Source: Paenibacillus sp. HW567 | GTDB taxonomy: Bacteria; Bacillota; Bacilli; Paenibacillales; Paenibacillaceae | Direction of reading: 5' to 3' | Length of the DNA stretch: 64,000 nucleotides | NCBI RefSeq assembly: GCF_000374185.1 | Contig: NZ_KB910518.1 | Span: 594,667 to 658,666 of the forward strand | Shown here: one piece after another, positions 1 to 64,000 of the stretch | Numbering within the stretch: position 1 is the first letter of the stretch | Layout: every line of letters starts with the position of its first letter | Translations under genes and position numbers: made by a program | The notes under the pieces: model-generated | Told to the model about the DNA's origin: nothing | The model's database searches: none | What the model saw: only the letters and a program-made list of their open reading frames with translations

Positions 1-1
1 A

Positions 2-697
2 CCCAAAGTGAAGTTAGTCTATAATCCGTCGCCGGTTAACGATAAGGATCAGTATGAGGTACTGGATGCCATGACGGGCAAATGGGTTCAAGTGTATCCA
101 TACGCTGCCACGATTGCCCCTGCCGCGGTTGATCTGAAAGGCCATCCTGCAGAGAAGCAGTTAACTGAACTCGTCAAGTATGGTGTGCTTGTTCCTGACG
201 CCGACGGGAAGCTCAAGCCGGATCAGGAAATAACGGTTGGAGAATGGTTCAGCTTGATTGCCAAAGCATCCACGCCGTACTATACCAGTTATTCTACCGG
301 AATTGAGCGAAAGGCGGTGGCTGGTGTAAGTTCGGACAGTAAATACTATCCGTCGGTCAGCTATGCCCTAAGCCGCGGCTGGATCAGCAAAGATACTATG
401 CTACAGCCGGACAATTCCCTCAGCCGCGAACAGCTCGCCGTGCTGCTGGCTTCCTTCCTGAAATACAATAAGCTCTCTGCGTTCCTGCAAAATGACACTG
501 CCGTGAGCAGCTTCAGCGACAGCGCCGACATTAAAGACAAAGGCGCAGTGGCGCTGGTCTTGAAGCTGGGGCTGCTGCAGGGAGACGGCGGTAAATTTAA
601 TCCGCAGCAAAAGATAACCAAAGCCGATGCTGCCACTGTTATTATGAAGCTGGTAGAGCTACAGGGCAAAACGGACCAGAGCATCAGTCAGCAATAG
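2..697 (+). CDS. SLH-domain surface protein, 3' part (5' truncated by window)
   Basis: This is the C-terminal part of a secreted protein. The reading frame is open to the first bases of the window, so the true start lies upstream. About 210 residues contain three successive S-layer-homology-like modules. The last two are clearest, with the usual W/Y-x-x-x-A-L-S-x-G-hydrophobic and G-D/N-x-x-K-F-N-P patterns ending near 'GGKFNPQQKITKADAATVI'. SLH modules bind pyruvylated secondary cell-wall polymers and anchor proteins to the Gram-positive envelope. The enzymatic or binding part must be in the missing N-terminus, so the function is unknown. A rho-independent terminator follows. Confidence 0.8.
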   Translation, partial: PKVKLVYNPSPVNDKDQYEVLDAMTGKWVQVYPYAATIAPAAVDLKGHPAEKQLTELVKYGVLVPDADGKLKPDQEITVGEWFSLIAKASTPYYTSYSTGIERKAVAGVSSDSKYYPSVSYALSRGWISKDTMLQPDNSLSREQLAVLLASFLKYNKLSAFLQNDTAVSSFSDSADIKDKGAVALVLKLGLLQGDGGKFNPQQKITKADAATVIMKLVELQGKTDQSISQQ

Positions 698-761
698 CTT
701 GTGCCAGAATAGCGGCAGTGCGCGTTGCAAGCAGCGCTGCCGACGATCAAGTAGACGCAGC

Positions 762-805
762 AAGCCTGCTTCCTGCCTTCAGGCGGGGAGCAGGCTTTTG
801 TTTTT
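762..805 (+). terminator. Rho-independent terminator after SLH gene
   Basis: A GC-rich inverted repeat (AAGCCTGCT... / ...AGCAGGCTT, with a few internal mismatches) is followed by TTGTTTTT on the + strand. It lies in the gap between the convergent SLH and terC genes. The T-tract is only on the + side, so it serves the SLH gene. Confidence 0.75.
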
Positions 806-815
806 CATTCACGGG

Positions 816-1643
816 TTATTTCCCGAGCTGTTTATCTGCTTCACGAACAGGGGCATGACCCTCGTTCTCTTCAGTTTTCTCGGTGCTCATGAACCAGCCT
901 ACGGCTGCAATGATTACCAGCACAATATAGAAGGTGGCCTTCCACCAGGTGCTATGAGCGAAATCCTCGGACAGCACACCCAGCGAAGGGTGAGCCAGAG
1001 TGATGACCGCCAGCTTGACACCTACCCAGCCAACGATGAAGAAGGCTGCCACTTCAAGGCCCGGACGGGAGTGCAGCAGCTTAACGAAGAAGGATGCCGC
1101 AAACCGCATAATGACAAGTCCGATGAACCCGCCGGCAAAAATGACAAGGAATTGTCCCCCATCAAGACCCCCGATTTTACTTATTCCGCTTGGCGGAAGC
1201 GCAACGGCCAGCGCAACGGCTGCGAGGATAGAGTCGACGGCAAATGCGATGTCGGCCACCTCAACCTTCAGCACGGTGAACCAGAAGCTGGATTTTTTCT
1301 TGGCTGTCCCTTCTTCAGAAGCACCTTCGACCGCCGCTTCAGCCTCCGGTTTCTTGAACAATAATTTTCGGAAAATATGATTACCCGCGATGAACAACAG
1401 ATAAATGGCACCAATAGCTTGTACCTGCCAGATGTCCACCAGATAAGAGATGATAAACAGTGAACCAAAGCGGAACACGAATGCCCCTGCCAAACCATAG
1501 AACAATGCCTTCTTACGTTCCTCATCAGGAAGATGTTTGACCATGATTGCCAGTACCAGTGCGTTATCTGCGGCGAGCAACCCTTCCAGTGCGACGAGAA
1601 CGAGCAAGACCCATCCGTATTCTAATAATAATCCCCAATCCAT
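816..1643 (-). CDS. TerC-family integral membrane protein (Mn2+-linked)
   Basis: The 275-residue protein has about seven hydrophobic segments. It shows the TerC-family opening motif 'EGLLAADNALVLAIMV', with the conserved acidic/Asn residues of the metal site, and a second copy-like 'VEVADIAFAVDSILAAVAL' around residues 125-145. Relatives in Bacillus (YkoY/MeeY, YceF/MeeF) export Mn2+ or help metallate secreted enzymes. Assigning manganese here rests mainly on the yybP-ykoY riboswitch upstream. A good Shine-Dalgarno (GAGGAGG) precedes the ATG. The N- and C-terminal halves are joined by a charged loop near residues 95-118. TerC membership is confident; the exact substrate is inferred. Confidence 0.88.
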   Translation of the reverse strand: MDWGLLLEYGWVLLVLVALEGLLAADNALVLAIMVKHLPDEERKKALFYGLAGAFVFRFGSLFIISYLVDIWQVQAIGAIYLLFIAGNHIFRKLLFKKPEAEAAVEGASEEGTAKKKSSFWFTVLKVEVADIAFAVDSILAAVALAVALPPSGISKIGGLDGGQFLVIFAGGFIGLVIMRFAASFFVKLLHSRPGLEVAAFFIVGWVGVKLAVITLAHPSLGVLSEDFAHSTWWKATFYIVLVIIAAVGWFMSTEKTEENEGHAPVREADKQLGK

Positions 1644-1719
1644 TGCTGCTTCCTCCTCATTTGGATGTAAATATCATCAAAAAATACCTACACTACCATT
1701 ATTTTAACCAAATATATAT

Positions 1720-1783
1720 AAAAAAGACCTTTACCAAGCAGATCAGCCTTCGGAATGAAGGACTAACCTGATTGGTAAAGGTC
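1720..1783 (-). terminator. Riboswitch expression-platform terminator of the terC leader
   Basis: Read on the minus strand, AGACCTTTACCAA and its complement TTGGTAAAGGTCT enclose a loop and are followed by a run of T. The 5' arm (GACCTTTACC) is the same stretch that closes the aptamer P1 helix with GTAAAGGG. The two structures therefore exclude each other: ligand-bound aptamer should give read-through and free aptamer should give termination. Confidence 0.85.
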
Positions 1784-1875
1784 TCGCTAACAATGGTTCA
1801 TTGCCGATAAAACCGGAGAACATCCTCACGTTCTCGTATTGACGATTTTATCTAACAGCTACTCCCCTTTACGGG
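1772..1875 (-). ncRNA. yybP-ykoY manganese riboswitch aptamer
   Basis: The minus strand carries the family's hallmark AAAGGGGAGUAGC box near 1857-1870. The cross-docking loop region follows (UCGUC...CGGUUUUAUCGGC), and the 3' P1 arm GAGACCUUUAC closes the aptamer. This class senses Mn2+ and commonly sits before TerC/YkoY or P-type ATPase genes, as it does here before a TerC gene. The overlap of its P1 with the downstream terminator implies an ON switch by anti-termination. Confidence 0.9.
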
Positions 1876-1915
1876 ATATATTAAATTTGATCATTTGTGT
1901 TGTTGACTTAAAAGT

Positions 1916-1944
1916 ATCATATATGACTTAAGAGTCGTTGTCAA
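1916..1944 (-). promoter_or_regulatory. Sigma-A promoter of the terC riboswitch transcript
   Basis: On the minus strand TTGACA (1939-1944) and TATGAT (1916-1921) are separated by exactly 17 bp. Transcription would start near 1909, about 35 nt upstream of the aptamer. Confidence 0.8.
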
Positions 1945-2006
1945 TGCCTGTGAGAATAAATATCAATAAAAAAAGCTGAAATGGAAACGGAAACATGATA
2001 CATATA

Positions 2007-2023
2007 AGTTAGATAATATAACA
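2007..2023 (+). promoter_or_regulatory. Upstream GlnR-like operator (site I) of the nif operon
   Basis: AGTTAGATAATATAACA matches the GlnR/TnrA consensus TGTNA-N7-TNACA at all defined positions except the first base. It lies about 60 bp upstream of the nif -35 box. Known Paenibacillus nif promoters have an activating GlnR site upstream and a repressing one downstream of the promoter; this would be the activating site. Confidence 0.6.
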
Positions 2024-2082
2024 TTTGTTATGTCGAAACTGCAAACATAAGGAAATATAGGGTTTTTTAAGCCTAAACTCGA

Positions 2083-2111
2083 TTGACGCTGTATAGGAAT
2101 GAAAATATGAT
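2083..2111 (+). promoter_or_regulatory. nif operon sigma-A promoter
   Basis: TTGACG (2083-2088), a 17-bp spacer and TATGAT (2106-2111) form a near-consensus vegetative promoter with a predicted start near 2118. No sigma-54 -24/-12 element was seen. This fits Paenibacillus nif operons, which use sigma-A with GlnR rather than NifA/sigma-54. Confidence 0.75.
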
Positions 2112-2141
2112 GTAACTAATTAAAGCGGTCAAGCGATTCGG

Positions 2142-2158
2142 TGTAATAAAACATAACA
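2142..2158 (+). promoter_or_regulatory. Downstream GlnR operator (site II) of the nif operon
   Basis: TGTAATAAAACATAACA is a perfect fit to TGTNA-N7-TNACA. It is centred about 30 bp after the predicted transcription start, where bound GlnR would block elongation or initiation under nitrogen excess. Confidence 0.7.
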
Positions 2159-2199
2159 TACACCTGCTTGTGCCGCGAAGAGAAAGTCTATTAGAGGGT

Positions 2200-2337
2200 A
2201 AGCGAGTGCTTCCGAAGTCAGTTTTGTTCGAAGTGAATTCAGTGAAGCTGAGGCTCACAAAACTTAAGTGAATGCTTACGAAGTGAGTTTTACTCGAAGC
2301 CAAGTCAAGGATGTAACGCTCGTAAAACTTTTAGGAG
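2200..2337 (+). repeat. Two tandem copies of a hairpin leader element before nifB
   Basis: The 190-nt nif leader holds two imperfect copies (about 2200-2265 and 2266-2337) of a 66-72 nt element. Each has a GCTTNCGAAG motif, then AGTTTT(G/A)(T/C) later matched by its complement (ACAAAACT or GTAAAACT). The second copy ends directly in the nifB Shine-Dalgarno. A third copy precedes the cupin gene at 24.3 kb. Confidence 0.6.
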
Positions 2338-2344
2338 GTGGGAA

Positions 2345-3715
2345 ATGATGCAGCCGTCGCCGTGTGTATCAAGTGAAGCAGAAGAGGAGATCAGCCGCCA
2401 TCCGTGCTACAGCGAGGAAGCCCATCGGTTCTTTGCCAGGATGCATATTCCGGTTGCTCCCGCCTGCAACATCCAGTGCAATTACTGCAACCGCAAGTTT
2501 GACTGCGTGAATGAGAGCAGGCCTGGTGTAGTCAGTGAGGTGCTCACCCCGGAGCAGGCGGAACGCAAGGTGAAAGGGGTAGCCGCCCAGTTGATGCAGC
2601 TCTCGGTGGTTGGCGTAGCCGGTCCCGGCGATCCGCTGGCCAATCCGGAGGTGACGTTCGACACTTTTGCCCGGGTCAAAAAGCATGTGCCGGATGTCTC
2701 CCTTTGCCTCAGCACCAACGGGTTGACGCTTTACCGGCATGTGGATGAGATTGTGGAGCTTGGCATCCGCCATGTTACCATCACGATCAATGCCATTGAT
2801 CCGGAGGTCGGTGAGCACATTTATCCTTGGGTATTCGACGAGGGTGTGCGGGTTGAAGGAAGAGAGGCGGCAGAGCTGCTGATCAACCGCCAACTGCTGG
2901 GCCTTGAGATGCTGGCGAAGCTGGGGATTCTGGTCAAGGTCAATTCCATTATGATTCCAGGGGTCAACGACGGACATCTTCCCGCAGTGTCCAAAAGAGT
3001 AAAAGAGCTAGGGGCCACACTGCACAATGTAACACCGCTTATTATCGCACCCGGCAGCCAGTATGAGCGGGATGGCCGCAAGGCGCCCCGTCCGAAGGAG
3101 CTGCACAACCTGCAGGAGCTTCTCGGCCGTGACGGCATGAAGGTGATGCGCCACTGCCGGCAATGCCGGGCGGATGCTATCGGGCTGCTGGGCCAGGACC
3201 GCAATCAGGATTTCCCGCTTGAAGCGATGGAAGCCGATCCGGTAGTCAACAAAGAAGCAAGAGCGTTGCTCCAGGGCGAACTGGACGCGAAGATCCGCGA
3301 GCGGGTTCAAGCGAAGCAGGCGAGCCCATTGCAGCAAGATGCTCCCAAGGTCAGAGTCGCAGTAGCCACCAGAGGCGGCGACAAGGTCAATCAGCATTTC
3401 GGGCATGCCACGGAATTCCTGGTATACGATACTGACGGAGCGGATGTGAAGTTGCTCGGTGTCCGCAAGATACAGGCTTATTGTCATGGCAAGGCAGACT
3501 GTAACGGCGACAAGGCCGCTACGCTGCAAGAAATCATAACGATTCTAAGCGATTGCCGCATTCTTCTCTGCTCCGGTATCGGAGACGGCCCGCGTGCCAG
3601 CCTGAACAAAGCCGGAGTGTTGCCTCTAGTCCGCAAGGGCGGGATACAGGAAGCTATTCTGGAAAGTGTGAAATACAATTCTTATTTTGAAAATACAAAC
3701 ATTTCGAAGGGATGA
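2345..3715 (+). CDS. nifB: Nitrogenase FeMo-cofactor biosynthesis radical SAM protein NifB
   Basis: NifB fuses two [4Fe-4S] clusters and inserts carbide and sulfide to give NifB-co, the 8Fe core of FeMo-co. The radical SAM motif C-x3-C-x2-C lies at Cys41, Cys45 and Cys48 ('ACNIQCNYCNRKFDC'). A GGE-like 'AGPGDPLANPE' segment follows, and a 'CRQCRADAIGLLGQD' segment supplies further cluster ligands. From about residue 335 on is a NifX/NifY-like domain ('RVAVATRGGDKVNQHFGHA'), as in full-length NifB. GGAGGTG precedes tandem ATGs at 2345 and 2348; the second has slightly better spacing. It is the first gene of the operon, 6 nt from nifH. Confidence 0.97.
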   Translation: MMQPSPCVSSEAEEEISRHPCYSEEAHRFFARMHIPVAPACNIQCNYCNRKFDCVNESRPGVVSEVLTPEQAERKVKGVAAQLMQLSVVGVAGPGDPLANPEVTFDTFARVKKHVPDVSLCLSTNGLTLYRHVDEIVELGIRHVTITINAIDPEVGEHIYPWVFDEGVRVEGREAAELLINRQLLGLEMLAKLGILVKVNSIMIPGVNDGHLPAVSKRVKELGATLHNVTPLIIAPGSQYERDGRKAPRPKELHNLQELLGRDGMKVMRHCRQCRADAIGLLGQDRNQDFPLEAMEADPVVNKEARALLQGELDAKIRERVQAKQASPLQQDAPKVRVAVATRGGDKVNQHFGHATEFLVYDTDGADVKLLGVRKIQAYCHGKADCNGDKAATLQEIITILSDCRILLCSGIGDGPRASLNKAGVLPLVRKGGIQEAILESVKYNSYFENTNISKG

Positions 3716-3718
3716 TGA

Positions 3719-4588
<870 letters not shown>

Positions 4589-4684
4589 AGGGCAGCAACC
4601 GGGAATGAATCAGGCATCCGGTGAACGGGAGTGGAGATACGGCCTTCATCGGATTCGGATTATCACGAAAAGGAGGGTCAACAC

Positions 4685-6142
4685 ATGGGACTGAATATTG
4701 AAGAGAATAAGAAATTGGTAGAAGAAGTTCTGGAAGCCTACCCCAAAAAGGCAAAAAAGGACCGTGAAAAGCATTTTCAGATCAATACTGAAGAAGCTCA
4801 ATCCTGCGGAACCTGCGCCCTGAAGTCCAATATTAAATCCCGTCCCGGTGTAATGACACCGCGCGGATGCTCCTATGCAGGCTCTAAAGGGGTGGTATGG
4901 GGCCCGATTAAGGATATGGTGCATATCAGCCACGGCCCTATCGGCTGCGGACAATACAGTTGGGGCACACGCCGCAACTATGCGAACGGGACGCTTGGGA
5001 TCGACAATTTTACGGCTATGCAGATTACAAGTGATTTTCAGGAAACGGATATCGTATTTGGCGGTGACAAGAAGCTGGAAGTCATCATGCGTGAAATCAC
5101 GGAGATGTTCCCGCTTGCCAAAGGGATTTCCGTACAATCCGAATGTCCGGTCGGTCTGATCGGCGATGATATTGAAGCGGTATCCAAAAAAATGGCCAAG
5201 GAGCTGGAAATGCCGATTGTTCCGGTACGCTGCGAAGGCTTTCGTGGGGTCAGCCAGTCGCTGGGTCACCACATTGCCAATGATGCCATTCGTGATTTTG
5301 TTCTTGGTAAAGCTGAACTGGCCGAAACCGGTCCTTACGATGTCAATATTATCGGCGACTATAATATCGGCGGCGATGCCTGGGCTTCCCGTATTCTGCT
5401 CGAAGAAATGGGGCTGCGTGTAATTGCCCAGTGGTCTGGTGACGGTACCCTGAATGAGCTGGAAATCGCCCATAAGGCGAAGCTGAATCTGATTCACTGC
5501 CACCGCTCGATGAACTACATGGTTGAACATATGGAGAAAGCCTATGACATTCCGTGGATGGAATATAACTTCTTCGGGCCGTCCAAGACCTACGAGAGCC
5601 TGCGGGCTATCGCAGCCCGGTTCGATGACACGATTCAGGAGAACTGCGAGAAGATGATCGCGAGGCATAAACCATCAATGGATGCCATTATCAATAAATA
5701 TAGACCCCGCTTGGAAAGTAAAAAGGTGCTCTTGATGATCGGCGGTCTGCGTTCCCGCCATACCATCGGCGCTTATGAGGATTTGGGCATGGATATCGTG
5801 GCTTCCGGCTATGAATTTGCCCATAAGGACGACTATGAGAAGACCTTTCCGATGATGAAGGAAGGCACAATCATTATGGACGATCCGACTGCGTATGAGC
5901 TGGAGGAGCTGGCACAGAAATTGAATGTCGATCTGGTAGGCTCAGGGGTCAAAGAGAAGTATGTATATCACAAGATGGGTGTTCCGTTCCGCCAGATGCA
6001 TTCCTGGGATTACAGCGGACCGTATCATGGCTTTGACGGCTTCAAGGTTTTTGCCAAGGATATGGATATGACGGTGAACAGTCCGGTCTGGAATCTGATC
6101 AGCAAGAAGGAGAAGGCGCACAAGGAGGGGGCGGGCGTATGA
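4685..6142 (+). CDS. nifD: Nitrogenase molybdenum-iron protein alpha chain NifD
   Basis: The start at 4685 follows AGGAGGG with good spacing; an 18-residue in-frame extension upstream has no ribosome site and was not used. P-cluster ligands fall at Cys62 and Cys88, the same numbers as in Azotobacter NifD ('[12 protein letters not shown]', '[12 protein letters not shown]'), with a third in '[13 protein letters not shown]'. The FeMo-co ligands are the Cys in '[11 protein letters not shown]' and the His in '[19 protein letters not shown]'. At 485 residues it has normal length and belongs to the molybdenum type. It overlaps nifK by 4 nt (ATGA), which suggests translational coupling of the two subunits. 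Confidence 0.98.
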
Positions 6143-7698
6143 GCAAGGACAGACTGGATATCCCGGACTACAACCGATTGTTCTCAGAGGAACGCTACGT
6201 TCAGCAGCGGCAAAACAAGATGCAATTCGAAGCGCCATGCAGCGAACAGGATACAGCGGAGGCCCTATCTTACTCCAAATCCGCAGAGTATATGCAAAAG
6301 AACTTTGACCGCAAAGCTGTGGTCATCAATCCGCATAAAGCCTGCCAGCCGCTTGGGTCGGTAATGGCTGCACTGGGATTCGAAAACACATTGCCGTTCG
6401 TTCACGGCTCGCAGGGCTGCAACTCTTATTTCCGCAGTCATCTCAGCCGCCACTTCAAGGAGCCTACGCCGGCGGTCTCCTCTTCGATGACCGAGGATGC
6501 TGCGGTATTCGGCGGCATGAACAATCTGATCGACGGACTGGAAAATAGCATCGCTCTCTACAAGCCCGAGATGATTGCCCTCTGTACGACTTGTATGGCT
6601 GAAGTCATCGGTGATGACTTGTCCTCCTTTATCGGCAATGCCCGCATCAAAGGTGCGATTACTGAAGAATTTCCTGTGGCATTCTGCAATACGCCGAGCT
6701 TTGTAGGCTCGCATATCACCGGTTATGATTCGATGCTAAAAGGCATCCTGAGTTATCTCTATGAACGCTCCGGGGCTCAGGCTAACCCTGGCAGCGGTGC
6801 TGGATCGGGTGAGAAGCTGAATATTATGCTTGGCTTTGAGCCTTACACCGGCAACTTTGCCGAAATTCGCAAAATTCTCGCTGCATTTGATACCAAATAT
6901 ACAATACTGGGCGATCACAGCGGGAACTATGATTCTCCGGCTACCGGTGAGTATGAATATTACTACGGCGGCACGAAGCTTGCTGATGTGCCACTCGCGG
7001 CCAATGCGCTGGGGACACTGTCGCTGCAGAAATACACGCTCAAGAAAACCCAGGAATTCATCAGCGGAACCTGGAGCCAGCAGCTTACTGCATTGTCAAC
7101 GCCGCTGGGGGTTACCGGCACGGATAAGCTGCTGGAAGCGATCAGCGAACTGACAGGTCTGCCGATTCCGGCTTCGCTTATCGAAGAACGCGGCCGCGTG
7201 GTGGATGCCTTGACGGACAGCCACCCTTATCTTCACGGCAAGCGTGTTGCCCTCGTAGGCGATCCTGACCTGTTGATCGGACTTATCGGATTCTGCCTTG
7301 AGGTCGGTATCGAGCCGGTGCATATCGTCTGCTCCAATGGAGATGTTGATTTCAACGAAGTGAAGTTCAAGGTGGAAGCAGAAGCGCTTCTGGCATCCAG
7401 CCCATATGGCTCGGAAGCAAGCCTTTATATCGGAAACGACCTGTGGCATATGCGTTCCCTGCTGCTGAATGATCCGGTGGACCTGGCCATCGGCAGCTCA
7501 CATCTGAAATTCGCCGCCAAGGATGCCGATGTGCCGCTGATCCGTGTGGGGTTCCCGATCTTTGACCGTCATCATATGCACCGTTATCCGATTCTCGGGT
7601 ATCAAGGAGCTCTGAATTTGCTGAGCTTATTTGTCAATACCGTACTGGATGAGCTTGACCGCAACAACTCCGAGTTCAACTACGACTTGGTACGGTAA
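6139..7698 (+). CDS. nifK: Nitrogenase molybdenum-iron protein beta chain NifK
   Basis: The 519-residue beta subunit pairs with NifD in the alpha2-beta2 dinitrogenase and supplies the other half of each P-cluster. Likely ligand cysteines appear in '[18 protein letters not shown]', '[13 protein letters not shown]' and '[14 protein letters not shown]', the classic NifK signatures. The start codon overlaps the nifD stop (ATGA), with a purine-rich AAGGAGGGGG ribosome site inside the nifD end. No truncation or missing ligand was seen. Confidence 0.98.
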
Positions 7699-7757
7699 GG
7701 GCATACGCGGGAGAATTCTAATCTTCAATGCAACCTAGCGAAGGAGATGAAGCGCCG

Positions 7758-9122
7758 ATGGACCCTGTTCGAAAAGACGAATTTGATGCTGAGGCTTGCG
7801 GGAGCCTGCCTCCGAAAGAAAAGCCCTGTCCACGGCCCAAACCGGGTGAAGCAGCGGGAGGCTGCTCCTTCGACGGAGCTCAAATCACGCTGCTGCCGAT
7901 TATGGACGCTGCACATCTTGTTCATGGTCCGATTGCTTGCGCCGGGAACAGTTGGGAGAGCAGAGGCGCCTTGTCAAGCGGCCCCTCTCTGTCTCAATAT
8001 GGCTTCGCTACGGATCTTAACGATTCTGATATTATTTTTGGCGGAGAGAAAAAGCTGAAGGAGAGCATTGACTATATTGCCGGGCGCTTTGCGCCTCCGG
8101 CAATATTTGTATATTCAACCTGTGTAACCGCGCTGATTGGCGAGGATATGGATGCGGTCTGCAAGGAGGCGGGAGAGCGGCTGGGAATTCCGGTCATCCC
8201 GGTTAACAGTCCGGGTTTTGTCGGCAGCAAGAATCTTGGCAACCGCCTCGCCGGTGATGCGCTGCTGCAGTATGTCATTGGGACAGGGGAGCCGGAGTCC
8301 GAGCTGCCTCCGGGGGTAAATCTTATAGGCGAATACAATATTGCCGGCGAGATGTGGGATATCGAGAAGCTGATGAAAAGTGCGGGGATTTCGGTGACCT
8401 CCCGCATTACAGGCGATGCGAGATATAAAGAGATCACCTGGGCGCACCGCGCCAAGGTGAACATGGTGGTCTGCAGCCGCGCATTGCTGGGGCTCGCCAG
8501 GGAAATGGAGTCCCGCTACGGCATTCCGTATTTCGAAGGCTCGTTCTACGGCGCCAAGGAGACGACTTATTCGCTGCGGCAAATGGCTTACCTGATGAAT
8601 GACCGGGAGATGGAGCGCCGGGTAGACCGCCTGACGGAACGTGAAGAAGCCCGGCTTAGCCAGGATCTGCGCCCCTACCGCAAGCTGCTGAAGGGGAAGA
8701 AGGCGGTTCTGTATACCGGCGGCGTCAAAAGCTGGTCGGTCATTTCCGCGCTCAAGGAGCTGGGTGTTCAAGTCGTAGGCGTCGGCACGAATAAGAGCAC
8801 GGAGGATGATGTGCGGCGGATCGCTGACCGGGTAAGCGACGATACCGAATATATTCCCGAGGGCGGTGCGAGCCGGATTCTCAAGACGGTGCGGGAGCGC
8901 AAGGCGGATATTATGATCGCCGGGGGGCGCAATATGTATGTGGCGATGAAGGAGCAGGTTCCCTTCATCGACATCAATCAGGAGCGGCACAAGGCTTATG
9001 CCGGTTATGAAGGACTGCTGCGGCTGGCCAAGGAGCTGACCTATTCGCTGGCCAATCCGATCTGGAAGCTGGCAGCAAGCCCTGCGCCTTGGGATAAGGG
9101 GGCTCCGCCATATGACCGTTAA
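7758..9122 (+). CDS. nifE: FeMo-cofactor scaffold protein NifE
   Basis: NifE is the NifD paralogue that, with NifN, receives NifB-co and hosts its maturation with Mo and homocitrate. It has 454 residues from an ATG at 7758 preceded by AAGGAGA; an ATG 30 nt upstream lacks this site. NifD-like features are kept ('HGPIACAGNSWESRG', 'STCVTALIGEDMDAVCKEA', 'GEYNIAGEMWDIEKLM'), but the catalytic-site FeMo-co His pattern is absent, as expected for a scaffold. A 59-nt gap separates it from nifK, and it overlaps nifN by 11 nt. Confidence 0.95.
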   Translation: MDPVRKDEFDAEACGSLPPKEKPCPRPKPGEAAGGCSFDGAQITLLPIMDAAHLVHGPIACAGNSWESRGALSSGPSLSQYGFATDLNDSDIIFGGEKKLKESIDYIAGRFAPPAIFVYSTCVTALIGEDMDAVCKEAGERLGIPVIPVNSPGFVGSKNLGNRLAGDALLQYVIGTGEPESELPPGVNLIGEYNIAGEMWDIEKLMKSAGISVTSRITGDARYKEITWAHRAKVNMVVCSRALLGLAREMESRYGIPYFEGSFYGAKETTYSLRQMAYLMNDREMERRVDRLTEREEARLSQDLRPYRKLLKGKKAVLYTGGVKSWSVISALKELGVQVVGVGTNKSTEDDVRRIADRVSDDTEYIPEGGASRILKTVRERKADIMIAGGRNMYVAMKEQVPFIDINQERHKAYAGYEGLLRLAKELTYSLANPIWKLAASPAPWDKGAPPYDR

Positions 9123-10440
9123 CAGAAGGAAGAAACCGGCATCCGTCAACCCGATCAAGATCGGCCAGTCGCTCGGCGCCGTGCTGGCGCTGCAGGGCTG
9201 CTACCGTGCCATGCCGCTGATGCATGGGGCGCAGGGGTGCTCCGCTTTTCCCAAGGCCCTGCTGACCCGGCATTTCCGTGAGCCTATCGCCGTGCAGACC
9301 TCCGCGCTGCAGGAAATGGACGTTATCTTTGATGCCAACCGTAACCTGGAGGAGGCGCTGAATCTGGTGCTGAGCAAGCACCACCCCGATATTATCGGGA
9401 TAATCGGAACAGAGCTGACCGATGTGGCCGGAGTGGACTATCAGACTATGCTCAAGTCGTATAAGCGGGAGCGGAATATGCGTGGAGGGCTTGCTTTTTC
9501 CGTAGTGCTGCCGGACTTTCGCGGGTCGCTGGAATCGGGCTTCAGCACTGCGGTGGAGGCCATCATTGATGAAATGATCCAGCAGGTGGGACACCGGGGT
9601 CCGAGAAGTGTGAATACCCGGCAGATTACGCTGCTCCCCGGATCTTTTCTGACACCGGCGGATGTCATGGAGCTGAAGGAGATCATTTCAAGCTTCGGGT
9701 TCGAGGTTATTGCCCTGCCGGATATTTCGACTTCCTTGTCAGGGCATTTGCTGACCGGATTCTCTCCGCTGACCCGGGGCGGCGTGCCGCTGGATTCCAT
9801 GCTGCAGAGTCTGCAGTCGGGGCTGACGATTGCCATCGGCGGCAGCATGGAGCGTCCGGCGAGACGGCTGCATAATGCGCTTGGCACACCGTATAAGGTT
9901 CTTGAGAGTATGATGGGGCTTAAAGCTTCCGATGAGCTGCTGCATTTCCTGCATCAGATCAGCGGCGAGCCGGTTCCGCTTCGTTACTGCTGGCAGCGCG
10001 AGAATCTGCTCGATAGCATGCTGGATGCCCATTTCCAATTTGCCGGCATGTCTGTGGTGGCTGCGCTTGAGCCGGATCATCTGTATTCCGTCTCCGGCTG
10101 GCTTGAAGAGCTGGGGGTGGAGCAGAAGGCATTGATTGCCTCCTATGAAACACCGCTTATTGCCGGGATGGAGCGCGAAGTATGGATCGGGGATCTGGAT
10201 GATGCCGAGGTGCTCGGCAATGGTGCTGAGCTGTGGATCAGCAATTCCCACGGCATTGCCGGAGCACAGCGGATTGACGCGGCATTTATGGCGGCAGGCT
10301 TCCCGGTCTGGAGTGAGCTGGGAGCGTATATGTCTGTCTCTGTAGGCTATAGGGGGGCTATGGAGTGGAGCAATAAGGCAGGGAATTTGTTGATGCAGAG
10401 GGAGGCTAGGCACCGTGAAAGTAGCATTCGCCACAGATGA
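9112..10440 (+). CDS. nifN: FeMo-cofactor scaffold protein NifN
   Basis: NifN is the NifK paralogue and partner of NifE. It shows the NifK/NifN signature 'LALQGCYRAMPLMHGAQGC' near residues 25-45, the 'GIIGTELTDVAGVD' region, and 'PDFRGSLESGFSTAVEAI'. The 442-residue length is normal for NifN and shorter than NifK, as expected. The start lies 11 nt inside nifE and the end runs 26 nt into nifX, so translation of E, N and X is probably coupled. Confidence 0.95.
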   Translation: MTVNRRKKPASVNPIKIGQSLGAVLALQGCYRAMPLMHGAQGCSAFPKALLTRHFREPIAVQTSALQEMDVIFDANRNLEEALNLVLSKHHPDIIGIIGTELTDVAGVDYQTMLKSYKRERNMRGGLAFSVVLPDFRGSLESGFSTAVEAIIDEMIQQVGHRGPRSVNTRQITLLPGSFLTPADVMELKEIISSFGFEVIALPDISTSLSGHLLTGFSPLTRGGVPLDSMLQSLQSGLTIAIGGSMERPARRLHNALGTPYKVLESMMGLKASDELLHFLHQISGEPVPLRYCWQRENLLDSMLDAHFQFAGMSVVAALEPDHLYSVSGWLEELGVEQKALIASYETPLIAGMEREVWIGDLDDAEVLGNGAELWISNSHGIAGAQRIDAAFMAAGFPVWSELGAYMSVSVGYRGAMEWSNKAGNLLMQREARHRESSIRHR

Positions 10441-10825
10441 CGGCAGCCGCGTAAATGCCCACTTCGGGCAAAGCTCAATGTTTGCGGTTTATAATGTGAC
10501 CAAAAATGGCGGCGAGCTGATCGAGCTGCGCAAGCTGCCGGCACATCTGAACCAGGATGAGGCCGGGAAAATTGACAGCCGACTGGAAGCGGTGAGTGAC
10601 TGTATACTGATCTTCATTATGCAGATTGGGGCTTCAGCGGCTGCGAGGGTAACCCGGCGCAAGATTATGCCTGTCAAAGTAGCCTTCGGCAGTCCCATTG
10701 ATGAGCAGGTGAAACGCCTGGTTGAACTGCTGCAGGGCAAGCCGCCGATGTGGCTGGCCAAGGTGCTGCGGGCGGAAGAGGAAGGCAAAGGGGAAGGAGA
10801 GGAAGCGGATGGAACCGATGGCTAA
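10415..10825 (+). CDS. nifX: Nitrogenase cofactor carrier NifX
   Basis: This small NifX/dinitrogenase iron-molybdenum-cofactor family protein (136 residues) binds NifB-co and passes it to NifEN. The family start 'KVAFATDDGSRVNAHFGQSS' is present, and a similar domain forms the C-terminus of the nifB product. Translation begins at a GTG inside the 3' end of nifN after GGAGG. The C-terminal tail is glutamate- and lysine-rich. It overlaps the next gene by 17 nt. Confidence 0.93.
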   Translation: MKVAFATDDGSRVNAHFGQSSMFAVYNVTKNGGELIELRKLPAHLNQDEAGKIDSRLEAVSDCILIFIMQIGASAAARVTRRKIMPVKVAFGSPIDEQVKRLVELLQGKPPMWLAKVLRAEEEGKGEGEEADGTDG

Positions 10826-11375
10826 TGAGACGGCGGCGCTTCAGGTTGAAGCTGTAGAGGCTGGTGAGACGGTGAGGAACCGCCGCCGCAAGGCGGGTAA
10901 AGAGCTGGATAAGGATACGGCGGATGCTTTTGTCCGCCGTTTATGCCATCTTTTGGACACTGGCGATTTCTTTGGCCGGTATGCTGCACTGTCCCCGCAG
11001 GAGAAGATCGCGAAGCTGTTCCTGGCTTCCTCCGGAGATAGGAATCAATCCGATTTCAACTGTGCGGTATCCCCGAAGGTGCGCCAGCAGGTTCCTGTGA
11101 TTTTTCAAGCCATTGCAGGAGTCATGGAGGAGAAAAGCGGAATTATGGTCCAAAGCACTGCCGAGATAAATATGGAGGGCTTTGGCCGGGGGCTGCTCTA
11201 CAGCGGGCGTGTCGTTCTGGTGCTGAAGAGTCTGCGGGCCGGCTTCCCGTTCCCGTTCACCTCTGAGGAGAAGGCTATCCGCTATGGAGTGGAATGTGTG
11301 GAGGAGGGCCTTGCTTTTCTGCAAAAATATAATGAAATGACGGCCTTCCACGGACTGCTGAGTCTGGAAGGCTAG
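10809..11375 (+). CDS. NifX-associated protein (DUF269 family)
   Basis: The 188-residue protein belongs to the NifX-associated family found next to nifX in many diazotrophs, often named orf1 in Paenibacillus nif clusters. Typical stretches are 'YAALSPQEKIAKLFLASSGDR', 'VIFQAIAGVMEEKSGIMVQ' and 'GFGRGLLYSGRVVLVLKSLR'. The ATG at 10809 follows GGAGAGGAAG; the frame stays open further upstream inside nifX but with an Arg/Cys-rich, non-natural composition. Its precise role is unknown. Its place between nifX and hesA suggests a part in cofactor handling. Confidence 0.88.
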   Translation: MEPMANETAALQVEAVEAGETVRNRRRKAGKELDKDTADAFVRRLCHLLDTGDFFGRYAALSPQEKIAKLFLASSGDRNQSDFNCAVSPKVRQQVPVIFQAIAGVMEEKSGIMVQSTAEINMEGFGRGLLYSGRVVLVLKSLRAGFPFPFTSEEKAIRYGVECVEEGLAFLQKYNEMTAFHGLLSLEG

Positions 11376-11415
11376 CAGGCCGCAAGTTCATCATCAGTTA
11401 CAGGGGGAATCGGGA

Positions 11416-12168
11416 ATGGAGCAGCTTGCCGGAGGTTTGGAGCTGGAGCGGTATACCCGGCAGCTTAAGCTGCTGGGGGAAGACGGGCAGAAGGCGCTGA
11501 AGGAAGCGACGGTCATGGTGGCCGGAATCGGCGGACTTGGAGGAACGGCTGCGCTGTATCTGGCTGCGGCGGGCGTCGGCAAGCTGATTTTGGCCCATGA
11601 AGGGGTTATTGTTCCTCCCGACCTCAACCGGCAAATCCTGATGGACAGTGACCATCTGGGGATGGAACGGATGAGTACGGCGATTGCCCACCTGAAGCGG
11701 CTGAACCCTTTTGTTGAAATCGAAGGCTATAATGCCAGAATTGAATATGATCTTGCCAAGCCCTGGGTGCGGGATGCTGATATAGTGATTGACGCCAGAT
11801 ACGATTTTCCGGAAAGATATGCTCTGAACCGCCTGTGTGTAGATACCGGAACACCTATGGTGGAAGCCGCTATGTATGGATTTGAAATCTCGCTTACCAC
11901 AGTCCTTCCTGGCGTCACGCCCTGTCTTGAATGTCTGTACCCGGATGTGCAGCCGCAGTGGGAGCCATTCGGATTCCCGGTTCTGGGAGCTACCTCCGGG
12001 ATCGCAGGTTGTCTGGCTGCACTGGAGGCCGTAAAATGGATTACAGGGGTAGGGACAACTTATGCGGGCGTAATGCATCGCTTCAGCTCACTCGACTTCG
12101 CCTGTTACAGCGTCCATATTTCCCGTAATCCGAATTGCGCTTGCTGCGGAGAAGGAGGTAAGCTGTGA
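11416..12168 (+). CDS. hesA: HesA/MoeB/ThiF-family adenylyltransferase HesA
   Basis: This 250-residue E1-like protein has the nucleotide loop GIGGLGG at residues 37-43, a conserved 'DLNRQILMDSDHLGMER' (ATP/Arg finger region), and a zinc site made of C-x2-C pairs in 'CLECLYP' and 'CACCGEGG'. HesA is a marker of Paenibacillus nif operons. It has been proposed to aid molybdenum or cofactor sulfur delivery, but its substrate protein is not fixed. The C-terminal end overlaps the GTG of nifV. Confidence 0.88.
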   Translation: MEQLAGGLELERYTRQLKLLGEDGQKALKEATVMVAGIGGLGGTAALYLAAAGVGKLILAHEGVIVPPDLNRQILMDSDHLGMERMSTAIAHLKRLNPFVEIEGYNARIEYDLAKPWVRDADIVIDARYDFPERYALNRLCVDTGTPMVEAAMYGFEISLTTVLPGVTPCLECLYPDVQPQWEPFGFPVLGATSGIAGCLAALEAVKWITGVGTTYAGVMHRFSSLDFACYSVHISRNPNCACCGEGGKL

Positions 12169-13307
12169 AACGTCTTAAGCTTTGCGACACGACACTGCGG
12201 GATGGGGAGCAGGCGGCGGGAGTATCCTTCAAGAGGGCGGAAAAGCTGGAAATCGCAAGGCTGTTGTCGGAGAGCGGAGTAGAGCAGGCCGAGGTAGGAA
12301 TTCCGGCTATGGGGAAGCGGGAGCAGGAGGACATAACGGCGATTGCCGGGCTCAACCTCCCGATGAAGCTGATGACCTGGAACCGCTCAGTTACGGGGGA
12401 TATCGACAAGGCGCGGGCCACGGGAGTGAACTGGAGCCATGTGTCTATTCCCGTCTCGGAGATTCAGCTTCAGGGTAAGCTGGGACTCACACCTGCCGAG
12501 GGACTGAAGAAGCTGCTTGGTGCTGCCGAATATGGCCTGCGCCTGGGCATGACGGTGTCGGTGGGAATGGAGGATTCGTCCAGAGCCGATATGAATTATC
12601 TGGTCAGGCTGGTGAATTTGCTGTACAACGAAGGTATTCGCAGATTCCGCTATGCGGATACGGTATCGGCCCACCATCCCGGCCAAATCGCGGAGCGCGT
12701 AAGCACATTGCTAGGTGCCGTCCCTGAAGACGTCGAGCTGGAGGTGCATTGCCACAACGATTTTGGTCTGGCCTGCGCCAATACGCTTAGCGGCATTGCT
12801 GCTGGTGCGGCTTGGGCCAGCACTACAGTAGCGGGAATCGGTGAACGCACCGGGAACGCAGCGATGGAGGAAGTCGTCATGGCCTGGAAGCATCTGTACG
12901 GCGGCGAGTGCAGTGTGAGGCCGGATCTTCTCAAAGGTCTGGCGGATAAGGTCATTGCCGCATCCGGCCGCAATATTGGCGATGCGAAGCCGATTGTGGG
13001 ACACCTGGCGTTCACGCATGAGTCAGGCATTCACGTGGACGGGCTGATGAAGGAGAGAGCGACGTACCAGACCTTCGATCCTGCGGAGGTGGGCCGCAGC
13101 CAACGGTTCGTGCTGGGCAAGCATTCCGGTACTGGCGGCGTGATCCATGCGCTGAATCAATGGGGTCTTGCGGTCAGCATGGATACTGCAGAGCGTCTGC
13201 TGGAGCGGGTACGTGAATATGCGGAGGCCTGCAAAGGCACGGTGCCGGAATATATGCTGGTGCAGTGGCTGATGGAGGAGCGGCAGCGGGGGCGTAATGT
13301 GGTTTAG
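12165..13307 (+). CDS. nifV: Homocitrate synthase NifV
   Basis: NifV condenses acetyl-CoA with 2-oxoglutarate to make (R)-homocitrate, the organic ligand of FeMo-co. The DRE-TIM motif 'CDTTLRDGEQAAGVSF' starts at residue 7. The metal ligands 'VHCHNDFGLACANTLSGI' and the 'GIGERTGNAAMEEV' and 'HESGIHVDGL' motifs of the LeuA/NifV/HCS family are also present. Being the last gene of a nif operon favours NifV over 2-isopropylmalate synthase, and the protein (380 residues) lacks the long leucine-regulatory domain. The GTG start overlaps the hesA stop. Confidence 0.95.
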   Translation: MKRLKLCDTTLRDGEQAAGVSFKRAEKLEIARLLSESGVEQAEVGIPAMGKREQEDITAIAGLNLPMKLMTWNRSVTGDIDKARATGVNWSHVSIPVSEIQLQGKLGLTPAEGLKKLLGAAEYGLRLGMTVSVGMEDSSRADMNYLVRLVNLLYNEGIRRFRYADTVSAHHPGQIAERVSTLLGAVPEDVELEVHCHNDFGLACANTLSGIAAGAAWASTTVAGIGERTGNAAMEEVVMAWKHLYGGECSVRPDLLKGLADKVIAASGRNIGDAKPIVGHLAFTHESGIHVDGLMKERATYQTFDPAEVGRSQRFVLGKHSGTGGVIHALNQWGLAVSMDTAERLLERVREYAEACKGTVPEYMLVQWLMEERQRGRNVV

Positions 13308-13330
13308 GGTTGAGAGGTTAGGGCGATGAT

Positions 13331-13383
13331 AGCAAGCCGCGGCTGTCTTTCTTATAGGAAGGACAACCACCGCTTGCTTTTTT
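13331..13383 (+). terminator. Terminator of the nif operon
   Basis: AGCAAGC at 13331 pairs with GCTTGCT at 13372, with further partly paired bases inside the loop. The hairpin is followed by a T-rich run, 20-odd nt after nifV. Confidence 0.8.
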
Positions 13384-13471
13384 GTGCAAAGACTTCTTGC
13401 ATCGCGCGCAGCAAGCCACTACAATTTTAACAAGACAGAAAAGCAGCGAGTGCGGGGAGAATGGAGAAGCG

Positions 13472-14245
13472 ATGACGAAAAAAACGATCTTTTTTGATAT
13501 TGACGGAACGATTTATGATGAGGAGAAGCGGGTTCCCGCATCCACAAAGGAAGCCATTGCGGAGCTTAAGAGACGGGGCCACAATGTGGCTATTGCTACC
13601 GGAAGAGCGCCGTATATGTTCGAGGATTTGCGCGAAGAGCTGGACATTCATTCTTATGTGTCGCTCAACGGACAGTATGTTATTTTTGAAGGCGAAGTGA
13701 TTTACCGCAATCCTCTGGCCAGGGCTTCTCTGCAGGAAATGACCTTGTTCGCTGAGAAACAGGATCATCCTGTAGCGTATGTTGATGCTGTGGGCATGAG
13801 CGTAAATGTCCCAGACCATGAGTACATCAAGACGAGCATCGGTTCGCTAAAGATGGCGTTCCCGATGTATGATGCCGGATACTATCTTCAGAATGACATC
13901 TATCAGGCGATGTTATTTTGTCCGCAGGAGAGTCAGATTGTGTATGAAGAGAGGTTCCCGGAGTTCAACTTTATCCGCTGGAATCCGCTGTGTATGGATG
14001 TGCTGCCGGATAGCGGCTCCAAGGCAGCCGGCATAGAGCAAATGATCAAACGTCTCGGAGCCCGGATGGAAGAAATCTATGCTTTTGGCGATGGTCTGAA
14101 TGATCTGGAGATGCTCAGCCTTGCAGGGCATGGTATCGCGATGGGCAATGCGGAGGATGAGGTGAAGGCTGTCGCCCGTTACGTCACCAAGCATGTCAGT
14201 GAGAATGGAATCCTTGAGGGCTTGCGGATGGTGGGTCTGCTGTAG
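13472..14245 (+). CDS. Cof-type HAD-superfamily phosphatase
   Basis: The 257-residue HAD hydrolase has the nucleophile motif 'FFDIDGTIYDEEKRVP' at the N-terminus and 'IAIATGRAPYMF'-like motif II. A type-IIB cap lies in the middle, and motif IV is 'YAFGDGLNDLEMLSLAGHGIAMGNA'. Cof-family members dephosphorylate sugar phosphates or cofactors such as pyridoxal phosphate; the substrate cannot be read from sequence. The ATG at 13472 follows a GGAGAAG site; a longer in-frame extension upstream runs back to the nif terminator and is unlikely to be translated. It is monocistronic, with its own terminator. Confidence 0.85.
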   Translation: MTKKTIFFDIDGTIYDEEKRVPASTKEAIAELKRRGHNVAIATGRAPYMFEDLREELDIHSYVSLNGQYVIFEGEVIYRNPLARASLQEMTLFAEKQDHPVAYVDAVGMSVNVPDHEYIKTSIGSLKMAFPMYDAGYYLQNDIYQAMLFCPQESQIVYEERFPEFNFIRWNPLCMDVLPDSGSKAAGIEQMIKRLGARMEEIYAFGDGLNDLEMLSLAGHGIAMGNAEDEVKAVARYVTKHVSENGILEGLRMVGLL

Positions 14246-14274
14246 GAAGGTAATTCTAAAATATTGTGAAGCTA

Positions 14275-14318
14275 AGGGACGAATCCAGTGCGCTTGCTGC
14301 AGTGGATTTGTCCTTTTT
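14275..14318 (+). terminator. Terminator after HAD gene
   Basis: GGACGAATCCA pairs with TGGATTTGTCC (one G-T) around a short loop, followed by TTTTT. The rest of the 14319-14657 gap holds a weaker hairpin near 14357-14398 and a direct repeat ACTGTAAAGC; no gene was seen there. Confidence 0.75.
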
Positions 14319-14657
14319 GGCTTAGGCTGTCTCCCGCCCGGACAGTTAGTACAGAGCATCCGTTCTAAATTTGTGGCTTACTTAGGACGGAGCTTTTGTG
14401 GTTGGGAGAGGGGGGCATCGTATTCATCCTCCTGATTCTTAACGGACTGTAAAGCACTGTAAAGCCCTTATTGCCTCTTCGGCAGGTATATTTGGGGTAC
14501 ATGTCCGCCCGTAAAGGCGCTGGAGTCCGTTCACTTGCGGAAACAGGACTTCCAGTAGAAATAAGAGCTGCCTAGTCCGTTGCAAACGGGTTATTCTCTT
14601 CTGTCAGTGTGGACAAGATAAACTAAGCAGGAAGCACAGAAGCGGAGGGAACCCTGA

Positions 14658-16349
14658 GTGAACCCTAAATGGTGGAAGGAAAGCGTTGTGTACCAGATTT
14701 ATCCGGTCAGCTTCATGGACAGCAACGGTGACGGAATTGGAGATTTACGCGGAGTGATATCGAGGCTCGATTATTTGCAGGATCTGGGAGTGGATGTGAT
14801 CTGGATCTGTCCGATTTATACATCGCCGGGCCATGACAACGGCTATGATGTTAGTGATTATTGCGATATTAACCGGGAGTTCGGTACGATGGAGGATTTT
14901 GACCGGCTGCTGCAGGAGCTGCACTACCGCGGGATGAAGCTGATGATGGATCTGGTGCTCAACCACACCTCGCACGAGCATCCCTGGTTCATTGAATCCA
15001 GAAGCTCAAAGATTAACCCCAAACGGGATTATTATATCTGGAGAAAAGGCAAAAACGGCGGTCCCCCGAATAACTGGGAGTCTTATTTCAGCGGGTCGGT
15101 CTGGGAGCTTGATCCCGCTACGGATGAATATTATCTGCACCTGTATTCCAAATTCCAGCCGGATCTTAACTGGGAGAATCCCGCCGTGATCGAGAAGCTG
15201 CACGAAATGGTGCAGTGGTGGCTGAAAAAGGGGATTGACGGCTTTCGTTTTGACGCAATTGCCCATATTGTGAAGACAGAAGGTTATCCAGATGCCCTTA
15301 ACCCTGACGGGACGGCAACGGTGAGGGCCTATGATATGTTCTCCAATCTGGAGCACGTACACACGCTGCTGCAGAATCTGCACGATCAGGTGCTCTATTA
15401 TTACGACATTATGACGGTGGGAGAAACGTCGGGCCTTGGGCCGGAGCGGGCGCTGGATTATGTTGGCGACGGACGCCGCGAGCTGAACATGACCTTTCAG
15501 TTTGAGCATATGAACCTCGATTGCGCGGCCCCTGGCGGCGGGAAATGGGACACGGTACCCTGGAGCCTCCTGGAGCTTAAAAAAATTATCGGCAATTGGC
15601 AGACTGTCCTGCATAACAAAGGCTGGAACGCCAACTATTTGTGCAACCATGACCAGCCGCGCTCGGTATCGCGGTTCGGCAACGATCTGTATTACCGCAT
15701 CCCGTCGGCCAAAATGCTGGCAACCTTCATTCACATGCTGGAAGGCACACCATACATCTATCAGGGCGAGGAGCTCGGCATGACGAACGCGGGCTTCCAG
15801 TCGATTGACGATTACCGGGATGTCGAGACGCTTAATTATTATGAGGACAAACGTGCAAATGGTGTTCCCGAAGCCGAGATCATGACCGCTATCCAGAAAA
15901 AAAGCCGGGACAACGCCCGCACGCCGATGCAATGGGACGACCGGGAGAACGGCGGTTTTACGACAGGTGTGCCGTGGATTCGGGTGAACTCCAATTTCCG
16001 GGAGATTAATGCGGACAGCGCGGTGAAAGACTCCGATTCGATCTATCATTATTACAAGAAGCTGATTCAACTAAGAAAACAGCATCAGGTCATAGTCTAC
16101 GGCAAATATGGCCTGCTGCTTGCGGAGCACCCGGAAATTTATTCCTATACCCGCACGCTGGAGGAGCAGCGTCTGCTGGTCATTCTGAATTTCTATGAGC
16201 GGGAGCCGGTGTTCGAGCTGCCGGAGGATTGGGAAGCGGAGAAGCTGGAGCTGCTGATCTCCAATTATACGCCGGGTACAGAGGAGAGCTTAAGGAAGTT
16301 GACGCTGCGTCCCTATGAAGCGAGAGTGTATCTGGAAAAGTTGTTGTAA
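14658..16349 (+). CDS. GH13 alpha-glucosidase (oligo-1,6-glucosidase-like)
   Basis: The 563-residue intracellular glycoside hydrolase has family 13 motifs: 'DLVLNHTSHEH' (region I), 'GFRFDAIAHI' with nucleophile Asp199 (II), 'TVGETSG' with acid/base Glu256 (III) and 'NHDQPR' with Asp332 (IV). The extra 'FQPDLNWENP' (QPDLN) motif marks the oligo-1,6-glucosidase/alpha-glucosidase subfamily. There is no signal peptide, so it probably acts on imported di- or oligosaccharides. Exact substrate (isomaltose, maltose, sucrose or trehalose-6-phosphate) is not determined; no transporter or PTS gene adjoins it. GTG start after GGAGGG. Confidence 0.88.
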   Translation: MNPKWWKESVVYQIYPVSFMDSNGDGIGDLRGVISRLDYLQDLGVDVIWICPIYTSPGHDNGYDVSDYCDINREFGTMEDFDRLLQELHYRGMKLMMDLVLNHTSHEHPWFIESRSSKINPKRDYYIWRKGKNGGPPNNWESYFSGSVWELDPATDEYYLHLYSKFQPDLNWENPAVIEKLHEMVQWWLKKGIDGFRFDAIAHIVKTEGYPDALNPDGTATVRAYDMFSNLEHVHTLLQNLHDQVLYYYDIMTVGETSGLGPERALDYVGDGRRELNMTFQFEHMNLDCAAPGGGKWDTVPWSLLELKKIIGNWQTVLHNKGWNANYLCNHDQPRSVSRFGNDLYYRIPSAKMLATFIHMLEGTPYIYQGEELGMTNAGFQSIDDYRDVETLNYYEDKRANGVPEAEIMTAIQKKSRDNARTPMQWDDRENGGFTTGVPWIRVNSNFREINADSAVKDSDSIYHYYKKLIQLRKQHQVIVYGKYGLLLAEHPEIYSYTRTLEEQRLLVILNFYEREPVFELPEDWEAEKLELLISNYTPGTEESLRKLTLRPYEARVYLEKLL

Positions 16350-16354
16350 GGCAT

Positions 16355-16403
16355 AGAGTTGCCATTGCTGCGGAAAGTGTGGCGGAATGGCGACTCTTTT
16401 TTG
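16355..16403 (+). terminator. Terminator after alpha-glucosidase gene
   Basis: GAGTTGCCATT pairs with AATGGCGACTC (one G-T) and is followed by TTTTTT. Confidence 0.8.
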
Positions 16404-16578
16404 AGTTTACGGGCAAAAGACGGTACAATTGCGTTACATTAGGCGATGTATTTGAACCAAGTATTAGGAGGATAAGCAGGGGCACAGTTGTGAAAACCAG
16501 GAGAGCTTAGGTTGAAATACACGCATTGGGATACATATAGAGGTTGGTACAGGGTGCTGCTGCGGGAGGAGGAAGATT

Positions 16579-17313
16579 ATGGGTGAATGGTATGAGGACA
16601 GTTTTGGCGAGGATTATTTAATCGTATATCGCCACAGGGATTTCGGCGGGGCGCGGCGCGAGGTGGAGCGGATGATCGGCTGGCTGGAGCTGCCGCGAGG
16701 GGCCAAGGTGCTCGATCTGTGCTGCGGCATGGGCCGCCATTCTCTGGCGCTTGCGGAAGCGGGCTACGAGGTTACAGGGGTGGATCTGTCGGAAGCGCTG
16801 CTGCGTGAAGCACGGGCACAAGCGAGGGCCGAAGCTGTCACCTGGATACGTTCGGATATGCGCAAGCTGCCGCTTGAGGGCGGTTTTGCCGCGGTGGTTA
16901 ATCTGTTCACTTCTTTTGGGTATTTCGAGGAGGATGAGGAGCAGCTTAAGGTACTGAAGGAAATTCACCGGATGCTGGTGCCCGGCGGCAAATTCATTGT
17001 TGATTTTCTGAATCCGGCTCATGTGATCCGTAATTTGGTGCCGCACTCCGTCCGCGAGGACGGGAATACTCTGATCGACGAGTCCCGGCGGATAGAGCAT
17101 GGCTATGTGAAGAAGGACATTATCCTCACCTCCAAGGCTGACGGCACACCACGTGTGTATCACGAAAGGGTCAAGCTGTATCCGCTGGAGAAATTCCGCG
17201 AGATGATTGAGGCTGCTGGTTTGCAGCTTGAGTCTGTACACGGCAGCTATGAGGAAGATGAATATGAGGCGGAAAGCTCGGTGCGGATGATTTTTACTGG
17301 CGTGCGTCCTTAG
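16579..17313 (+). CDS. Class I SAM-dependent methyltransferase
   Basis: The 244-residue protein has the SAM-binding glycine loop 'VLDLCCGMGRHSLALAEAGY' near residues 40-60 and the acidic 'VTGVDLSEALLREAR' that binds ribose. Motif III-like 'RMLVPGGKFIVDFLNP' follows. The substrate is unknown; small-molecule methyltransferases of this type are common. GGAGGAGG precedes the ATG. It is followed after 43 nt by an MBL-fold hydrolase in the same direction, probably co-transcribed. Confidence 0.82.
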   Translation: MGEWYEDSFGEDYLIVYRHRDFGGARREVERMIGWLELPRGAKVLDLCCGMGRHSLALAEAGYEVTGVDLSEALLREARAQARAEAVTWIRSDMRKLPLEGGFAAVVNLFTSFGYFEEDEEQLKVLKEIHRMLVPGGKFIVDFLNPAHVIRNLVPHSVREDGNTLIDESRRIEHGYVKKDIILTSKADGTPRVYHERVKLYPLEKFREMIEAAGLQLESVHGSYEEDEYEAESSVRMIFTGVRP

Positions 17314-17356
17314 TCGGATATCGGGAAGAGGACTCAGGGGAGGAGATGATGGCATC

Positions 17357-18388
17357 GTGAGGGAAAAAGACCTGAAGGCAGCAAATGGCGGGGACTCTGT
17401 TTCGGAGCTGACCTCATGGGAAGGGGGCATTATCCAGTTCCCTGTTCCGATGGACCCGCCGCTGCGCCGGGTGAACAGCTATATTCTGCCTGACCGGAAC
17501 GGACAGCTTACAGTTATTGACCCTGGGCCGCACACGCCGGAGGCGGAGCAGGCTTGGGAGAATGTGCTGCAAAGTGCGGGCTATTCTTGGAATAACATTC
17601 GCGATATCTTGGTAACGCATCATCATCCTGACCACTATGGTCTTGCCGGCTGGCTGCAGGCCCGCAGCGGCGGCAAGGTATGGATGTCGGAGCGCGCCCA
17701 TGACGAGGCGCAGCGGACCTGGGGAGCGGAGGCCGTCTTGAACGAGACGCTGCCGCTGTATTTCACCCGGAACGGCATGCCGGAGGACTGGGTGCAGGGA
17801 ATCAGGGAGCATCTGGAGCGCTTCCTGCCCCAGGTTACGCCGCAGCCGGTTGTGAGCTATATGAACACGGCGGAGCCGTTCATCATGGGCAACCGTGCGT
17901 GGCAGCCGCTGGTCACCGGCGGACATGCGCCGGGGCACGTGTCTTTGTACCACGGCGACAGCGGGCAGATTCTGTGCGGCGATGCTGTGCTGCCGCTGAT
18001 TTCGCCCAATGTCGGCCTGCAGCCCGGCGGCGAACCGCAGCCGCTGCTGACCTTTATGGAGGGGCTGCGCGAACTGCGCGGCCTCCGGGTAAGCCGTGCG
18101 TTCCCGGGCCACCGGGAACCGTTCACGGGGTTCGCGGAGCGGGCGGACAGCCTGCTCCGCCATCATGAGGAGCGGCTGGATACGGCAGCCGCTCTGCTGG
18201 GGGGCGGCCCGCTCAGCGGCTTCGCGGTATGCGAAGCGCTGTTCCGGGGCCGCGTGTCCAGCGCGCACCAGATGCGCTTCGCCATGAGCGAAGCGATGGC
18301 GCATCTCGCTGAGCTGGTGCGCCGGGAGCGGGCAAGCGTCATCCAGCCGGAGCCCGGCGGAGTGACGCTGTTCGCGGCAGTTGAGTAA
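17357..18388 (+). CDS. MBL-fold metallo-hydrolase
   Basis: The 343-residue protein has the metallo-beta-lactamase signature 'VTHHHPDHYGLAGWL' (HxHxDH) near residues 85-99. Further metal ligands lie in 'TGGHAPGHVSLY', 'CGDAVLP' and 'AFPGHREPF'. The glyoxalase II-like layout plus a C-terminal winged-helix-like tail suggests a thioester- or ester-hydrolase type, but no substrate can be named. The GTG at 17357 is the first plausible start; an ATG just upstream in another frame stops at once. The 3' end is high in GC. Confidence 0.8.
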   Translation: MREKDLKAANGGDSVSELTSWEGGIIQFPVPMDPPLRRVNSYILPDRNGQLTVIDPGPHTPEAEQAWENVLQSAGYSWNNIRDILVTHHHPDHYGLAGWLQARSGGKVWMSERAHDEAQRTWGAEAVLNETLPLYFTRNGMPEDWVQGIREHLERFLPQVTPQPVVSYMNTAEPFIMGNRAWQPLVTGGHAPGHVSLYHGDSGQILCGDAVLPLISPNVGLQPGGEPQPLLTFMEGLRELRGLRVSRAFPGHREPFTGFAERADSLLRHHEERLDTAAALLGGGPLSGFAVCEALFRGRVSSAHQMRFAMSEAMAHLAELVRRERASVIQPEPGGVTLFAAVE

Positions 18389-18413
18389 GCTGCGGCGAAC
18401 AGCAGCAGAGTAT

Positions 18414-18477
18414 AAAAAAGGCCAGGCAACGTATGGATCGGTTTCCGATACCATTCATACGTTGCCTGGCCTTTTTA
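18414..18477. terminator. Bidirectional terminator
   Basis: A perfect stem AAAAAGGCCAGGCAACGTATG and its complement flank a short loop. It has A-run and T-run on either side, so it can stop both the MBL gene (+) and the convergent gene ending at 18482 (-). Confidence 0.9.
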
Positions 18478-18481
18478 CTGA

Positions 18482-19264
18482 CTAGTCTATTTTTTTCATT
18501 TTAGACGGGTTGTTGATTTTATATTTTACCGGATGCTGGGTGAGTTTCTTGGCAACTATCTTGGCTTCAAAGGAAACCTTATCCCCAATGGCCAGCTCCA
18601 GCTTTTTCAGCGTTGCACTGTGGCTCGACCAGACTTCCTCAATTGCAAGCTCGTGTCCTGCGATAGTAACTCCTTCATAAATAATGACTTCGTCATCGTT
18701 ATCGGAGAAATGATTGGGAACTGTCGTAAACTCCTTTACGATGGCTGTCATTTCCAGCTTTTCTTCGGGCAGGACGATAGCGGGTTTCTTTTTGGACTTC
18801 TCCGGCTTCTTGGGAGCTTCCGGTTCTGCAGTTTCCGTTGCCTCCGCTTCTTGATCAAGAGTCACGGTGGGAACTTCTTCGCCTGCAGGTATTTCTGCAC
18901 CGCTTGCCGCTGTGCTGCTTACCTCTACCCCGGCTTCTTCCGCCGTCTCTTCGGCGTCGTCCGCCTTCGCAGCCTCCGTCAATGCGCCTGTTTTTTGGCC
19001 AAAGCTTGCTGTCTGCATTTCTTTTAAGTAGGCGGGATGAATGCAATGCTGCTGCTTATTCTCGAATTGTATGACAACAGTCAGAGTATCTACGTATCCT
19101 ACAATTTCACAAGGCAGCGAATGGCCGTGTCCTTTGTACAGATAGGTTTTGACTCGGGTTGCCGTACTGGATAACAGATTCCATTCCTTGCACCGTTCGA
19201 TCAGCTCATCCTCACTGTCGAACTCTTGTACCGCAACAGGATTGATTACGAACGAATAGGTCAT
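18482..19264 (-). CDS. Hypothetical protein with acidic/Ala-rich linker
   Basis: The 260-residue protein is not recognised. An N-terminal region (about 1-90) carries 'FVINPVAVQEFDSEDELIE' and a C-terminal region (about 170-260) looks like a small beta-rich domain. They are joined by an 80-residue Glu/Ala/Pro/Lys-rich linker of low complexity (roughly 95-170). No signal peptide or membrane segment was seen. Its start codon overlaps the stop of the pgpA-like gene (ATGA), so the two are translationally coupled, which hints at a shared role with envelope or lipid metabolism. Function unknown. Confidence 0.7.
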   Translation of the reverse strand: MTYSFVINPVAVQEFDSEDELIERCKEWNLLSSTATRVKTYLYKGHGHSLPCEIVGYVDTLTVVIQFENKQQHCIHPAYLKEMQTASFGQKTGALTEAAKADDAEETAEEAGVEVSSTAASGAEIPAGEEVPTVTLDQEAEATETAEPEAPKKPEKSKKKPAIVLPEEKLEMTAIVKEFTTVPNHFSDNDDEVIIYEGVTIAGHELAIEEVWSSHSATLKKLELAIGDKVSFEAKIVAKKLTQHPVKYKINNPSKMKKID

Positions 19265-19836
19265 TGTTTTTGTTTACCTTCCTCATGGTCTTCCGGCGCG
19301 TGCGGCTGCCCGAGCTCCTGCTCGCGTTCGGCCTGCTTCCGGTGGGCAATGCGGCTGCTCGCGGCTGCGGCAACAGCGCCAACAATATCGTCCAAATAGG
19401 TGTGGATTTGGCCGGTTGTTTTATCGTTCAGCCGCTCCAGCACACCCGGCTTCAGCTTATCCACGTAACCATAGTTCGTGAAGCCGATGCTGCCGTATAC
19501 ATTCACTATTGAAAAAGCCAGAATCTCATCAACGCCGTACAATCCCTCATCATTCTCAATCATATCCTGCAGGGGAGAGAGCAGCTTGCCCTCTTCGGCC
19601 AGCACATCCAATTGGATGCCGGTCAGCACGGCGTTCTGCACCTCGCGTTTGCTCAGCACCATTTCCACGTTATGCACACATTCTTCCAGGGTCAGACCCG
19701 GATAATATTTGCTTTGCAATAACAGCACAAGCTCGGCGATTTCCTCCAGGGTTACTCCGCGTTTGTCCAGCCAGAACCGGGTTGCCTCTGCGACCTTTTG
19801 ACTGTTAAGACTGTAAGGTATTTTTGAATGAGCCAT
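19261..19836 (-). CDS. Phosphatidylglycerophosphatase A-like protein (YutG family)
   Basis: The 191-residue protein resembles PgpA/YutG. It has 'NVYGSIGFTNYGYVDKLKPG' and the acidic family motif 'TYLDDIVGAVAAAASSRIAH' near the C-terminus. PgpA enzymes remove phosphate from phosphatidylglycerophosphate to make phosphatidylglycerol. E. coli PgpA is membrane-bound, whereas this Gram-positive type has weaker hydrophobic segments. A Shine-Dalgarno GGGGTG lies 8 nt from the ATG at 19836; a TTG two codons upstream is also possible. It is the first gene of a two-gene operon. Confidence 0.72.
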   Translation of the reverse strand: MAHSKIPYSLNSQKVAEATRFWLDKRGVTLEEIAELVLLLQSKYYPGLTLEECVHNVEMVLSKREVQNAVLTGIQLDVLAEEGKLLSPLQDMIENDEGLYGVDEILAFSIVNVYGSIGFTNYGYVDKLKPGVLERLNDKTTGQIHTYLDDIVGAVAAAASSRIAHRKQAEREQELGQPHAPEDHEEGKQKQ

Positions 19837-20018
19837 GATCAATCACCCCGTAGTGAGTCATTAGTTAATTGCATAGAAAATTGTACCCAGTTGTGCGGGA
19901 ATTGTCCAATGATCCGGAACCCCGGGCAATTTAGGATAAGCAGTTGTTATTTTTTGGACAGAGGGCTCGTATACATAGCAATACAACTGAACTTAAGTGT
20001 TGAAAGGGGTAATCATTT

Positions 20019-21143
20019 ATGAAGCATAGGAAACAAATCCGCGGGCTGTCTGCGGCTTGCCTGCTCGCTGTTCCATTAACGTTATCGGGCTGCAGTCTGT
20101 TTGGTTCGGAATCGGCGGCAGTTGATCCTCCGCCTGCCCAAGCTGAAGCGCAAATGCTCCAGGTTAGTGACGGCGGCACGCCGGATTCAGGAGTGTTCGC
20201 ACCCGCGGCACTCGACGGCACGGATCTTACGGCAGGTGTCAGTACTGATGCAGCGGCTCCTGCGGCGGCTGGAGAACGGACAACCGTCTTCCTGGAGGAT
20301 GGGCACGGCCTGCTCGCTCCGGTATCCGTGAGTCTTCCAAAAGGCGATGCTGCCGCAATGCTGAAGGATTCACTAACGGCACTGGTCAGCAAGGGCGCAT
20401 ATGCTTCGGCATTGCCGGAGGGTTTCACGGGTGTGCTGCCGGCCGGAACGGAAGTGAAAAATGTCTCCGTAGACAAAGCCAAGCTGGCTGTAGTCGAATT
20501 CAACTCGAAGTTTAATGATTATGAGGCCGCAGATGAACGTAAAATTCTTGAAGCGATCACCTGGACCCTGACCGGCCAGGACGGAATTCAAGGGGTACAG
20601 CTTTGGGTAGACGGCAAAAAGCTGACGGAGATGCCGCTGAAGGGGACTCCGCTTGACCGCCCGCTGTCCCGCACCATCGGCATCAACCTGCCGAAGCATG
20701 GACCGCTGCTGATGAATTCGAGCGCGGTGACGGTTTATTTTTCCGCTGCAGCATCTGATGGCTCTTATCAGTATTATGTGCCGGTGACCCGTTTCGTACC
20801 CGCAGGGCAGGACACGGTAAAGGCGGCGTTAAAGGAGCTGATTGCCGGACCCGACCCGGACAATGGTCTGGAGATGGTAATGACGCAGGATACCGTGCTG
20901 GATTCCGTGGAAGCCGGGCAGAATGGGGTTGTCACCGTTTCGCTGAAGGATGATATGTTTGCGGACGGTCAAGGTGTGCCGGCTGAAATGCTGGAGTCCG
21001 TTGTGCTGACTGTCGCGCAGAATTCGGAGGATGCTATGGTGCAAATCCGCCTCAACGGACAAAAGAAGGTTACCGGCACAGACAACGTGGACTACGGCCA
21101 GCCGGTATCGGCACCGGAATATGTGAACGCCCTGCCTTTGTAA
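20019..21143 (+). CDS. gerM: GerM-like lipoprotein with two GerMN domains
   Basis: The 374-residue lipoprotein has a signal peptide and lipobox LSGC with Cys25. Two GerMN domains follow, around residues 90-215 and 230-360, each ending in the family's 'VNLSF'-type pattern ('KLAVVEFNSKFNDYE', 'VVTVSLKDDMFAD'). In Bacillus GerM acts in spore cortex formation and germination, and it sits before rph and the rdgB homologue, exactly as here. A Ser/Ala/Pro-rich linker follows the lipobox. GAAAGGGG precedes the ATG. Confidence 0.87.
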   Translation: MKHRKQIRGLSAACLLAVPLTLSGCSLFGSESAAVDPPPAQAEAQMLQVSDGGTPDSGVFAPAALDGTDLTAGVSTDAAAPAAAGERTTVFLEDGHGLLAPVSVSLPKGDAAAMLKDSLTALVSKGAYASALPEGFTGVLPAGTEVKNVSVDKAKLAVVEFNSKFNDYEAADERKILEAITWTLTGQDGIQGVQLWVDGKKLTEMPLKGTPLDRPLSRTIGINLPKHGPLLMNSSAVTVYFSAAASDGSYQYYVPVTRFVPAGQDTVKAALKELIAGPDPDNGLEMVMTQDTVLDSVEAGQNGVVTVSLKDDMFADGQGVPAEMLESVVLTVAQNSEDAMVQIRLNGQKKVTGTDNVDYGQPVSAPEYVNALPL

Positions 21144-21254
21144 AATGTCTGTAAAGGCTAAAAGATGCTTTTGTGCCTGCTCTTTGGTAGAATAAAGCTT
21201 GCTATGAATTTGCGGCAACCAAACATATAGCTAGAGACGCAGGAGGCAGAAAAG

Positions 21255-22013
21255 ATGAGATCAAACGGGCGCAATCAGGACCAGCTTCGGCCGCTGATGA
21301 TAACTACCCAAACCAATAAATATGCTGAGGGCTCTGTCCTTATTGAAATGGGGGACACCAAGGTCATTTGTACGGCAACCGTAGATGAGAAGGTTCCGCC
21401 GTTCCTGAAGGGACAGGGTAAAGGCTGGGTGACCGCCGAATATTCCATGCTCCCGCGCGCGACACAGACGCGTAATCAGCGGGAGGCGGCACGCGGCAAG
21501 CTGACCGGACGTACGATGGAAATTCAGCGGCTGATCGGCCGGGCGCTTCGTTCTGTAGTGAACTTACACGCGCTGGGCGAACGCAGCATCACCCTGGACT
21601 GCGATGTCATTCAGGCGGATGGCGGAACACGGACGGCTTCGATTACGGGCGCTTTTGTGGCTATGGCCTTTGCCATCCAAAAAATTGCGCAGCAGCATAA
21701 GCTGAGCGTATTCCCGATTACAGACTATCTGGCTGCGGTCAGCGTCGGCATTGTAGGTGATCAGGCGCTGCTCGATCTGAACTATGAAGAGGATTCCAAG
21801 GCGATGGTCGATATGAACGTGGTGATGACGGGCAAAGGGGCTTTTGTTGAATTGCAGGGCACCGGCGAAGAGCGCCCGTTCTCCCGGCAGGAGCTGGACG
21901 AGCTGCTGGGCCTGGGCGAGATGGGGATTTACGAGCTGATCGCTGTGCAAAAAGAGGTGCTGGGCGAAATAGCGCTCAAAATTGCTTCCGGCCAGCCGGG
22001 GCAAGGGGTGTAG
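21255..22013 (+). CDS. rph: Ribonuclease PH
   Basis: RNase PH is a phosphorolytic 3'-5' exoribonuclease that trims tRNA 3' ends. The 252-residue protein shows '[25 protein letters not shown]', the '[27 protein letters not shown]' region, the phosphate-binding '[24 protein letters not shown]' and '[20 protein letters not shown]'. All these regions are intact. GGAGG lies upstream of the ATG. The stop is only one nt from the next start, so rph and rdgB are co-translated. Confidence 0.95.
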
Positions 22014-22014
22014 C

Positions 22015-22656
22015 ATGAAATCCGGCGGCGGAATTTTGATTGTGGCGACGAAGAACAAGGGCAAGGTGCGCGAGTTCCAGCATGCTTTTGCACCGCTGGG
22101 GCTGGAGGTGAAGAGCATGTTCGATTATCCTGAGCTGCCGGATGTGGTGGAGGATGGCGATACTTTTGCCGCGAATGCTCTGAAAAAATCGAAAGCAGTC
22201 GGAGATGCCCTCGGCCTGCCTGTCCTGGCGGATGATTCCGGTCTTTGCGTAGATGCCCTGGACGGAAGACCGGGTGTCTATTCGGCCCGTTATGCGGGGG
22301 AAGATGCAGATGACAAAGAGAACAACCTGAAGCTGCTGAGTGAGCTGGAGAAGCTGAAGCAGGGTGAGGATACCGATCAGCCGCTGCTCAGCACAGCACG
22401 CTTCGTCTGTGTTTTATCCCTGTATGATCCGGCTACTGGAAAAGAACTGGCTGCCGAAGGCACAGTGGAAGGCTGGATTACCTCAGAGCAGGCGGGCGGA
22501 GGCGGCTTCGGTTATGATCCGTTGTTTTACTTGCCGGAGTTCAGACAAACAATGGCCGAGCTGACGCTGGAAGAAAAGCAGGCCATCAGCCACCGGGGTA
22601 TGGCGCTGCGTCTTCTGACCGAGAAGCTGGCTGCTGAGCAGCAGCAAGGGAACTAA
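22015..22656 (+). CDS. rdgB: XTP/dITP diphosphatase (RdgB/HAM1 family)
   Basis: This 213-residue house-cleaning enzyme hydrolyses non-canonical purine nucleotides such as dITP and XTP. Family motifs are 'VATKNKGKVREFQHAF', 'TFAANALKKSKAVGDALGLPVLADDSGL', 'GVYSARYAGE' and 'GGGFGYDPLFYLPEF', plus 'SHRGMALRLL'. The ATG at 22015 overlaps the tail of rph with AAGGGGTG as ribosome site; an in-frame upstream extension into rph is not needed. It is the B. subtilis YsnA counterpart. Confidence 0.93.
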   Translation: MKSGGGILIVATKNKGKVREFQHAFAPLGLEVKSMFDYPELPDVVEDGDTFAANALKKSKAVGDALGLPVLADDSGLCVDALDGRPGVYSARYAGEDADDKENNLKLLSELEKLKQGEDTDQPLLSTARFVCVLSLYDPATGKELAAEGTVEGWITSEQAGGGGFGYDPLFYLPEFRQTMAELTLEEKQAISHRGMALRLLTEKLAAEQQQGN

Positions 22657-22699
22657 CGAACCGGTGCGTGTGAATATTTTTTTGGCAGGATGCTTAAGA

Positions 22700-22735
22700 G
22701 GGACCTGTCCGCAACATTGCGGGCGGGCCTTTTTT
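22700..22735 (+). terminator. Terminator of gerM-rph-rdgB
   Basis: GGACCTGTCCGCAA and TTGCGGGCGGGCC pair imperfectly around CA and are followed by TTTTTT. Confidence 0.8.
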
Positions 22736-22813
22736 GCAAATATAATTTGTATGGACGGCGTAGCCGTTCTCACCTGGAAATATAGATGTTTTGTGAGCTT
22801 TTTTTAAAAGTTT

Positions 22814-22841
22814 TGCAACGTCACGCCTTTAATTTCGTTAT
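22814..22841 (+). promoter_or_regulatory. Sigma-W-like ECF promoter before the NfeD/SPFH operon
   Basis: TGCAAC (22814-22819), 16 bp and CGTTAT (22836-22841) resemble the sigma-W consensus TGAAAC-N16-CGTA, with one -35 and one -10 mismatch. Bacillus NfeD/flotillin operons are sigma-W dependent, which is the reason this weak match is reported. Confidence 0.5.
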
Positions 22842-22874
22842 AGTAGTATATAGCGGAAGGTGGTGGGTTCGCCG

Positions 22875-23309
22875 ATGGTGATCTGGGTGTTTTGGTTAAT
22901 TGCAGCCGGTGTCCTGTTTGTCGTTGAAATGATGACGCTTACGTTCTATCTGCTTTGGTTAAGCATTGGGGCTTTGGCGGCATGTCTCGTTTCGCTTTTG
23001 CTGCCGGATGCGATATTGCTTCAGGTCGTTGCAGGTTCATTGGTGGCGCTGGGACTGACGGTATTCTCGAAGCCGCTGGTGGCGAGATTCCGCAGCTCAC
23101 GCGGGTTTAAGGATGCAGGGACAGATATTGTAGGCAGACAGGGCCTGGTCGTGCAGCCCATTGAGCCGGGGCGTTATGGCCAGGTTAAGGTAGGCGGCGA
23201 CATCTGGAGCGCAACCTCAATAGAGCCGCTGGGCAAGGATGAAATAGTCAAGGTGGTTGGCAGAAGCTCCACAATTATTGAAGTAGTCCGATGGGGGGAT
23301 ATGTACTGA
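22875..23309 (+). CDS. NfeD-family membrane protein
   Basis: The 144-residue protein has two or three N-terminal transmembrane segments ('VIWVFWLIAAGVLFVVEMM', and the region to about residue 65). A C-terminal OB-fold-like beta domain follows ('VGRQGLVVQPIEPGRYGQVKVGGDIW'). NfeD proteins pair with SPFH proteins in membrane microdomains. The ATG at 22875 is preceded by GGAAGGTGG at slightly long spacing; a GTG at 22860 is the alternative. It overlaps the SPFH gene by one base (TGATG). Confidence 0.82.
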   Translation: MVIWVFWLIAAGVLFVVEMMTLTFYLLWLSIGALAACLVSLLLPDAILLQVVAGSLVALGLTVFSKPLVARFRSSRGFKDAGTDIVGRQGLVVQPIEPGRYGQVKVGGDIWSATSIEPLGKDEIVKVVGRSSTIIEVVRWGDMY

Positions 23310-24244
23310 TGGAATTGGCTATTATAGGGATTATTATTTTTGTTGTTGTCGTATTTGTGGCGTTGACGATCAAAATTGTACCTCAGCAGCGGGTAGGCGT
23401 TGTAGAGCGTCTCGGTAAGTTCCACCGCTTGCTCACACCGGGTCTGAATATTCTGATTCCGATCATTGATCATGTGCGCACGTACCACGATTTGCGGATT
23501 CAGCAGGCCAATGTGCCGCCGCAAACGGTGATTACGAAGGATAATGTGCAGGTGCAGATTGATACGATTATTTTCTATCAGGTGGTGGGTCCGGAGGAAG
23601 CAACCTACGGAATCTCCGACTATGTGTACGGTGTGCGCAACATTTCCACAGCGACAATGCGGCAGATTATCGGTAAGCTGGAGCTGGATGAAACCTTGTC
23701 CGGCCGGGAAAAGATTTCTTCGGATATCCGCCTCGCGCTCGATGAAGCGACCGAGAAATGGGGCGTGCGGATTGAGCGCGTAGAGGTTATTGATATCAAG
23801 CCGCCGCTTGATATTCAGGAAGCGATGGATAAGCAGATGAAGGCTGAGCGCAGCAAACGCGCGATTGTGCTGGAGGCGGAAGCCGCGAAGCAGGATATGA
23901 TCCTGCGTGCCGAAGGTGACAAGCAGAGCAAAATCCTGAAGGCGGAGGGCGACAAGGAAGCGCGTATCCGTCAGGCGGAAGGCTTGCGGCAGGCACAGGA
24001 GCTGGAAGCGCAGGGCCAGGCCAAAGCGATCCAGGCGGTAGCTGAAGCGGAGAAAGTGCGGATTGCGCTGATCAGCAGCGCAGGGCTGGATGAGCGGGTG
24101 CTGGCGTATCAATCCTTTGACGCGCTGACCGAAATTTCCAAGGGGCCTGCGAACAAGGTATTCCTGCCAACCAGCGCCGTTGAAACGCTCGGCACGCTCG
24201 GGGCTATGGCCGAGGTGTTCAAGGCGAGCAAGGAGAGCAAGTAA
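23309..24244 (+). CDS. SPFH/stomatin-like membrane scaffold protein (QmcA type)
   Basis: The 311-residue protein has one N-terminal membrane anchor ('LAIIGIIIFVVVVFVALTI'), the SPFH domain opening 'VPQQRVGVVERLGKFHRLLTPGLNI', and stomatin signatures 'DVRTYHDLR'-like and 'KDNVQVQIDTIIFYQV'. A long Glu/Lys/Ala coiled-coil with repeated 'AEGDKQSKILKAEGDKEAR' segments follows near residues 200-255. Such proteins oligomerise at membrane microdomains and modulate proteases or signalling. Pairing with an NfeD gene is standard. The start is fixed by the TGATG overlap. Confidence 0.88.
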   Translation: MELAIIGIIIFVVVVFVALTIKIVPQQRVGVVERLGKFHRLLTPGLNILIPIIDHVRTYHDLRIQQANVPPQTVITKDNVQVQIDTIIFYQVVGPEEATYGISDYVYGVRNISTATMRQIIGKLELDETLSGREKISSDIRLALDEATEKWGVRIERVEVIDIKPPLDIQEAMDKQMKAERSKRAIVLEAEAAKQDMILRAEGDKQSKILKAEGDKEARIRQAEGLRQAQELEAQGQAKAIQAVAEAEKVRIALISSAGLDERVLAYQSFDALTEISKGPANKVFLPTSAVETLGTLGAMAEVFKASKESK

Positions 24245-24293
24245 GCGGGATATTTTACAATTGAGCCACATTCCGTTAAAGTAAAAGCAAAAC

Positions 24294-24342
24294 GAAGCGC
24301 AAGCTTACGATGCCAGTTTTGCTACGCAAAACTCTTAGGAGA
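24294..24342 (+). repeat. Third copy of the nifB-type hairpin leader element
   Basis: GAAGCGCAAGCTTACGATGC and then AGTTTTGC-TAC-GCAAAACT (24315-24333), ending in CTTAGGAGAG, matches the element found twice before nifB. It includes the hairpin placed just before the Shine-Dalgarno. Confidence 0.55.
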
Positions 24343-24346
24343 GAAC

Positions 24347-24805
24347 ATGATGACGCAAAAAGAAATTTCACCGCTGGTAGAAGCGTTGGGGCTGCAGCCA
24401 CACGTCGAAGGCGGCTGGTACAAACGGCTGTGGAATGCTCCTTTTGAAATTCCCCGGGAACATCTGGGTGAGAGCTACTCCGGGCCAAGAGCCTCGGCCT
24501 CTTCTATTTATTTTTTGCTCCATGCTGATGAAACCTCGGATTGGCACACAGTGCTGTCCTCTGAGATCTGGCTATGGCATTCCGGCAGCCCGATTGTCCT
24601 GAGCCTTGGCGGCAACGGCGACAAGCCGCAGGATGTGACCGAAGTGATTCTTGGCCTTGATATTGCCGCCGGACAGCAGCCGCAGGTTGTGATTCCGCCA
24701 GGGGTATGGCAGGCCGCCCGCCCGCTCGGCGAGGAGCCAACGCTGGTCTCCTGCATCGTATCGCCGGAATTCCATTTCGACGATTTCAAGCTGATCGGGA
24801 AGTAA
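24347..24805 (+). CDS. Cupin-fold DUF985-family protein
   Basis: The 152-residue protein opens with 'EISPLVEALGLQPHVEGGWYKRLW', followed by 'SASSIYFLLHADETSDWHTVLSSEIWLWHSG' and 'VVIPPGVWQAARPL'. This is the DUF985/cupin_5 pattern of small RmlC-like jelly-roll proteins, some of which act as sugar epimerase-like or plant-development proteins. His and Glu residues in the 'SDWHTV...EIWLWHSG' stretch could bind a metal. The reaction is unknown. GGAGAG precedes tandem ATGs at 24347 and 24350. The gene is preceded by the hairpin leader element also found before nifB. Confidence 0.8.
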   Translation: MMTQKEISPLVEALGLQPHVEGGWYKRLWNAPFEIPREHLGESYSGPRASASSIYFLLHADETSDWHTVLSSEIWLWHSGSPIVLSLGGNGDKPQDVTEVILGLDIAAGQQPQVVIPPGVWQAARPLGEEPTLVSCIVSPEFHFDDFKLIGK

Positions 24806-24811
24806 AGGGAA

Positions 24812-24852
24812 TAGAGTGTGGACTGTGTAGGCAGCCGCACTCTATTTTTTTG
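24812..24852 (+). terminator. Terminator after cupin gene
   Basis: AGAGTGTGG pairs with CCGCACTCT (one G-T) around an 18-nt loop and is followed by ATTTTTTT. Confidence 0.75.
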
Positions 24853-24945
24853 TAGGGGAAGTATGATTTTTTACATGTGGTAAGGGTTATATGGAGTTGG
24901 AAGGAAGCTACTTTGGACTATAATCGCCTGAGGGGCAAGGGGCCA

Positions 24946-25126
24946 GTAACAACGGCAGAAATGCCGTTGCTGGAGCCGAACGGGCGGATTTGCTCAGTAA
25001 CAACAGCAGAATTGCCGTTGTTGGAGCAGCGCGGGCAGATTTGTCGGTAACAACGGCAGAAATGCTGTTGTTGGAGCAGCATGGGTGGATATGCTCAGTA
25101 ACAACGGCAGAAATACCGTTGTTTGG
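24946..25126 (+). repeat. Array 1 of the 51-bp palindromic repeat (4 units)
   Basis: Units start at 24946, 24997, 25047 and 25098 (period 50-51). Each has a palindrome of the type AACAACGGCA-GAA-ATGCCGTTGTT followed by GGAGC and a semi-conserved 25-bp stretch containing GGGCGGATTTGCTCA. The fourth unit is partial. The 24853-25286 gap holds nothing else recognised apart from the aldo/keto reductase ribosome site. Confidence 0.85.
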
Positions 25127-25286
25127 TGTTTTGGACTGGTATTTTTGGCATCCTGAGTATGAACTGTTATACTGATTTTGGATATGGATAAATCATCCTC
25201 ATACTTGTAAGCGGGGACGGATGCCGTCCGGTGTAAAGGGCGCGGAGTCGTGTCCACTTCATACCACTACGTTTGGAGGGTTAATA

Positions 25287-26123
25287 ATGACGGAAGCAAA
25301 CGGACCATTTTCTGGAGGACCTACGCTAAATGATGGAGTAACGATGCCCTGGCTGGGGCTGGGAGTATGGCAGGCTAAGAACGGTGATGAGGTCATCAAT
25401 GCAGTAAAGCTGGCAGTGGAGACGGGCTACCGCAGTATTGATACGGCTGCCGGATATAAGAACGAAGAGGGTGTAGGACAAGCCATCCGTGAATGCGGTG
25501 TGCCCCGGGATGAATTGTTCATCACGACGAAGCTCTGGAATGGCGATCAGGGCTATGAGCCGGCGCTGAAGGCTTTTGAGGTTAGCCGCAAAAAGCTTGG
25601 CCTGGATGTTGTGGACCTGTACTTAATCCACTGGCCGGTGGCCGGGAAGTACCGTGATTCCTGGAAGGCGCTTGTGCATCTGCAACAAGAGGGGCTGGTC
25701 AGATCCATTGGCGTGAGCAATTTTCAGCCACATCATCTGGAGGAAATTATTGAGGATACCGGAGTCGTGCCTGCTGTGGATCAGGTGGAGTTCCATCCGC
25801 TGCTCACCCAGCGTGAACTGCTGAAATATGCAAAAGCTCATGACATTCAGGTAGAGGCCTGGAGCCCGCTGATGCAGGGCAATCTGGATCTGCCACTGCT
25901 GCAGGAGCTGGCTGGCAAATACGGCAAAACCGCAGCACAAATCGTGCTGCGCTGGGATCTGCAGCAAGGCGTCGTTACGATTCCGAAGTCTGTGCATGCC
26001 AAGCGCATTGCCGAGAATGCCGGGTTCTTCGATTTTACCCTCAGCGATGAGGATGTTAAGGCCATCGAGGCGTTGAACCGGAACCACCGCTTCGGCCCGG
26101 ACCCGGATAACTTCAACTTCTAA
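25287..26123 (+). CDS. Aldo/keto reductase
   Basis: The 278-residue NAD(P)H-dependent AKR has the (beta/alpha)8 family signatures 'YRSIDTAAGYKNEEGVGQAI' (catalytic Asp and Tyr), 'FITTKLWNGDQGYEPALKAFE' (Lys), 'VDLYLIHWPV' (His) and 'IPKSVHAKRIAENAGFFDF' (cofactor phosphate contact). It resembles B. subtilis YvgN/YtbE glyoxal/methylglyoxal reductases; the natural substrate is unproven. The ATG at 25287 follows TTTGGAGGG; an extension of 22 codons upstream lacks a ribosome site. A terminator follows. Confidence 0.9.
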   Translation: MTEANGPFSGGPTLNDGVTMPWLGLGVWQAKNGDEVINAVKLAVETGYRSIDTAAGYKNEEGVGQAIRECGVPRDELFITTKLWNGDQGYEPALKAFEVSRKKLGLDVVDLYLIHWPVAGKYRDSWKALVHLQQEGLVRSIGVSNFQPHHLEEIIEDTGVVPAVDQVEFHPLLTQRELLKYAKAHDIQVEAWSPLMQGNLDLPLLQELAGKYGKTAAQIVLRWDLQQGVVTIPKSVHAKRIAENAGFFDFTLSDEDVKAIEALNRNHRFGPDPDNFNF

Positions 26124-26160
26124 ACCGGAGTGAACGGTACCGGTAAAATATTGTATTGCC

Positions 26161-26203
26161 CAAAGAGCAAGTCTCCTTCGCGGGACTTGCTCTTTGGTTT
26201 GGG
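26161..26203 (+). terminator. Terminator after aldo/keto reductase gene
   Basis: A perfect stem CAAAGAGCAAGTC / GACTTGCTCTTTG is followed by GTTTGGG. It lies between convergent genes and could also affect asnB transcripts, though no strong T-run exists on the minus side. Confidence 0.7.
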
Positions 26204-26246
26204 ATAAGACAACAGCGGCAGATAAGCCGCTGAAACGCCGTCCATT

Positions 26247-28091
26247 TTAACCAATAGAAATATTATATTTACGCAGCCAGAGATTGACCTGGGCCAGGTA
26301 GGCAAACAGTTGCGGGCCGGACATCAGTTGGCCGAACCACGGCAGATTGCTTGAAGATTCCGGGGACGCGGCAATTTCACGGATTTTGGCGGCGTCAATT
26401 AAAGGCAGAATCGGAGAAGTGGAATCATCCAGAATGCCCAGCATTTGCGCCCGGACTGCATTCAAATAAGCAGGGTTGTGCGTTTTGGGATATGGGCTTT
26501 TTTTGCGGTAGAGCACATCGTCCGGCAGGATGCCTTCCAGCGCTTTGCGGAGAATGCCTTTTTCGCGGTTGCCGACGGTCTTGATTTCCCAGGGAATGTT
26601 GAAGACGTATTGCACCAGGCGGTGATCGCAATAAGGCACGCGGACCTCCAGACCTACGCCCATGCTCATCCGGTCCTTGCGGTCCAGCAGGGTGGGCATG
26701 AAGCGGGTAATGTTGAGATAGGACATCACGCGCATTTGCGCCTGTTTGCCGCTCTCGCCGTCAAGCTTTGGCACCTCGGCTACTGCATCGCTGTATCTGT
26801 CGCCCAAATATTCCAGCGGACGAATCCATTCACGGATTTCCGGGGACAGCAGGCCCGCGCGCATGTCCGGAGCTACGGACCAGGGGAAGGTGCCGGAAGA
26901 CAGCATCTCCTCACGGTGGAACCAGGGGTATCCGCCAAAAATCTCATCAGCGGCTTCGCCGGAAATGGCGACAGTGGCGTTCTTTTTAATCTCCCGGCAA
27001 AATAAGTACAGCGACGAATCCACATCGGTCATCCCCGGCAAATCGCGGGAATAGAGGGCGTTGTCCAGCGCGGCTACCAGCTCGGGAGTATCAAAGTTCA
27101 CATAATGGTGGTTGGTGTTCAATTCATCGACCATCCGCTTAATCCAAGGACCGTCTGCTCCCGGCTGAAAGGCATGGCTTTTAAAATGCTTGTCGTTATC
27201 GACATAATCGACGGAGTAGGTGTCCACCCGGCCTTGGCCGGTCCGGTTGTAATAGTCTACGGCGAGCGCGGTCAGCGCACTGGAATCGAGTCCCCCGGAG
27301 AGCAGCGAGCAGACCGGAACATCAGAAACCAGTTGGCGCTCCAGCGTATCCTGAAGCAATTCACGCACTCTGGCGGCCGTTTCGTCCACGTTGTCTGTAT
27401 GCGTGTAGCTTTCCAGTTCCCAATAAGCGTACTTGCGGATTCCATTTCTGCTGTAAATCATGGCATGACCGGGACGAAGCTCGAATATATCTTTGTATAC
27501 CCCATGTCCCGGTGTACGGGCCGGACCAATAATGAAAATTTCGGCTAGGCCCTCCGGTCCTACATTCGGCTTCACTTTGGGGTGCTGAAGCAACGCTTTG
27601 GGCTCAGAGCCAAAGACGAACACATCGTCCACCTGGCTGTAGAACAGCGGCTTCACCCCGAGACGGTCGCGTGCCAGAAATACCTGATCGCGCAAGCTGT
27701 CCCAGACGGCAAAGGCAAATATCCCGTTGAGCTTCACCGTGCATTCCGGTCCCCATTCGATATAGGCGTGGAGCAGAACCTCGGTATCGCATTCTGTGAG
27801 AAAATGATGCCCCCGCTGCTTGAGTTCGATTTTGAGCTCAGGAGCATTATATAGTTCGCCGTTATACACAATCGCGTAGACCTTATCGTCATGGCGGGCG
27901 ATCATCGGCTGGGCACCGTTCTCGGGGTCGATAACGCTAAGTCTGCGGTGTCCGAAGGCACAGGGTCCGGAGATCCAGGTTCCGGCGGCATCCGGCCCGC
28001 GATTCTCCAAGGTTTCAGTCATTTTTACAAGCAGTTGCGAGTGCTGTGTGAGGTCGCCGCGCCACTGGATAAATCCGGTTATTCCGCACAT
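26247..28091 (-). CDS. asnB: Asparagine synthetase (glutamine-hydrolysing)
   Basis: The 614-residue protein starts with MCGITGF, placing the catalytic Cys2 of the class II glutaminase domain (about 1-200, with 'RGPDAAGTW', 'YNGELYN' and 'TDTEVLLH'-like motifs). It ends with the synthetase domain containing the PP-loop 'SLLSGGLDSSAL' near residue 260. It makes Asn from Asp, Gln and ATP. Its length is typical of AsnB/AsnO forms rather than the NRPS-linked ones. GAGAGGATGA precedes the ATG. It is transcribed divergently from the small gene at 28235. Confidence 0.93.
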   Translation of the reverse strand: MCGITGFIQWRGDLTQHSQLLVKMTETLENRGPDAAGTWISGPCAFGHRRLSVIDPENGAQPMIARHDDKVYAIVYNGELYNAPELKIELKQRGHHFLTECDTEVLLHAYIEWGPECTVKLNGIFAFAVWDSLRDQVFLARDRLGVKPLFYSQVDDVFVFGSEPKALLQHPKVKPNVGPEGLAEIFIIGPARTPGHGVYKDIFELRPGHAMIYSRNGIRKYAYWELESYTHTDNVDETAARVRELLQDTLERQLVSDVPVCSLLSGGLDSSALTALAVDYYNRTGQGRVDTYSVDYVDNDKHFKSHAFQPGADGPWIKRMVDELNTNHHYVNFDTPELVAALDNALYSRDLPGMTDVDSSLYLFCREIKKNATVAISGEAADEIFGGYPWFHREEMLSSGTFPWSVAPDMRAGLLSPEIREWIRPLEYLGDRYSDAVAEVPKLDGESGKQAQMRVMSYLNITRFMPTLLDRKDRMSMGVGLEVRVPYCDHRLVQYVFNIPWEIKTVGNREKGILRKALEGILPDDVLYRKKSPYPKTHNPAYLNAVRAQMLGILDDSTSPILPLIDAAKIREIAASPESSSNLPWFGQLMSGPQLFAYLAQVNLWLRKYNISIG

Positions 28092-28234
28092 TATGGTTCA
28101 TCCTCTCTTTTGTGCGATTGTTGTCCTTTCTTTTTTGCCAAGTAATACAGATATATGCCGAAGGAAGGGATAAAATGTATGTCCTTATCCGAACACTAAG
28201 GCAGAAGGAAATTAGCCAGGAGGGATGATAATCC

Positions 28235-28591
28235 ATGTATTACATTAAAGATGCCAAAATCCGCAGAATGACCGAATATGACGGTGCGCCTTGTGCAGAA
28301 GTTGGCGTATTGCCGGGAGCTGTGGGCGATTCCGCACTTTTGGTGTACATTGTGGAGGACCAGCGCGAGGAAGGTTATGAAATTGTACGCATTCTAACGA
28401 ATGATGCGGATACGGCAACCGATTGGTTTGATAACAATTTGCATGATGCCTTTCAGGATGTGACAGTCAGTGCATTCACCGGCAGCCCTGTCATGAGCCC
28501 TGAGGATGAGCGTTCCAAGTTCCAGCGTGAGCTGCTTATTTTTGGTGATCTGAAAAAACAACTGGAGGCGCATTTTCACAAGCCGTCTTGA
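28235..28591 (+). CDS. Small conserved-looking hypothetical protein
   Basis: The 118-residue soluble protein is acidic, has no signal or membrane segment, and is not recognised. It starts with 'MYYIKDAKIRRMTEYDGAP' and shows alternating beta-strand patterns to about residue 60, then helices. A strong ribosome site (AGGAGGGATGA) and a coding-like composition support it as real. It sits between divergent asnB and a tRNA gene; no functional hint comes from the context. Confidence 0.65.
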   Translation: MYYIKDAKIRRMTEYDGAPCAEVGVLPGAVGDSALLVYIVEDQREEGYEIVRILTNDADTATDWFDNNLHDAFQDVTVSAFTGSPVMSPEDERSKFQRELLIFGDLKKQLEAHFHKPS

Positions 28592-28630
28592 GACATGCCG
28601 CTGAGCCTGCTGTGGCGGCGGATTAGAGAG

Positions 28631-28661
28631 AGGAGCGGAATCCCTTTGTGATTCCGCTCCG
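28631..28661 (+). terminator. Strong hairpin after the 118-aa gene
   Basis: GGAGCGGAATC / GATTCCGCTCC is an 11-bp perfect stem with a 7-nt loop, followed only by GGGGTT. It is therefore a weak intrinsic terminator or an mRNA 3'-stabilising hairpin. Confidence 0.5.
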
Positions 28662-28714
28662 GGGTTAGAGCTGTCGGAATAGGTGATAAAGATTCCACTT
28701 TTTTGAGCGAGGCC

Positions 28715-28742
28715 TTGAAAAATTTGCTGAATAAGTTATAAT
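28715..28742 (+). promoter_or_regulatory. Promoter of tRNA-Arg (copy 1)
   Basis: TTGAAA (28715-28720), 16 bp, TATAAT (28737-28742), about 45 nt before the mature tRNA. Confidence 0.7.
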
Positions 28743-28794
28743 AAATAACGTTGCGTTAATACATATGTAATAAAATCTTTCCATTTGCACATTT

Positions 28795-28868
28795 GTCCCG
28801 GTAGCTCAGCTGGATAGAGCATGCGCCTTCTAAGCGCACGGTCGGGGGTTCGAATCCCTTCCGGGACG
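28795..28868 (+). tRNA. tRNA-Arg (anticodon UCU), copy 1
   Basis: The 74-nt cloverleaf has acceptor GTCCCGG/CCGGGAC, a D-arm with GCTCAGCTGGATAGAGC, anticodon stem GCGCC/GGCGC-type with loop CTTCTAA, and a T-arm with GGTTCGAATCC. The discriminator base is G and no CCA is encoded. It reads AGA (and AGG by wobble). An identical gene lies on the other strand at 44230-44303. Confidence 0.97.
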
Positions 28869-28870
28869 TC

Positions 28871-28904
28871 ACAAAACAGCCTTCCTTCGGGAAGGCTGTT
28901 TGTG
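28871..28904 (+). terminator. tRNA-Arg terminator hairpin (copy 1)
   Basis: AACAGCCTTCC-TTCG-GGAAGGCTGTT followed by TGTG; an 11-bp stem with a TTCG tetraloop starting a few nt after the tRNA. The same hairpin follows the second tRNA copy and is repeated in the tandem units near 44 kb. Confidence 0.75.
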
Positions 28905-29020
28905 CGTCAGGAGGAAGAGAACGCCTTGGGTTCGTTGGAGCATAGTCTTCGTTAGCGCCCGCTTCGCAATCAGCCCGAAGAGGCACAAGAAGTTAAGTGA
29001 GGTGGATTTTCCCCACTTCA
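28905..29020 (+). repeat. Single copy of the tRNA-flanking 133-bp unit
   Basis: GAGAACGCCTTGGGTTCGTT, GGAGCATAG, CTTCGTTAGCG and CGCTTCGCAATCAGCCCG match, in order, the unit repeated three times next to the second tRNA-Arg. It leads into CCCCACTTCACCCCTCCTCG, which is shared with the other locus, and then into the 51-bp repeats. Confidence 0.75.
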
Positions 29021-29029
29021 CCCCTCCTC

Positions 29030-29172
29030 GCTCCAACAACGGCAGTTCTGCCGTTGTTTCAGATCGAATCACCCAATCGCGCTCCAACAACGGCAGTTCC
29101 GCCGTTATTTCAGATCGAATCACCCCTCCTCGCTCCAACAACGGCAGTTCCGCCGTTGTTTCAGATCGAATA
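29030..29172 (-). repeat. Array 2 of the 51-bp palindromic repeat (3 units)
   Basis: Units begin at 29030, 29081 and 29132 (period 51) in the opposite orientation to array 1. Each reads GCTCCAACAACGGCAGTTC(T/C)GCCGTT followed by (G/A)TTTCAGATCGAAT. They lie between the tRNA-linked unit and the end of argS. Confidence 0.88.
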
Positions 29173-29255
29173 AGCCTGCCTACGGTTTTTAGTTCATTTC
29201 CTAAGCGATTGCCCTATGGTTGTGCCCGGGTCCGTGATAAACGGACAACTCTTAC

Positions 29256-31127
29256 CTACATCCGCTCCGGCTTAGGCAGGCCAAGCACATCAAGAACCTC
29301 GCCTAAGGTGGCTTGGAAGCGGAGGGTGAGCCAGAGACGGAAACGTATGGCGGCTTCCTCCCCTTTGAGAATCGGGCAGGCTGAATAGAAATTGTTGAAC
29401 AGCGAAGCCAGCGCGTGCGCGTAATTGCAGATCGTATTAGGCGTCAGCTCGATGCTCGCCGTATACAAGATGTCCTGCCAGGCACTAAGATGCCGCAGCA
29501 GGGCATGCTCTGCTTTGTCTAGCTGCGGAGGGAACAGGGGAAGTGATCCCGTTCCCTCCACAGCTCTGCTGCTCTCCGCTTTGCTGAGCACACTGCCTGC
29601 ACGGGCGTAGGTGTAGAGCAGGTAGACTCCGGTATTGCCGGATATTTCTGTGGCCTGCTTGAAATCAAACACGATCTCCGTGCCCAGATTGAAGCGCAGG
29701 AGATAATAACGGATTGCGGCGGTGGCGATGAGTCGGCTGGGGAGTCCGCTTTTGTCCGGGCGGGTGGCTTCGATGGTGTTCTCCATGAGCTGGACCAGAT
29801 CCGTCACCTTGACGCCGATGCCCTGGCGGCCGGACATGGCGTATGAGCTTTTGCCGTCCAAGGTGTCAATGCCAAGCTCAGCGGCGGAAGCCGGACTTAG
29901 CGAAACCACGCCGTAGCTTACATGATGCAGCTTCTCTGCCTGCGCGGTGTACCCGAGCACCTCCAAGGCCTGCTTCACCATCGCCTGCGGGTACTCCTGT
30001 CTATAGTCGATGACATTGATGACCATGTCCGCTTGTCCAAAAGGCAGTTGTGCTCCAGTCAAGCCAGTGGTCCACAACCCCTCACTGAACTCGTTATAGG
30101 CGAAATCCTTATCCAGCAAGCCGAATTTCCAGAGATGATAGGCGATGTCCTTGGCGGTATAGGTCAAAATCCCGTTCGAACGCACCAGCACCTTATCCTT
30201 CTGCTGCTCCTCCGAATCCAGCTCTGCTCCTTCCACAGCCGATTGCTTCAGAATCCAGCAGCCTGCGAGCTTCCCCCAGGTCTCCTGAACAAAGACATCT
30301 GTCTGCTTGAGCAAGGTAAAAGCGGAGGACCAGAAGCCTTCTTTCAGAATATTGCTCTCCCACACGAGCAGGTCGTAGCCGATGCCGAAGCTCTTCAGTT
30401 CCTCCACATGCTCTCTTACAATCCTTTCAGCAACCAGGCTGCCCAGCCAGGCGGTATTGCCGTGGCCTTCCTCCAGTGCGTGGAGAATCTCGGTGCGTTT
30501 GTGTACCGTCTCCGGCTGCTGCGCATATTCCTTGTTGATGGCGGCGTAAAGATCCCAGCAGTAATCCCCGAAACGGACATACTCTCCCGATAGCGGCACC
30601 TGAAGCAGACCTACCACCGTATCCGCCAGTTGATTGCCCAGGTCGTCCACATAGTTGTGGACTTCCACGTTATATCCTGTTTTCCGCAAAATCCTGACTA
30701 GTGCATCTCCAATACAGGAGTTTCTCAGATGCCCGATATGCAAGGCTTTATTCGGATTTACGCTAGTATGCTCTATGATGACCTTATCCCCGCCAGCCGG
30801 GGGAAGTTCAAAGGAATGGCCCGCCCAGGCCTGCCAGTTGATGTACATATTAATGAACCCCGGAGCGGCAATCTCAATCCGCTGTAGCACGCCGCTGGCA
30901 GCACCCATTTGCTGAAGCTCACCTGTAATCAGCTCTGCGATAATCATAGGCGCTTTGCGCAGGGTTTTGGCCAATTGCATGGCAATGCTGCTTGAATAAT
31001 CACCGAAATCGGCATTGGCGGGCTGCTCCAGAGCGATTGTTACCTGAGCTGCACCGGCAGCGCCAAGGCTGCTGAATACGTTATGCACACTTTGTTCCAA
31101 ATGCTGTTTAATGAGTTGACTTAACAA
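29256..31127 (-). CDS. argS: Arginyl-tRNA synthetase
   Basis: This 623-residue class I synthetase has 'NPNKALHIGHLRNSCIGDALVRIL' with the HIGH motif. The ArgRS-specific 'VRSNGILTYTAKDIAYHLWKFG' lies in the middle. A DALR-type anticodon-binding domain occupies the last 130 residues ('YTYARAGSVLSKAE', 'NFYSACPILKGEEAAIRFRL'). The canonical KMSKS is replaced by 'GKSSYAMSGRQGIGVKV', a variation usual in ArgRS. The TTG start at 31127 is chosen because GGAGGGGG lies 5 nt upstream; a TTG 18 nt earlier would overlap that site. Expression is probably controlled by the Arg T-box upstream. Confidence 0.9.
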   Translation of the reverse strand: MLSQLIKQHLEQSVHNVFSSLGAAGAAQVTIALEQPANADFGDYSSSIAMQLAKTLRKAPMIIAELITGELQQMGAASGVLQRIEIAAPGFINMYINWQAWAGHSFELPPAGGDKVIIEHTSVNPNKALHIGHLRNSCIGDALVRILRKTGYNVEVHNYVDDLGNQLADTVVGLLQVPLSGEYVRFGDYCWDLYAAINKEYAQQPETVHKRTEILHALEEGHGNTAWLGSLVAERIVREHVEELKSFGIGYDLLVWESNILKEGFWSSAFTLLKQTDVFVQETWGKLAGCWILKQSAVEGAELDSEEQQKDKVLVRSNGILTYTAKDIAYHLWKFGLLDKDFAYNEFSEGLWTTGLTGAQLPFGQADMVINVIDYRQEYPQAMVKQALEVLGYTAQAEKLHHVSYGVVSLSPASAAELGIDTLDGKSSYAMSGRQGIGVKVTDLVQLMENTIEATRPDKSGLPSRLIATAAIRYYLLRFNLGTEIVFDFKQATEISGNTGVYLLYTYARAGSVLSKAESSRAVEGTGSLPLFPPQLDKAEHALLRHLSAWQDILYTASIELTPNTICNYAHALASLFNNFYSACPILKGEEAAIRFRLWLTLRFQATLGEVLDVLGLPKPERM

Positions 31128-31153
31128 AAGATCCCCCTCCTTCAAGATTGCCG

Positions 31154-31318
31154 GCTATATAAGTTGAACTTCCGGCCGCTGTTAGGTTTGGATTTCTCTG
31201 ACTGGAACCGCTGATCTCGGTGGAATTCCAAACATAAAGGCGTACGCATTCGCTCCGTAAGTATCCCAACTTCCCCTCCGCACTCCTGCCTTTTTTTATG
31301 ATGTTTAACTTATATAGC
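31154..31318. mobile_element. MITE-like element in the argS leader
   Basis: The 165-bp non-coding element is bounded by near-perfect terminal inverted repeats GCTATATAAGTT(G/A)AAC (31154-31169 and the complement at 31303-31318, one mismatch). An inner stem GTTTGGA / TCCAAAC lies at 31186-31192 and 31227-31233. It sits between the T-box terminator and the argS ribosome site. No transposase is encoded. A clear target-site duplication was not recognised. Confidence 0.55.
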
Positions 31319-31354
31319 GTAGCCGCAATAAAAATACACCGGTCCTGCAAACAC

Positions 31355-31585
31355 AAAAAAGCCCGCGTCTCCAAAAGAGACGAGGGCCTAAGCGCTCGCG
31401 GTACCACTCTCGTTGCCGAACACAGCGGTTCAGCCACCTCACAGGTTAACGGCCTTTCGCCGGGGCTTCCTACTGCCAGTTCAGAAGTCCATCTCCCGGG
31501 TGCGCTTCATGATAAGGTCTGTACCGGTTTCCACTCTCCCGGCTCGCTGGGACTAGATCAAGATCACTACTTTCCCGTTCATTGA
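31355..31585 (-). ncRNA. T-box riboswitch (Arg) controlling argS
   Basis: On the minus strand the T-box core GAGTGGTACCGCG (31397-31409) is followed by a terminator, CCCTCGTCTC-TTTT-GGAGACGCGGG then TTTTTT (31355-31388). Upstream is a Stem I with AGCGAGCCGGG and the specifier region GAAGCGCACCC. By analogy with the glyQS leader (GAAAGGCAUUC, specifier GGC) the specifier reads CGC, an arginine codon. Uncharged tRNA-Arg would pair with the UGGU bulge and favour antitermination. The class is sure; the specifier alignment is by eye. Confidence 0.88.
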
Positions 31586-31688
31586 TTGTAGAATGATTTT
31601 TTATCAGTATAGCGATTTTTTGGGAGAAAGCAATAGCGATGTGCAGATGGACAGCCCTGTTATGCGCATAGGTCGGTGGAGCACCGGG

Positions 31689-31808
31689 TCAATCTGCAGT
31701 TGGAGCGCCGGTTAAGTTCTTAATCTCTGTCGAGCCAAAAATAAGCAGGGCAATCGCAATGACAAGCAAAATTCCCCCGGCAAATTCCTCTCCGTCAAAG
31801 TCGTCCAT
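31689..31808 (-). CDS. Small single-span membrane protein (39 aa)
   Basis: The 39-residue protein has an acidic N-terminus (MDDFDGEEFAGG), one hydrophobic segment (ILLVIAIALLIFG, about residues 13-25) and a short polar tail ending TGAPTAD. AAGGAGGG lies 11 nt upstream of the ATG. Size and shape recall small sporulation or envelope peptides of spore-formers, but no family was recognised. It lies 46 nt downstream of the 101-aa gene on the same strand, perhaps in one transcript. Confidence 0.6.
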   Translation of the reverse strand: MDDFDGEEFAGGILLVIAIALLIFGSTEIKNLTGAPTAD

Positions 31809-31854
31809 ACCCCAAAACGCCCTCCTTTAATAGATTAATTAGATTAATCAGCTC

Positions 31855-32160
31855 TTAGGAATTGTCAGTTTTTTTCTTCAAGGCGCTCATGATCTCATCC
31901 AGGGTCAGGCTGCCGTTATCGTCAAGAAAGCTGACCAGCTTATCAACATTGCTTGCGCCCAAATCACTCAGAGATTTATATTTGCCAACCAAACTAACGA
32001 ACATGGAGGCGTCAGTGTACATTTGGATGGAGTCTACCCGCAGCTTGCCGGTCAAAAGAAGTGCAGCTACCGTGAATTCCAGACCCTTTGGAATTTGTGT
32101 TTTTGAGTTTGGCGGTTGTTTTTTTGCACCGGGTTTCTTTCCTTTGCCAGGAGGGGGCAT
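31855..32160 (-). CDS. Small basic hypothetical protein (101 aa)
   Basis: The protein starts with a Lys/Pro/Gly-rich tail (MPPPGKGKKPGAKKQPPNSK) and continues into a helical 70-residue domain ('FTVAALLLTGKLRVDSIQMY'). The hydrophobic stretch is too short and interrupted to be a clear membrane anchor. AAGAAGGGAG precedes the ATG. It lies downstream of the SNF2 helicase gene on the same strand, 66 nt away. Function unknown. Confidence 0.6.
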   Translation of the reverse strand: MPPPGKGKKPGAKKQPPNSKTQIPKGLEFTVAALLLTGKLRVDSIQMYTDASMFVSLVGKYKSLSDLGASNVDKLVSFLDDNGSLTLDEIMSALKKKTDNS

Positions 32161-32226
32161 GGAACTCCCTTCTTCCGTAAAGCAATCTGTTCATCGTACA
32201 TTTTATGCGCCTTTTTGTTAAAAGGT

Positions 32227-35200
32227 TCAAAGCATCAGAATCTCCCGGATATCCTGCTCCGATAAGGCAGTCAAGCTATCTTGTCCTGACTGGATGACTT
32301 CATCAATCAGGTTCCTTTTCTTCTGCTGCAGCTCGTACATCTTGTCTTCTACCGTTCCCTGTGCAACCAGACGGATTACCTGGACCACCTTCTTCTGCCC
32401 AATCCGGTGAGCGCGATCTGCGGCCTGCTGTTCCACAGCGGGATTCCACCATAGGTCGTAGAGAATTACGGTGTCCGCTCCGGTCAGATTGAGTCCGGTA
32501 CCGCCGGCTTTGAGCGAGATCAGGATAAGATCGCGTTCTCCCTCATTGAACCGGCTGCACAGCTCGACCCGCTGGGAGGCAGGTGTCTGGCCGTCCAGAT
32601 AGAAATGCGGAACCCCCTGGAGGCCCAGTTCACGGCTGATCAGGTCGAGCATCTCGGTAAATTGTGAAAAAACAAGCATTCGTTTGCCGGAGCTGCGGCA
32701 CTCCTCAATAATCTCCAGCAACTGCTCAAATTTGCCGGAGCTCCCCTTGTATCCATCAACAAAAAGCGCAGGATGGCAGCAGAGCTGGCGCAGGCGGGTA
32801 AGCCCGGCGAGCACCTTGAGCCTGCCATTGCCGAACATGTCGCTGTCGAGATGCTTGAGCGCTTCCTTCCGCAGCCTGGCCAGATAAGCGACATACAGCT
32901 TTTTCTGTTCCGGCAACAGCTCCGAGGCTTGCAGCGACTCGATTTTATCCGGCAGCTCCTTGAGCACATCGCTTTTGAGGCGGCGGAGCAGGAACGGGCG
33001 TACCCGCTTGGCGATAGTTTCCCGGGGCAGATCGTGGAAGGCTTTCTTGCCCGGGAACAGCCCGGGGAACACAACACCGTAAATGGACCACAGATCCTCC
33101 AGCGCATTCTCCACCGGTGTGCCGGTAAGTGCGAAGCGGTAGCGCGACTGCAATGCTTTTGCCGCTTGAGCCGTCTGGGTGGCATGATTCTTGATCACTT
33201 GGGCTTCGTCGAGAATGAGCGTATGGAACGAGTGCTTGACGTACAGCGCCACATCTCTGCGCAGCAGCGGATAAGAAGTAATAATTACATCGTTTGCTGC
33301 CGCATTACGCAGCGTACGGGTACGCACGGTTAAGCCTCCGTCAGCGATGGCTGCTTTGATCTGCGGGGCGAAGTGCTTCAGCTCATTGTGCCAGTTGTAG
33401 AGCAGAGAGGCCGGGGCAACAATGAGCGCGGGCAGGCCGCTCCGCCGGATATCTTCAAGCTCGGAGAGCAGAAAAGCGATGCTCTGCAAGGTTTTTCCGA
33501 GACCCATATCATCCGCCAGAATGCCGCCGAAGCGATAGTGGGCCAGCGTCTTCAGCCATTGGAATCCATATTGCTGGTAATCCCGCAGCACAGGAGCCAG
33601 CTCCTCCGGCACCGGAAAGTCCAGGTTCTCGGCATTGCGCATATTGGCCAGCAGACGGCGGAATGAACGGCCGAGCTTGACGGCATCGGTCTCTCCCCTG
33701 CCCGTGTCAGCGTTCAAATGCAGACCATGGACCAAGGGCAGTGAGAATTCCGCGCTTTTCACCTCGCCTATGCCTGCGCCAAGCTCATTCATAAGGGCTA
33801 CAATCTCTTGAAGCTCTGCACTTTCCAGCGGCAGCAGTGCGCCGTCCGGCAGACGGTAGTATTTGCGTTTTTCCTGCAGTGACTTCAGCACCTGCACAAT
33901 ATCCGAATCCGCGATGCCCGCCATGCTGAACTTAAACTCGAGCCAGTCGGTCTTTTCGTTCCAGGTCAGGCTCGCTTTGGCTGATGCTGTGCCGGTAAAT
34001 AATCTTTCCTTAACGGCTGTGGTGGCATAGACCTTCAGCAGCGGCTCCAGCAGCGGAATCGTATGGTACAGGAAATCGAATTCCCCTTCCTCGTCACTCA
34101 TAATATAACCGCTTTCTGTTCTGGCAAAAGAATCATGCGCCATCAGCTCCAGAATCCGCCGCTCGGCTTCGCTGTCCCGCATCAGAATGACCTCATGGCC
34201 GCGTTCGCCGGGCTTCTCCTCCAGCGGGTTGATCACGATATCGCCATACTGGAATTCCAGCCCCGCCAGCAGCCTGTCCCTTACCCGGTCCAGGTACAAT
34301 CTGGCCTGAAGCTGGGCCTGTACAATCCGGTCGGCAATCGCTTCGGCAATTTGCACCTGTCCCAGCTTTTTCAGCCCGGGCATAACTTTCTCCATAAAAG
34401 GCTCCACTTGCTCCGGGGCGATGGCCATCCCGCTTGTTCTGGACTCGGCCAGCATCTTCTTCAGCTCGGTGAGACGCCTGCACTCCTGGGCGGGCAGCTT
34501 CAGCAGCTTGCCTTCAGACAGGATTAGCCCGTACTCCTCCATCACTGTAATCTGCGCCAGTCCCTGAATGTCCAGATAGTAGCCAGCCCCTTTGGCCTGA
34601 TCGAACTGAAAGCTCAGCGGAGGGAGATCCGGGAGGATCTGAAGCCCTTCGGAGATGATCCCGCCATGCTGCAGATGAACGGAAGAGGTCTCGGTGAGCG
34701 CAGGGAAGAGGTTGTCCCAGAAAAAAGGCGGAACCGGCAGCAGCCGCTCCCCGCCCATGCTTCCGGCATGAGGCAAGTAGTGGCTGATATTGCTGCGGTA
34801 GATCTGTTCATTGAGCACAATCTCAATCAGCTTCAGCAGCACGGTATTATCTTCTTTGGTGAAGCTGTGCAGGGCTGGGTCGTAGCTGAATGGCCTGGAC
34901 AATTCAAAAGGCTCGCCGCGGTGAACGGACGTAAGGAACGCTCTTATTTTCTGAATAACATAGGTGCGTTTGGGGCCAACTTTGATTTCTACTCCGAGCA
35001 TTTGGCTGCTGAAGTTATAGGTGAACGGTTTGCAGATGAATTCTACCTGTAGAGGCATTCTGTTATCCGAATAGGTTCCCGCACCGCTTGGGCGCTGGCG
35101 GATGTTCCCGAACATGCCGAGTATGCTGCTCACAAGCTGATGGTCGCCGGCAACTCCGAGTTTCTCAAGTGAACCGGCGTTCGAATTGCGCGGAGCCGGC

Positions 35201-35532
35201 GGAGCGCTGGACATTTCGAGTGCTCCGCCCTCTTCAAGATAAAGAATATGCACCAGCACGGCAGCGATATGTTTGCAAAAAGGTCCGCCGTGGGCGTAAG
35301 CGGGGCAAGAGCATTCCCCATTAACATCGCCGTCGCTATCTATCGTAAGCGTTACGTCGTAGCTCTCAAGCCCATAGACGACAGCCCGGTATTTCGAATA
35401 TTCCAGGCCATCGTTATTTTCTGTATAGGTCAGATCAACCTTCCCTGATTTGGAATAAGAGAGGCCCAGGTCCAAAGCTTCCCTTCCGCACAGCAGTTGA
35501 ATAACTCTTTCAGGCACATAATACCTCTTCAT
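32227..35532 (-). CDS. SNF2-family helicase with SWIM zinc finger
   Basis: The 1101-residue ATPase has an N-terminal SWIM zinc finger with Cys74, Cys76, Cys86 and His88 ('CSCPAYAHGGPFCKH'). A long linker region follows, then a SNF2 N-terminal domain with Walker A 'ILADDMGLGKTLQSIAFLL', 'LILDEAQVIKN' (DEAQ), 'LTGTPVENALEDLWSI', and the helicase C domain ('VFSQFTEMLDLI', 'LKAGGTGLNLTGADTVILYD', 'RAHRIGQKKVVQVIRL'). Bacterial relatives (YwqA-type) are linked to transcription or DNA remodelling; the role is not established. The ATG at 35532 starts the frame, just downstream of the TetR gene (4-nt gap), so it may be read from the ABC exporter/TetR transcript. Confidence 0.9.
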   Translation of the reverse strand: MKRYYVPERVIQLLCGREALDLGLSYSKSGKVDLTYTENNDGLEYSKYRAVVYGLESYDVTLTIDSDGDVNGECSCPAYAHGGPFCKHIAAVLVHILYLEEGGALEMSSAPPAPRNSNAGSLEKLGVAGDHQLVSSILGMFGNIRQRPSGAGTYSDNRMPLQVEFICKPFTYNFSSQMLGVEIKVGPKRTYVIQKIRAFLTSVHRGEPFELSRPFSYDPALHSFTKEDNTVLLKLIEIVLNEQIYRSNISHYLPHAGSMGGERLLPVPPFFWDNLFPALTETSSVHLQHGGIISEGLQILPDLPPLSFQFDQAKGAGYYLDIQGLAQITVMEEYGLILSEGKLLKLPAQECRRLTELKKMLAESRTSGMAIAPEQVEPFMEKVMPGLKKLGQVQIAEAIADRIVQAQLQARLYLDRVRDRLLAGLEFQYGDIVINPLEEKPGERGHEVILMRDSEAERRILELMAHDSFARTESGYIMSDEEGEFDFLYHTIPLLEPLLKVYATTAVKERLFTGTASAKASLTWNEKTDWLEFKFSMAGIADSDIVQVLKSLQEKRKYYRLPDGALLPLESAELQEIVALMNELGAGIGEVKSAEFSLPLVHGLHLNADTGRGETDAVKLGRSFRRLLANMRNAENLDFPVPEELAPVLRDYQQYGFQWLKTLAHYRFGGILADDMGLGKTLQSIAFLLSELEDIRRSGLPALIVAPASLLYNWHNELKHFAPQIKAAIADGGLTVRTRTLRNAAANDVIITSYPLLRRDVALYVKHSFHTLILDEAQVIKNHATQTAQAAKALQSRYRFALTGTPVENALEDLWSIYGVVFPGLFPGKKAFHDLPRETIAKRVRPFLLRRLKSDVLKELPDKIESLQASELLPEQKKLYVAYLARLRKEALKHLDSDMFGNGRLKVLAGLTRLRQLCCHPALFVDGYKGSSGKFEQLLEIIEECRSSGKRMLVFSQFTEMLDLISRELGLQGVPHFYLDGQTPASQRVELCSRFNEGERDLILISLKAGGTGLNLTGADTVILYDLWWNPAVEQQAADRAHRIGQKKVVQVIRLVAQGTVEDKMYELQQKKRNLIDEVIQSGQDSLTALSEQDIREILML

Positions 35533-35536
35533 GTGA

Positions 35537-36229
35537 TCACTTCCTTAAGGTATCCGGTCCGCCGATTCCGTGAAGCATGAAGGTGATCAGCAGTTGGATT
35601 TCTTCCTCGTCATTCCAATCCTTCTCCGGCTGGAACAGGAACCGTGCAATCAGATACCCTATCACTGATGAAATGGTAAAGCGTATGATAGCGGGCGTAG
35701 GCGCATCAGTAATCTCGCCCTTTTCCTTGAAATGTCCGATAATGCCGATCATTCGCTCCATAACCTGCCCCCCCACATTCTCAAGGAATTGCTCCCGCAG
35801 CGCTGGCTGAAACGGGATTTCCTGCATGAGAATTCTGAGGATTTTGATGTGCTTGCGGGCAAACTCCATGCGGTTCATCATTAAAGCCTGCAAAAAGGCC
35901 TCATAGCTGTCAAACGGGGCATCCAGCACGCCGCTGAAATTGCGCAGCACGAAGGGACCGATCATCTTGGTCATCATCGGCCCGACAATCGACAGCAGCA
36001 GATCTTTTTTTGTCTTGTAGTACCGGAATATCGTTCCCTCGGCAACTCCGGCCTTCTGGGCAATCTCACTGGTTGCCGCAGCGGAATACCCCTTCTCGGA
36101 AAAGACTTCAATCGCCGCCTGCACGATAGCGAGCTGCTTGGGCGTTATTTTTTCCTCTTGGCTGATGGACAGCAGATCTTTGATCCATTGTTCCTCATCC
36201 TGAGGGTCCGCTGTATTGTTATTCTCCAT
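35537..36229 (-). CDS. TetR-family transcriptional repressor
   Basis: The 230-residue regulator has an N-terminal HTH: 'IVQAAIEVFSEKGYSAAATSEIAQKAGVAEGTIFRYYKTKKDLLLSIV' (about residues 30-77). A variable helical ligand-binding domain follows. It is the third gene after an ABC exporter, and an 18-bp perfect palindrome overlaps the promoter region of that operon, so autoregulation and exporter repression are likely. The ATG at 36229 follows GGGAGGA; a 9-residue upstream extension is less likely. The inducer is unknown but is probably the exported compound. Confidence 0.88.
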   Translation of the reverse strand: MENNNTADPQDEEQWIKDLLSISQEEKITPKQLAIVQAAIEVFSEKGYSAAATSEIAQKAGVAEGTIFRYYKTKKDLLLSIVGPMMTKMIGPFVLRNFSGVLDAPFDSYEAFLQALMMNRMEFARKHIKILRILMQEIPFQPALREQFLENVGGQVMERMIGIIGHFKEKGEITDAPTPAIIRFTISSVIGYLIARFLFQPEKDWNDEEEIQLLITFMLHGIGGPDTLRK

Positions 36230-36287
36230 CACATAAGTCCTCCCACAACTTTGCATTCACTGTATTTTATCACAGGGAGTCGGAAGT

Positions 36288-37325
36288 TTACATTTTGCGG
36301 TGTTTGCGCAGGGCCAGCACATTGAGCACCATGAACAGCAGGGAAAAGCCGATCAGGGCATAGATATCCAGGTCGATGGAGCTCCAGCCTTTGCCGCGGA
36401 TCATGATATTCATCAGCGCTTCCGAGCCGTAATAGATCGGCGTCGCAAGTCCAATCCGCTGCAGCCATAGGGGAAGAGTATCCAGCGGGAACAATCCGCT
36501 CAGGAAGATCTGCGGCACAATGACCAGAGGAATGAATTGGATCATTTGCAGCTCATTGGCGGCAAAAGCCGAGAGCAGCGTGCCCAGCGTCAGCGCCGAC
36601 ATCGACAGCAGCAGCGTTAGGAGCAGCACATAACCGAAGCTTCCGGCCATCATAATCCCAAGCACCTGGATGGAGAACCAGGAGATTAATAGCGCCTGGA
36701 ACACGGTGAATATCCCGAAGCCGCAGACATAGCCGATGACAATCTCCCAGCGCTTAAGCGGAGTGGAGAGCAGGCGCTCCAGGGTTCCGGTCGTCCGCTC
36801 CCGCAGAAAGGAGACACCGGCAATCAGGAAGACGAAGAAAAAGACAAATACCCCAATCATAATCGGACCGAAGCGGTCGATGGTCTTCATGTCTTCAGAT
36901 CCGTATAAATAGCTGATCTGCGGCTGAAGGGTGTCTTGCCCGCCAACCGGGGGCTTCAGACTCTGCAGCGCTTCCTGCAGCGCCAGCATCACTGCGCGGT
37001 TAGCGGTAGGGTTGCTGCCTTCCAGCAGCACTTGTGGGGTCTGGCCCTGGGTGGAAATGAAAGCATCAAGCTTGCCATCCGTCAGCGCGGCATTGCCTTG
37101 CTCCACCGATGCATACTCCGTAACCGTAGCGTTTTGCGCTTCAAGTGCACCTCGGAATGGAGCGGCTTCGGCGGACAGACCGATCTTCGGCTCATAGGCG
37201 TTGCCGTTGAAGACCAGGCTCATCAGGCTGAGCACCAGCAGGGGGGCGATGAACATCAGCGCCATCGTTCTTTTATCATGAATGAATTGCTTCAGGATTC
37301 GCAGAGTGATCGCACGTACTCTCAT
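36288..37325 (-). CDS. ABC-2 type transporter permease
   Basis: The 345-residue membrane protein has an N-terminal span (about 20-40), an extracytoplasmic domain of about 130 residues, and five C-terminal spans starting near residue 155. The ABC-2 signature 'RERTTGTLERLLSTPLKRWEIVIGYVCGF' is present. The layout is that of YhhJ/NatB-like drug or lipid exporters. Its start overlaps the ATPase gene stop by 4 nt. The 3' neighbour is the TetR gene. Confidence 0.9.
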   Translation of the reverse strand: MRVRAITLRILKQFIHDKRTMALMFIAPLLVLSLMSLVFNGNAYEPKIGLSAEAAPFRGALEAQNATVTEYASVEQGNAALTDGKLDAFISTQGQTPQVLLEGSNPTANRAVMLALQEALQSLKPPVGGQDTLQPQISYLYGSEDMKTIDRFGPIMIGVFVFFFVFLIAGVSFLRERTTGTLERLLSTPLKRWEIVIGYVCGFGIFTVFQALLISWFSIQVLGIMMAGSFGYVLLLTLLLSMSALTLGTLLSAFAANELQMIQFIPLVIVPQIFLSGLFPLDTLPLWLQRIGLATPIYYGSEALMNIMIRGKGWSSIDLDIYALIGFSLLFMVLNVLALRKHRKM

Positions 37326-38053
37326 CGCCGGATACCTCCATAATATAGAAAAGCTTCCTCAAGTGTAGCCGAGCCTGTCGTAGCCAGCATTCCTGCCGGA
37401 GTGTCAACTGCCAGCAGCCTCCCATCGCGGATCATTGCCAGCCGGTCACATTTTTCAGCTTCATCCATGACGTGGGTGGTCAGCACAATGGTTGTGCCTT
37501 TCCCGTTCAGTGCCTTCAGCTCTTTCCAGATCGACTGGCGAAGCAGCGGATCAATGCCAACCGTAGGCTCATCAAGAATCAGCAGCGGCGGCTCATGCAG
37601 CAGGGCGATGGCCAGTGACAAACGGCGTTTCATCCCCCCGGAGTATTGGTCCACCCGTTTATGCAAATGCTCCTGCAGGTTAACGATTTCCATTACATCG
37701 GCAATGCGGCGGGTGCGGTTCCCGCCTTTTAATCCGTAGAGGGCAGCGAAAAACTCCAGATTTTCTTTTGCGCTTAATTCCGTATACAGCGCATCGGATT
37801 GCGCCATATAGCCGATTTGGTGCAGCATCGCTAAGCGGGGCATTTTGACACCCAGCACATGCACCTCGCCTGTGGATACCTCGTCGATACCGATCAGCAG
37901 CTTCACCAGTGTGGTTTTGCCGGAGCCGGAAGGGCCAAGGATGCCGAAAGTTTCCGCTTGCTCAACCCGGAGCGAAATATCCTTCAGCACCTCTTTATTG
38001 CCGAAAGCTCTGCCGGCATGGTCTACAGTGATAACATCGTTTCCCTGATTCAT
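37322..38053 (-). CDS. ABC transporter ATP-binding protein
   Basis: The 243-residue ATPase has Walker A 'GILGPSGSGKTTLVKLLIG', Q-loop 'IGYMAQSDALYTEL', signature 'YSGGMKRRLSLAIAL' and Walker B 'PLLILDEPTVGIDP' followed by an H-loop 'VLTTHVMDEAEKCDRLAMI'. It powers the ABC-2 permease next to it. The ATG at 38053 is chosen for the GGAGGAG 7 nt upstream; an in-frame ATG five codons earlier is less well placed. It is the first gene of the exporter-tetR operon. Confidence 0.93.
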   Translation of the reverse strand: MNQGNDVITVDHAGRAFGNKEVLKDISLRVEQAETFGILGPSGSGKTTLVKLLIGIDEVSTGEVHVLGVKMPRLAMLHQIGYMAQSDALYTELSAKENLEFFAALYGLKGGNRTRRIADVMEIVNLQEHLHKRVDQYSGGMKRRLSLAIALLHEPPLLILDEPTVGIDPLLRQSIWKELKALNGKGTTIVLTTHVMDEAEKCDRLAMIRDGRLLAVDTPAGMLATTGSATLEEAFLYYGGIRR

Positions 38054-38084
38054 AATAATCTCCTCCATTCCATAAGCATGAACG

Positions 38085-38102
38085 TGAGTGAGTACTCACT
38101 CA
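38085..38102. promoter_or_regulatory. TetR operator palindrome
   Basis: TGAGTGAGTACTCACTCA is a perfect 18-bp palindrome starting 3 nt after the -10 box of the exporter operon. Bound repressor would cover the transcription start. It is the likely target of the operon's TetR protein. Confidence 0.75.
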
Positions 38103-38104
38103 TT

Positions 38105-38133
38105 ATTGTAGGTGAATCTGTGGTAAATGTAAA
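38105..38133 (-). promoter_or_regulatory. Promoter of the ABC exporter-tetR operon
   Basis: On the minus strand TTTACA (38128-38133), 17 bp and TACAAT (38105-38110) form a good sigma-A promoter next to the operator. Confidence 0.75.
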
Positions 38134-38270
38134 TTTCTTTTTTTGAATAAGCATGTGCAGAAAATGCTTTTCAAATTTTAATGATTGAGGTTTTCTTTAG
38201 TGGAAATTACGGGTAACTATGGATAAGAGTGCAGCTTGGATGATTTCACCTAAATCTGGAGGAGGTTTCG

Positions 38271-38717
38271 ATGATGGCTCAGAAGAAGCTTGCTCTTCCC
38301 CTGCTCATACTGTTGACTGCGGCGGGGCTAAGTGCGTGCAGCGGCTCCGGCAGTGGGGCGGACCAAGGACATTTCCGTACCATAGCCCAGGAGAGTGTAA
38401 GCAAAGCTGAATATCTTCCCGGAGATTTGCCGATACCGGCGGGTGCCGGCATTACCTTTACAGAGGGCAAGCTTGTGGACGGAAAGAAATCCTCCATGCT
38501 GGTCTATGAGACAGAGCAGAGTATGGCCGAACTTGGAACTACATATCAAAAATATGTAAACGACAAGAAGCTGAAACGCGGAACTCAGATTGTAGACCGG
38601 AACAACATCATTATTAACGGTAAAGTTTCGGGCGCCTATTCGTATTCCATTATTGGCAGCAGTTCAGACTCGAAACCCGGCGGTGCTGAGATTATCGTTA
38701 CTTGGATTGTAAATTAA
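38271..38717 (+). CDS. Putative lipoprotein
   Basis: The 148-residue protein has a lipoprotein signal (two Met, then 'QKKLALPLLILLTAAGLSAC') with lipid-bound Cys23, followed by a Gly/Ser linker. The mature part (about 110 residues) has mixed alpha/beta character, with 'YLPGDLPIPAGAGITFTEGK' near residues 45-65. No family was recognised. AGGAGG precedes tandem ATGs. It is monocistronic with its own terminator and lies divergent to the ABC exporter operon. Confidence 0.72.
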   Translation: MMAQKKLALPLLILLTAAGLSACSGSGSGADQGHFRTIAQESVSKAEYLPGDLPIPAGAGITFTEGKLVDGKKSSMLVYETEQSMAELGTTYQKYVNDKKLKRGTQIVDRNNIIINGKVSGAYSYSIIGSSSDSKPGGAEIIVTWIVN

Positions 38718-38766
38718 CAATTTAGCCCAGTTTGTTGTGTGACAATTAAATCGGTATCCGTGTGCT

Positions 38767-38812
38767 GAAGCGGCTCGTTGTCCGGGATTGGACGATGCAG
38801 CCGCTTCTTTTT
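38767..38812 (+). terminator. Terminator after the lipoprotein gene
   Basis: GAAGCGGCT / AGCCGCTTC, with inner pairing GTTGTCC / GGACGAT, is followed by TTTTT. Confidence 0.85.
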
Positions 38813-38829
38813 ACACAGTTAATATTTCC

Positions 38830-38857
38830 ATAACATTCCTCTTGAACAGATTTGACA
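38830..38857 (+). promoter_or_regulatory. Possible PhoP-box-like direct repeats before the stalk-domain gene and pstS
   Basis: ATAACA (38830), TGAACA (38843) and TTGACA (38852) are spaced 9-13 bp apart and resemble PhoP half-sites (TTAACA-like). The -10 is not clear. Low confidence; reported because pst genes are typical Pho regulon members. Confidence 0.3.
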
Positions 38858-38910
38858 TTCGTAGATGAAAATAACATTAGCAGTTACCTATAGGAAAAGG
38901 GTGAATCTAA

Positions 38911-40329
38911 TTGAGAAATAGTAAATGGTTCAGCGCGGCTTTGGCTTCAGCACTTCTGGTAACAGGGGGCGCAGGAAGTATTTTGGCAACAAGCACGAGC
39001 GCTAGCGCTGCCGCAGTCAAGACCGAAGCGGTTAAGGAAGGCAGCACTACTTGGACTGTGAACGGAACGTCAGTTACTCTTAGCACAATTAACAGCGGCG
39101 GTTACAAGCTGTATTCGTTAAGCCAGGTCGCGGGAGAGCTTGGCGCCAAATTGATTCTGAACAGTAACGGGTTTGAGCTGTATGACAGCAAAGGGCTACA
39201 TACTGTACAAATTAATACAGGTGCAAAAAGCTATCAAGTTGATGGTGCGGCACAGCAATTCACGGTTGCTCCTGTAAGTCATAATGGCAAAGTCTACGTA
39301 GAGCTGACTAAGCTGGTTCTTGCGCTTGGCGGCGAATTGCAGGCGGATGATCAGAGCATTCTGAGCTTTGCCCGTCCGGAAGGCCTGTTTGATACCCTGA
39401 ACTGGAACGCTAACGGAAATGTGATCGCGAACAAAAGCGATTCCGATACTGCACAGCTCATTAAGTTCAGCGAATATCCTGGCGACTATGAAGTCTTCTC
39501 TTCCAACGAAAGCGCACTTGATTTCGTCGTTTCCGCTGACCAGAAGTGGGGCGCGTTCTCAGATGAGACAGGCCAGTTGAAGCTGATCAACCTTGCCAGC
39601 GGAGCGATTTCCTCTCTGGGTACTGATACCAGCGTGAAGACGGATCTGGTCTGGTCTGAAGACGGCAAAACGATCTATTTCCTGCAAGGCGACAAGCAAG
39701 AGAAAATCGCACAAGTCTCCCTAGAGACGGGTGCAGTAAAAACTGTTCTTGAAGACAAGGTGGAGAACAAATCGGAGCTGCGTGTTTCTGCCGATGGTAA
39801 AAATGCCGTGTACATCGTTAACGTAACCGGCGTAGCCAAGAACGATGCAGACAGCACAGAGGATTCACTTTCCGTCGACTACAGCAAAGCCGGAGAGCAG
39901 TTGTACAAGCTGGACCTCGCCACTAAGGATGCTAAGCCTGTAGCCCTGACTACAGAACTGGATAACAAGCTGTATCCTGAAATTCTTGCAAATGGCAACG
40001 TGGTGTACTTGAGCGCAGATCCGGACGGCAATGCAGCCAACACCCTGAAATCCATTGGGACTGACGGCAAAATCTCCAATATCACTCTTGATGTTGAAGC
40101 TTTATGGGCTGCTGGAACAACCTCAGGCCTGATTGTATCCGGTACGGCAGCAGACGGAAGCACAACAATCTATTCCATTAATGCTAACGGGGATAAAACC
40201 CAACTGTTCCATACAAGCGAAGATGTATCGGAAGTATCTGCAACGCATGACGGCAGCAAGCTTGCTATCGTCAGTGACGGCAAAGTGCTTTTGATTCAGG
40301 GCGGCAAAACTGTACAGCTCACCAAATAA
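38911..40329 (+). CDS. Secreted stalk-domain (copper amine oxidase N-terminal-like) protein with beta-propeller repeats
   Basis: The 472-residue protein has a signal peptide with an Ala/Ser-rich cleavage region near residue 34. An N-terminal copper-amine-oxidase-like stalk domain follows (about 50-160; 'GYKLYSLSQVAGELGAKLIL', 'KVYVELTKLVLALGGEL'). The rest shows TolB/WD40-like propeller repeats, seen as recurring 'WSEDGKTIYFLQ', 'VSADGKNAVYIV' and 'ATHDGSKLAIVSDGK' strands. A TTG start follows GGGTG. The likely role is envelope-bound binding or sensing; no catalytic site was seen. It lies 63 nt before pstS and may share its transcript. Confidence 0.75.
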   Translation: MRNSKWFSAALASALLVTGGAGSILATSTSASAAAVKTEAVKEGSTTWTVNGTSVTLSTINSGGYKLYSLSQVAGELGAKLILNSNGFELYDSKGLHTVQINTGAKSYQVDGAAQQFTVAPVSHNGKVYVELTKLVLALGGELQADDQSILSFARPEGLFDTLNWNANGNVIANKSDSDTAQLIKFSEYPGDYEVFSSNESALDFVVSADQKWGAFSDETGQLKLINLASGAISSLGTDTSVKTDLVWSEDGKTIYFLQGDKQEKIAQVSLETGAVKTVLEDKVENKSELRVSADGKNAVYIVNVTGVAKNDADSTEDSLSVDYSKAGEQLYKLDLATKDAKPVALTTELDNKLYPEILANGNVVYLSADPDGNAANTLKSIGTDGKISNITLDVEALWAAGTTSGLIVSGTAADGSTTIYSINANGDKTQLFHTSEDVSEVSATHDGSKLAIVSDGKVLLIQGGKTVQLTK

Positions 40330-40392
40330 GTAAGGCGACCAGGCATCATTCACATAATATAACGGCGCAACCGCCGAGAGGAGAAATTATTC

Positions 40393-41256
40393 ATGAAGCT
40401 TTTCAAAAAATTCACAGTTACAGCACTGACTGCAGTCATTGCGGTTACTGCATCCTTTGCAGGAATTGCGGCAGCAGCCGATTCACTCAAAGGTAAAATC
40501 ACAGTTAACGGCTCTACGGCGCTACTTCCGTTGACGCTTCAGGCCGCTAAGGAATTCCAGAAGCTTCACCCTAAAGTAAAAATCGCCGCTTCCGGTAAAG
40601 GTTCCGTAACTGGACCGCAGGCTGTGAAGAAGGGCATTGCCGACATCGGCGCTTGCGACTGGGATGCCAGTATGGACGTTCCGGGCTTCAAAGCCTTTGA
40701 CGGACAAGTAGCCAACAAAGTAGCGGTTATTCCTTTTGCTACTATTGTTAACAAAAATGTTGGTGTAGACAACCTGACCACCGATCAATTGAAAGGGATC
40801 TTCTCCGGTAAAATCACGAACTGGAAAGAGGTTGGCGGTTCGGATGCCGATATTATCGTAATCACACGTGCTTTCGGTTCCGGTACTCGCGTTAACTACC
40901 AGGCTAAAGCTCTGGCTGGCGGAGATATCGTGAAGAAAGAAAAGAACTACAAAGAAGCCGGCTCCAGCGGTGACATGAAGACTGCCGTTGCTACTACACC
41001 TAATGCTATCGGCTACATTGACCTTGTGTATGTAACTGGCGGCGACATCAAAGCTGTGAAATTCAACGGCGTTGAAGCCAGCACTGACAATGTAATCAAC
41101 GGTTCCTATAAGATTTGGGCTTACGGTTACTACATGACCAAAGGTCAGCCTACCGGCGCAACCAAAGCATTCATTGATTATGTACAAAGCAAAAAGTTCC
41201 AGCAGGGTTCCCTGAAGAAGCTTAAATTTATCCCAATCGCAGCAATGAAGGGCTAA
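40393..41256 (+). CDS. pstS: Phosphate ABC transporter substrate-binding protein PstS
   Basis: The 287-residue binding protein has a signal peptide ending '...FAGIAAAADS'. Typical PstS phosphate-contact motifs follow: 'VNGSTALLPL', 'GSVTGPQAVKKGIADIGACDWD', 'TDQLKGIFSGKITNWKEVGG' and 'TRAFGSGTRVNYQAK'. It captures phosphate for PstCA. Oddly, no lipobox cysteine is present, although most Gram-positive PstS proteins are lipid-anchored, so it may be released or held otherwise. GAGAGGAG precedes the ATG. Confidence 0.92.
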   Translation: MKLFKKFTVTALTAVIAVTASFAGIAAAADSLKGKITVNGSTALLPLTLQAAKEFQKLHPKVKIAASGKGSVTGPQAVKKGIADIGACDWDASMDVPGFKAFDGQVANKVAVIPFATIVNKNVGVDNLTTDQLKGIFSGKITNWKEVGGSDADIIVITRAFGSGTRVNYQAKALAGGDIVKKEKNYKEAGSSGDMKTAVATTPNAIGYIDLVYVTGGDIKAVKFNGVEASTDNVINGSYKIWAYGYYMTKGQPTGATKAFIDYVQSKKFQQGSLKKLKFIPIAAMKG

Positions 41257-41349
41257 CCCCCAATCTTAAGACAGATTGAATGTATAATGAACGGCAACAG
41301 CGGCCAGCTCCGTAATTTACGGGGGTGGCCGCTTATTAGGAGGGAAAGT

Positions 41350-42297
41350 ATGGGGGCACCGGTCCACAACCTGGCATCAAGTGCACAAAAAAGCCTCGCG
41401 GAAGGCGGCTTAAGCGCCAAACGCCACAGAAGGCATCTGTTCAGCAACACATTATCCCGCTATTATTTTCTATTTAGTATCCTGGCGCTTTGTGTAGTGC
41501 TTGGACTTGTTATTGTATTCATCGGCAAAACGGCACTGCTTCTGTTCGCGAACATCTCGCCGCTGGACTTCTTCTTCTCGTTCAATTGGTCACCGGAAGA
41601 GGATGCCTTTGGAGCTGCTGCCTTTATTGTAAATACATTATCGCTGACAGCCTTGACGCTGCTCATTGCTGTGCCCATTTCCGTAGGAATGGCTGTGCTA
41701 TGTGCGGAGATCGCACCGAAATGGATGAAGAGCTTTATCCGGCCGGTGCTCGATTTGCTTGTTGGTATTCCTTCTATAGTATACGGCTATCTGGGCTTGA
41801 CCGTGCTGCTGCCGTTTCTGCGCAGAGTCAGCGGGGAGGGTCTGGGAGACGGGCTGCTTGCCGCAGCTCTCGTGCTGGCGCTGATGGTGCTGCCGACCAT
41901 TTGCCGGATCAGCGATGATGCCATCGTTGCCGTTCCGCGTAAATACCGCGATGCCGCCTATGCGCTAGGCTCCACCCGTCTGCAGGTCATTATGCGTGTA
42001 GTCCTCCCTGCAGCCAACAGAGGGATCATCTCGGCGGTTATTCTCGGCATGACCCGTGCAATCGGGGAGACAATGGCTGTCGTTATGGTTATCGGCAACA
42101 CCCCGCAGCTAGCAAAAACGCTGTTCACTCCGTCTTCCGTGCTGACCAGCAACATCGTCATGCAAATCTCCAACGTGGAATTTGACTCCACCTGGAACTA
42201 TGCACTGCATATGATGGCCTTCCTGCTGCTGCTCATCTCGTTTGTGCTGATTCTGATCATCCGTGTGCTGGGCCGGAAAAGGAGAGATGCGGCATGA
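41350..42297 (+). CDS. pstC: Phosphate ABC transporter permease PstC
   Basis: The 315-residue permease has six predicted membrane spans and the binding-protein-dependent permease (EAA) motif 'DAAYALGSTRLQVIMRVVLPAANRGI' near residues 220-245. 'GLLVGIPSIVYGYLGL'-type sequence typical of PstC is also present. The ATG at 41350 follows TAGGAGGG; an upstream in-frame extension overlaps a non-coding-like gap. It overlaps pstA by 4 nt. Confidence 0.92.
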   Translation: MGAPVHNLASSAQKSLAEGGLSAKRHRRHLFSNTLSRYYFLFSILALCVVLGLVIVFIGKTALLLFANISPLDFFFSFNWSPEEDAFGAAAFIVNTLSLTALTLLIAVPISVGMAVLCAEIAPKWMKSFIRPVLDLLVGIPSIVYGYLGLTVLLPFLRRVSGEGLGDGLLAAALVLALMVLPTICRISDDAIVAVPRKYRDAAYALGSTRLQVIMRVVLPAANRGIISAVILGMTRAIGETMAVVMVIGNTPQLAKTLFTPSSVLTSNIVMQISNVEFDSTWNYALHMMAFLLLLISFVLILIIRVLGRKRRDAA

Positions 42298-43169
42298 ATT
42301 TCACACGTACACGCCAAAGTGCTCGCTCGCAGCGCAATAATAAAATAGCCACAATCGCCTTTTATACACTCGGCGCACTTGTTATGCTGCTGATATTCTG
42401 GCTGCTCTATTCCATTCTGAGCAAAGGTCTGCCTTCACTCAGACCGGATTTCCTGATCAAGCAGCCGGAAGAAATTGATGCCGGAGGCGGGATTGGACCG
42501 GTGCTCTTCAACTCCTTCTATATTCTGTTCATCTCGCTCTTGATCTCCATTCCTATCGGGATTGGGGCGGGCATCTATATGGCAGAATATGCGCCGGATA
42601 ACCGTTTTACCGCTACACTGCGCATCTGTGTGGAGTCGCTGTCTTCCGTCCCTTCCATTGTGTTCGGGCTGCTGGGTCTTGCGATCTTCGCTGAATATTT
42701 CGATATCGGCCTGACGATTCTGGGCGGGGGCGTCAGCCTGGCGCTGCTCAACCTGCCGATGCTGGCCCGGGTCACAGAGGAAGCCATCCGCGCCGTTCCC
42801 GGTGACATCCGCGAAGCCGGGTATGCGCTTGGCATGACCAAGTTCCATGTCATCCGCAAGGTTGTGCTGCCGGTAGCCATGCCGGCTATCGTAACAGGCG
42901 TCTGCCTCGTGGCCGGACGCGCCTTCGGGGAGTCGGCGGTTATCATCCTGACAGCAGGGCTCAGCACCTCCGGAGAAATGTGGGACTTCAACCTGTTCTC
43001 GCCGGGTGAGACGCTGGCTGTCCATCTCTGGTACGTCCAATCCGAGGCTATTGTCGAGGATGCGCGGCAGATCGCCGACAGATCGGCAGCCGTTCTTGTC
43101 TTTGTCGTGCTGCTGATCAATTTCATCTTCCGCTTCCCGCTGTGGCTCGGACGCCGCCGGGGACGCTGA
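42294..43169 (+). CDS. pstA: Phosphate ABC transporter permease PstA
   Basis: The 291-residue six-span permease carries 'SLSSVPSIVFGLLGLAIFAEY' and the EAA motif 'REAGYALGMTKFHVIRKVVLPVAMPAIVTG'. It is the second half of the PstCA channel. It is followed by a terminator and not by pstB or phoU, so the ATPase must come from another locus. Confidence 0.93.
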   Translation: MNFTRTRQSARSQRNNKIATIAFYTLGALVMLLIFWLLYSILSKGLPSLRPDFLIKQPEEIDAGGGIGPVLFNSFYILFISLLISIPIGIGAGIYMAEYAPDNRFTATLRICVESLSSVPSIVFGLLGLAIFAEYFDIGLTILGGGVSLALLNLPMLARVTEEAIRAVPGDIREAGYALGMTKFHVIRKVVLPVAMPAIVTGVCLVAGRAFGESAVIILTAGLSTSGEMWDFNLFSPGETLAVHLWYVQSEAIVEDARQIADRSAAVLVFVVLLINFIFRFPLWLGRRRGR

Positions 43170-43202
43170 ACGACCGGGCGAATATACAAGTTAGGCATAA
43201 CG

Positions 43203-43249
43203 CAGGCCGCCAGCCGTGGACCATTCACGGTTGACAGCCTGTTTTTTTT
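43203..43249 (+). terminator. Terminator of the pst operon
   Basis: CAGGC/GCCTG plus inner AGCCGTG/CACGGTT stems are followed by TTTTTTTT. It confirms that the transcript ends before any pstB. Confidence 0.85.
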
Positions 43250-43280
43250 GGTGGGGAGGGCGAGAATTCAGGTTGGGGTG

Positions 43281-43392
43281 CAACTGTATGAAACTGTATG
43301 AGACTGTGTGCCGACTCTAGGCAGATTCTATACAGATTCTATACAGACTCAAGGCAAACTCTAGGTAGGCTCTAGAGTCACTCTAGGCCCAC
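43281..43392 (+). repeat. 11-bp phased repeat array rich in CTAG
   Basis: From 43314 the sequence steps in exact 11-bp units: ACTCTAGGCAG, ATTCTATACAG, ATTCTATACAG, ACTCAAGGCAA, ACTCTAGGTAG, GCTCTAGAGTC, ACTCTAGGCCC (ending 43390). It is preceded at 43281 by ACTGTATGA-type 10-bp repeats. The remaining 43393-43689 gap shows no gene or further clear signal. Confidence 0.75.
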
Positions 43393-43689
43393 TTTGGCTT
43401 AGACGACGGCACCAATCTAAAGGTCTCACCAATCTAATGCATTTTCTACAATTGATTTCGACGAATCCCAGGCTTTTTTCGGTTCTGTTGTACTTTGTAC
43501 AGTCAAATATCGGTTACAGTCATTTGGAGGCAGGTTTAGGATTTTTCATTGCATAAAGTGCAGTAGAACGAGAGTAGAACGTTAATTTTATTAATTCTAT
43601 TGTAAAAAATACAATCAAAGAAGTACGCCTGCCAGGTTATCGTTTACGAAATGAACAAACGAAAGGAAGACCGTAAGATAGGTTGGTTC

Positions 43690-43842
43690 GATCTGAAATA
43701 ATAGCAGAAATGCCGCTATTGGAGCGAAGAGTGGATGGTTTGATCAGAAATAACGGCAAAAATGTTGTTGTTGAACCAAGATAGGCTTGTCCGACCAGAA
43801 ATAACGGTAGAAATGCCGTTGTTGGAGTGAGGAGGGGTAAAG
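43690..43842 (+). repeat. Array 3 of the 51-bp palindromic repeat (3 units)
   Basis: Units at 43690, 43742 and 43793 (52 and 51 bp apart) read GAT(C)TGAAATAACGGCAGAAAT followed by GCCGTTGTTGGAGCGAGGAG-like sequence, with more divergence than arrays 1 and 2. The third unit runs into GGGGTAAAGTGGGG, which is the flank shared with the tRNA-linked repeats at 29.0 kb. Confidence 0.82.
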
Positions 43843-43884
43843 TGGGGATCAGTTACCTGGTAAATAGGGTGAACGCTCTCGAAG

Positions 43885-44229
43885 CAGATGCTCCAACGCC
43901 CCCAGGGGGTTCTCATCCCCCGGACGCACAAACAGCCCTCCCGAAGGAAGGCTGCTCTGTGACGTTTCGGAAGGGATACAGCCCGAACGTGCTGATTGCG
44001 AAGCGTGTGGTAACGAAGCCTATGCTCCAACGAACCCAAGGGGTTCTCATCCCCAGACGCACAAACAGCCTTCCCGAAGGAAGGCTGCTCTGTGACGTCC
44101 CGGAAGGGATACAGCCCGAACGGGCTGATTGCGAAGCGTGTGCTAACGAAGCCTATGCTTCAACGAACCTAAGGGGTTCTCATCCCCCGGACGCACAAAC
44201 AGCCTTCCCGAAGGAAGGCTGTTCTGTGA
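43885..44229 (-). repeat. Tandem 133-134 bp units: tRNA-Arg 3' end + terminator + spacer
   Basis: GACGCACAAACAGCC recurs at 43923, 44056 and 44190. Each unit holds the tRNA terminator hairpin and a degenerate copy of the tRNA 3' end (on the + strand CGTTTCGGAAGGGAT at 43963 and CGTCCCGGAAGGGAT at 44096; the true tRNA end is at 44230). GGGCTGATTGCGAAGCGTG and CCTATGCTCCAACGAAC follow. The third unit abuts the intact tRNA gene. Confidence 0.88.
44194..44227 (-). terminator. tRNA-Arg terminator hairpin (copy 2)
   Basis: On the minus strand GAACAGCCTTCC-TTCG-GGAAGGCTGTTTG directly follows the tRNA. It is the same as the hairpin at 28871-28904 apart from one base. Confidence 0.7.
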
Positions 44230-44303
44230 CGTCCCGGAAGGGATTCGAACCCCCGACCGTGCGCTTAGAAGGCGCATGCTCTATCCAGCTGAGCTACCGG
44301 GAC
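44230..44303 (-). tRNA. tRNA-Arg (anticodon UCU), copy 2
   Basis: This 74-nt gene is identical to the one at 28795-28868 and lies in the opposite orientation. Anticodon loop CTTCTAA, discriminator G, no encoded CCA. Confidence 0.97.
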
Positions 44304-44334
44304 ATAAGATAAGACTGAAAAGCAAGCAAAAAAT

Positions 44335-44363
44335 ATGTTATCATATATGTTTGTTTTTTTCAA
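44335..44363 (-). promoter_or_regulatory. Promoter of tRNA-Arg (copy 2)
   Basis: On the minus strand TTGAAA (44358-44363), 17 bp, TAACAT (44335-44340), about 30 nt before the tRNA. Confidence 0.6.
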
Positions 44364-44372
44364 CTTGTTTTT

Positions 44373-44400
44373 TTGAAACTGCGCAGGGATATGCTATAAT
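44373..44400 (+). promoter_or_regulatory. Promoter of the ysoA-like/tig transcript
   Basis: TTGAAA (44373-44378), 16 bp, TATAAT (44395-44400); divergent from the tRNA promoter, with about 40 nt to the first gene. Confidence 0.7.
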
Positions 44401-44439
44401 CTACAATTGATTAAGGTTCGGTGAAAAGGAGGTGCCCTC

Positions 44440-45369
44440 ATTAATCATTCGAATTCCCCCGCCAAAGAGAATATCGTGCTGTTTCCGAAAACGCTGGATT
44501 ACTATCAGATCCAGTTAACGGTAATGCTGGAGAGTGAACGCTACGGGGAAGCGATGGAACTGCTGCGTTTTTTGCTGCAATGCCAGGGACAGGAAGAGCG
44601 GCACTACCAGGAATGGCAGTCGCTTTTAGAGTGGCTGGAGTCGGCATTTCCCTATGCTGCCCATGACGGAGATGCAGAAGCTGAAGCTCAAGGCGGTGAA
44701 CAGGATCTCAAGGAAGAAGACATGGCCCGGATTCTGGCCAAATCCAAGCTCGAAGAGGATTCGGAATATCAGGGCAAGCTATTGCAGCGGGTAATGAACG
44801 AACCTTTGTCCGAGTCGACCATTCTGGCGCTGGAGCAGCTTTCGTATCTGGAGGGCGGCCATATCGACGAATCACTCACTGGCTGGCTGCAGCAGGCTGC
44901 GGTTCATCCGCTGCTGCAATTCCGCACGCTGCAGACTCTCCGCCGCCGCGGGGCACAGGGGATTATCGGGCTAGCCCGCGGGGCCGAAACGGCATACGTT
45001 GAGATCGAAACAGTGCCGTTGACCAATGAGGAGTTCCCGCCGCAGGTCAGCCAGGTCCTGGAACGGGTGGCTGAACAGGCAGAGGTGCACGAACCTGCGC
45101 TGTACTATTTTGCCCAGGAGCTTTGGGGGCAGTTCATAATGTCGATCTACGGCTCCGATGAATACCGCAAGCTGCTGGACGGAGAAGACGCTCGGCTCGA
45201 CATTTGGGCGGGTGCGCTGCATCAGATGGTGTCCGAGAGTCTGAACGGGAACCGGCAGGAGGAGGAGACCCGTACAATGTACGGGATAACAGGCAGCATG
45301 CGCTTTCAATTCGAGGGGGCATACCGCTCTCTCAAGGGATTTGTAAAGAGTTCTCTACTTGATAAATAG
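44440..45369 (+). CDS. YsoA-like TPR-type protein upstream of trigger factor
   Basis: The gene lies where Bacillus has ysoA, directly before tig. The 297-309-residue product is helical, with a TPR-like 'YYQIQLTVMLESERYGEAMELLRFLLQ' opening and paired helices throughout. AAAAGGAGGTG (44423-44433) is an excellent ribosome site. The only possible start at proper spacing is an ATT at 44440, in frame and giving 'MNHSNSPAKENIVLFPK'. The first standard start is a GTG at 44476, 42 nt from the site. The ATT start is therefore proposed. The function is unknown, perhaps linked to protein folding by context. Confidence 0.7.
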   Translation: MNHSNSPAKENIVLFPKTLDYYQIQLTVMLESERYGEAMELLRFLLQCQGQEERHYQEWQSLLEWLESAFPYAAHDGDAEAEAQGGEQDLKEEDMARILAKSKLEEDSEYQGKLLQRVMNEPLSESTILALEQLSYLEGGHIDESLTGWLQQAAVHPLLQFRTLQTLRRRGAQGIIGLARGAETAYVEIETVPLTNEEFPPQVSQVLERVAEQAEVHEPALYYFAQELWGQFIMSIYGSDEYRKLLDGEDARLDIWAGALHQMVSESLNGNRQEEETRTMYGITGSMRFQFEGAYRSLKGFVKSSLLDK

Positions 45370-45466
45370 AGTAATGTTGTATATAATATAATGGTTATTC
45401 TGTGCGTGAATTGTGTGATTATTAGTAAGTGAACATGTAACCTATTTTTGGAGGGAAAAGTATATT

Positions 45467-46807
45467 ATGAAAGCAACCTGGGAAAAAATAGAGAAGAACC
45501 TTGGAGTTCTTGAAGTCGAAGTAGGAGCAGAACGCGTAGCTGCAGCACTCGACAAAGCTTTTAATAAAGTAGTTAAGAAAGCTAACGTGCCTGGTTTCCG
45601 TAAAGGCAAAGTGCCACGGCCAATTTTTGAATCCCGTTTTGGTGTGGAAAGCCTGTACCAGGACGCCATTGATATTCTTCTTCCTGAAGTTTACAGTGAA
45701 GCGGTTGAACAAACCGATATCTTCCCTGTAGACCGTCCGGAAGTGGACATCGAGCAATTCGCCAAAGGCCAAGCGTTCATCTTCAAAGCAAAGATCACCG
45801 TTAAGCCTGAAGTGACTTTGGGTCAGTACAAAGGCCTTGAAGTACCGGTACAAAAGGCTGAAGTTACTGAAGAAGAACTCGGTGCTGAACTGAAACGTCT
45901 GCAGGAGCGTCATGCTGAGCTTGTTGTCGTTGAAGATGAAGCTGCAGTAAGCGGCGATATCGCAATAATCGACTTTGACGGATCTGTGGATGGCGTGCCA
46001 TTCGAAGGCGGAAAGGCTGAACGTCATTCCCTGGAGCTGGGAAGCAATTCCTTCATTCCTGGATTCGAAGATCAAGTAGTAGGCATGTCCACTGGAGATT
46101 TCAAGGATGTTGAAGTTACTTTCCCTGAAACTTACCATGCGGAGCACCTTGCCGGTAAACCTGCTGTATTCAAAGTAAAGCTGCATGAAATCAAACGCAA
46201 ACAGCTTCCTGCTCTGGATGATGAATTTGCTAAGGATGTAAGCGAATTTGACACGCTGGAAGAATACAAGGCTGACCTGAAGGCACAACTGGAATCCCGC
46301 AAGCAGGATGAGCTCAAAGGCGCCCGCGAAACTGCAGTGGTAGACGCAGCGGCAGCTAATGCAGAGGTTGAAATTCCTGAAGCGATGATCAGCAGTGAAG
46401 TTCAGAACATGGTTCGCGATTTCGACAACCGTCTTCGTCAGCAAGGCATGAACATGGACATGTTCCTCAGCTTCTCCGGCCAAACCCGTGAAGACCTTGA
46501 GAGCCAGATGAAAGGCGATGCCGAGAAGCGCGTCCGCAACAACCTGGTGCTTGAAGTAATTGCGAAGGAAGAGAAGATTGAAGTTTCCGAAGAAGAAGTG
46601 AATCAGGAGCTTGCTTCTATGGCTGAATCCTTCAAGCGTTCCGCTGAAGAGATCCGCAGCATTCTGGCGGCTAATGGTTCCCTGAACAGCTTGAACGATG
46701 AGATTTCTTTGCGCAAGACCATTGATTTCCTCGTAGAGAACAGCGTTGAGATTGAAGCTCCAGCAGTAACTGAAGAAGCTGCACAAGTAGAAGCGAGCGC
46801 TGAGTAA
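45467..46807 (+). CDS. tig: Trigger factor (ribosome-associated chaperone, PPIase)
   Basis: The 446-residue chaperone has the N-terminal ribosome-binding domain with the signature 'GFRKGKVPRPIFESRFG' (about residues 43-59). An FKBP-like PPIase domain follows ('DIAIIDFDGSVDGVPFEGGKAE', 'FIPGFEDQVVGM'), then a helical C-terminal chaperone domain. It binds nascent chains at the exit tunnel. It heads the folding/proteolysis block tig-clpP-clpX-lon. A terminator follows, so clpP has its own promoter. Confidence 0.96.
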   Translation: MKATWEKIEKNLGVLEVEVGAERVAAALDKAFNKVVKKANVPGFRKGKVPRPIFESRFGVESLYQDAIDILLPEVYSEAVEQTDIFPVDRPEVDIEQFAKGQAFIFKAKITVKPEVTLGQYKGLEVPVQKAEVTEEELGAELKRLQERHAELVVVEDEAAVSGDIAIIDFDGSVDGVPFEGGKAERHSLELGSNSFIPGFEDQVVGMSTGDFKDVEVTFPETYHAEHLAGKPAVFKVKLHEIKRKQLPALDDEFAKDVSEFDTLEEYKADLKAQLESRKQDELKGARETAVVDAAAANAEVEIPEAMISSEVQNMVRDFDNRLRQQGMNMDMFLSFSGQTREDLESQMKGDAEKRVRNNLVLEVIAKEEKIEVSEEEVNQELASMAESFKRSAEEIRSILAANGSLNSLNDEISLRKTIDFLVENSVEIEAPAVTEEAAQVEASAE

Positions 46808-46868
46808 CACTCTTCCGGGGTGATAGTTTACCTAGAGCGGCCGGCAGGATGGCCTCCATAAATATAGA

Positions 46869-46905
46869 TAAGGCACGTAATCTCTGTTACGTGCCTTATT
46901 TTTAT
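46869..46905 (+). terminator. Terminator after tig
   Basis: AAGGCACGTAA / TTACGTGCCTT stem with a 6-nt loop followed by ATTTTTAT. Confidence 0.88.
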
Positions 46906-47012
46906 CGCCGGGTAGAATATATTGGTACATAACTGCAAAATTGGCTTTATGCCGGGAATTGCGCTATAATGGCATGCACATGAACAATGTGATTTTATGC
47001 AGCAGTGAAAAA

Positions 47013-47041
47013 ATGACATAGCGCCTTGAACGTGTTAAAAT
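47013..47041 (+). promoter_or_regulatory. Probable clpP-clpX promoter
   Basis: ATGACA (47013-47018), 17 bp, TAAAAT (47036-47041), 50 nt before the clpP start. No CtsR heptad repeat was recognised nearby. Confidence 0.5.
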
Positions 47042-47090
47042 ATTTCTGAAACGGATAGACTAATCTGTACAGAGAAAAGAGGTTGGTGGC

Positions 47091-47681
47091 ATGAGTCTGG
47101 TACCAATGGTTGTGGAATCAACAAGTCGGGGAGAACGGTCATACGATATCTATTCCAGATTGCTCAAGGACCGTATCATTTTCCTAAGCAATGCGATTGA
47201 CGATGATGTCGCCAATCTGGTTATTGCCCAATTGCTGTTCCTGGCAGCAGATGACCCCGAAAAAGACATTCACCTGTACATCAACTCGCCCGGTGGTTCT
47301 GTGACAGCCGGCATGGGTATATATGATACAATGCAATACATCAAACCGGATGTGTCAACAATTTGCGTAGGCATGGCGGCAAGCATGGGATCGCTGCTGC
47401 TTACGGCTGGGGCTCCAGGCAAGAGATATGCGCTGACTAATAGTGAAGTAATGATACACCAGCCGCTCGGCGGCGTTCAGGGGCAAGCATCCGATATCTG
47501 GATTCATACCGACTGGATTCTCAAAACGAGACAGAAGCTGAATCAAATATATGTGGATCGCACAGGTCAGCCCCTTGACAAAATCGAACGCGATACGGAC
47601 CGAGACAACTTTATGAGCGCGGAAGAAGCGAAGGAATACGGGCTTATTGACCAGGTACTCTCTTCACCGATCAAATCCTAA
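47091..47681 (+). CDS. clpP: ATP-dependent Clp protease proteolytic subunit
   Basis: The 196-residue serine protease has catalytic Ser98 ('[11 protein letters not shown]') and His123 ('[11 protein letters not shown]'), with Asp in the '[15 protein letters not shown]' segment. It forms tetradecamers fed by ClpX, encoded 11 nt downstream. GAGGTTGGTGG precedes the ATG. In this genome clpP and clpX form one operon, unlike B. subtilis, where clpP stands alone. Confidence 0.97.
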
Positions 47682-47692
47682 GGGGTGGTTAG

Positions 47693-48949
47693 ATGTTTAA
47701 ATTTAATGATGAAAAAGGGCAGTTGAAATGTTCTTTTTGCGGCAAATCCCAAGAGCAGGTTCGTAAGCTTGTTGCTGGACCGGGCGTTTATATATGTGAT
47801 GAATGCATCGAGCTGTGCACGGAAATCGTGGAAGAAGAGCTGGGCCACGAGGAAGAGCTGGACCTTAAGGACATTCCGAAACCGAAGGAAATCCGTGACA
47901 TTCTCGATCAATACGTCATTGGCCAGGAGCAGGCGAAGAAATCGCTCTCCGTTGCCGTATATAATCACTACAAACGTGTTAACAGCCAGAGCAAGATTGA
48001 AGATGTTGAACTGACGAAGAGCAACATTTTGCTGCTCGGTCCAACGGGTTCAGGTAAGACATTGCTGGCGCAGACTATGGCAAAAATCATCAACGTTCCC
48101 TTTGCCATTGCGGATGCAACTTCCCTTACGGAAGCGGGTTATGTCGGCGAGGATGTAGAGAATATCCTGCTGAAGTTAATCCAGGCTGCCGATTACGATG
48201 TGGAAAAGGCCGAACGCGGCATCATCTATATTGATGAAATTGATAAAGTGGCACGCAAATCCGAGAACCCGTCCATTACCCGTGACGTTTCCGGTGAAGG
48301 TGTACAGCAGGCGCTGCTGAAGATTCTGGAAGGCACTGTAGCTTCTGTACCCCCACAAGGCGGCCGCAAGCATCCTCATCAGGAATTTATTCAGATTGAT
48401 ACTACGAACATTTTGTTTATCGTGGGCGGTGCTTTTGACGGCCTGGAGCAAATGATTAAACGCCGTATCGGCAAAAAAGTCATCGGCTTCAACGCGGCTG
48501 TTGAAGGTCAGAAGGAACTCAAAACTGGCGAATACCTCTCAATGGTATTGCCGGAGGATCTGCTCAAGTTCGGTCTGATCCCTGAATTTGTCGGCCGTTT
48601 GCCGGTGATCTCAACGCTGGAGCCGCTGGATGAGAGCACGCTGGTGCGCATTCTGTCCGAGCCAAAGAACGCGCTCACGAAGCAGTATATCAAGCTGCTG
48701 GAAATGGACAATGTAGCGCTGAAGTTTGAACCTAAAGCCCTTGAAGCCATTGCCAAAGAAGCGATCAAACGCAACACGGGTGCCCGAGGACTTCGTGCCA
48801 TTATTGAGAGCATTATGCTGGATGTCATGTATGAGGTTCCTTCGCGTGATGATATTAAGGATTGCGTGATTACAGAGCAGGTTGTTCAAGAGAAGTCCCT
48901 GCCTGAGCTAAGCCTCAAGAAAGACAAGAAAAAAGAGGAAAGCGCCTAA
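47693..48949 (+). CDS. clpX: ATP-dependent Clp protease ATPase subunit ClpX
   Basis: The 418-residue AAA+ unfoldase has an N-terminal zinc-binding domain ('[13 protein letters not shown]...CDEC', about residues 11-40). Walker A '[18 protein letters not shown]', Walker B '[14 protein letters not shown]', the pore loop 'YVGEDVEN' and the IGF-type ClpP-docking loop ('KKVIGFN') are present. All the motifs needed for ClpP partnership are there. RBS AAGGGGTGG. Confidence 0.97.
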
Positions 48950-49060
48950 GCCGTTACTACTTGTACAATACAATTCACTGTCTCCACCTCTCTTCCGCTT
49001 GCCCCGTTTTACTGCGGGATCGGGGAGGGTGGAGCTTTGATCGTTATGGGGGAGAAAACC

Positions 49061-50200
49061 ATGTTCTTGAGACACCAGACCCGTCCCGTCAATGTTGGCG
49101 GAGTGATTATTGGGGGAAACAACGAGGTTGCGATTCAAAGCATGTGTACGACCAAAACCGCTGATGTCGAAGCTACCGTTGCCGAGATTCTGCGTCTGGA
49201 AGAAGCGGGCTGCCAGCTTGTCCGTGTGACCGTCAACAACGAAGAGGCGGCTGCCGCAATCAAGGAGATCAAGAAGCAAATTCATATCCCGCTTGTGGCG
49301 GATATTCATTTCAACTATAAGCTGGCCTTGCTTGCCATAGAGAACGGCATCGACAAGGTGCGTATCAATCCGGGCAACATCGGACGCCGTGACAAAGTGG
49401 AAGCTGTGGTGAAGGCCTGCAAGGAGAAAGGAATTCCCATTCGTATCGGTGTAAATGCCGGTTCTTTGGAGAGTCATCTTTTAGAAAAATATGGTTACCC
49501 AACACCGGAAGCTATGGTAGAGAGTGCTCTATTCCATATTGGGATTCTCGAAGAACTCGATTTCCATGATATTATCGTATCGCTTAAGGCCTCGGATGTA
49601 CCGATGGCTATCGAAGCCTACCGCAAAGCTGCAGAAGTTATTCCATATCCGCTGCATCTGGGCATTACCGAGTCCGGCACCTTGTTCGCCGGGACCGTGA
49701 AGAGCTCCGCAGGCATCGGTGCGCTGCTCTCAATGGGCATCGGCAGCACTGTACGCATCTCGCTCAGCGCTGATCCGGTCGAAGAGGTAAAGGTAGCGCG
49801 TGAGCTGCTCAAGACCTTCGGTCTAATCTCTAATGCCCCTACGCTGATCTCCTGCCCTACCTGCGGACGGCTGGATATTGATCTTTTCTCCATTGCGAAT
49901 GAAGTGGAGGAGTATATTTCCAAGCTTAAGGTGCCGATTAAGGTATCCGTACTAGGCTGCGCTGTCAACGGCCCCGGCGAAGCACGCGAAGCTGACATCG
50001 GGATCGCTGGTGCCCGTGGAGAAGGCTTGCTGTTCCGCTACGGCAAGATGATCCGCAAGGTTCCCGAAGCGGACTTGGTGTCCGAGCTGAAGAAGGAGAT
50101 CGACGCGATCGTAGTTCATTTTGAAGAAACCGGTGAGATTCCGGGCCGCAAGCATGCAGGACTGGCTCCGGCTGTGCAAGTGGGAAACTCTGATAATTAA
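49061..50200 (+). CDS. ispG: 4-hydroxy-3-methylbut-2-enyl diphosphate synthase IspG
   Basis: The 379-residue [4Fe-4S] enzyme of the MEP isoprenoid pathway starts '[21 protein letters not shown]' and has '[28 protein letters not shown]' and '[30 protein letters not shown]'. Cluster ligands are in '[14 protein letters not shown]' and '[21 protein letters not shown]'. GGGGGAG lies 7 nt before the ATG at 49061; an ATG at 49046 is an alternative. Its position between clpX and lonB interrupts the usual Clp/Lon order of Bacillus. Confidence 0.95.
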
Positions 50201-50262
50201 TATAAACTGAACTCATTAGCGAGTTTTATTGCAATATGCGAACTCATACTAAGGTGACGAAG

Positions 50263-50315
50263 AACGTCCCATCTTGCCCCGTAATTATGCGGAGGTGTGA
50301 TGGGCGTTTTTTATT
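50263..50315 (+). terminator. Terminator after ispG
   Basis: AACGTCCCATC / GATGGGCGTT around a 20-odd-nt loop followed by TTTTTT; it ends 3 nt before the next gene's ribosome site. Confidence 0.75.
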
Positions 50316-50330
50316 TTGAGGAGGAACAAT

Positions 50331-51002
50331 ATGGATTATGAGCGAGTGTATGAGGAGTTTATCCAATATCACCTTACCTGTCGTTCCGGGGAACGGAGAG
50401 GGAGGCTGGATAGGGGGCATCGTCACGCAGAAGCATTATTTTTGCGTAAGGTTTGGTGGCCACTTCGTGGTAATTTCTCTGATCTGCATCCGGAATACGA
50501 GGTTTTGGACTGGCGTGGGCGATCTTATTTCGCCGACTTTGCCTTTGTACCGGGAACGGTGAAATTACTATTGGAGATCAAGGGTTACACGTCCCATGTC
50601 AAAGAGATGGATAGACAAAAGTACAGTAATGAATTGAATCGTGAGACTTTTCTATGCGCGATGGGCTACCAGGTACTATCTTTTGCCTATGATGATGTTG
50701 AGCAGCGTCCCGAGTTGTGCATTACCCTATTGCGCATGGTGCTAAGTAGATATATGAGTGCGGCTGTACCTGTAGATAAAGCTCATCTTGCTGAGAGAGA
50801 AATTATTCGGTTTGTGATTCGTCAATCTGGTTCGGTACGGCCGCGTGATGTTGCTGATTATTTTTCACTAGACCCCAAGACGGTGCGGAATATGCTGAAC
50901 AAGCTGTGCGAAAAAGGCTGGCTTAATCCGGTCAGACACGGTGCAGGAATCCGAAAGGTACGGTATGAGCTGGCACGTGGTGTTCTGGACTATTGGGATT
51001 GA
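50331..51002 (+). CDS. Endonuclease-like (DUF559/Vsr-type) protein with C-terminal winged helix
   Basis: The 223-residue protein is not assigned to a named family. The first 145 residues look like a PD-(D/E)XK/Vsr-type nuclease fold: 'SYFADFAFVPGTVKLLLEIKGYTSH' (D...ExK), then 'RQKYSNELNRETFLCAMGYQVLSFAYDDVEQRPE', which mirrors the 'R..R...L...G..VLRF...DV' tail of DUF559 proteins. The last 70 residues form a winged HTH ('SGSVRPRDVADYFSLDPKTVRNMLNKLCEKGWL'). GAGGAGG lies before the ATG at 50331. Between ispG and lonB it has no obvious pathway link. Confidence 0.65.
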   Translation: MDYERVYEEFIQYHLTCRSGERRGRLDRGHRHAEALFLRKVWWPLRGNFSDLHPEYEVLDWRGRSYFADFAFVPGTVKLLLEIKGYTSHVKEMDRQKYSNELNRETFLCAMGYQVLSFAYDDVEQRPELCITLLRMVLSRYMSAAVPVDKAHLAEREIIRFVIRQSGSVRPRDVADYFSLDPKTVRNMLNKLCEKGWLNPVRHGAGIRKVRYELARGVLDYWD

Positions 51003-51421
51003 GCAAGTCCAAGTGCTCAGGTTTGATTACTCCAAAGTCTATCTATGGTCAGGCATTAGATAAAAGGATTTCTTCCCTCTAAATTGGCTGAAAAGATTAT
51101 TTTTTGACGAGTAGCGGGAATTACACCCGGTAATCTCTGAGATTGTTCTGTTTTTTGAGTTATAGTCAGAAATTAAAGGGCATGAATCCCTTTACTGACA
51201 CCAACTTGGGGGAATCCGTTAAGTAAGGGGAAGAATTCCCCTTAGATCATGACGATGGCATGGCAGAGATCGATTAATCCGCATAGATCAACTCCTGAAA
51301 AACAGATGTCCCATTCGGCTGCCGCCAGCCATATTCTCGCGCTCATCTTTTCTGGAACAGTCCATTCTCCATGTTGATCCATTGATGTTCCGTTATTCTT
51401 CCATAAATCCGCTCCCCGGGC

Positions 51422-51450
51422 GTTTACGAATGACCGAAAAGGCTATACTA
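51422..51450 (+). promoter_or_regulatory. Sigma-F-like forespore promoter of lonB
   Basis: GTTTA (51422-51426), 14 bp and GGCTATACTA (51441-51450) match the B. subtilis sigma-F pattern GYWTA / GGNNANAHTR in every defined base, although the spacer is a little short. B. subtilis lonB is sigma-F controlled. An imperfect dyad around CTAG (51444-51463) overlaps it. The 51003-51421 gap holds no supported gene (one weak minus-strand frame, see findings). Confidence 0.5.
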
Positions 51451-51506
51451 CCTAGTAGTAGCCAAATACAGGACAGGTAGACTGAACGAAACAGGAGGGA
51501 TGACCT

Positions 51507-53216
51507 ATGGAATTAAGTATATTGCTGATGATCGTGCAGCTCTTTTTCGCGCTGGTCATCGGCGTTTATTTTTGGAATCTGCTGCGGGGACAGAAGACCA
51601 ACAAGACGGCGGTGGACCGGGAGTCGCGCAAGGAGCTGGACAAGCTGCGTAAAATGCGGATGATCTCCCTGACCAAGCCGCTTTCAGAGAAGACGCGTCC
51701 AGCCAGCATTTCAGATATTGTCGGGCAAAAGGACGGGCTGCGCGCCCTGAAGGCGGCGCTATGCAGCGCCAACCCGCAGCACGTTATTATTTACGGCCCG
51801 CCGGGTGTCGGCAAAACTGCGGCTGCGCGTGTAGTGATGGAGGAAGCGAAAAAGAACCCGCTGTCTCCCTTCAAAAGCGATGCCAAATTTACAGAAATTG
51901 ATGCCACAACTGCACGTTTTGACGAGCGCGGCATTGCCGATCCGCTGATCGGTTCGGTTCATGACCCCATCTATCAGGGAGCAGGGGCTATGGGGGTAGC
52001 AGGTGTTCCACAGCCGAAGCCTGGAGCCGTAACCAAAGCGCACGGGGGCATTCTGTTCCTGGATGAGATCGGGGAGCTGCATCCGATTCAGATGAATAAG
52101 CTGCTTAAGGTGCTGGAAGACCGGAAGGTGCTGCTGGAGAGCGCCTATTACAATTCAGAGGACAGCAATACGCCGGCTTATATTCATGATATTTTTCAAA
52201 ATGGCCTGCCGGCCGATTTCCGGCTGGTAGGAGCTACAACCCGCTCGCCGGATGAAATATCACCCGCACTTCGCTCGCGGTGCATGGAAATTTATTTCCG
52301 CCCCCTGCTGCCGGATGAGATTGCAGTGATCGGGCAGGATGCGATCCAGAAGATCGGGCTGAAGCCAAGCCCTGAAGCAGTAACGGTAGTACAGCAATAT
52401 GCTACGAATGGCCGGGAAGCGGTTAACATGATCCAGCTCGCGGCTGGACTGGCGCTAACGGAAGGGCGGGACACCTTGAGTGCAGCCGACGTCGAGTGGG
52501 TGGCCAGCAGCAGCCAACTGCCATTGCGGACGGAACGCAAGATTCCGACCTCGCCGCAAATCGGCATTGTCAATGGTCTTGCCGTGTACGGGCCCGGCAT
52601 GGGCACACTGCTGGAGATTGAAGTGACAGCATCCCCGGCTTCGGGCGGTCAGGGCAGACTCAACATTACCGGTGTGGTCGATGAAGAAGAAACCCGCGGT
52701 GGTTCGCGGACAATCCGGCGCAAGAGCATGGCCAAAGGCTCCGTGGAGAACGTGCTGACCGTTCTGCGCTCCATGAATCTGGAGCCTGACCGTTATGATG
52801 TGCATGTGAATTTCCCCGGCGGCACACCGATTGACGGGCCTTCCGCCGGGGTGGCGATGGCGGTTGCTATTGTTTCGGCCATCCGTCATCTGCCGGTCGA
52901 TAACACGGTGGCCATCACCGGCGAAATCGGCATTCATGGCCGGGTGAAGCCGGTGGGCGGTGTCATTGCCAAGGTCGAAGCCGCTTTTCAGGCCGGAGCC
53001 ACAACCGTGCTCATTCCCAAAGAAAACTGGCAATCGCTATTTGCCGATCTGGCCCCCCTGCGGGTGATCCCAATGGATACAGTGGAGGAAGTCTTCCGGC
53101 ACCTGTTCGGCGCCGATACGGCAGATGTGCGGCTGCCTGCGGTATCCGGGGAAACCTTCTCGTCCGCCCCTTCGCTGCTTAAGGCAGATGCTGCAGGAGA
53201 GAATGCCAAGGCTTAG
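51507..53216 (+). CDS. lonB: ATP-dependent protease LonB (sporulation-associated)
   Basis: The 569-residue membrane-anchored Lon relative has an N-terminal span (about residues 4-25). An AAA+ domain follows, with Walker A '[17 protein letters not shown]' (97-104 core) and 'GGILFLDEIGELHPIQMNKLLKVLED'. The Ser-Lys protease domain has 'GTPIDGPSAGVAMAVAIVSAI' (Ser) and 'EIGIHGRVKPVGGVIAKVEAA' (Lys). It lacks the large Lon substrate-binding N-domain, as in B. subtilis LonB, a forespore protease. AGGAGGG precedes the ATG. Confidence 0.93.
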   Translation: MELSILLMIVQLFFALVIGVYFWNLLRGQKTNKTAVDRESRKELDKLRKMRMISLTKPLSEKTRPASISDIVGQKDGLRALKAALCSANPQHVIIYGPPGVGKTAAARVVMEEAKKNPLSPFKSDAKFTEIDATTARFDERGIADPLIGSVHDPIYQGAGAMGVAGVPQPKPGAVTKAHGGILFLDEIGELHPIQMNKLLKVLEDRKVLLESAYYNSEDSNTPAYIHDIFQNGLPADFRLVGATTRSPDEISPALRSRCMEIYFRPLLPDEIAVIGQDAIQKIGLKPSPEAVTVVQQYATNGREAVNMIQLAAGLALTEGRDTLSAADVEWVASSSQLPLRTERKIPTSPQIGIVNGLAVYGPGMGTLLEIEVTASPASGGQGRLNITGVVDEEETRGGSRTIRRKSMAKGSVENVLTVLRSMNLEPDRYDVHVNFPGGTPIDGPSAGVAMAVAIVSAIRHLPVDNTVAITGEIGIHGRVKPVGGVIAKVEAAFQAGATTVLIPKENWQSLFADLAPLRVIPMDTVEEVFRHLFGADTADVRLPAVSGETFSSAPSLLKADAAGENAKA

Positions 53217-53232
53217 GTTAAGCCCGACAATT

Positions 53233-53278
53233 AACGGCTACGCCGTCCTTTTGAGGATGGCGTAGCCGTTTCTTCTTT
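53233..53278 (+). terminator. Terminator after lonB
   Basis: ACGGCTACGCCGTCC / GGATGGCGTAGCCGT (one G-T) followed by TTCTTCTTT. Confidence 0.85.
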
Positions 53279-53459
53279 ATTGGCTGATCAACATATTCCC
53301 GGTGCATGAAGCCCATAATAAGGTTTGGAGAGTCCGGGCCGCCCACGTTCAGGGCAGTGCCGGTTTGCAACAGTATGGGGCCAGTTGGTGTTTTGATGGC
53401 GCTTTTGTTAGAATGAATGCATATGACACTACTTGAGAACCATGGGAGGTGCGAAAGCG

Positions 53460-55838
53460 ATGATACAAAGTAAATCCAAGGGTCGTCGTTTTCCTTTATT
53501 GCCGCTTAGAGGTCTTCTTGTGTATCCCAGTATGGTTCTTCACCTAGATGTGGGACGCGAGAAATCAGTCCGGGCGCTGGAAAAAGCTATGGTTGAAGAT
53601 AACCTGATTCTACTCTGCTCGCAGTCAGAAGTGAATATTGAGGAGCCGGGACAAGAGGATATTTTTCGGGTCGGAACCGTCGCGAATGTGCGGCAAATGC
53701 TGAAGCTTCCAAACGGCACAATTCGTGTGCTGGTGGAGGGCGTGGAGCGGGCCGAAATTATTAATTATACGGATAATGAGGAGTATTACGAGGTCATGGC
53801 GCGCGTGCTGCCGGAGGAAGAAGATACAGACCAGCAGAGCGACGCCTTGATGCGTACGGTGCTTAGCCAGTTTGAGCATTACATCACCTTGTCCAAGAAG
53901 GTTACTCCCGAGACGCTGGCTGCCGTATCCGATATTGAGGAGCCGGGACGTCTTGCCGACGTCATCACGAGCCATCTGGCCCTGAAGATTAAGGATAAGC
54001 AGGAAATTCTGGAAACCATAGATGTCAGTAGACGTCTGGAGAAGCTGCTCGATATTCTTAATAATGAGCGTGAAGTACTGGAGCTGGAGCGCAAGATCAA
54101 CCAGCGCGTGAAGAAGCAGATGGAAAAGACTCAGAAGGAGTATTATCTGCGCGAGCAGATGAAAGCAATCCAGAAGGAGCTTGGTGAGAAGGAAGGCCGG
54201 GCCGGGGAAGCCGATGAGCTCCGCTCGCTTATGGAAGAGAAGCAGTTGCCTGAGCGTGTGAAGGAGAAAATTGAAAAAGAAATTGACCGCCTGGAGAAAA
54301 TGCCGGCAAGCTCGGCTGAAGGCGGCGTTATCCGCAACTATGTGGATTGGCTGCTGGGTCTGCCGTGGAGCGAGTCAACTGAAGACGATCTGGACATCCT
54401 CAAAGCCGAGCAGGTGCTCGATGCGGATCATTACGGACTGGAGAAGCCTAAGGAGCGCGTGCTGGAGTACCTCGCCGTACAGAAGCTGGTCAAGAAGCTC
54501 AAGGGACCGATTCTCTGTCTGGTAGGGCCGCCTGGGGTCGGAAAAACCTCGCTGGCACGCTCCATCGCCCGCTCGCTGAACCGCAAGTTTGTCCGCATAT
54601 CGCTGGGCGGCGTGCGTGATGAGGCGGAGATCCGCGGCCATCGCCGTACTTATGTTGGCGCAATGCCAGGCCGGATCATTCAGGGAATGAAGACCGCAGG
54701 AAGCGTTAACCCGGTATTTCTGCTGGATGAAATTGATAAGATGGCGGCGGATTTCCGCGGCGACCCGTCGGCAGCGCTTCTTGAGGTGCTGGACCCTGAG
54801 CAAAACAATACGTTCAGCGATCATTTTGTCGAGCTGCCGTTTGATCTGTCCAATGTAATGTTCGTGACAACAGCCAATGCCGTACACAACATCCCGCGTC
54901 CGCTTCTGGACCGGATGGAAATGCTCTTTATTCCCGGCTATACCGAGCTGGAGAAGCTGCAAATTGCCAGCCGCTATCTGCTGCCGAAGCAGCGTAAGAA
55001 CCACGGTCTGGAGGTGGCTCAATTGTCCATTGAGGACGATACCCTTCTGAAGATTGTCCGGGAATATACCCGGGAATCCGGGGTGCGGAATCTGGAGCAG
55101 CAGATTGCTGCGCTGTGCCGCAAGGCTGCGAAGCAGATTGTATCGGGCCAGAAGGAGAAGGTTAGCATTCTTCCTGCGGAGATCAAGGATTATTTGGGTG
55201 CCTCCAAATACCGCTACGGTATGGCAGAGCTGGAAGATCAGATTGGCACCGTAACCGGGCTGGCCTGGACCGAGGTCGGCGGCGATACGCTGCTAATTGA
55301 AGTCACAGTCGTTCAGGGGACCGGCAAGCTGACGCTGACCGGGCAATTGGGCGATGTGATGAAGGAATCGGCACAGGCTGCCTTCAGCTATACCCGTTCG
55401 AAGGCGGAGGAGCTGGGGCTGTCGCCGGATTTTCATGAGAAAAATGATATTCACATCCACATTCCCGAAGGCGCGATACCGAAGGACGGTCCGTCAGCAG
55501 GGATTACGATTGCTACTGCTCTTATCTCTGCTCTAACGAAACGTTATGTCTCGAAGGATGTGGCGATGACGGGCGAAATTACGCTTCGCGGCCGTGTCCT
55601 GCCGATTGGCGGACTTAAGGAGAAGTCGCTGGCTGCCCATCGTGCCGGATACAAAAAAATCCTTCTGCCGAAGGACAACGAGCGCGATCTTAAGGATATA
55701 CCGGAGAGTGTCCGCAGCGATGTGGAGTTCGTACCGGTATCCCACATGGATCAAGTGCTGCAGCATGCGCTTGTCGAGCACCATAACCAGATCAACAATG
55801 AAGCGCCGAGTACTGAAGCGCAGAGTAGTGTACATTAG
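53460..55838 (+). CDS. lon: ATP-dependent protease La (LonA)
   Basis: The 792-residue soluble Lon protease has the N-terminal substrate domain ('[27 protein letters not shown]'), a coiled-coil '[31 protein letters not shown]'-type region, and Walker A '[19 protein letters not shown]'. The protease domain carries '[20 protein letters not shown]' and '[20 protein letters not shown]', which give the Ser-Lys dyad. It degrades misfolded and regulatory proteins. The ATG at 53460 follows GGGAGGTG; a 9-codon upstream extension is less likely. The stop is 12 nt from engB, so they are co-transcribed. Confidence 0.96.
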
Positions 55839-55850
55839 AAAGGAAGTCTT

Positions 55851-56492
55851 ATGAAAGTTAATAGTGCCGAATTTATCATCAGTGCCGTAGGCCCTGATCA
55901 ATACCCTGTTGACGCCTTGCCGGAGATTGCTCTGGCAGGGCGCTCCAACGTCGGAAAGTCCTCTCTGATCAACCGGATGATTAACCGCAAGAATCTGGCC
56001 CGCACCAGTTCTACCCCGGGCAAGACGCAGCATATGAACTATTACCGCGTTAATGAGAGTATGTATTTTGTCGATTTCCCCGGCTACGGCTATGCCAAGG
56101 TATCCAAGACCCAGCGGGCCTCCTGGGGGAAAATGGTCGAAAAATACCTGTCCGAACGCGACACGCTGAAGCTTGTTCTCCTTATCGTGGACCTGCGTCA
56201 TCCGCCTACCAGCAATGATAAAATGATGTTTGACTGGCTTAAGCACTACGATCTTCCGCTCTGTGTGGTGGCGACGAAGGCAGACAAGATTCCCAAGACC
56301 CGCTGGCCGAAGCATGTCAAGCTTATGAAGCAGGAGCTTGGTGTGCTGCCGGGGGATCATTTCATTTCCTTTTCCTCAGAGCTTGGGCTTGGACGGGATG
56401 AATTGTGGGAGCTCATTGAGCGGCATAACCTTCCTTCCGAAGAAGAACAGCCGGCAGAGACGGAGGATCAAGGCGGATTATCGGCAGAATAG
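55851..56492 (+). CDS. engB: Ribosome biogenesis GTPase EngB (YsxC/YihA)
   Basis: The 213-residue GTPase acts in 50S subunit assembly. G-motifs: G1 '[17 protein letters not shown]', G2 threonine in '[13 protein letters not shown]', G3 '[10 protein letters not shown]', G4 'VVATKADKI' and G5 '[10 protein letters not shown]'. A short acidic tail ends the protein. AAGGAAG precedes the ATG. It follows lon as in B. subtilis (lonA-ysxC). Confidence 0.95.
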
Positions 56493-56644
56493 TGAGGAAT
56501 ACATATGTATTCTGAGGCTCCTATCCTTTTCTCCCGGTATAAGATGAATTTTCGGCGTATATCCTGTTCCTGTTCATGGGAAATGCCATAGCTCTTCATT
56601 GTATAATCATGCTAAAGGCTGTTACAAAGAATTGAGGGATGGTC

Positions 56645-57232
56645 ATGGCTCAGCGATTGGCTACAGAGTATGTGAATGCGACTTTGCAAATGACGGAATT
56701 TCAGATGAATCAGTTTCTGCTTACGGCCGATACCTGCTACATCAGCCACCGGGTGAAAATTCTGGGTGGCGGAGAACAGGAGGTTGTCCTGGAAGAAACC
56801 GGGGGCGAGGAGGTTCTTTTGTCTTTTCAGCGCAAAGGCAATATTTACGTGTGTGCGTTGACCTGCACAATAGTGAACCCTCATCTTAACAACGCAATCC
56901 GCAAGCTGTTTGTTACTTATAGAGGGACCGGAACGGTCAATAGAATTTATAATACATTCACTATGGTGTATTATTATGAGGGCGGCTCGGTCCGCCGAAT
57001 CTCGGAATTGACGCCTGTGGGCAGCAAGCTGGTCTATCAGCACAAGCACTCACTCGCGGAAATGATGCGCCTATACAAGTCTGACGCTATTGAGCGGGAG
57101 ATTGAGAGTTTACGCCATCATATTAATAGCCTACTGGATCTCCGCAATACCGTTTTAGGCGATAAAGAGATTCTAGAAGTGGACGTTCAGCTTGCGTTAG
57201 CCACGCAAAAGCTATTTGAACTGGAAGCGTAA
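56645..57232 (+). CDS. Hypothetical protein (195 aa)
   Basis: The protein is not recognised. It shows a beta-rich first half with 'VILGGGEQEVVLEETGGEEVLLSF'-like strands and 'GNIYVCALTCTIVNPHLNNAIRKLFVTYRGTG'. A C-terminal coiled-coil-like helix pair lies near residues 145-195 ('EIESLRHHINSLLDLRNTVLGDKEILEVD'). No signal or membrane segment was seen. The ATG at 56645 has GAGGG 6 nt upstream; the ATG two codons earlier overlaps that site. It sits between engB and the polysaccharide locus. Confidence 0.7.
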   Translation: MAQRLATEYVNATLQMTEFQMNQFLLTADTCYISHRVKILGGGEQEVVLEETGGEEVLLSFQRKGNIYVCALTCTIVNPHLNNAIRKLFVTYRGTGTVNRIYNTFTMVYYYEGGSVRRISELTPVGSKLVYQHKHSLAEMMRLYKSDAIEREIESLRHHINSLLDLRNTVLGDKEILEVDVQLALATQKLFELEA

Positions 57233-57335
57233 GCGATAATCTGGTTATAGTATGGCAATCATTTCCTAGTGAAATGGTTGCATTTTTTTTGCGAAATCTA
57301 TAAATGTTAGCAAGGAAGGGGCCGATAAACATCAT

Positions 57336-58118
57336 ATGATAGATATCCATAGCCACATTCTACCCTTTATCGATGACGGGGCTGCCGACTGGGAGTCGGC
57401 TCTCGCCATGGCGCAGGACGCCCATATGGACGGTATTTCCACGGTAGTAGCCACGCCTCATCATGCCAACGGAGTATACATGAACCCTGCTCCCGGTATA
57501 AGGCAAGCTGTTGAGGAGCTGAATGACAGACTCCGGCAGGCAGGTAATCCGCTGCTTGTACTTCCCGGACAAGAAATTCGCGTGTATGGGGATTTGTTGA
57601 ACGATCTGGAGCAAGGCCATTTGTTGACGCTCGCGGGATCCAGGTATATTTTGCTGGAAATGCCTTCTTCACGTGTGCCGCGCAGTATGGAATCGACCTG
57701 TCACGAGCTCCTCATTCAGGGTTTTGTTCCCGTGATTGCCCATCCGGAGCGTAACGCCGAGGTTGCTGCCGATCCTTCCCAATTAACAAGATTAATAGAG
57801 CTGGGAGCGCTAGGGCAACTGACCGCCCAGAGTGTTGCCGGAGCCCTCGGAAACAAGCTGCAGAAGCTGTCGCTGGAGCTGTGCCGCAGAAATGCTGTCC
57901 ATGTAATTGCCTCTGACGCACACGATAATCAGCGCCGTCCATTTGGATTGAGTGAAGCCTACGCGGTTTTGACCAAAGAACTGGGGCAACCAACTTCCGA
58001 CTTTTTTCGTCAAAATTCGCAGAAAATTATCCATAATGAGGAGATCATTCGAGCGGATTCTACTCAATCTCAGACAAAACTTCATAGATTGTTCGGATTT
58101 TTTTCTCGCAAGGGGTGA
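57336..58118 (+). CDS. PHP-family tyrosine-protein phosphatase (CpsB/YwqE type)
   Basis: The 260-residue metal-dependent phosphatase has the PHP motif 'MIDIHSHILPFIDDGAADWESAL' (His5, His7), 'VVATPHHANGVY', 'VLPGQEIRVYGDLL', 'PVIAHPERNAEV' and 'HVIASDAHDNQRRP'. Such enzymes dephosphorylate the tyrosine-rich tail of the BY-kinase that controls exopolysaccharide assembly. The kinase gene (61164) and modulator (60407) lie downstream. GGAAGGGG precedes the ATG. Confidence 0.9.
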   Translation: MIDIHSHILPFIDDGAADWESALAMAQDAHMDGISTVVATPHHANGVYMNPAPGIRQAVEELNDRLRQAGNPLLVLPGQEIRVYGDLLNDLEQGHLLTLAGSRYILLEMPSSRVPRSMESTCHELLIQGFVPVIAHPERNAEVAADPSQLTRLIELGALGQLTAQSVAGALGNKLQKLSLELCRRNAVHVIASDAHDNQRRPFGLSEAYAVLTKELGQPTSDFFRQNSQKIIHNEEIIRADSTQSQTKLHRLFGFFSRKG

Positions 58119-58259
58119 CCTGCCATGTAATTAGTGGTAGAATGGGTATTACTGGTTTATTGTTATTTATTATCAGAATAGTGTAGACTTAGGGGCAGTT
58201 ACTCTATCTACGCTAGAAGTAGTAGAGTTTCACATTACATACAAAGAGGTGGATGAAAA

Positions 58260-60251
58260 GTGACTTTGAAGAAGAAACTAGCAGTATCAACACTAGCAGC
58301 AAGCATGGCAGCAGCATCCCTTGCAGGTTTTCCTTTTAGCAGCGAAGGCTTGGCTAAGCAACTCGGTTTCGTAGGAACCGCAGCAGCAGCAACTAGTCAT
58401 ACCGATGTTAAGACGAAGATTAATAACATCTACGCACAGTTGACCGCAACAGAAGTAACTTATTTGAAGAACTATAAGAATGAAGTTGCACAACTGGATC
58501 AAGCAAAGTTTGAAAGTATCTTTGCTCCGGTCTTGGGCAAGATTCAACTGAGCACGGAAGATAAAGCAACCTCCTTGAAATTGTTTCAAAGCGTTTCCAG
58601 CGTAGTTTATGATGTGTATTCTAACAAAACCGATGTACTGAAAGACATCCGTTCCAATGCTGACAACGTTGCTTTGCTCAACAAAATTGCTGCTCAAGCT
58701 AAAGTTGAAGGCCTTAGCACCGACGACATTCTCGATTTCTTCTTCGCAACTAACGGCGTAGAAGCAGAGCTTCGTGCATTGCTGAACGGTAAGTCCAGTG
58801 CAGATCTGATTAATATCATTTCTAATCCTGAATCACAGAAAACTCTGGTTAGGGATGCAGTATACAAGGTTCTCGACCATAGAATTGGAACAGGTGCATT
58901 GACAGTTAGTGGTGCGGTATATAACCTGGGCATCACCGCGGATGACCTTGTGAAGACTTTTAATTATGTGAATACAGAGATCAAATCTGCTAAACCTGCA
59001 GCTCAAGCCCTTGCTTTGGCTTATCTTCGTGCTTATCCATTCACTAATAACGGTGGAAACCCTGGCAGTGGTGGAGGTACTGGTGGCGGAGTAATCACTA
59101 ATCCAACAACTACTCCGGGTGTGTATGACGTTTCCGGTTTGGTAAGTGTTGTGGGCGACAAAGCAACTTTGAAGCTGGTTGACGCCGATGTGCTCAAGGC
59201 TTTCGACGCGCTGCTTGCTGCAAACCCTGGAAAGACTGGTCTTACACTCACTTTGAACCTTGGTACTGTCAATGCTAAGACTGTAGAAGTTCCACTGTCC
59301 AAAGCTATCATTGAAGCTGCCAAAGCTAAAGGCATTGCTAACATTGCGGTTACCTTTAATGGATTGACTGTTACTATTCCGGTTGCTCAATTCAGTGACG
59401 CGGTTACGTTGACTGTAACTACAGAAGCTGACAGTACAGTAACTTCACTCACAAGCCTGAAATTGGCTTCTCAAGTTTATACCTTTGACTTGACGGTTGG
59501 CGGTGTAAAAACTTCTACCTTCAAACAGCCGCTGACAATTAAACTTCCACTTAAGGATGCTGCAGTTCTCGATAAAGAACTGCTCTCCGTAACGAAGATT
59601 GTATACGGCGCTCTGCAATTCCAAGGCGGTGTGCTTGACGGTGACTTCATCGTTGAACCTCGCGACACTTTCTCTTCTTACGCAGTGCTTGAGAATAAAG
59701 TGAACTTCAGCGACATTGCAAGTGTACAAGCTTGGGCAGGAAGACAAATTCAAGTTGTTGCCGCTAAAGGCGCAATTGAAGGTGTAGGCGCCGGCAAGTT
59801 CGCTCCGAAGAGCAATGTTACCCGCGCAGAATTCGCGAAGATGTTGATTCGTGCACTGAACCTTGAGAATAACTCAGCAACTGAGAACTTCAGCGATGTA
59901 AGCTCCACTGCCTGGTACGCTCCTTATGTAGCAGTTGCTGCTGAGAAGGGCATCATCACAGGCCGTAGCGCTTCCCAGTTCGATCCTAATGCAACGATTA
60001 CTCGTGCTGAAATGGCTACTATGATCTCGCGTGCTCTGAAATCTATCAACCCTGCAGCAACTGCAGCAGATGCTTCGGCACTGAGCAAATTCTCGGATGC
60101 AGCGAAAATCGCAGCTTCCTTGAAAGACGGCGTAGCCTTCGCGGCCAGCCACAACCTGGTAATCGGCAATGCTGGCAAGTTCAATCCTAACAATACTGCT
60201 ACCCGTGCTGAAGCTGCTGTAATCATCTATCGTACAATCAACTTTAAGTAA
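58260..60251 (+). CDS. Secreted SLH-domain protein
   Basis: The 663-residue protein has a signal peptide (about 1-45), a helical N-terminal region, and a Gly-rich linker near residues 262-280 ('GGNPGSGGGTGGG'). A beta-rich middle resembles adhesion/Ig-like repeats, and three C-terminal SLH modules (about 490-663) carry 'FSDVSSTAWYAPYVAVAAEKGIITG' and 'TRAEFAKMLIRAL'-type motifs. It should be anchored to secondary cell-wall polymer. GTG start after GAGGTGG. It lies between the CpsB-type phosphatase and the polysaccharide modulator, so it may present or anchor the polysaccharide. Confidence 0.85.
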   Translation: MTLKKKLAVSTLAASMAAASLAGFPFSSEGLAKQLGFVGTAAAATSHTDVKTKINNIYAQLTATEVTYLKNYKNEVAQLDQAKFESIFAPVLGKIQLSTEDKATSLKLFQSVSSVVYDVYSNKTDVLKDIRSNADNVALLNKIAAQAKVEGLSTDDILDFFFATNGVEAELRALLNGKSSADLINIISNPESQKTLVRDAVYKVLDHRIGTGALTVSGAVYNLGITADDLVKTFNYVNTEIKSAKPAAQALALAYLRAYPFTNNGGNPGSGGGTGGGVITNPTTTPGVYDVSGLVSVVGDKATLKLVDADVLKAFDALLAANPGKTGLTLTLNLGTVNAKTVEVPLSKAIIEAAKAKGIANIAVTFNGLTVTIPVAQFSDAVTLTVTTEADSTVTSLTSLKLASQVYTFDLTVGGVKTSTFKQPLTIKLPLKDAAVLDKELLSVTKIVYGALQFQGGVLDGDFIVEPRDTFSSYAVLENKVNFSDIASVQAWAGRQIQVVAAKGAIEGVGAGKFAPKSNVTRAEFAKMLIRALNLENNSATENFSDVSSTAWYAPYVAVAAEKGIITGRSASQFDPNATITRAEMATMISRALKSINPAATAADASALSKFSDAAKIAASLKDGVAFAASHNLVIGNAGKFNPNNTATRAEAAVIIYRTINFK

Positions 60252-60272
60252 TAAGTTTTATAAGCAAGTGGA

Positions 60273-60311
60273 GAGCCTCCTCTCGTCTATGTGAGAGGAG
60301 GCACTTTTTTA
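60273..60311 (+). terminator. Terminator after the SLH gene
   Basis: GCCTCCTCTC / GAGAGGAGGC with an 8-nt loop, then ACTTTTTT. Confidence 0.88.
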
Positions 60312-60406
60312 GCTTATATACTGAACTTGCGATTTTGAGTATGAGATTCACAAGTTCACTGTGTATAGGGTGAAATATTACAGAATCAGCTTGGAGGGAA
60401 ATTCAC

Positions 60407-61183
60407 TTGTCAGCACAAGAATTGGATCTTCGCGATTATTTCCGGATTGTTAGAAAAAGATTGTGGATGATTGTAAGCATTGTTATTGTGACGTGTATTC
60501 TTGCTGGAGTATACAGCTTGTATGTTAAAGAACCAGTATATGAAGCTTCAACGAAGATTATCGTCAATCAGACCCCTACGCAGTCAACCATAGGGCAACT
60601 TGATCTTAATCAGATCAATACAAATATTCAATTGATTAACACATACAAGGAAATTATTAAGACACCTGCCATTCTTGAAGTCGTAGCCAAGAACTATCCG
60701 CAATTCAATATTACTGCGGAAGATCTCCTCAAGAAAGTCAATGTGAGTTCCGTAAATAATACGCAGGTGATGACACTTGTCGTTCGAGATAATTCGTACC
60801 AAAGAGCCGCAGAAATCGTGAATGCCATATCACTTGTGTTCAAGCAAGAGATTCCTTCATTGTTCAATGTACAGAATGTATCCATTCTGAACGAAGCCAA
60901 GCTTAATCCGCCTGTCGCACCAGGACCCGTAGAACCCAATGTTATGCTGAACTTTGCAATTGCTTTCATCGTTTCGTTGATGGTCGGTCTAGGAATTGCT
61001 TTCCTGCTGGAGTATCTGGATGATACGTTGAAGACCGAAGAGGACATTGAGAAATATCTCGGTCTGCCGACAATCGCCATGATTACAAGACTTGGACAAG
61101 AAGAAATCAAGAGTAATGAACAAGCAGTACGAACGCAGACCAGAAAGGCGGGAGACCTCGAGCATGTCACAGCAGCCAAGTAA
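60407..61183 (+). CDS. Polysaccharide chain-length/tyrosine-kinase modulator (Wzz/YveK type)
   Basis: The 258-residue protein has two membrane spans (about residues 20-40 and 178-200) around an extracytoplasmic Wzz domain ('YEASTKIIVNQTP'). The proline-rich 'NPPVAPGPVEPN' motif precedes the second span. Its cytoplasmic tail would activate the separate BY-kinase encoded next. A TTG start follows GGAGGG. The 3' end overlaps the kinase gene by 20 nt. Confidence 0.88.
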   Translation: MSAQELDLRDYFRIVRKRLWMIVSIVIVTCILAGVYSLYVKEPVYEASTKIIVNQTPTQSTIGQLDLNQINTNIQLINTYKEIIKTPAILEVVAKNYPQFNITAEDLLKKVNVSSVNNTQVMTLVVRDNSYQRAAEIVNAISLVFKQEIPSLFNVQNVSILNEAKLNPPVAPGPVEPNVMLNFAIAFIVSLMVGLGIAFLLEYLDDTLKTEEDIEKYLGLPTIAMITRLGQEEIKSNEQAVRTQTRKAGDLEHVTAAK

Positions 61184-61850
61184 ACAACGACATCTAATTA
61201 CCGTGACTAACCCCCGTTCGCCTGTATCGGAAGCCTTCCGGGCTTTGCGGACGAACATTGATTTCTCCTCCGTCGACGAACAGATTCAGATTATTATGGT
61301 AACCTCTTCTGGGCCTGAGGAAGGGAAATCTACAGTTACTGCTAATCTTGCGGCAGCTTATGCGCAAGCAGATAAGAAGGTGCTTCTGATAGATGGTGAT
61401 TTGCGTAAGCCGACAGCTCATAAGACTTTCTCACTTAGCAACCGGCTGGGATTATCTTCACTGTTATCACAGCAGGCTGCTCTGGAGGATGTTATCCAAG
61501 AGTCTGGGGTAAACAATCTTACGATTATGACCTCTGGTCCTATTCCCCCTAACCCGGCTGAAATGATGGCCTCTAATCGTATGAGTTCAGTTCTACAGGA
61601 ATTGCGCTTAAGGTACGATGTTATTCTATTTGATACCCCTCCACTGTTAGCCGTCACAGATGCGCAGCTTATCGCTTCCAAGAGCGATGGAGTTATTATG
61701 GTAGTTAGCTATGGCAAGGTAAAGCGGGATATTGCTGCCAAGGCAAAGGCTAATCTTGACCGCGTTGGTGCGAAGATGCTGGGTGTTGTACTGAATAATG
61801 TAAAACGTAAAGCCAGTGAAGGATATTACTATTACTACTACGGGAATTAA
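61164..61850 (+). CDS. Bacterial tyrosine kinase (CpsD/CapB/YwqD type)
   Basis: The 228-residue BY-kinase has 'SPVSEAFRALRTNIDF', Walker A 'VTSSGPEEGKSTVTANLAAA', Walker A' 'VLLIDGDLRKP' and Walker B 'DVILFDTPPLLAVTDA'. It ends in a tyrosine cluster YYYYYYG, the autophosphorylation site dephosphorylated by the CpsB-type enzyme. The ATG at 61164 lies inside the modulator gene; a longer extension has no ribosome site. It controls chain length and export of exopolysaccharide. Confidence 0.92.
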   Translation: MSQQPSKQRHLITVTNPRSPVSEAFRALRTNIDFSSVDEQIQIIMVTSSGPEEGKSTVTANLAAAYAQADKKVLLIDGDLRKPTAHKTFSLSNRLGLSSLLSQQAALEDVIQESGVNNLTIMTSGPIPPNPAEMMASNRMSSVLQELRLRYDVILFDTPPLLAVTDAQLIASKSDGVIMVVSYGKVKRDIAAKAKANLDRVGAKMLGVVLNNVKRKASEGYYYYYYGN

Positions 61851-61893
61851 CATTTGTGTGTAAAGAAATTTGTTATTTTTGGAGGCACTGAAA

Positions 61894-63726
61894 ATGACAG
61901 CAAAATCCAGAGTATTCATGCTATTCCTCATTGATCTGGTTATCATCTGGTTCAGTATTGCAACTTCGTATATGTTCCGGTTCTATGATGGCATTCCCCA
62001 TGAGTATATGGTACAAATGCTTCAGTTTGGGCTGATCTCGACCATTGCCATTGGGGGCAGTTTGGTCTATTTCGGCCTATATCGGCGTATGTGGCAGTAT
62101 GCCAGTATTGGAGAAATTGTATCCATCTTCAAGGCTGTTGTCATAGGTGCAGTAATCTCTTATGGTGTCGCATTACTAATCCTTCCAGCACGTGTTCCAT
62201 TTGGGGTAGAGATTAGGGCAATGGAAACGATTTTAGTATTGGTAGGTGGAAGCCGATTCCTTTGGAGAGTTTTTCGCTATGGACGGAACAATACTAAAGA
62301 TACCGAGACTCATGCACTTATTGTAGGGGCTGGAGATTGTGGGATGCTCATTGCCAAAGAAATGATGGGTCCTTCTTTCGCCCAGACGAAGTTAATTGGA
62401 TTCATTGATGATAATCAGAACAAATACCACATGTCAATTCTGGGTCTCCCGGTATTGGGCAACAGATATGATATTCCACGGCTTGTCAAAGAGAAAGAGA
62501 TTCATGAGATTATTATTGCCATGCCTTCTGTATCCAGAACGGAAATCTCCGAAATTATAAACTTGGCGAAGACAACAGGAGCTAAGCTAAAGATTATACC
62601 TGCTCTGAACGATTTGATTGCTGGTAAAATATCCGTGAAGAAGCTTCGTGATGTTAGTGTAGAAGATTTATTGGGACGGGAGCCGATTATCGCCGATCTA
62701 AATGGTATTCTTGGTTATGTTCACAACAAGACAGTTATGGTCACTGGAGCGGGAGGTTCAATTGGCTCGGAGCTGTGCCGTCAGGTTGCACCCTTTGCAC
62801 CAGACAAGCTTTTGCTGCTTGGACACGGAGAGAACAGTATTTATACCATTGAAATGGAACTACGCAAGAGCTTTCCAGAATTGAACGTCATTACAGTCAT
62901 AGCGGATGTTCAGGACCGCAATCGAATGATGGACGTGTTTCGCAGCTATAGACCGCAAGTGGTCTTTCATGCGGCAGCACATAAACACGTTCCCTTGATG
63001 GAGCGAAATCCTTCGGAAGCGATCAAGAATAATGTCTTTGGAACCAGAAATGTAGCGGATTGTGCTGATCGTTATGAGGCAGAACGATTTGTGATGATCT
63101 CTTCGGATAAAGCGGTTAATCCAACTAGCGTAATGGGAGCAACCAAGCGGATTGCAGAAATGTATGTGCAGAGCTTGAATACGACCAGCAGAACCAAGTT
63201 CTCAGCCGTGCGTTTTGGTAATGTACTAGGCAGTAGAGGTAGCGTTATTCCGGCCTTTAAACAGCAGATTGCCGCAGGTGGACCTGTTACCGTTACTCAT
63301 CCTGAAATGGTACGCTATTTCATGACCATTCCCGAGGCTGTTCAATTGGTGATTCAATCAGGCTCCTTCGCCAAGGGTGGTGAGGTATTTGTTCTTGATA
63401 TGGGCGAGCCAGTAAAGATACTTACCTTGGCAGAGGATCTAATTACGCTATCGGGTTATGAGCCTTATAAGGACATAGATATTACTTTCTCTGGTATACG
63501 TGAAGGCGAGAAGTTGTATGAAGAATTGCTGACCGACGAGGAGAATTTAGGTTCTACACAGCATGACCGGATATTTATTGGCAGACCAAATGTGATTAGC
63601 CAGAATCAGCTCGAACTGGAATTCAAACGCTTAGAGCGTGTTCTGACCGAGGAACCTAGTGCAATTCGTGAAGTGATCAACCAGATCGTCCCTATGCAGC
63701 CTGTAGCCCAAGTCGCAATTAGCTAA
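61894..63726 (+). CDS. Membrane-bound NDP-sugar 4,6-dehydratase (CapD/EpsC/PglF type)
   Basis: The 610-residue protein has four N-terminal spans (about residues 8-120). A first Rossmann motif follows ('ALIVGAGDCGMLIAKEMM'), then a catalytic SDR domain starting 'MVTGAGGSIGSELCRQVAPF', with 'FHAAAHKHVPLMERNPSEAIKNNVFGT' and 'SSDKAVNPTSVMGATKRIAEMY'. This family makes 4-keto-6-deoxy sugar nucleotides for polysaccharides. The ATG at 61894 follows TTGGAGG. It continues the exopolysaccharide operon. Confidence 0.92.
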   Translation: MTAKSRVFMLFLIDLVIIWFSIATSYMFRFYDGIPHEYMVQMLQFGLISTIAIGGSLVYFGLYRRMWQYASIGEIVSIFKAVVIGAVISYGVALLILPARVPFGVEIRAMETILVLVGGSRFLWRVFRYGRNNTKDTETHALIVGAGDCGMLIAKEMMGPSFAQTKLIGFIDDNQNKYHMSILGLPVLGNRYDIPRLVKEKEIHEIIIAMPSVSRTEISEIINLAKTTGAKLKIIPALNDLIAGKISVKKLRDVSVEDLLGREPIIADLNGILGYVHNKTVMVTGAGGSIGSELCRQVAPFAPDKLLLLGHGENSIYTIEMELRKSFPELNVITVIADVQDRNRMMDVFRSYRPQVVFHAAAHKHVPLMERNPSEAIKNNVFGTRNVADCADRYEAERFVMISSDKAVNPTSVMGATKRIAEMYVQSLNTTSRTKFSAVRFGNVLGSRGSVIPAFKQQIAAGGPVTVTHPEMVRYFMTIPEAVQLVIQSGSFAKGGEVFVLDMGEPVKILTLAEDLITLSGYEPYKDIDITFSGIREGEKLYEELLTDEENLGSTQHDRIFIGRPNVISQNQLELEFKRLERVLTEEPSAIREVINQIVPMQPVAQVAIS

Positions 63727-63748
63727 CATTTTTTAACGGAGGATTACT

Positions 63749-64000
63749 ATGTTCAACAAAAGATGGAAGAGAATATTGGCATGGTCTCTGTCGGTAGTTT
63801 TAGTATTAGTAATTGGCGGTTTGTTTGCTGCTAACTATGTAGTAGATAGACTTATGAGCTCAATGGCGGATGGGTTAAATGTGGAGACGGAAGAAACAAT
63901 TAATACAGATCAAGTAGCAGGGACAGTTTCAACAACAGCACCAGCGCCTACAGCTAGCAATAATTTAAATGCATCGACAGAGAGTGCAACTCCTGTGGCT
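63749..64000 (+). CDS. Membrane-anchored protein, 5' part (truncated by window end)
   Basis: The first 84 codons are visible, open to the window end. ACGGAGGA lies just upstream of the ATG. The N-terminus is basic (MFNKRWKR) followed by one span (about residues 10-30), then a short acidic segment and a Thr/Ser/Ala/Pro-rich linker. This looks like a membrane-tethered extracellular protein of the exopolysaccharide locus (for example a LytR-type or glycanase protein), but no domain is visible, so no function is given. Confidence 0.7.
   Translation, partial: MFNKRWKRILAWSLSVVLVLVIGGLFAANYVVDRLMSSMADGLNVETEETINTDQVAGTVSTTAPAPTASNNLNASTESATPVA

Follow-up and report, generated by a model that had tools for sequence, protein, structure and literature searches.

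What does a row of repeated tRNA 3' ends behind a tRNA gene represent? We analysed a window of 64,000 nucleotides from Paenibacillus sp. HW567, in which a tRNA-Arg(TCT) gene on the minus strand (44228-44304, ARAGORN; Rfam tRNA 44230-44303, 66.1 bits) is followed by such a row. A sequence-only reading had described it as a tandem triplication of the tRNA end with its terminator. The repeats were called empty, and were explained as nested attachment-site scars or as a source of tRNA-derived fragments.

The triplication itself is confirmed. Copies of the repeat start at 43875, 44008 and 44142, with spacing of 133 and 134 bp. Tandem Repeats Finder reports the array at 43880-44244 (period 133, 92% matches), and its score of 625 is the top of the six rows for the window. 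The 15 bases of the tRNA's own 3' end, ATCCCTTCCGGGACG, form tail copy 1 (44230-44244, minus strand), the only copy joined to a complete tRNA, as claimed. Tail copy 2 (44096-44110, minus strand) is identical to it in 15/15 positions and tail copy 3 (43963-43977, minus strand) in 13/15. Along the tRNA direction, each unit runs from a tail copy to a terminator-like hairpin, then to a core, and then to the next tail copy. The array consists of two full units and a truncated one.

The terminators proposed for each unit are present as hairpins in all three. On the minus strand, they lie at 44200-44223 (unit 1, repeat arms and fold, with a weak T run), 44064-44087 (unit 2, repeat arms) and 43931-43954 (unit 3, repeat arms). 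A terminator scan called that of unit 3 only, at 43951-43937. So, for units 1 and 2 the word terminator describes a resemblance.

The units are not empty. Between the hairpin and the next tail copy, each full unit holds an 83-nt folded core, a third component that fills much of the repeat. The core of unit 1 (44106-44188, minus strand) was recognized by its fold and by a 96-bit match to a model of which unit 1 is itself a part. It ends in five bases that it shares with tail copy 2, ATCCC. The core of unit 2 (43973-44055, minus strand) was assigned by sequence and model, and holds GGGATGAGAACCC-N3-GGGTTCG at 44031-44053. Units 1 and 2 are 93-94% identical. Unit 3 has a core truncated at about 43874-43921 (minus strand, by sequence), without the tail and the internal hairpin P4; its model match (43845-43921, 40.1 bits) extends into unrelated sequence. 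A 132-nt stretch of hairpin, core and tail folds far better than its shuffles (z -4.98, 0/200 as good).

Other features surround the array. An 11-bp short tandem repeat, GACTCTAGGCA-like, adjoins it at 43313-43375. Three arrays of ~51-bp units with a hairpin like AACGGCAGAAATGCCGTT occur in the window, at 24944-25123, 29018-29171 and 43675-43834. Two of them stand beside the window's pair of tRNA-Arg sites; another like them lies behind a tRNA-Ser site (L005). Other genome-specific repeats stand directly behind the arrays at loci L010, L017 and L036 of related genomes, as if intergenic repeats collected behind cassette arrays. A 297-aa protein encoded upstream of trigger factor (44476-45369, plus strand) gave no Pfam match at E 1e-5.

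The second tRNA-Arg(TCT) of the window, found by tRNA prediction at 28794-28870 (plus strand), is followed by a single degenerate unit at 28910-28977 (plus strand; repeat comparison and model), in which no tail copy was seen. An arginyl-tRNA synthetase gene (Pfam; 29256-31145, minus strand) is convergent with this tRNA site. In some relatives, a sequence like the gene for this synthetase was noticed by eye behind the array (L009, L034).

The core is built from a series of elements. The first element behind the tRNA is a strand complementary to the T-arm, GGGAUUCGAACCC, altered in most copies to GGGAUGAGAACCC. It is followed by a short loop and by a copy of the T-arm 5' strand (GGGUUCG). Next comes a conserved domain of ~50 nt with the hairpin P4, and finally the copy of the tRNA 3' end, from AUCCC on. 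By its base complementarity, the first strand can pair with both halves of the T-arm. Thus, the T-arm and tail sequence of the host tRNA would close the fold, as helices P1 and P2. GUUGGAGCAU resembles a D-arm, and a cloverleaf mimic of tRNA was considered.

We examined the fold in two alignments. In an unfitted alignment of 48 units, P4 shows changes on both sides at 5/6 pairs, and the whole structure has 20 both-side-changed cells against 5.5 in shuffles. The second alignment, fitted to the model structure, contains the 103 distinct rows of 105 units from many hosts. It gives 197 such cells against 85 +/- 6 in shuffles, and P4 swaps UA/GC/AU/CG and CG/GC. The number of pairs with a both-side change was nine in this fitted alignment, with no excess over shuffles (8.8). 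P1 is paired in 92-95% of cells. P2 and P3 display few compensatory changes; they are mostly conserved in sequence, so their support is weaker. An alternative P3 (columns 38-42 with 47-51) fits about equally, with 90.0% vs 89.2% of cells. RNAalifold without guidance recovered P4 alone (6 pairs). G-U pairs are frequent at two positions (75/103 and 29/101 rows). As for an extension of P1 by the acceptor strand, the own tails of Arg(TCT) matches pair no better than permuted ones (25/300 as low), and for the other hosts 43/300 permutations were as low; in the wide set of loci given below, however, own tails do pair better.

The core is not particular to this site or to this tRNA. One unit used as a DNA query matched in 92/100 genomes of the genus, and 6/100 had no match or one below the threshold. 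The fetched genus loci are arrays behind tRNA-Arg(TCT), with a variable number of units. R1, a covariance model from 48 core units, has 10 matches in the window genome (E 0.01), behind Arg, Ser, Asp and Glu tRNAs. There, the core is also found behind tRNA-Ser(GCT) and tRNA-Asp, where the copies end in their own Ser or Asp tRNA tail, and as a truncated copy behind tRNA-Glu. In the order of the window genome, taken as Paenibacillales, R1 matched in 147/296 sampled genomes and 15/48 genera; about half of the sample had no match or fell below the threshold. In the class, 24/299 genomes had matches, 23 of these 24 in the family of the window genome. Cassettes also stand behind Ser and Arg tRNAs in two genomes of the same phylum outside the class (G971, G853). 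A third match outside the class (G657, E 5e-4) has no tRNA within 2 kb and is probably due to chance. In the open-access literature we found nothing on such RtT-like units in Firmicutes or on the tail rule given below, which is no proof of novelty.

To describe the hosts we used 107 model matches from 60 fetched loci (114 minus the 7 weakest), and 76/107 were counted as first units. Nearly all of the matches (101/107) lie behind a tRNA on the same strand, and this tRNA is always Arg, Asp, Glu or Ser. The hosts are Arg(TCT) (29), Asp (19), Glu (19), Arg(ACG) (11), Ser(GCT) (9), Ser(GGA) (8), Ser(TGA) (5) and Ser(CGA) (1). The remaining six matches, in two loci, have no same-strand tRNA. One array of this kind, in G017 (L084, 717-2550), consists of five core copies and one weak match in ~350-bp units interleaved with another hairpin repeat, and no tRNA was found nearby.

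The tail of each cassette follows its host. Among the first units, 60/76 agree with their own tRNA in at least 75% of the 16 nt after ATCYC. Conversely, 0/4278 comparisons with tRNAs for other amino acids reach 75%, and 0/10,000 permutations did as well as the real assignment. The other 16/76 fall below 75%, some by small indels and others by truncation or divergence. A recognisable tail copy is that of the upstream tRNA, and never that of a tRNA for another amino acid. The T-arm copy behaves likewise. Behind Arg(ACG), whose T-arm has AGTTCG, 10/11 copies carry AGTTCG; behind the other hosts it is GGTTCG or, chiefly behind Arg(TCT), a diverged form. With such host-specific strands, the cassette tracks its host in two places, the 5' strand of the T-arm and the 3' strand of the T-stem together with the tail. 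The complementary strand tracks the host tRNA more loosely.

The choice of hosts is also related to the T-arm. The window genome has 84 tRNA genes (Rfam), and 20/84 have the T-arm GRGTTCGAATCYC. A cassette is present at 9/20 of these vs 0/64 of the others (p 4.6e-7), as assigned by eye from an 85-row table in which one Cys tRNA gene is listed twice and the element flag also marks tRNAs whose next tRNA owns the element. Among the nine, one cassette is truncated and one is degenerate. A flagged cassette at a Cys tRNA (L111) proved to be a chance match.

Alleles with and without a cassette can be compared at the orthologous Asn-Ser(GCT) tRNA locus, a different site from the window tRNA-Arg(TCT). 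We parsed 25/30 fetched relatives; 7 are empty and 18 have a cassette, with a second tail recognised in 15/18. In 6/7 empty sites, the sequence after the tRNA corresponds to what follows the last tail in a filled relative (scores 32-40), against scores of 1.6-4.1 for what follows the first tail. The seventh (G027) favours neither, with 13.5 vs 12.9. The distance from the end of the first tail to the next ATCCC is 96-100 nt in 16/18 filled loci. The filled allele then differs from the empty one by a cassette of 96-100 nt and ~15-20 nt of duplicated tRNA end. These alleles would fit insertion and precise loss by tail recombination alike.

Within single genomes, a distant core pair, U37-A70 or C37-G70, is uniform in 11/11 genomes with at least two hosts, despite the differing host tails. 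For this count, each host of a genome contributes a single row, and the row must read U-A or C-G; of the 107 rows, 7 are unreadable and 5 are mixed (two U-G, three C-A), one of the two hosts in G300 (one of the 11) is unknown, and the 11 genomes are related, so that they are not a tally of independent events. The uniformity suggests a spread or conversion between tRNA genes after the lineages split, or a shared partner that keeps the copies alike.

Considering these results, we think it probable that the array is a tandem set of cassettes of the RtT type, whose fold is closed by the host T-arm and tail, and which spread between tRNA genes and multiply by tail recombination. Each cassette carries at its 3' end the copied T-arm and tail sequence, which would pair with the complementary 5' strand and close the fold, and the variable domain would sit where the T-loop would continue. 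The cassette may move, or be copied, between tRNA genes, duplicating ~15-20 bp of the tRNA end. Tandem units could then arise by unequal recombination between identical tails. Presumably, the cassette is transcribed with the tRNA, and the enzymes of tRNA processing may recognise the tRNA-like end and release the RNA. The role might be that of a small RNA coupled to tRNA synthesis or supply, as proposed for RtT; this is a guess by analogy. The suggestion of tRNA-derived fragments survives in part: the array has the look of an RNA gene expressed together with the tRNA, but its predicted product is folded and RtT-like, not a simple tRNA tail.

The main rival is a selfish, non-autonomous mobile element without a role for the cell, whose fold serves its own movement; it might act as single-stranded DNA in folded form, or offer an integrase a site at the inverted repeat of the T-arm. 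The strict choice of T-arm type would suit such an element, and so would the duplicated tRNA end with empty alleles, the single core state per genome with nevertheless host-specific ends, and the orphan array L084. On the other hand, the sense orientation behind a tRNA in 101/107 matches and the persistence across the order speak against it. The G-U pairs counted above suit RNA better than folded DNA, and PMC4986893 reports an RNA product for the E. coli analogue. We regard the selfish element as possible, but on balance doubtful.

Simple slippage or unequal crossing-over without function is very unlikely as a full account. The sequence-only reading had named slippage expansion without insertions, together with a lack of transcripts, as the result that would overturn it. 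The identity between units 1 and 2 and the unit number, which does vary between genomes, make it plausible that recombination multiplies the units, and a 175-bp change of repeat number in rtT is listed for Salmonella in PMC2658671. However, the same core stands behind eight tRNA species with different tails, for which slippage cannot account, and it leaves the compensatory changes unexplained as well. We therefore retain it only as the origin of the tandem copies, within the cassette reading.

Least probable, and disfavoured, are nested attachment-site scars of excised prophages or islands, lost through recombination: the tails do start in the T-loop and extend past the tRNA end, as an attachment core at a tRNA usually does, and their duplication with empty alleles was seen, though at the tRNA-Ser(GCT) locus instead of the window array, but the units share one structured core, no integrase was found among the 18 proteins around the two window sites (8 + 10; Pfam, E 1e-5), and like cassettes occur at many tRNAs in many phyla. 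What remains of the scar proposal is that the tail copies mark an insertion-like event, by the flank match at the six empty Ser(GCT) sites; the units are not mixed scars, and their core is the same genus- and order-wide.

We also looked for the motif across bacteria. The pattern GGGATGAGAACCC-N(0-20)-GGGTTCGA, with a chance expectation of 2.5 in the collection under uniform base use, was found in at least 118 loci. The matches listed (143 in 118 loci) include Bacteroidota, Verrucomicrobiota, Pseudomonadota, Chlamydiae, Chlorobiota, Lentisphaeria, Kiritimatiellae and Gracilibacteria, and each of these eight taxa contributes, among them, loci that reach at least 80% in the tail test. Of the same listed matches, 87 lie within 130 nt behind a same-strand tRNA and 114 within 450 nt; as background, 0.9% of all positions in these loci would qualify. 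Their first units carry their own tRNA tail at 85% or more in 58/71 cases, and 0/2370 foreign-tail comparisons among the matches listed reach this value; an earlier tail analysis took 80 of the 118 loci, and these final counts take all 118. The hosts of the 87 tRNA-proximal matches listed are Ser (60), Glu (7), Lys (5), Gln (3), Gly (3), Met (3), His (2), Arg (2), Val (1) and Asp (1). In 40 loci of this set, pairing of the 5' flank is better with the tail of the same cassette than with permuted tails (0/500).

RtT has so far comprised one tRNA operon of E. coli and its gammaproteobacterial relatives. Tentatively, and at somewhat less than an even chance, RtT may belong to a class of tRNA-parasitic RNA cassettes that extends across bacteria, whose copies would borrow the T-arm and acceptor end of the host, be matured by the tRNA machinery and spread to tRNAs with a like T-arm. 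If the rule of motif and host tail holds for many hosts and many phyla, a class of tRNA-linked structured RNA is largely unannotated in bacteria, and the role of RtT becomes testable by comparing carriers with empty alleles. Repeated tRNA ends, usually taken for traces of attachment sites, would then in some cases belong to an RNA gene.

Among known systems, the 3' external transcribed spacers of tRNAs act as sponges, for example 3'ETS-leuZ of E. coli. The cassettes are similar to this type in that the RNA would be a by-product of tRNA transcription; to our knowledge, those spacers have neither a conserved structured cassette nor a tail copy. Bacillaceae-1 RNA (RF01690) is likewise a structured RNA inside tRNA clusters, and one of its matches shares a cluster with these cassettes in genome G356 (L118). 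It is, however, a separate family with its own model.

Judged by the arrangement of their sequence elements, the cassettes come closest, among known RNAs, to RtT of E. coli tyrT (RF00391), from the rttR array of the tyrT/tyrV operon. The tyrV array has the order tail, spacer, GGGGAAGGATGAGAAGC...GGTTCGA...GTAATCC-tail, and megablast recovers part of it in 4655/5426 E. coli genomes. RtT of E. coli is reported to be a stable RNA that is released when the tRNA is processed and that affects the stringent response (as cited in PMC4986893), and RtT has been placed near Asn and Lys tRNAs in a Pasteurellaceae species (PMC4986893). PMC2965389 links an enterobacterial RtT-like sequence to BIME repeats acting as attenuators. 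A term search of PMC2864571 returned no mention of RtT, and one of PMC11109978 had no match either.

R1 and R2, both without E. coli sequence, gave ranks 1-4 to the four RtT units of E. coli when run on 2 kb. In 49,901 bases on both strands, R2 placed them at ranks 1, 2, 3 and 5 (E 0.013-0.1 each); these are weak matches, the four units repeat one another, and an unrelated match ranks fourth. Conversely, the Rfam model RF00391 finds all four E. coli units, while the window units do not reach its gathering threshold. It gave no match in window positions 43000-45500 at E up to 10, none in L001, L005, L008 and L118 at E up to 0.5, and none in L037, L038, L042 and L084 at the gathering score. On 18 chosen loci of the wide scan, two match: an Enterobacter locus with two units, and a Verrucomicrobia locus at 45.6 vs the cut-off of 45.

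The two systems differ in several respects. In the window cassettes, the domain after GGTTCG is different in sequence and length from that of RtT, the hosts are Arg, Ser, Asp and Glu tRNAs instead of Tyr, and in the Arg(TCT) array a terminator-like hairpin lies between the tRNA and the core. A tandem GA motif is reported for RtT in PMC7657543, and GAUGAGAA opposite UUCGA could form it. The base after UUCG is A in E. coli and U in the window cassettes, so in the latter this pair would be at best half formed. As in RtT, tandem units lie on the same strand directly behind a tRNA gene and end in a copy of the 3' end of that tRNA (the last window unit is truncated). In both, GGATGAGAA is followed by GGTTCG, these common strands form the closing helices in the predicted fold, and the tail of the tRNA makes the closing helix.
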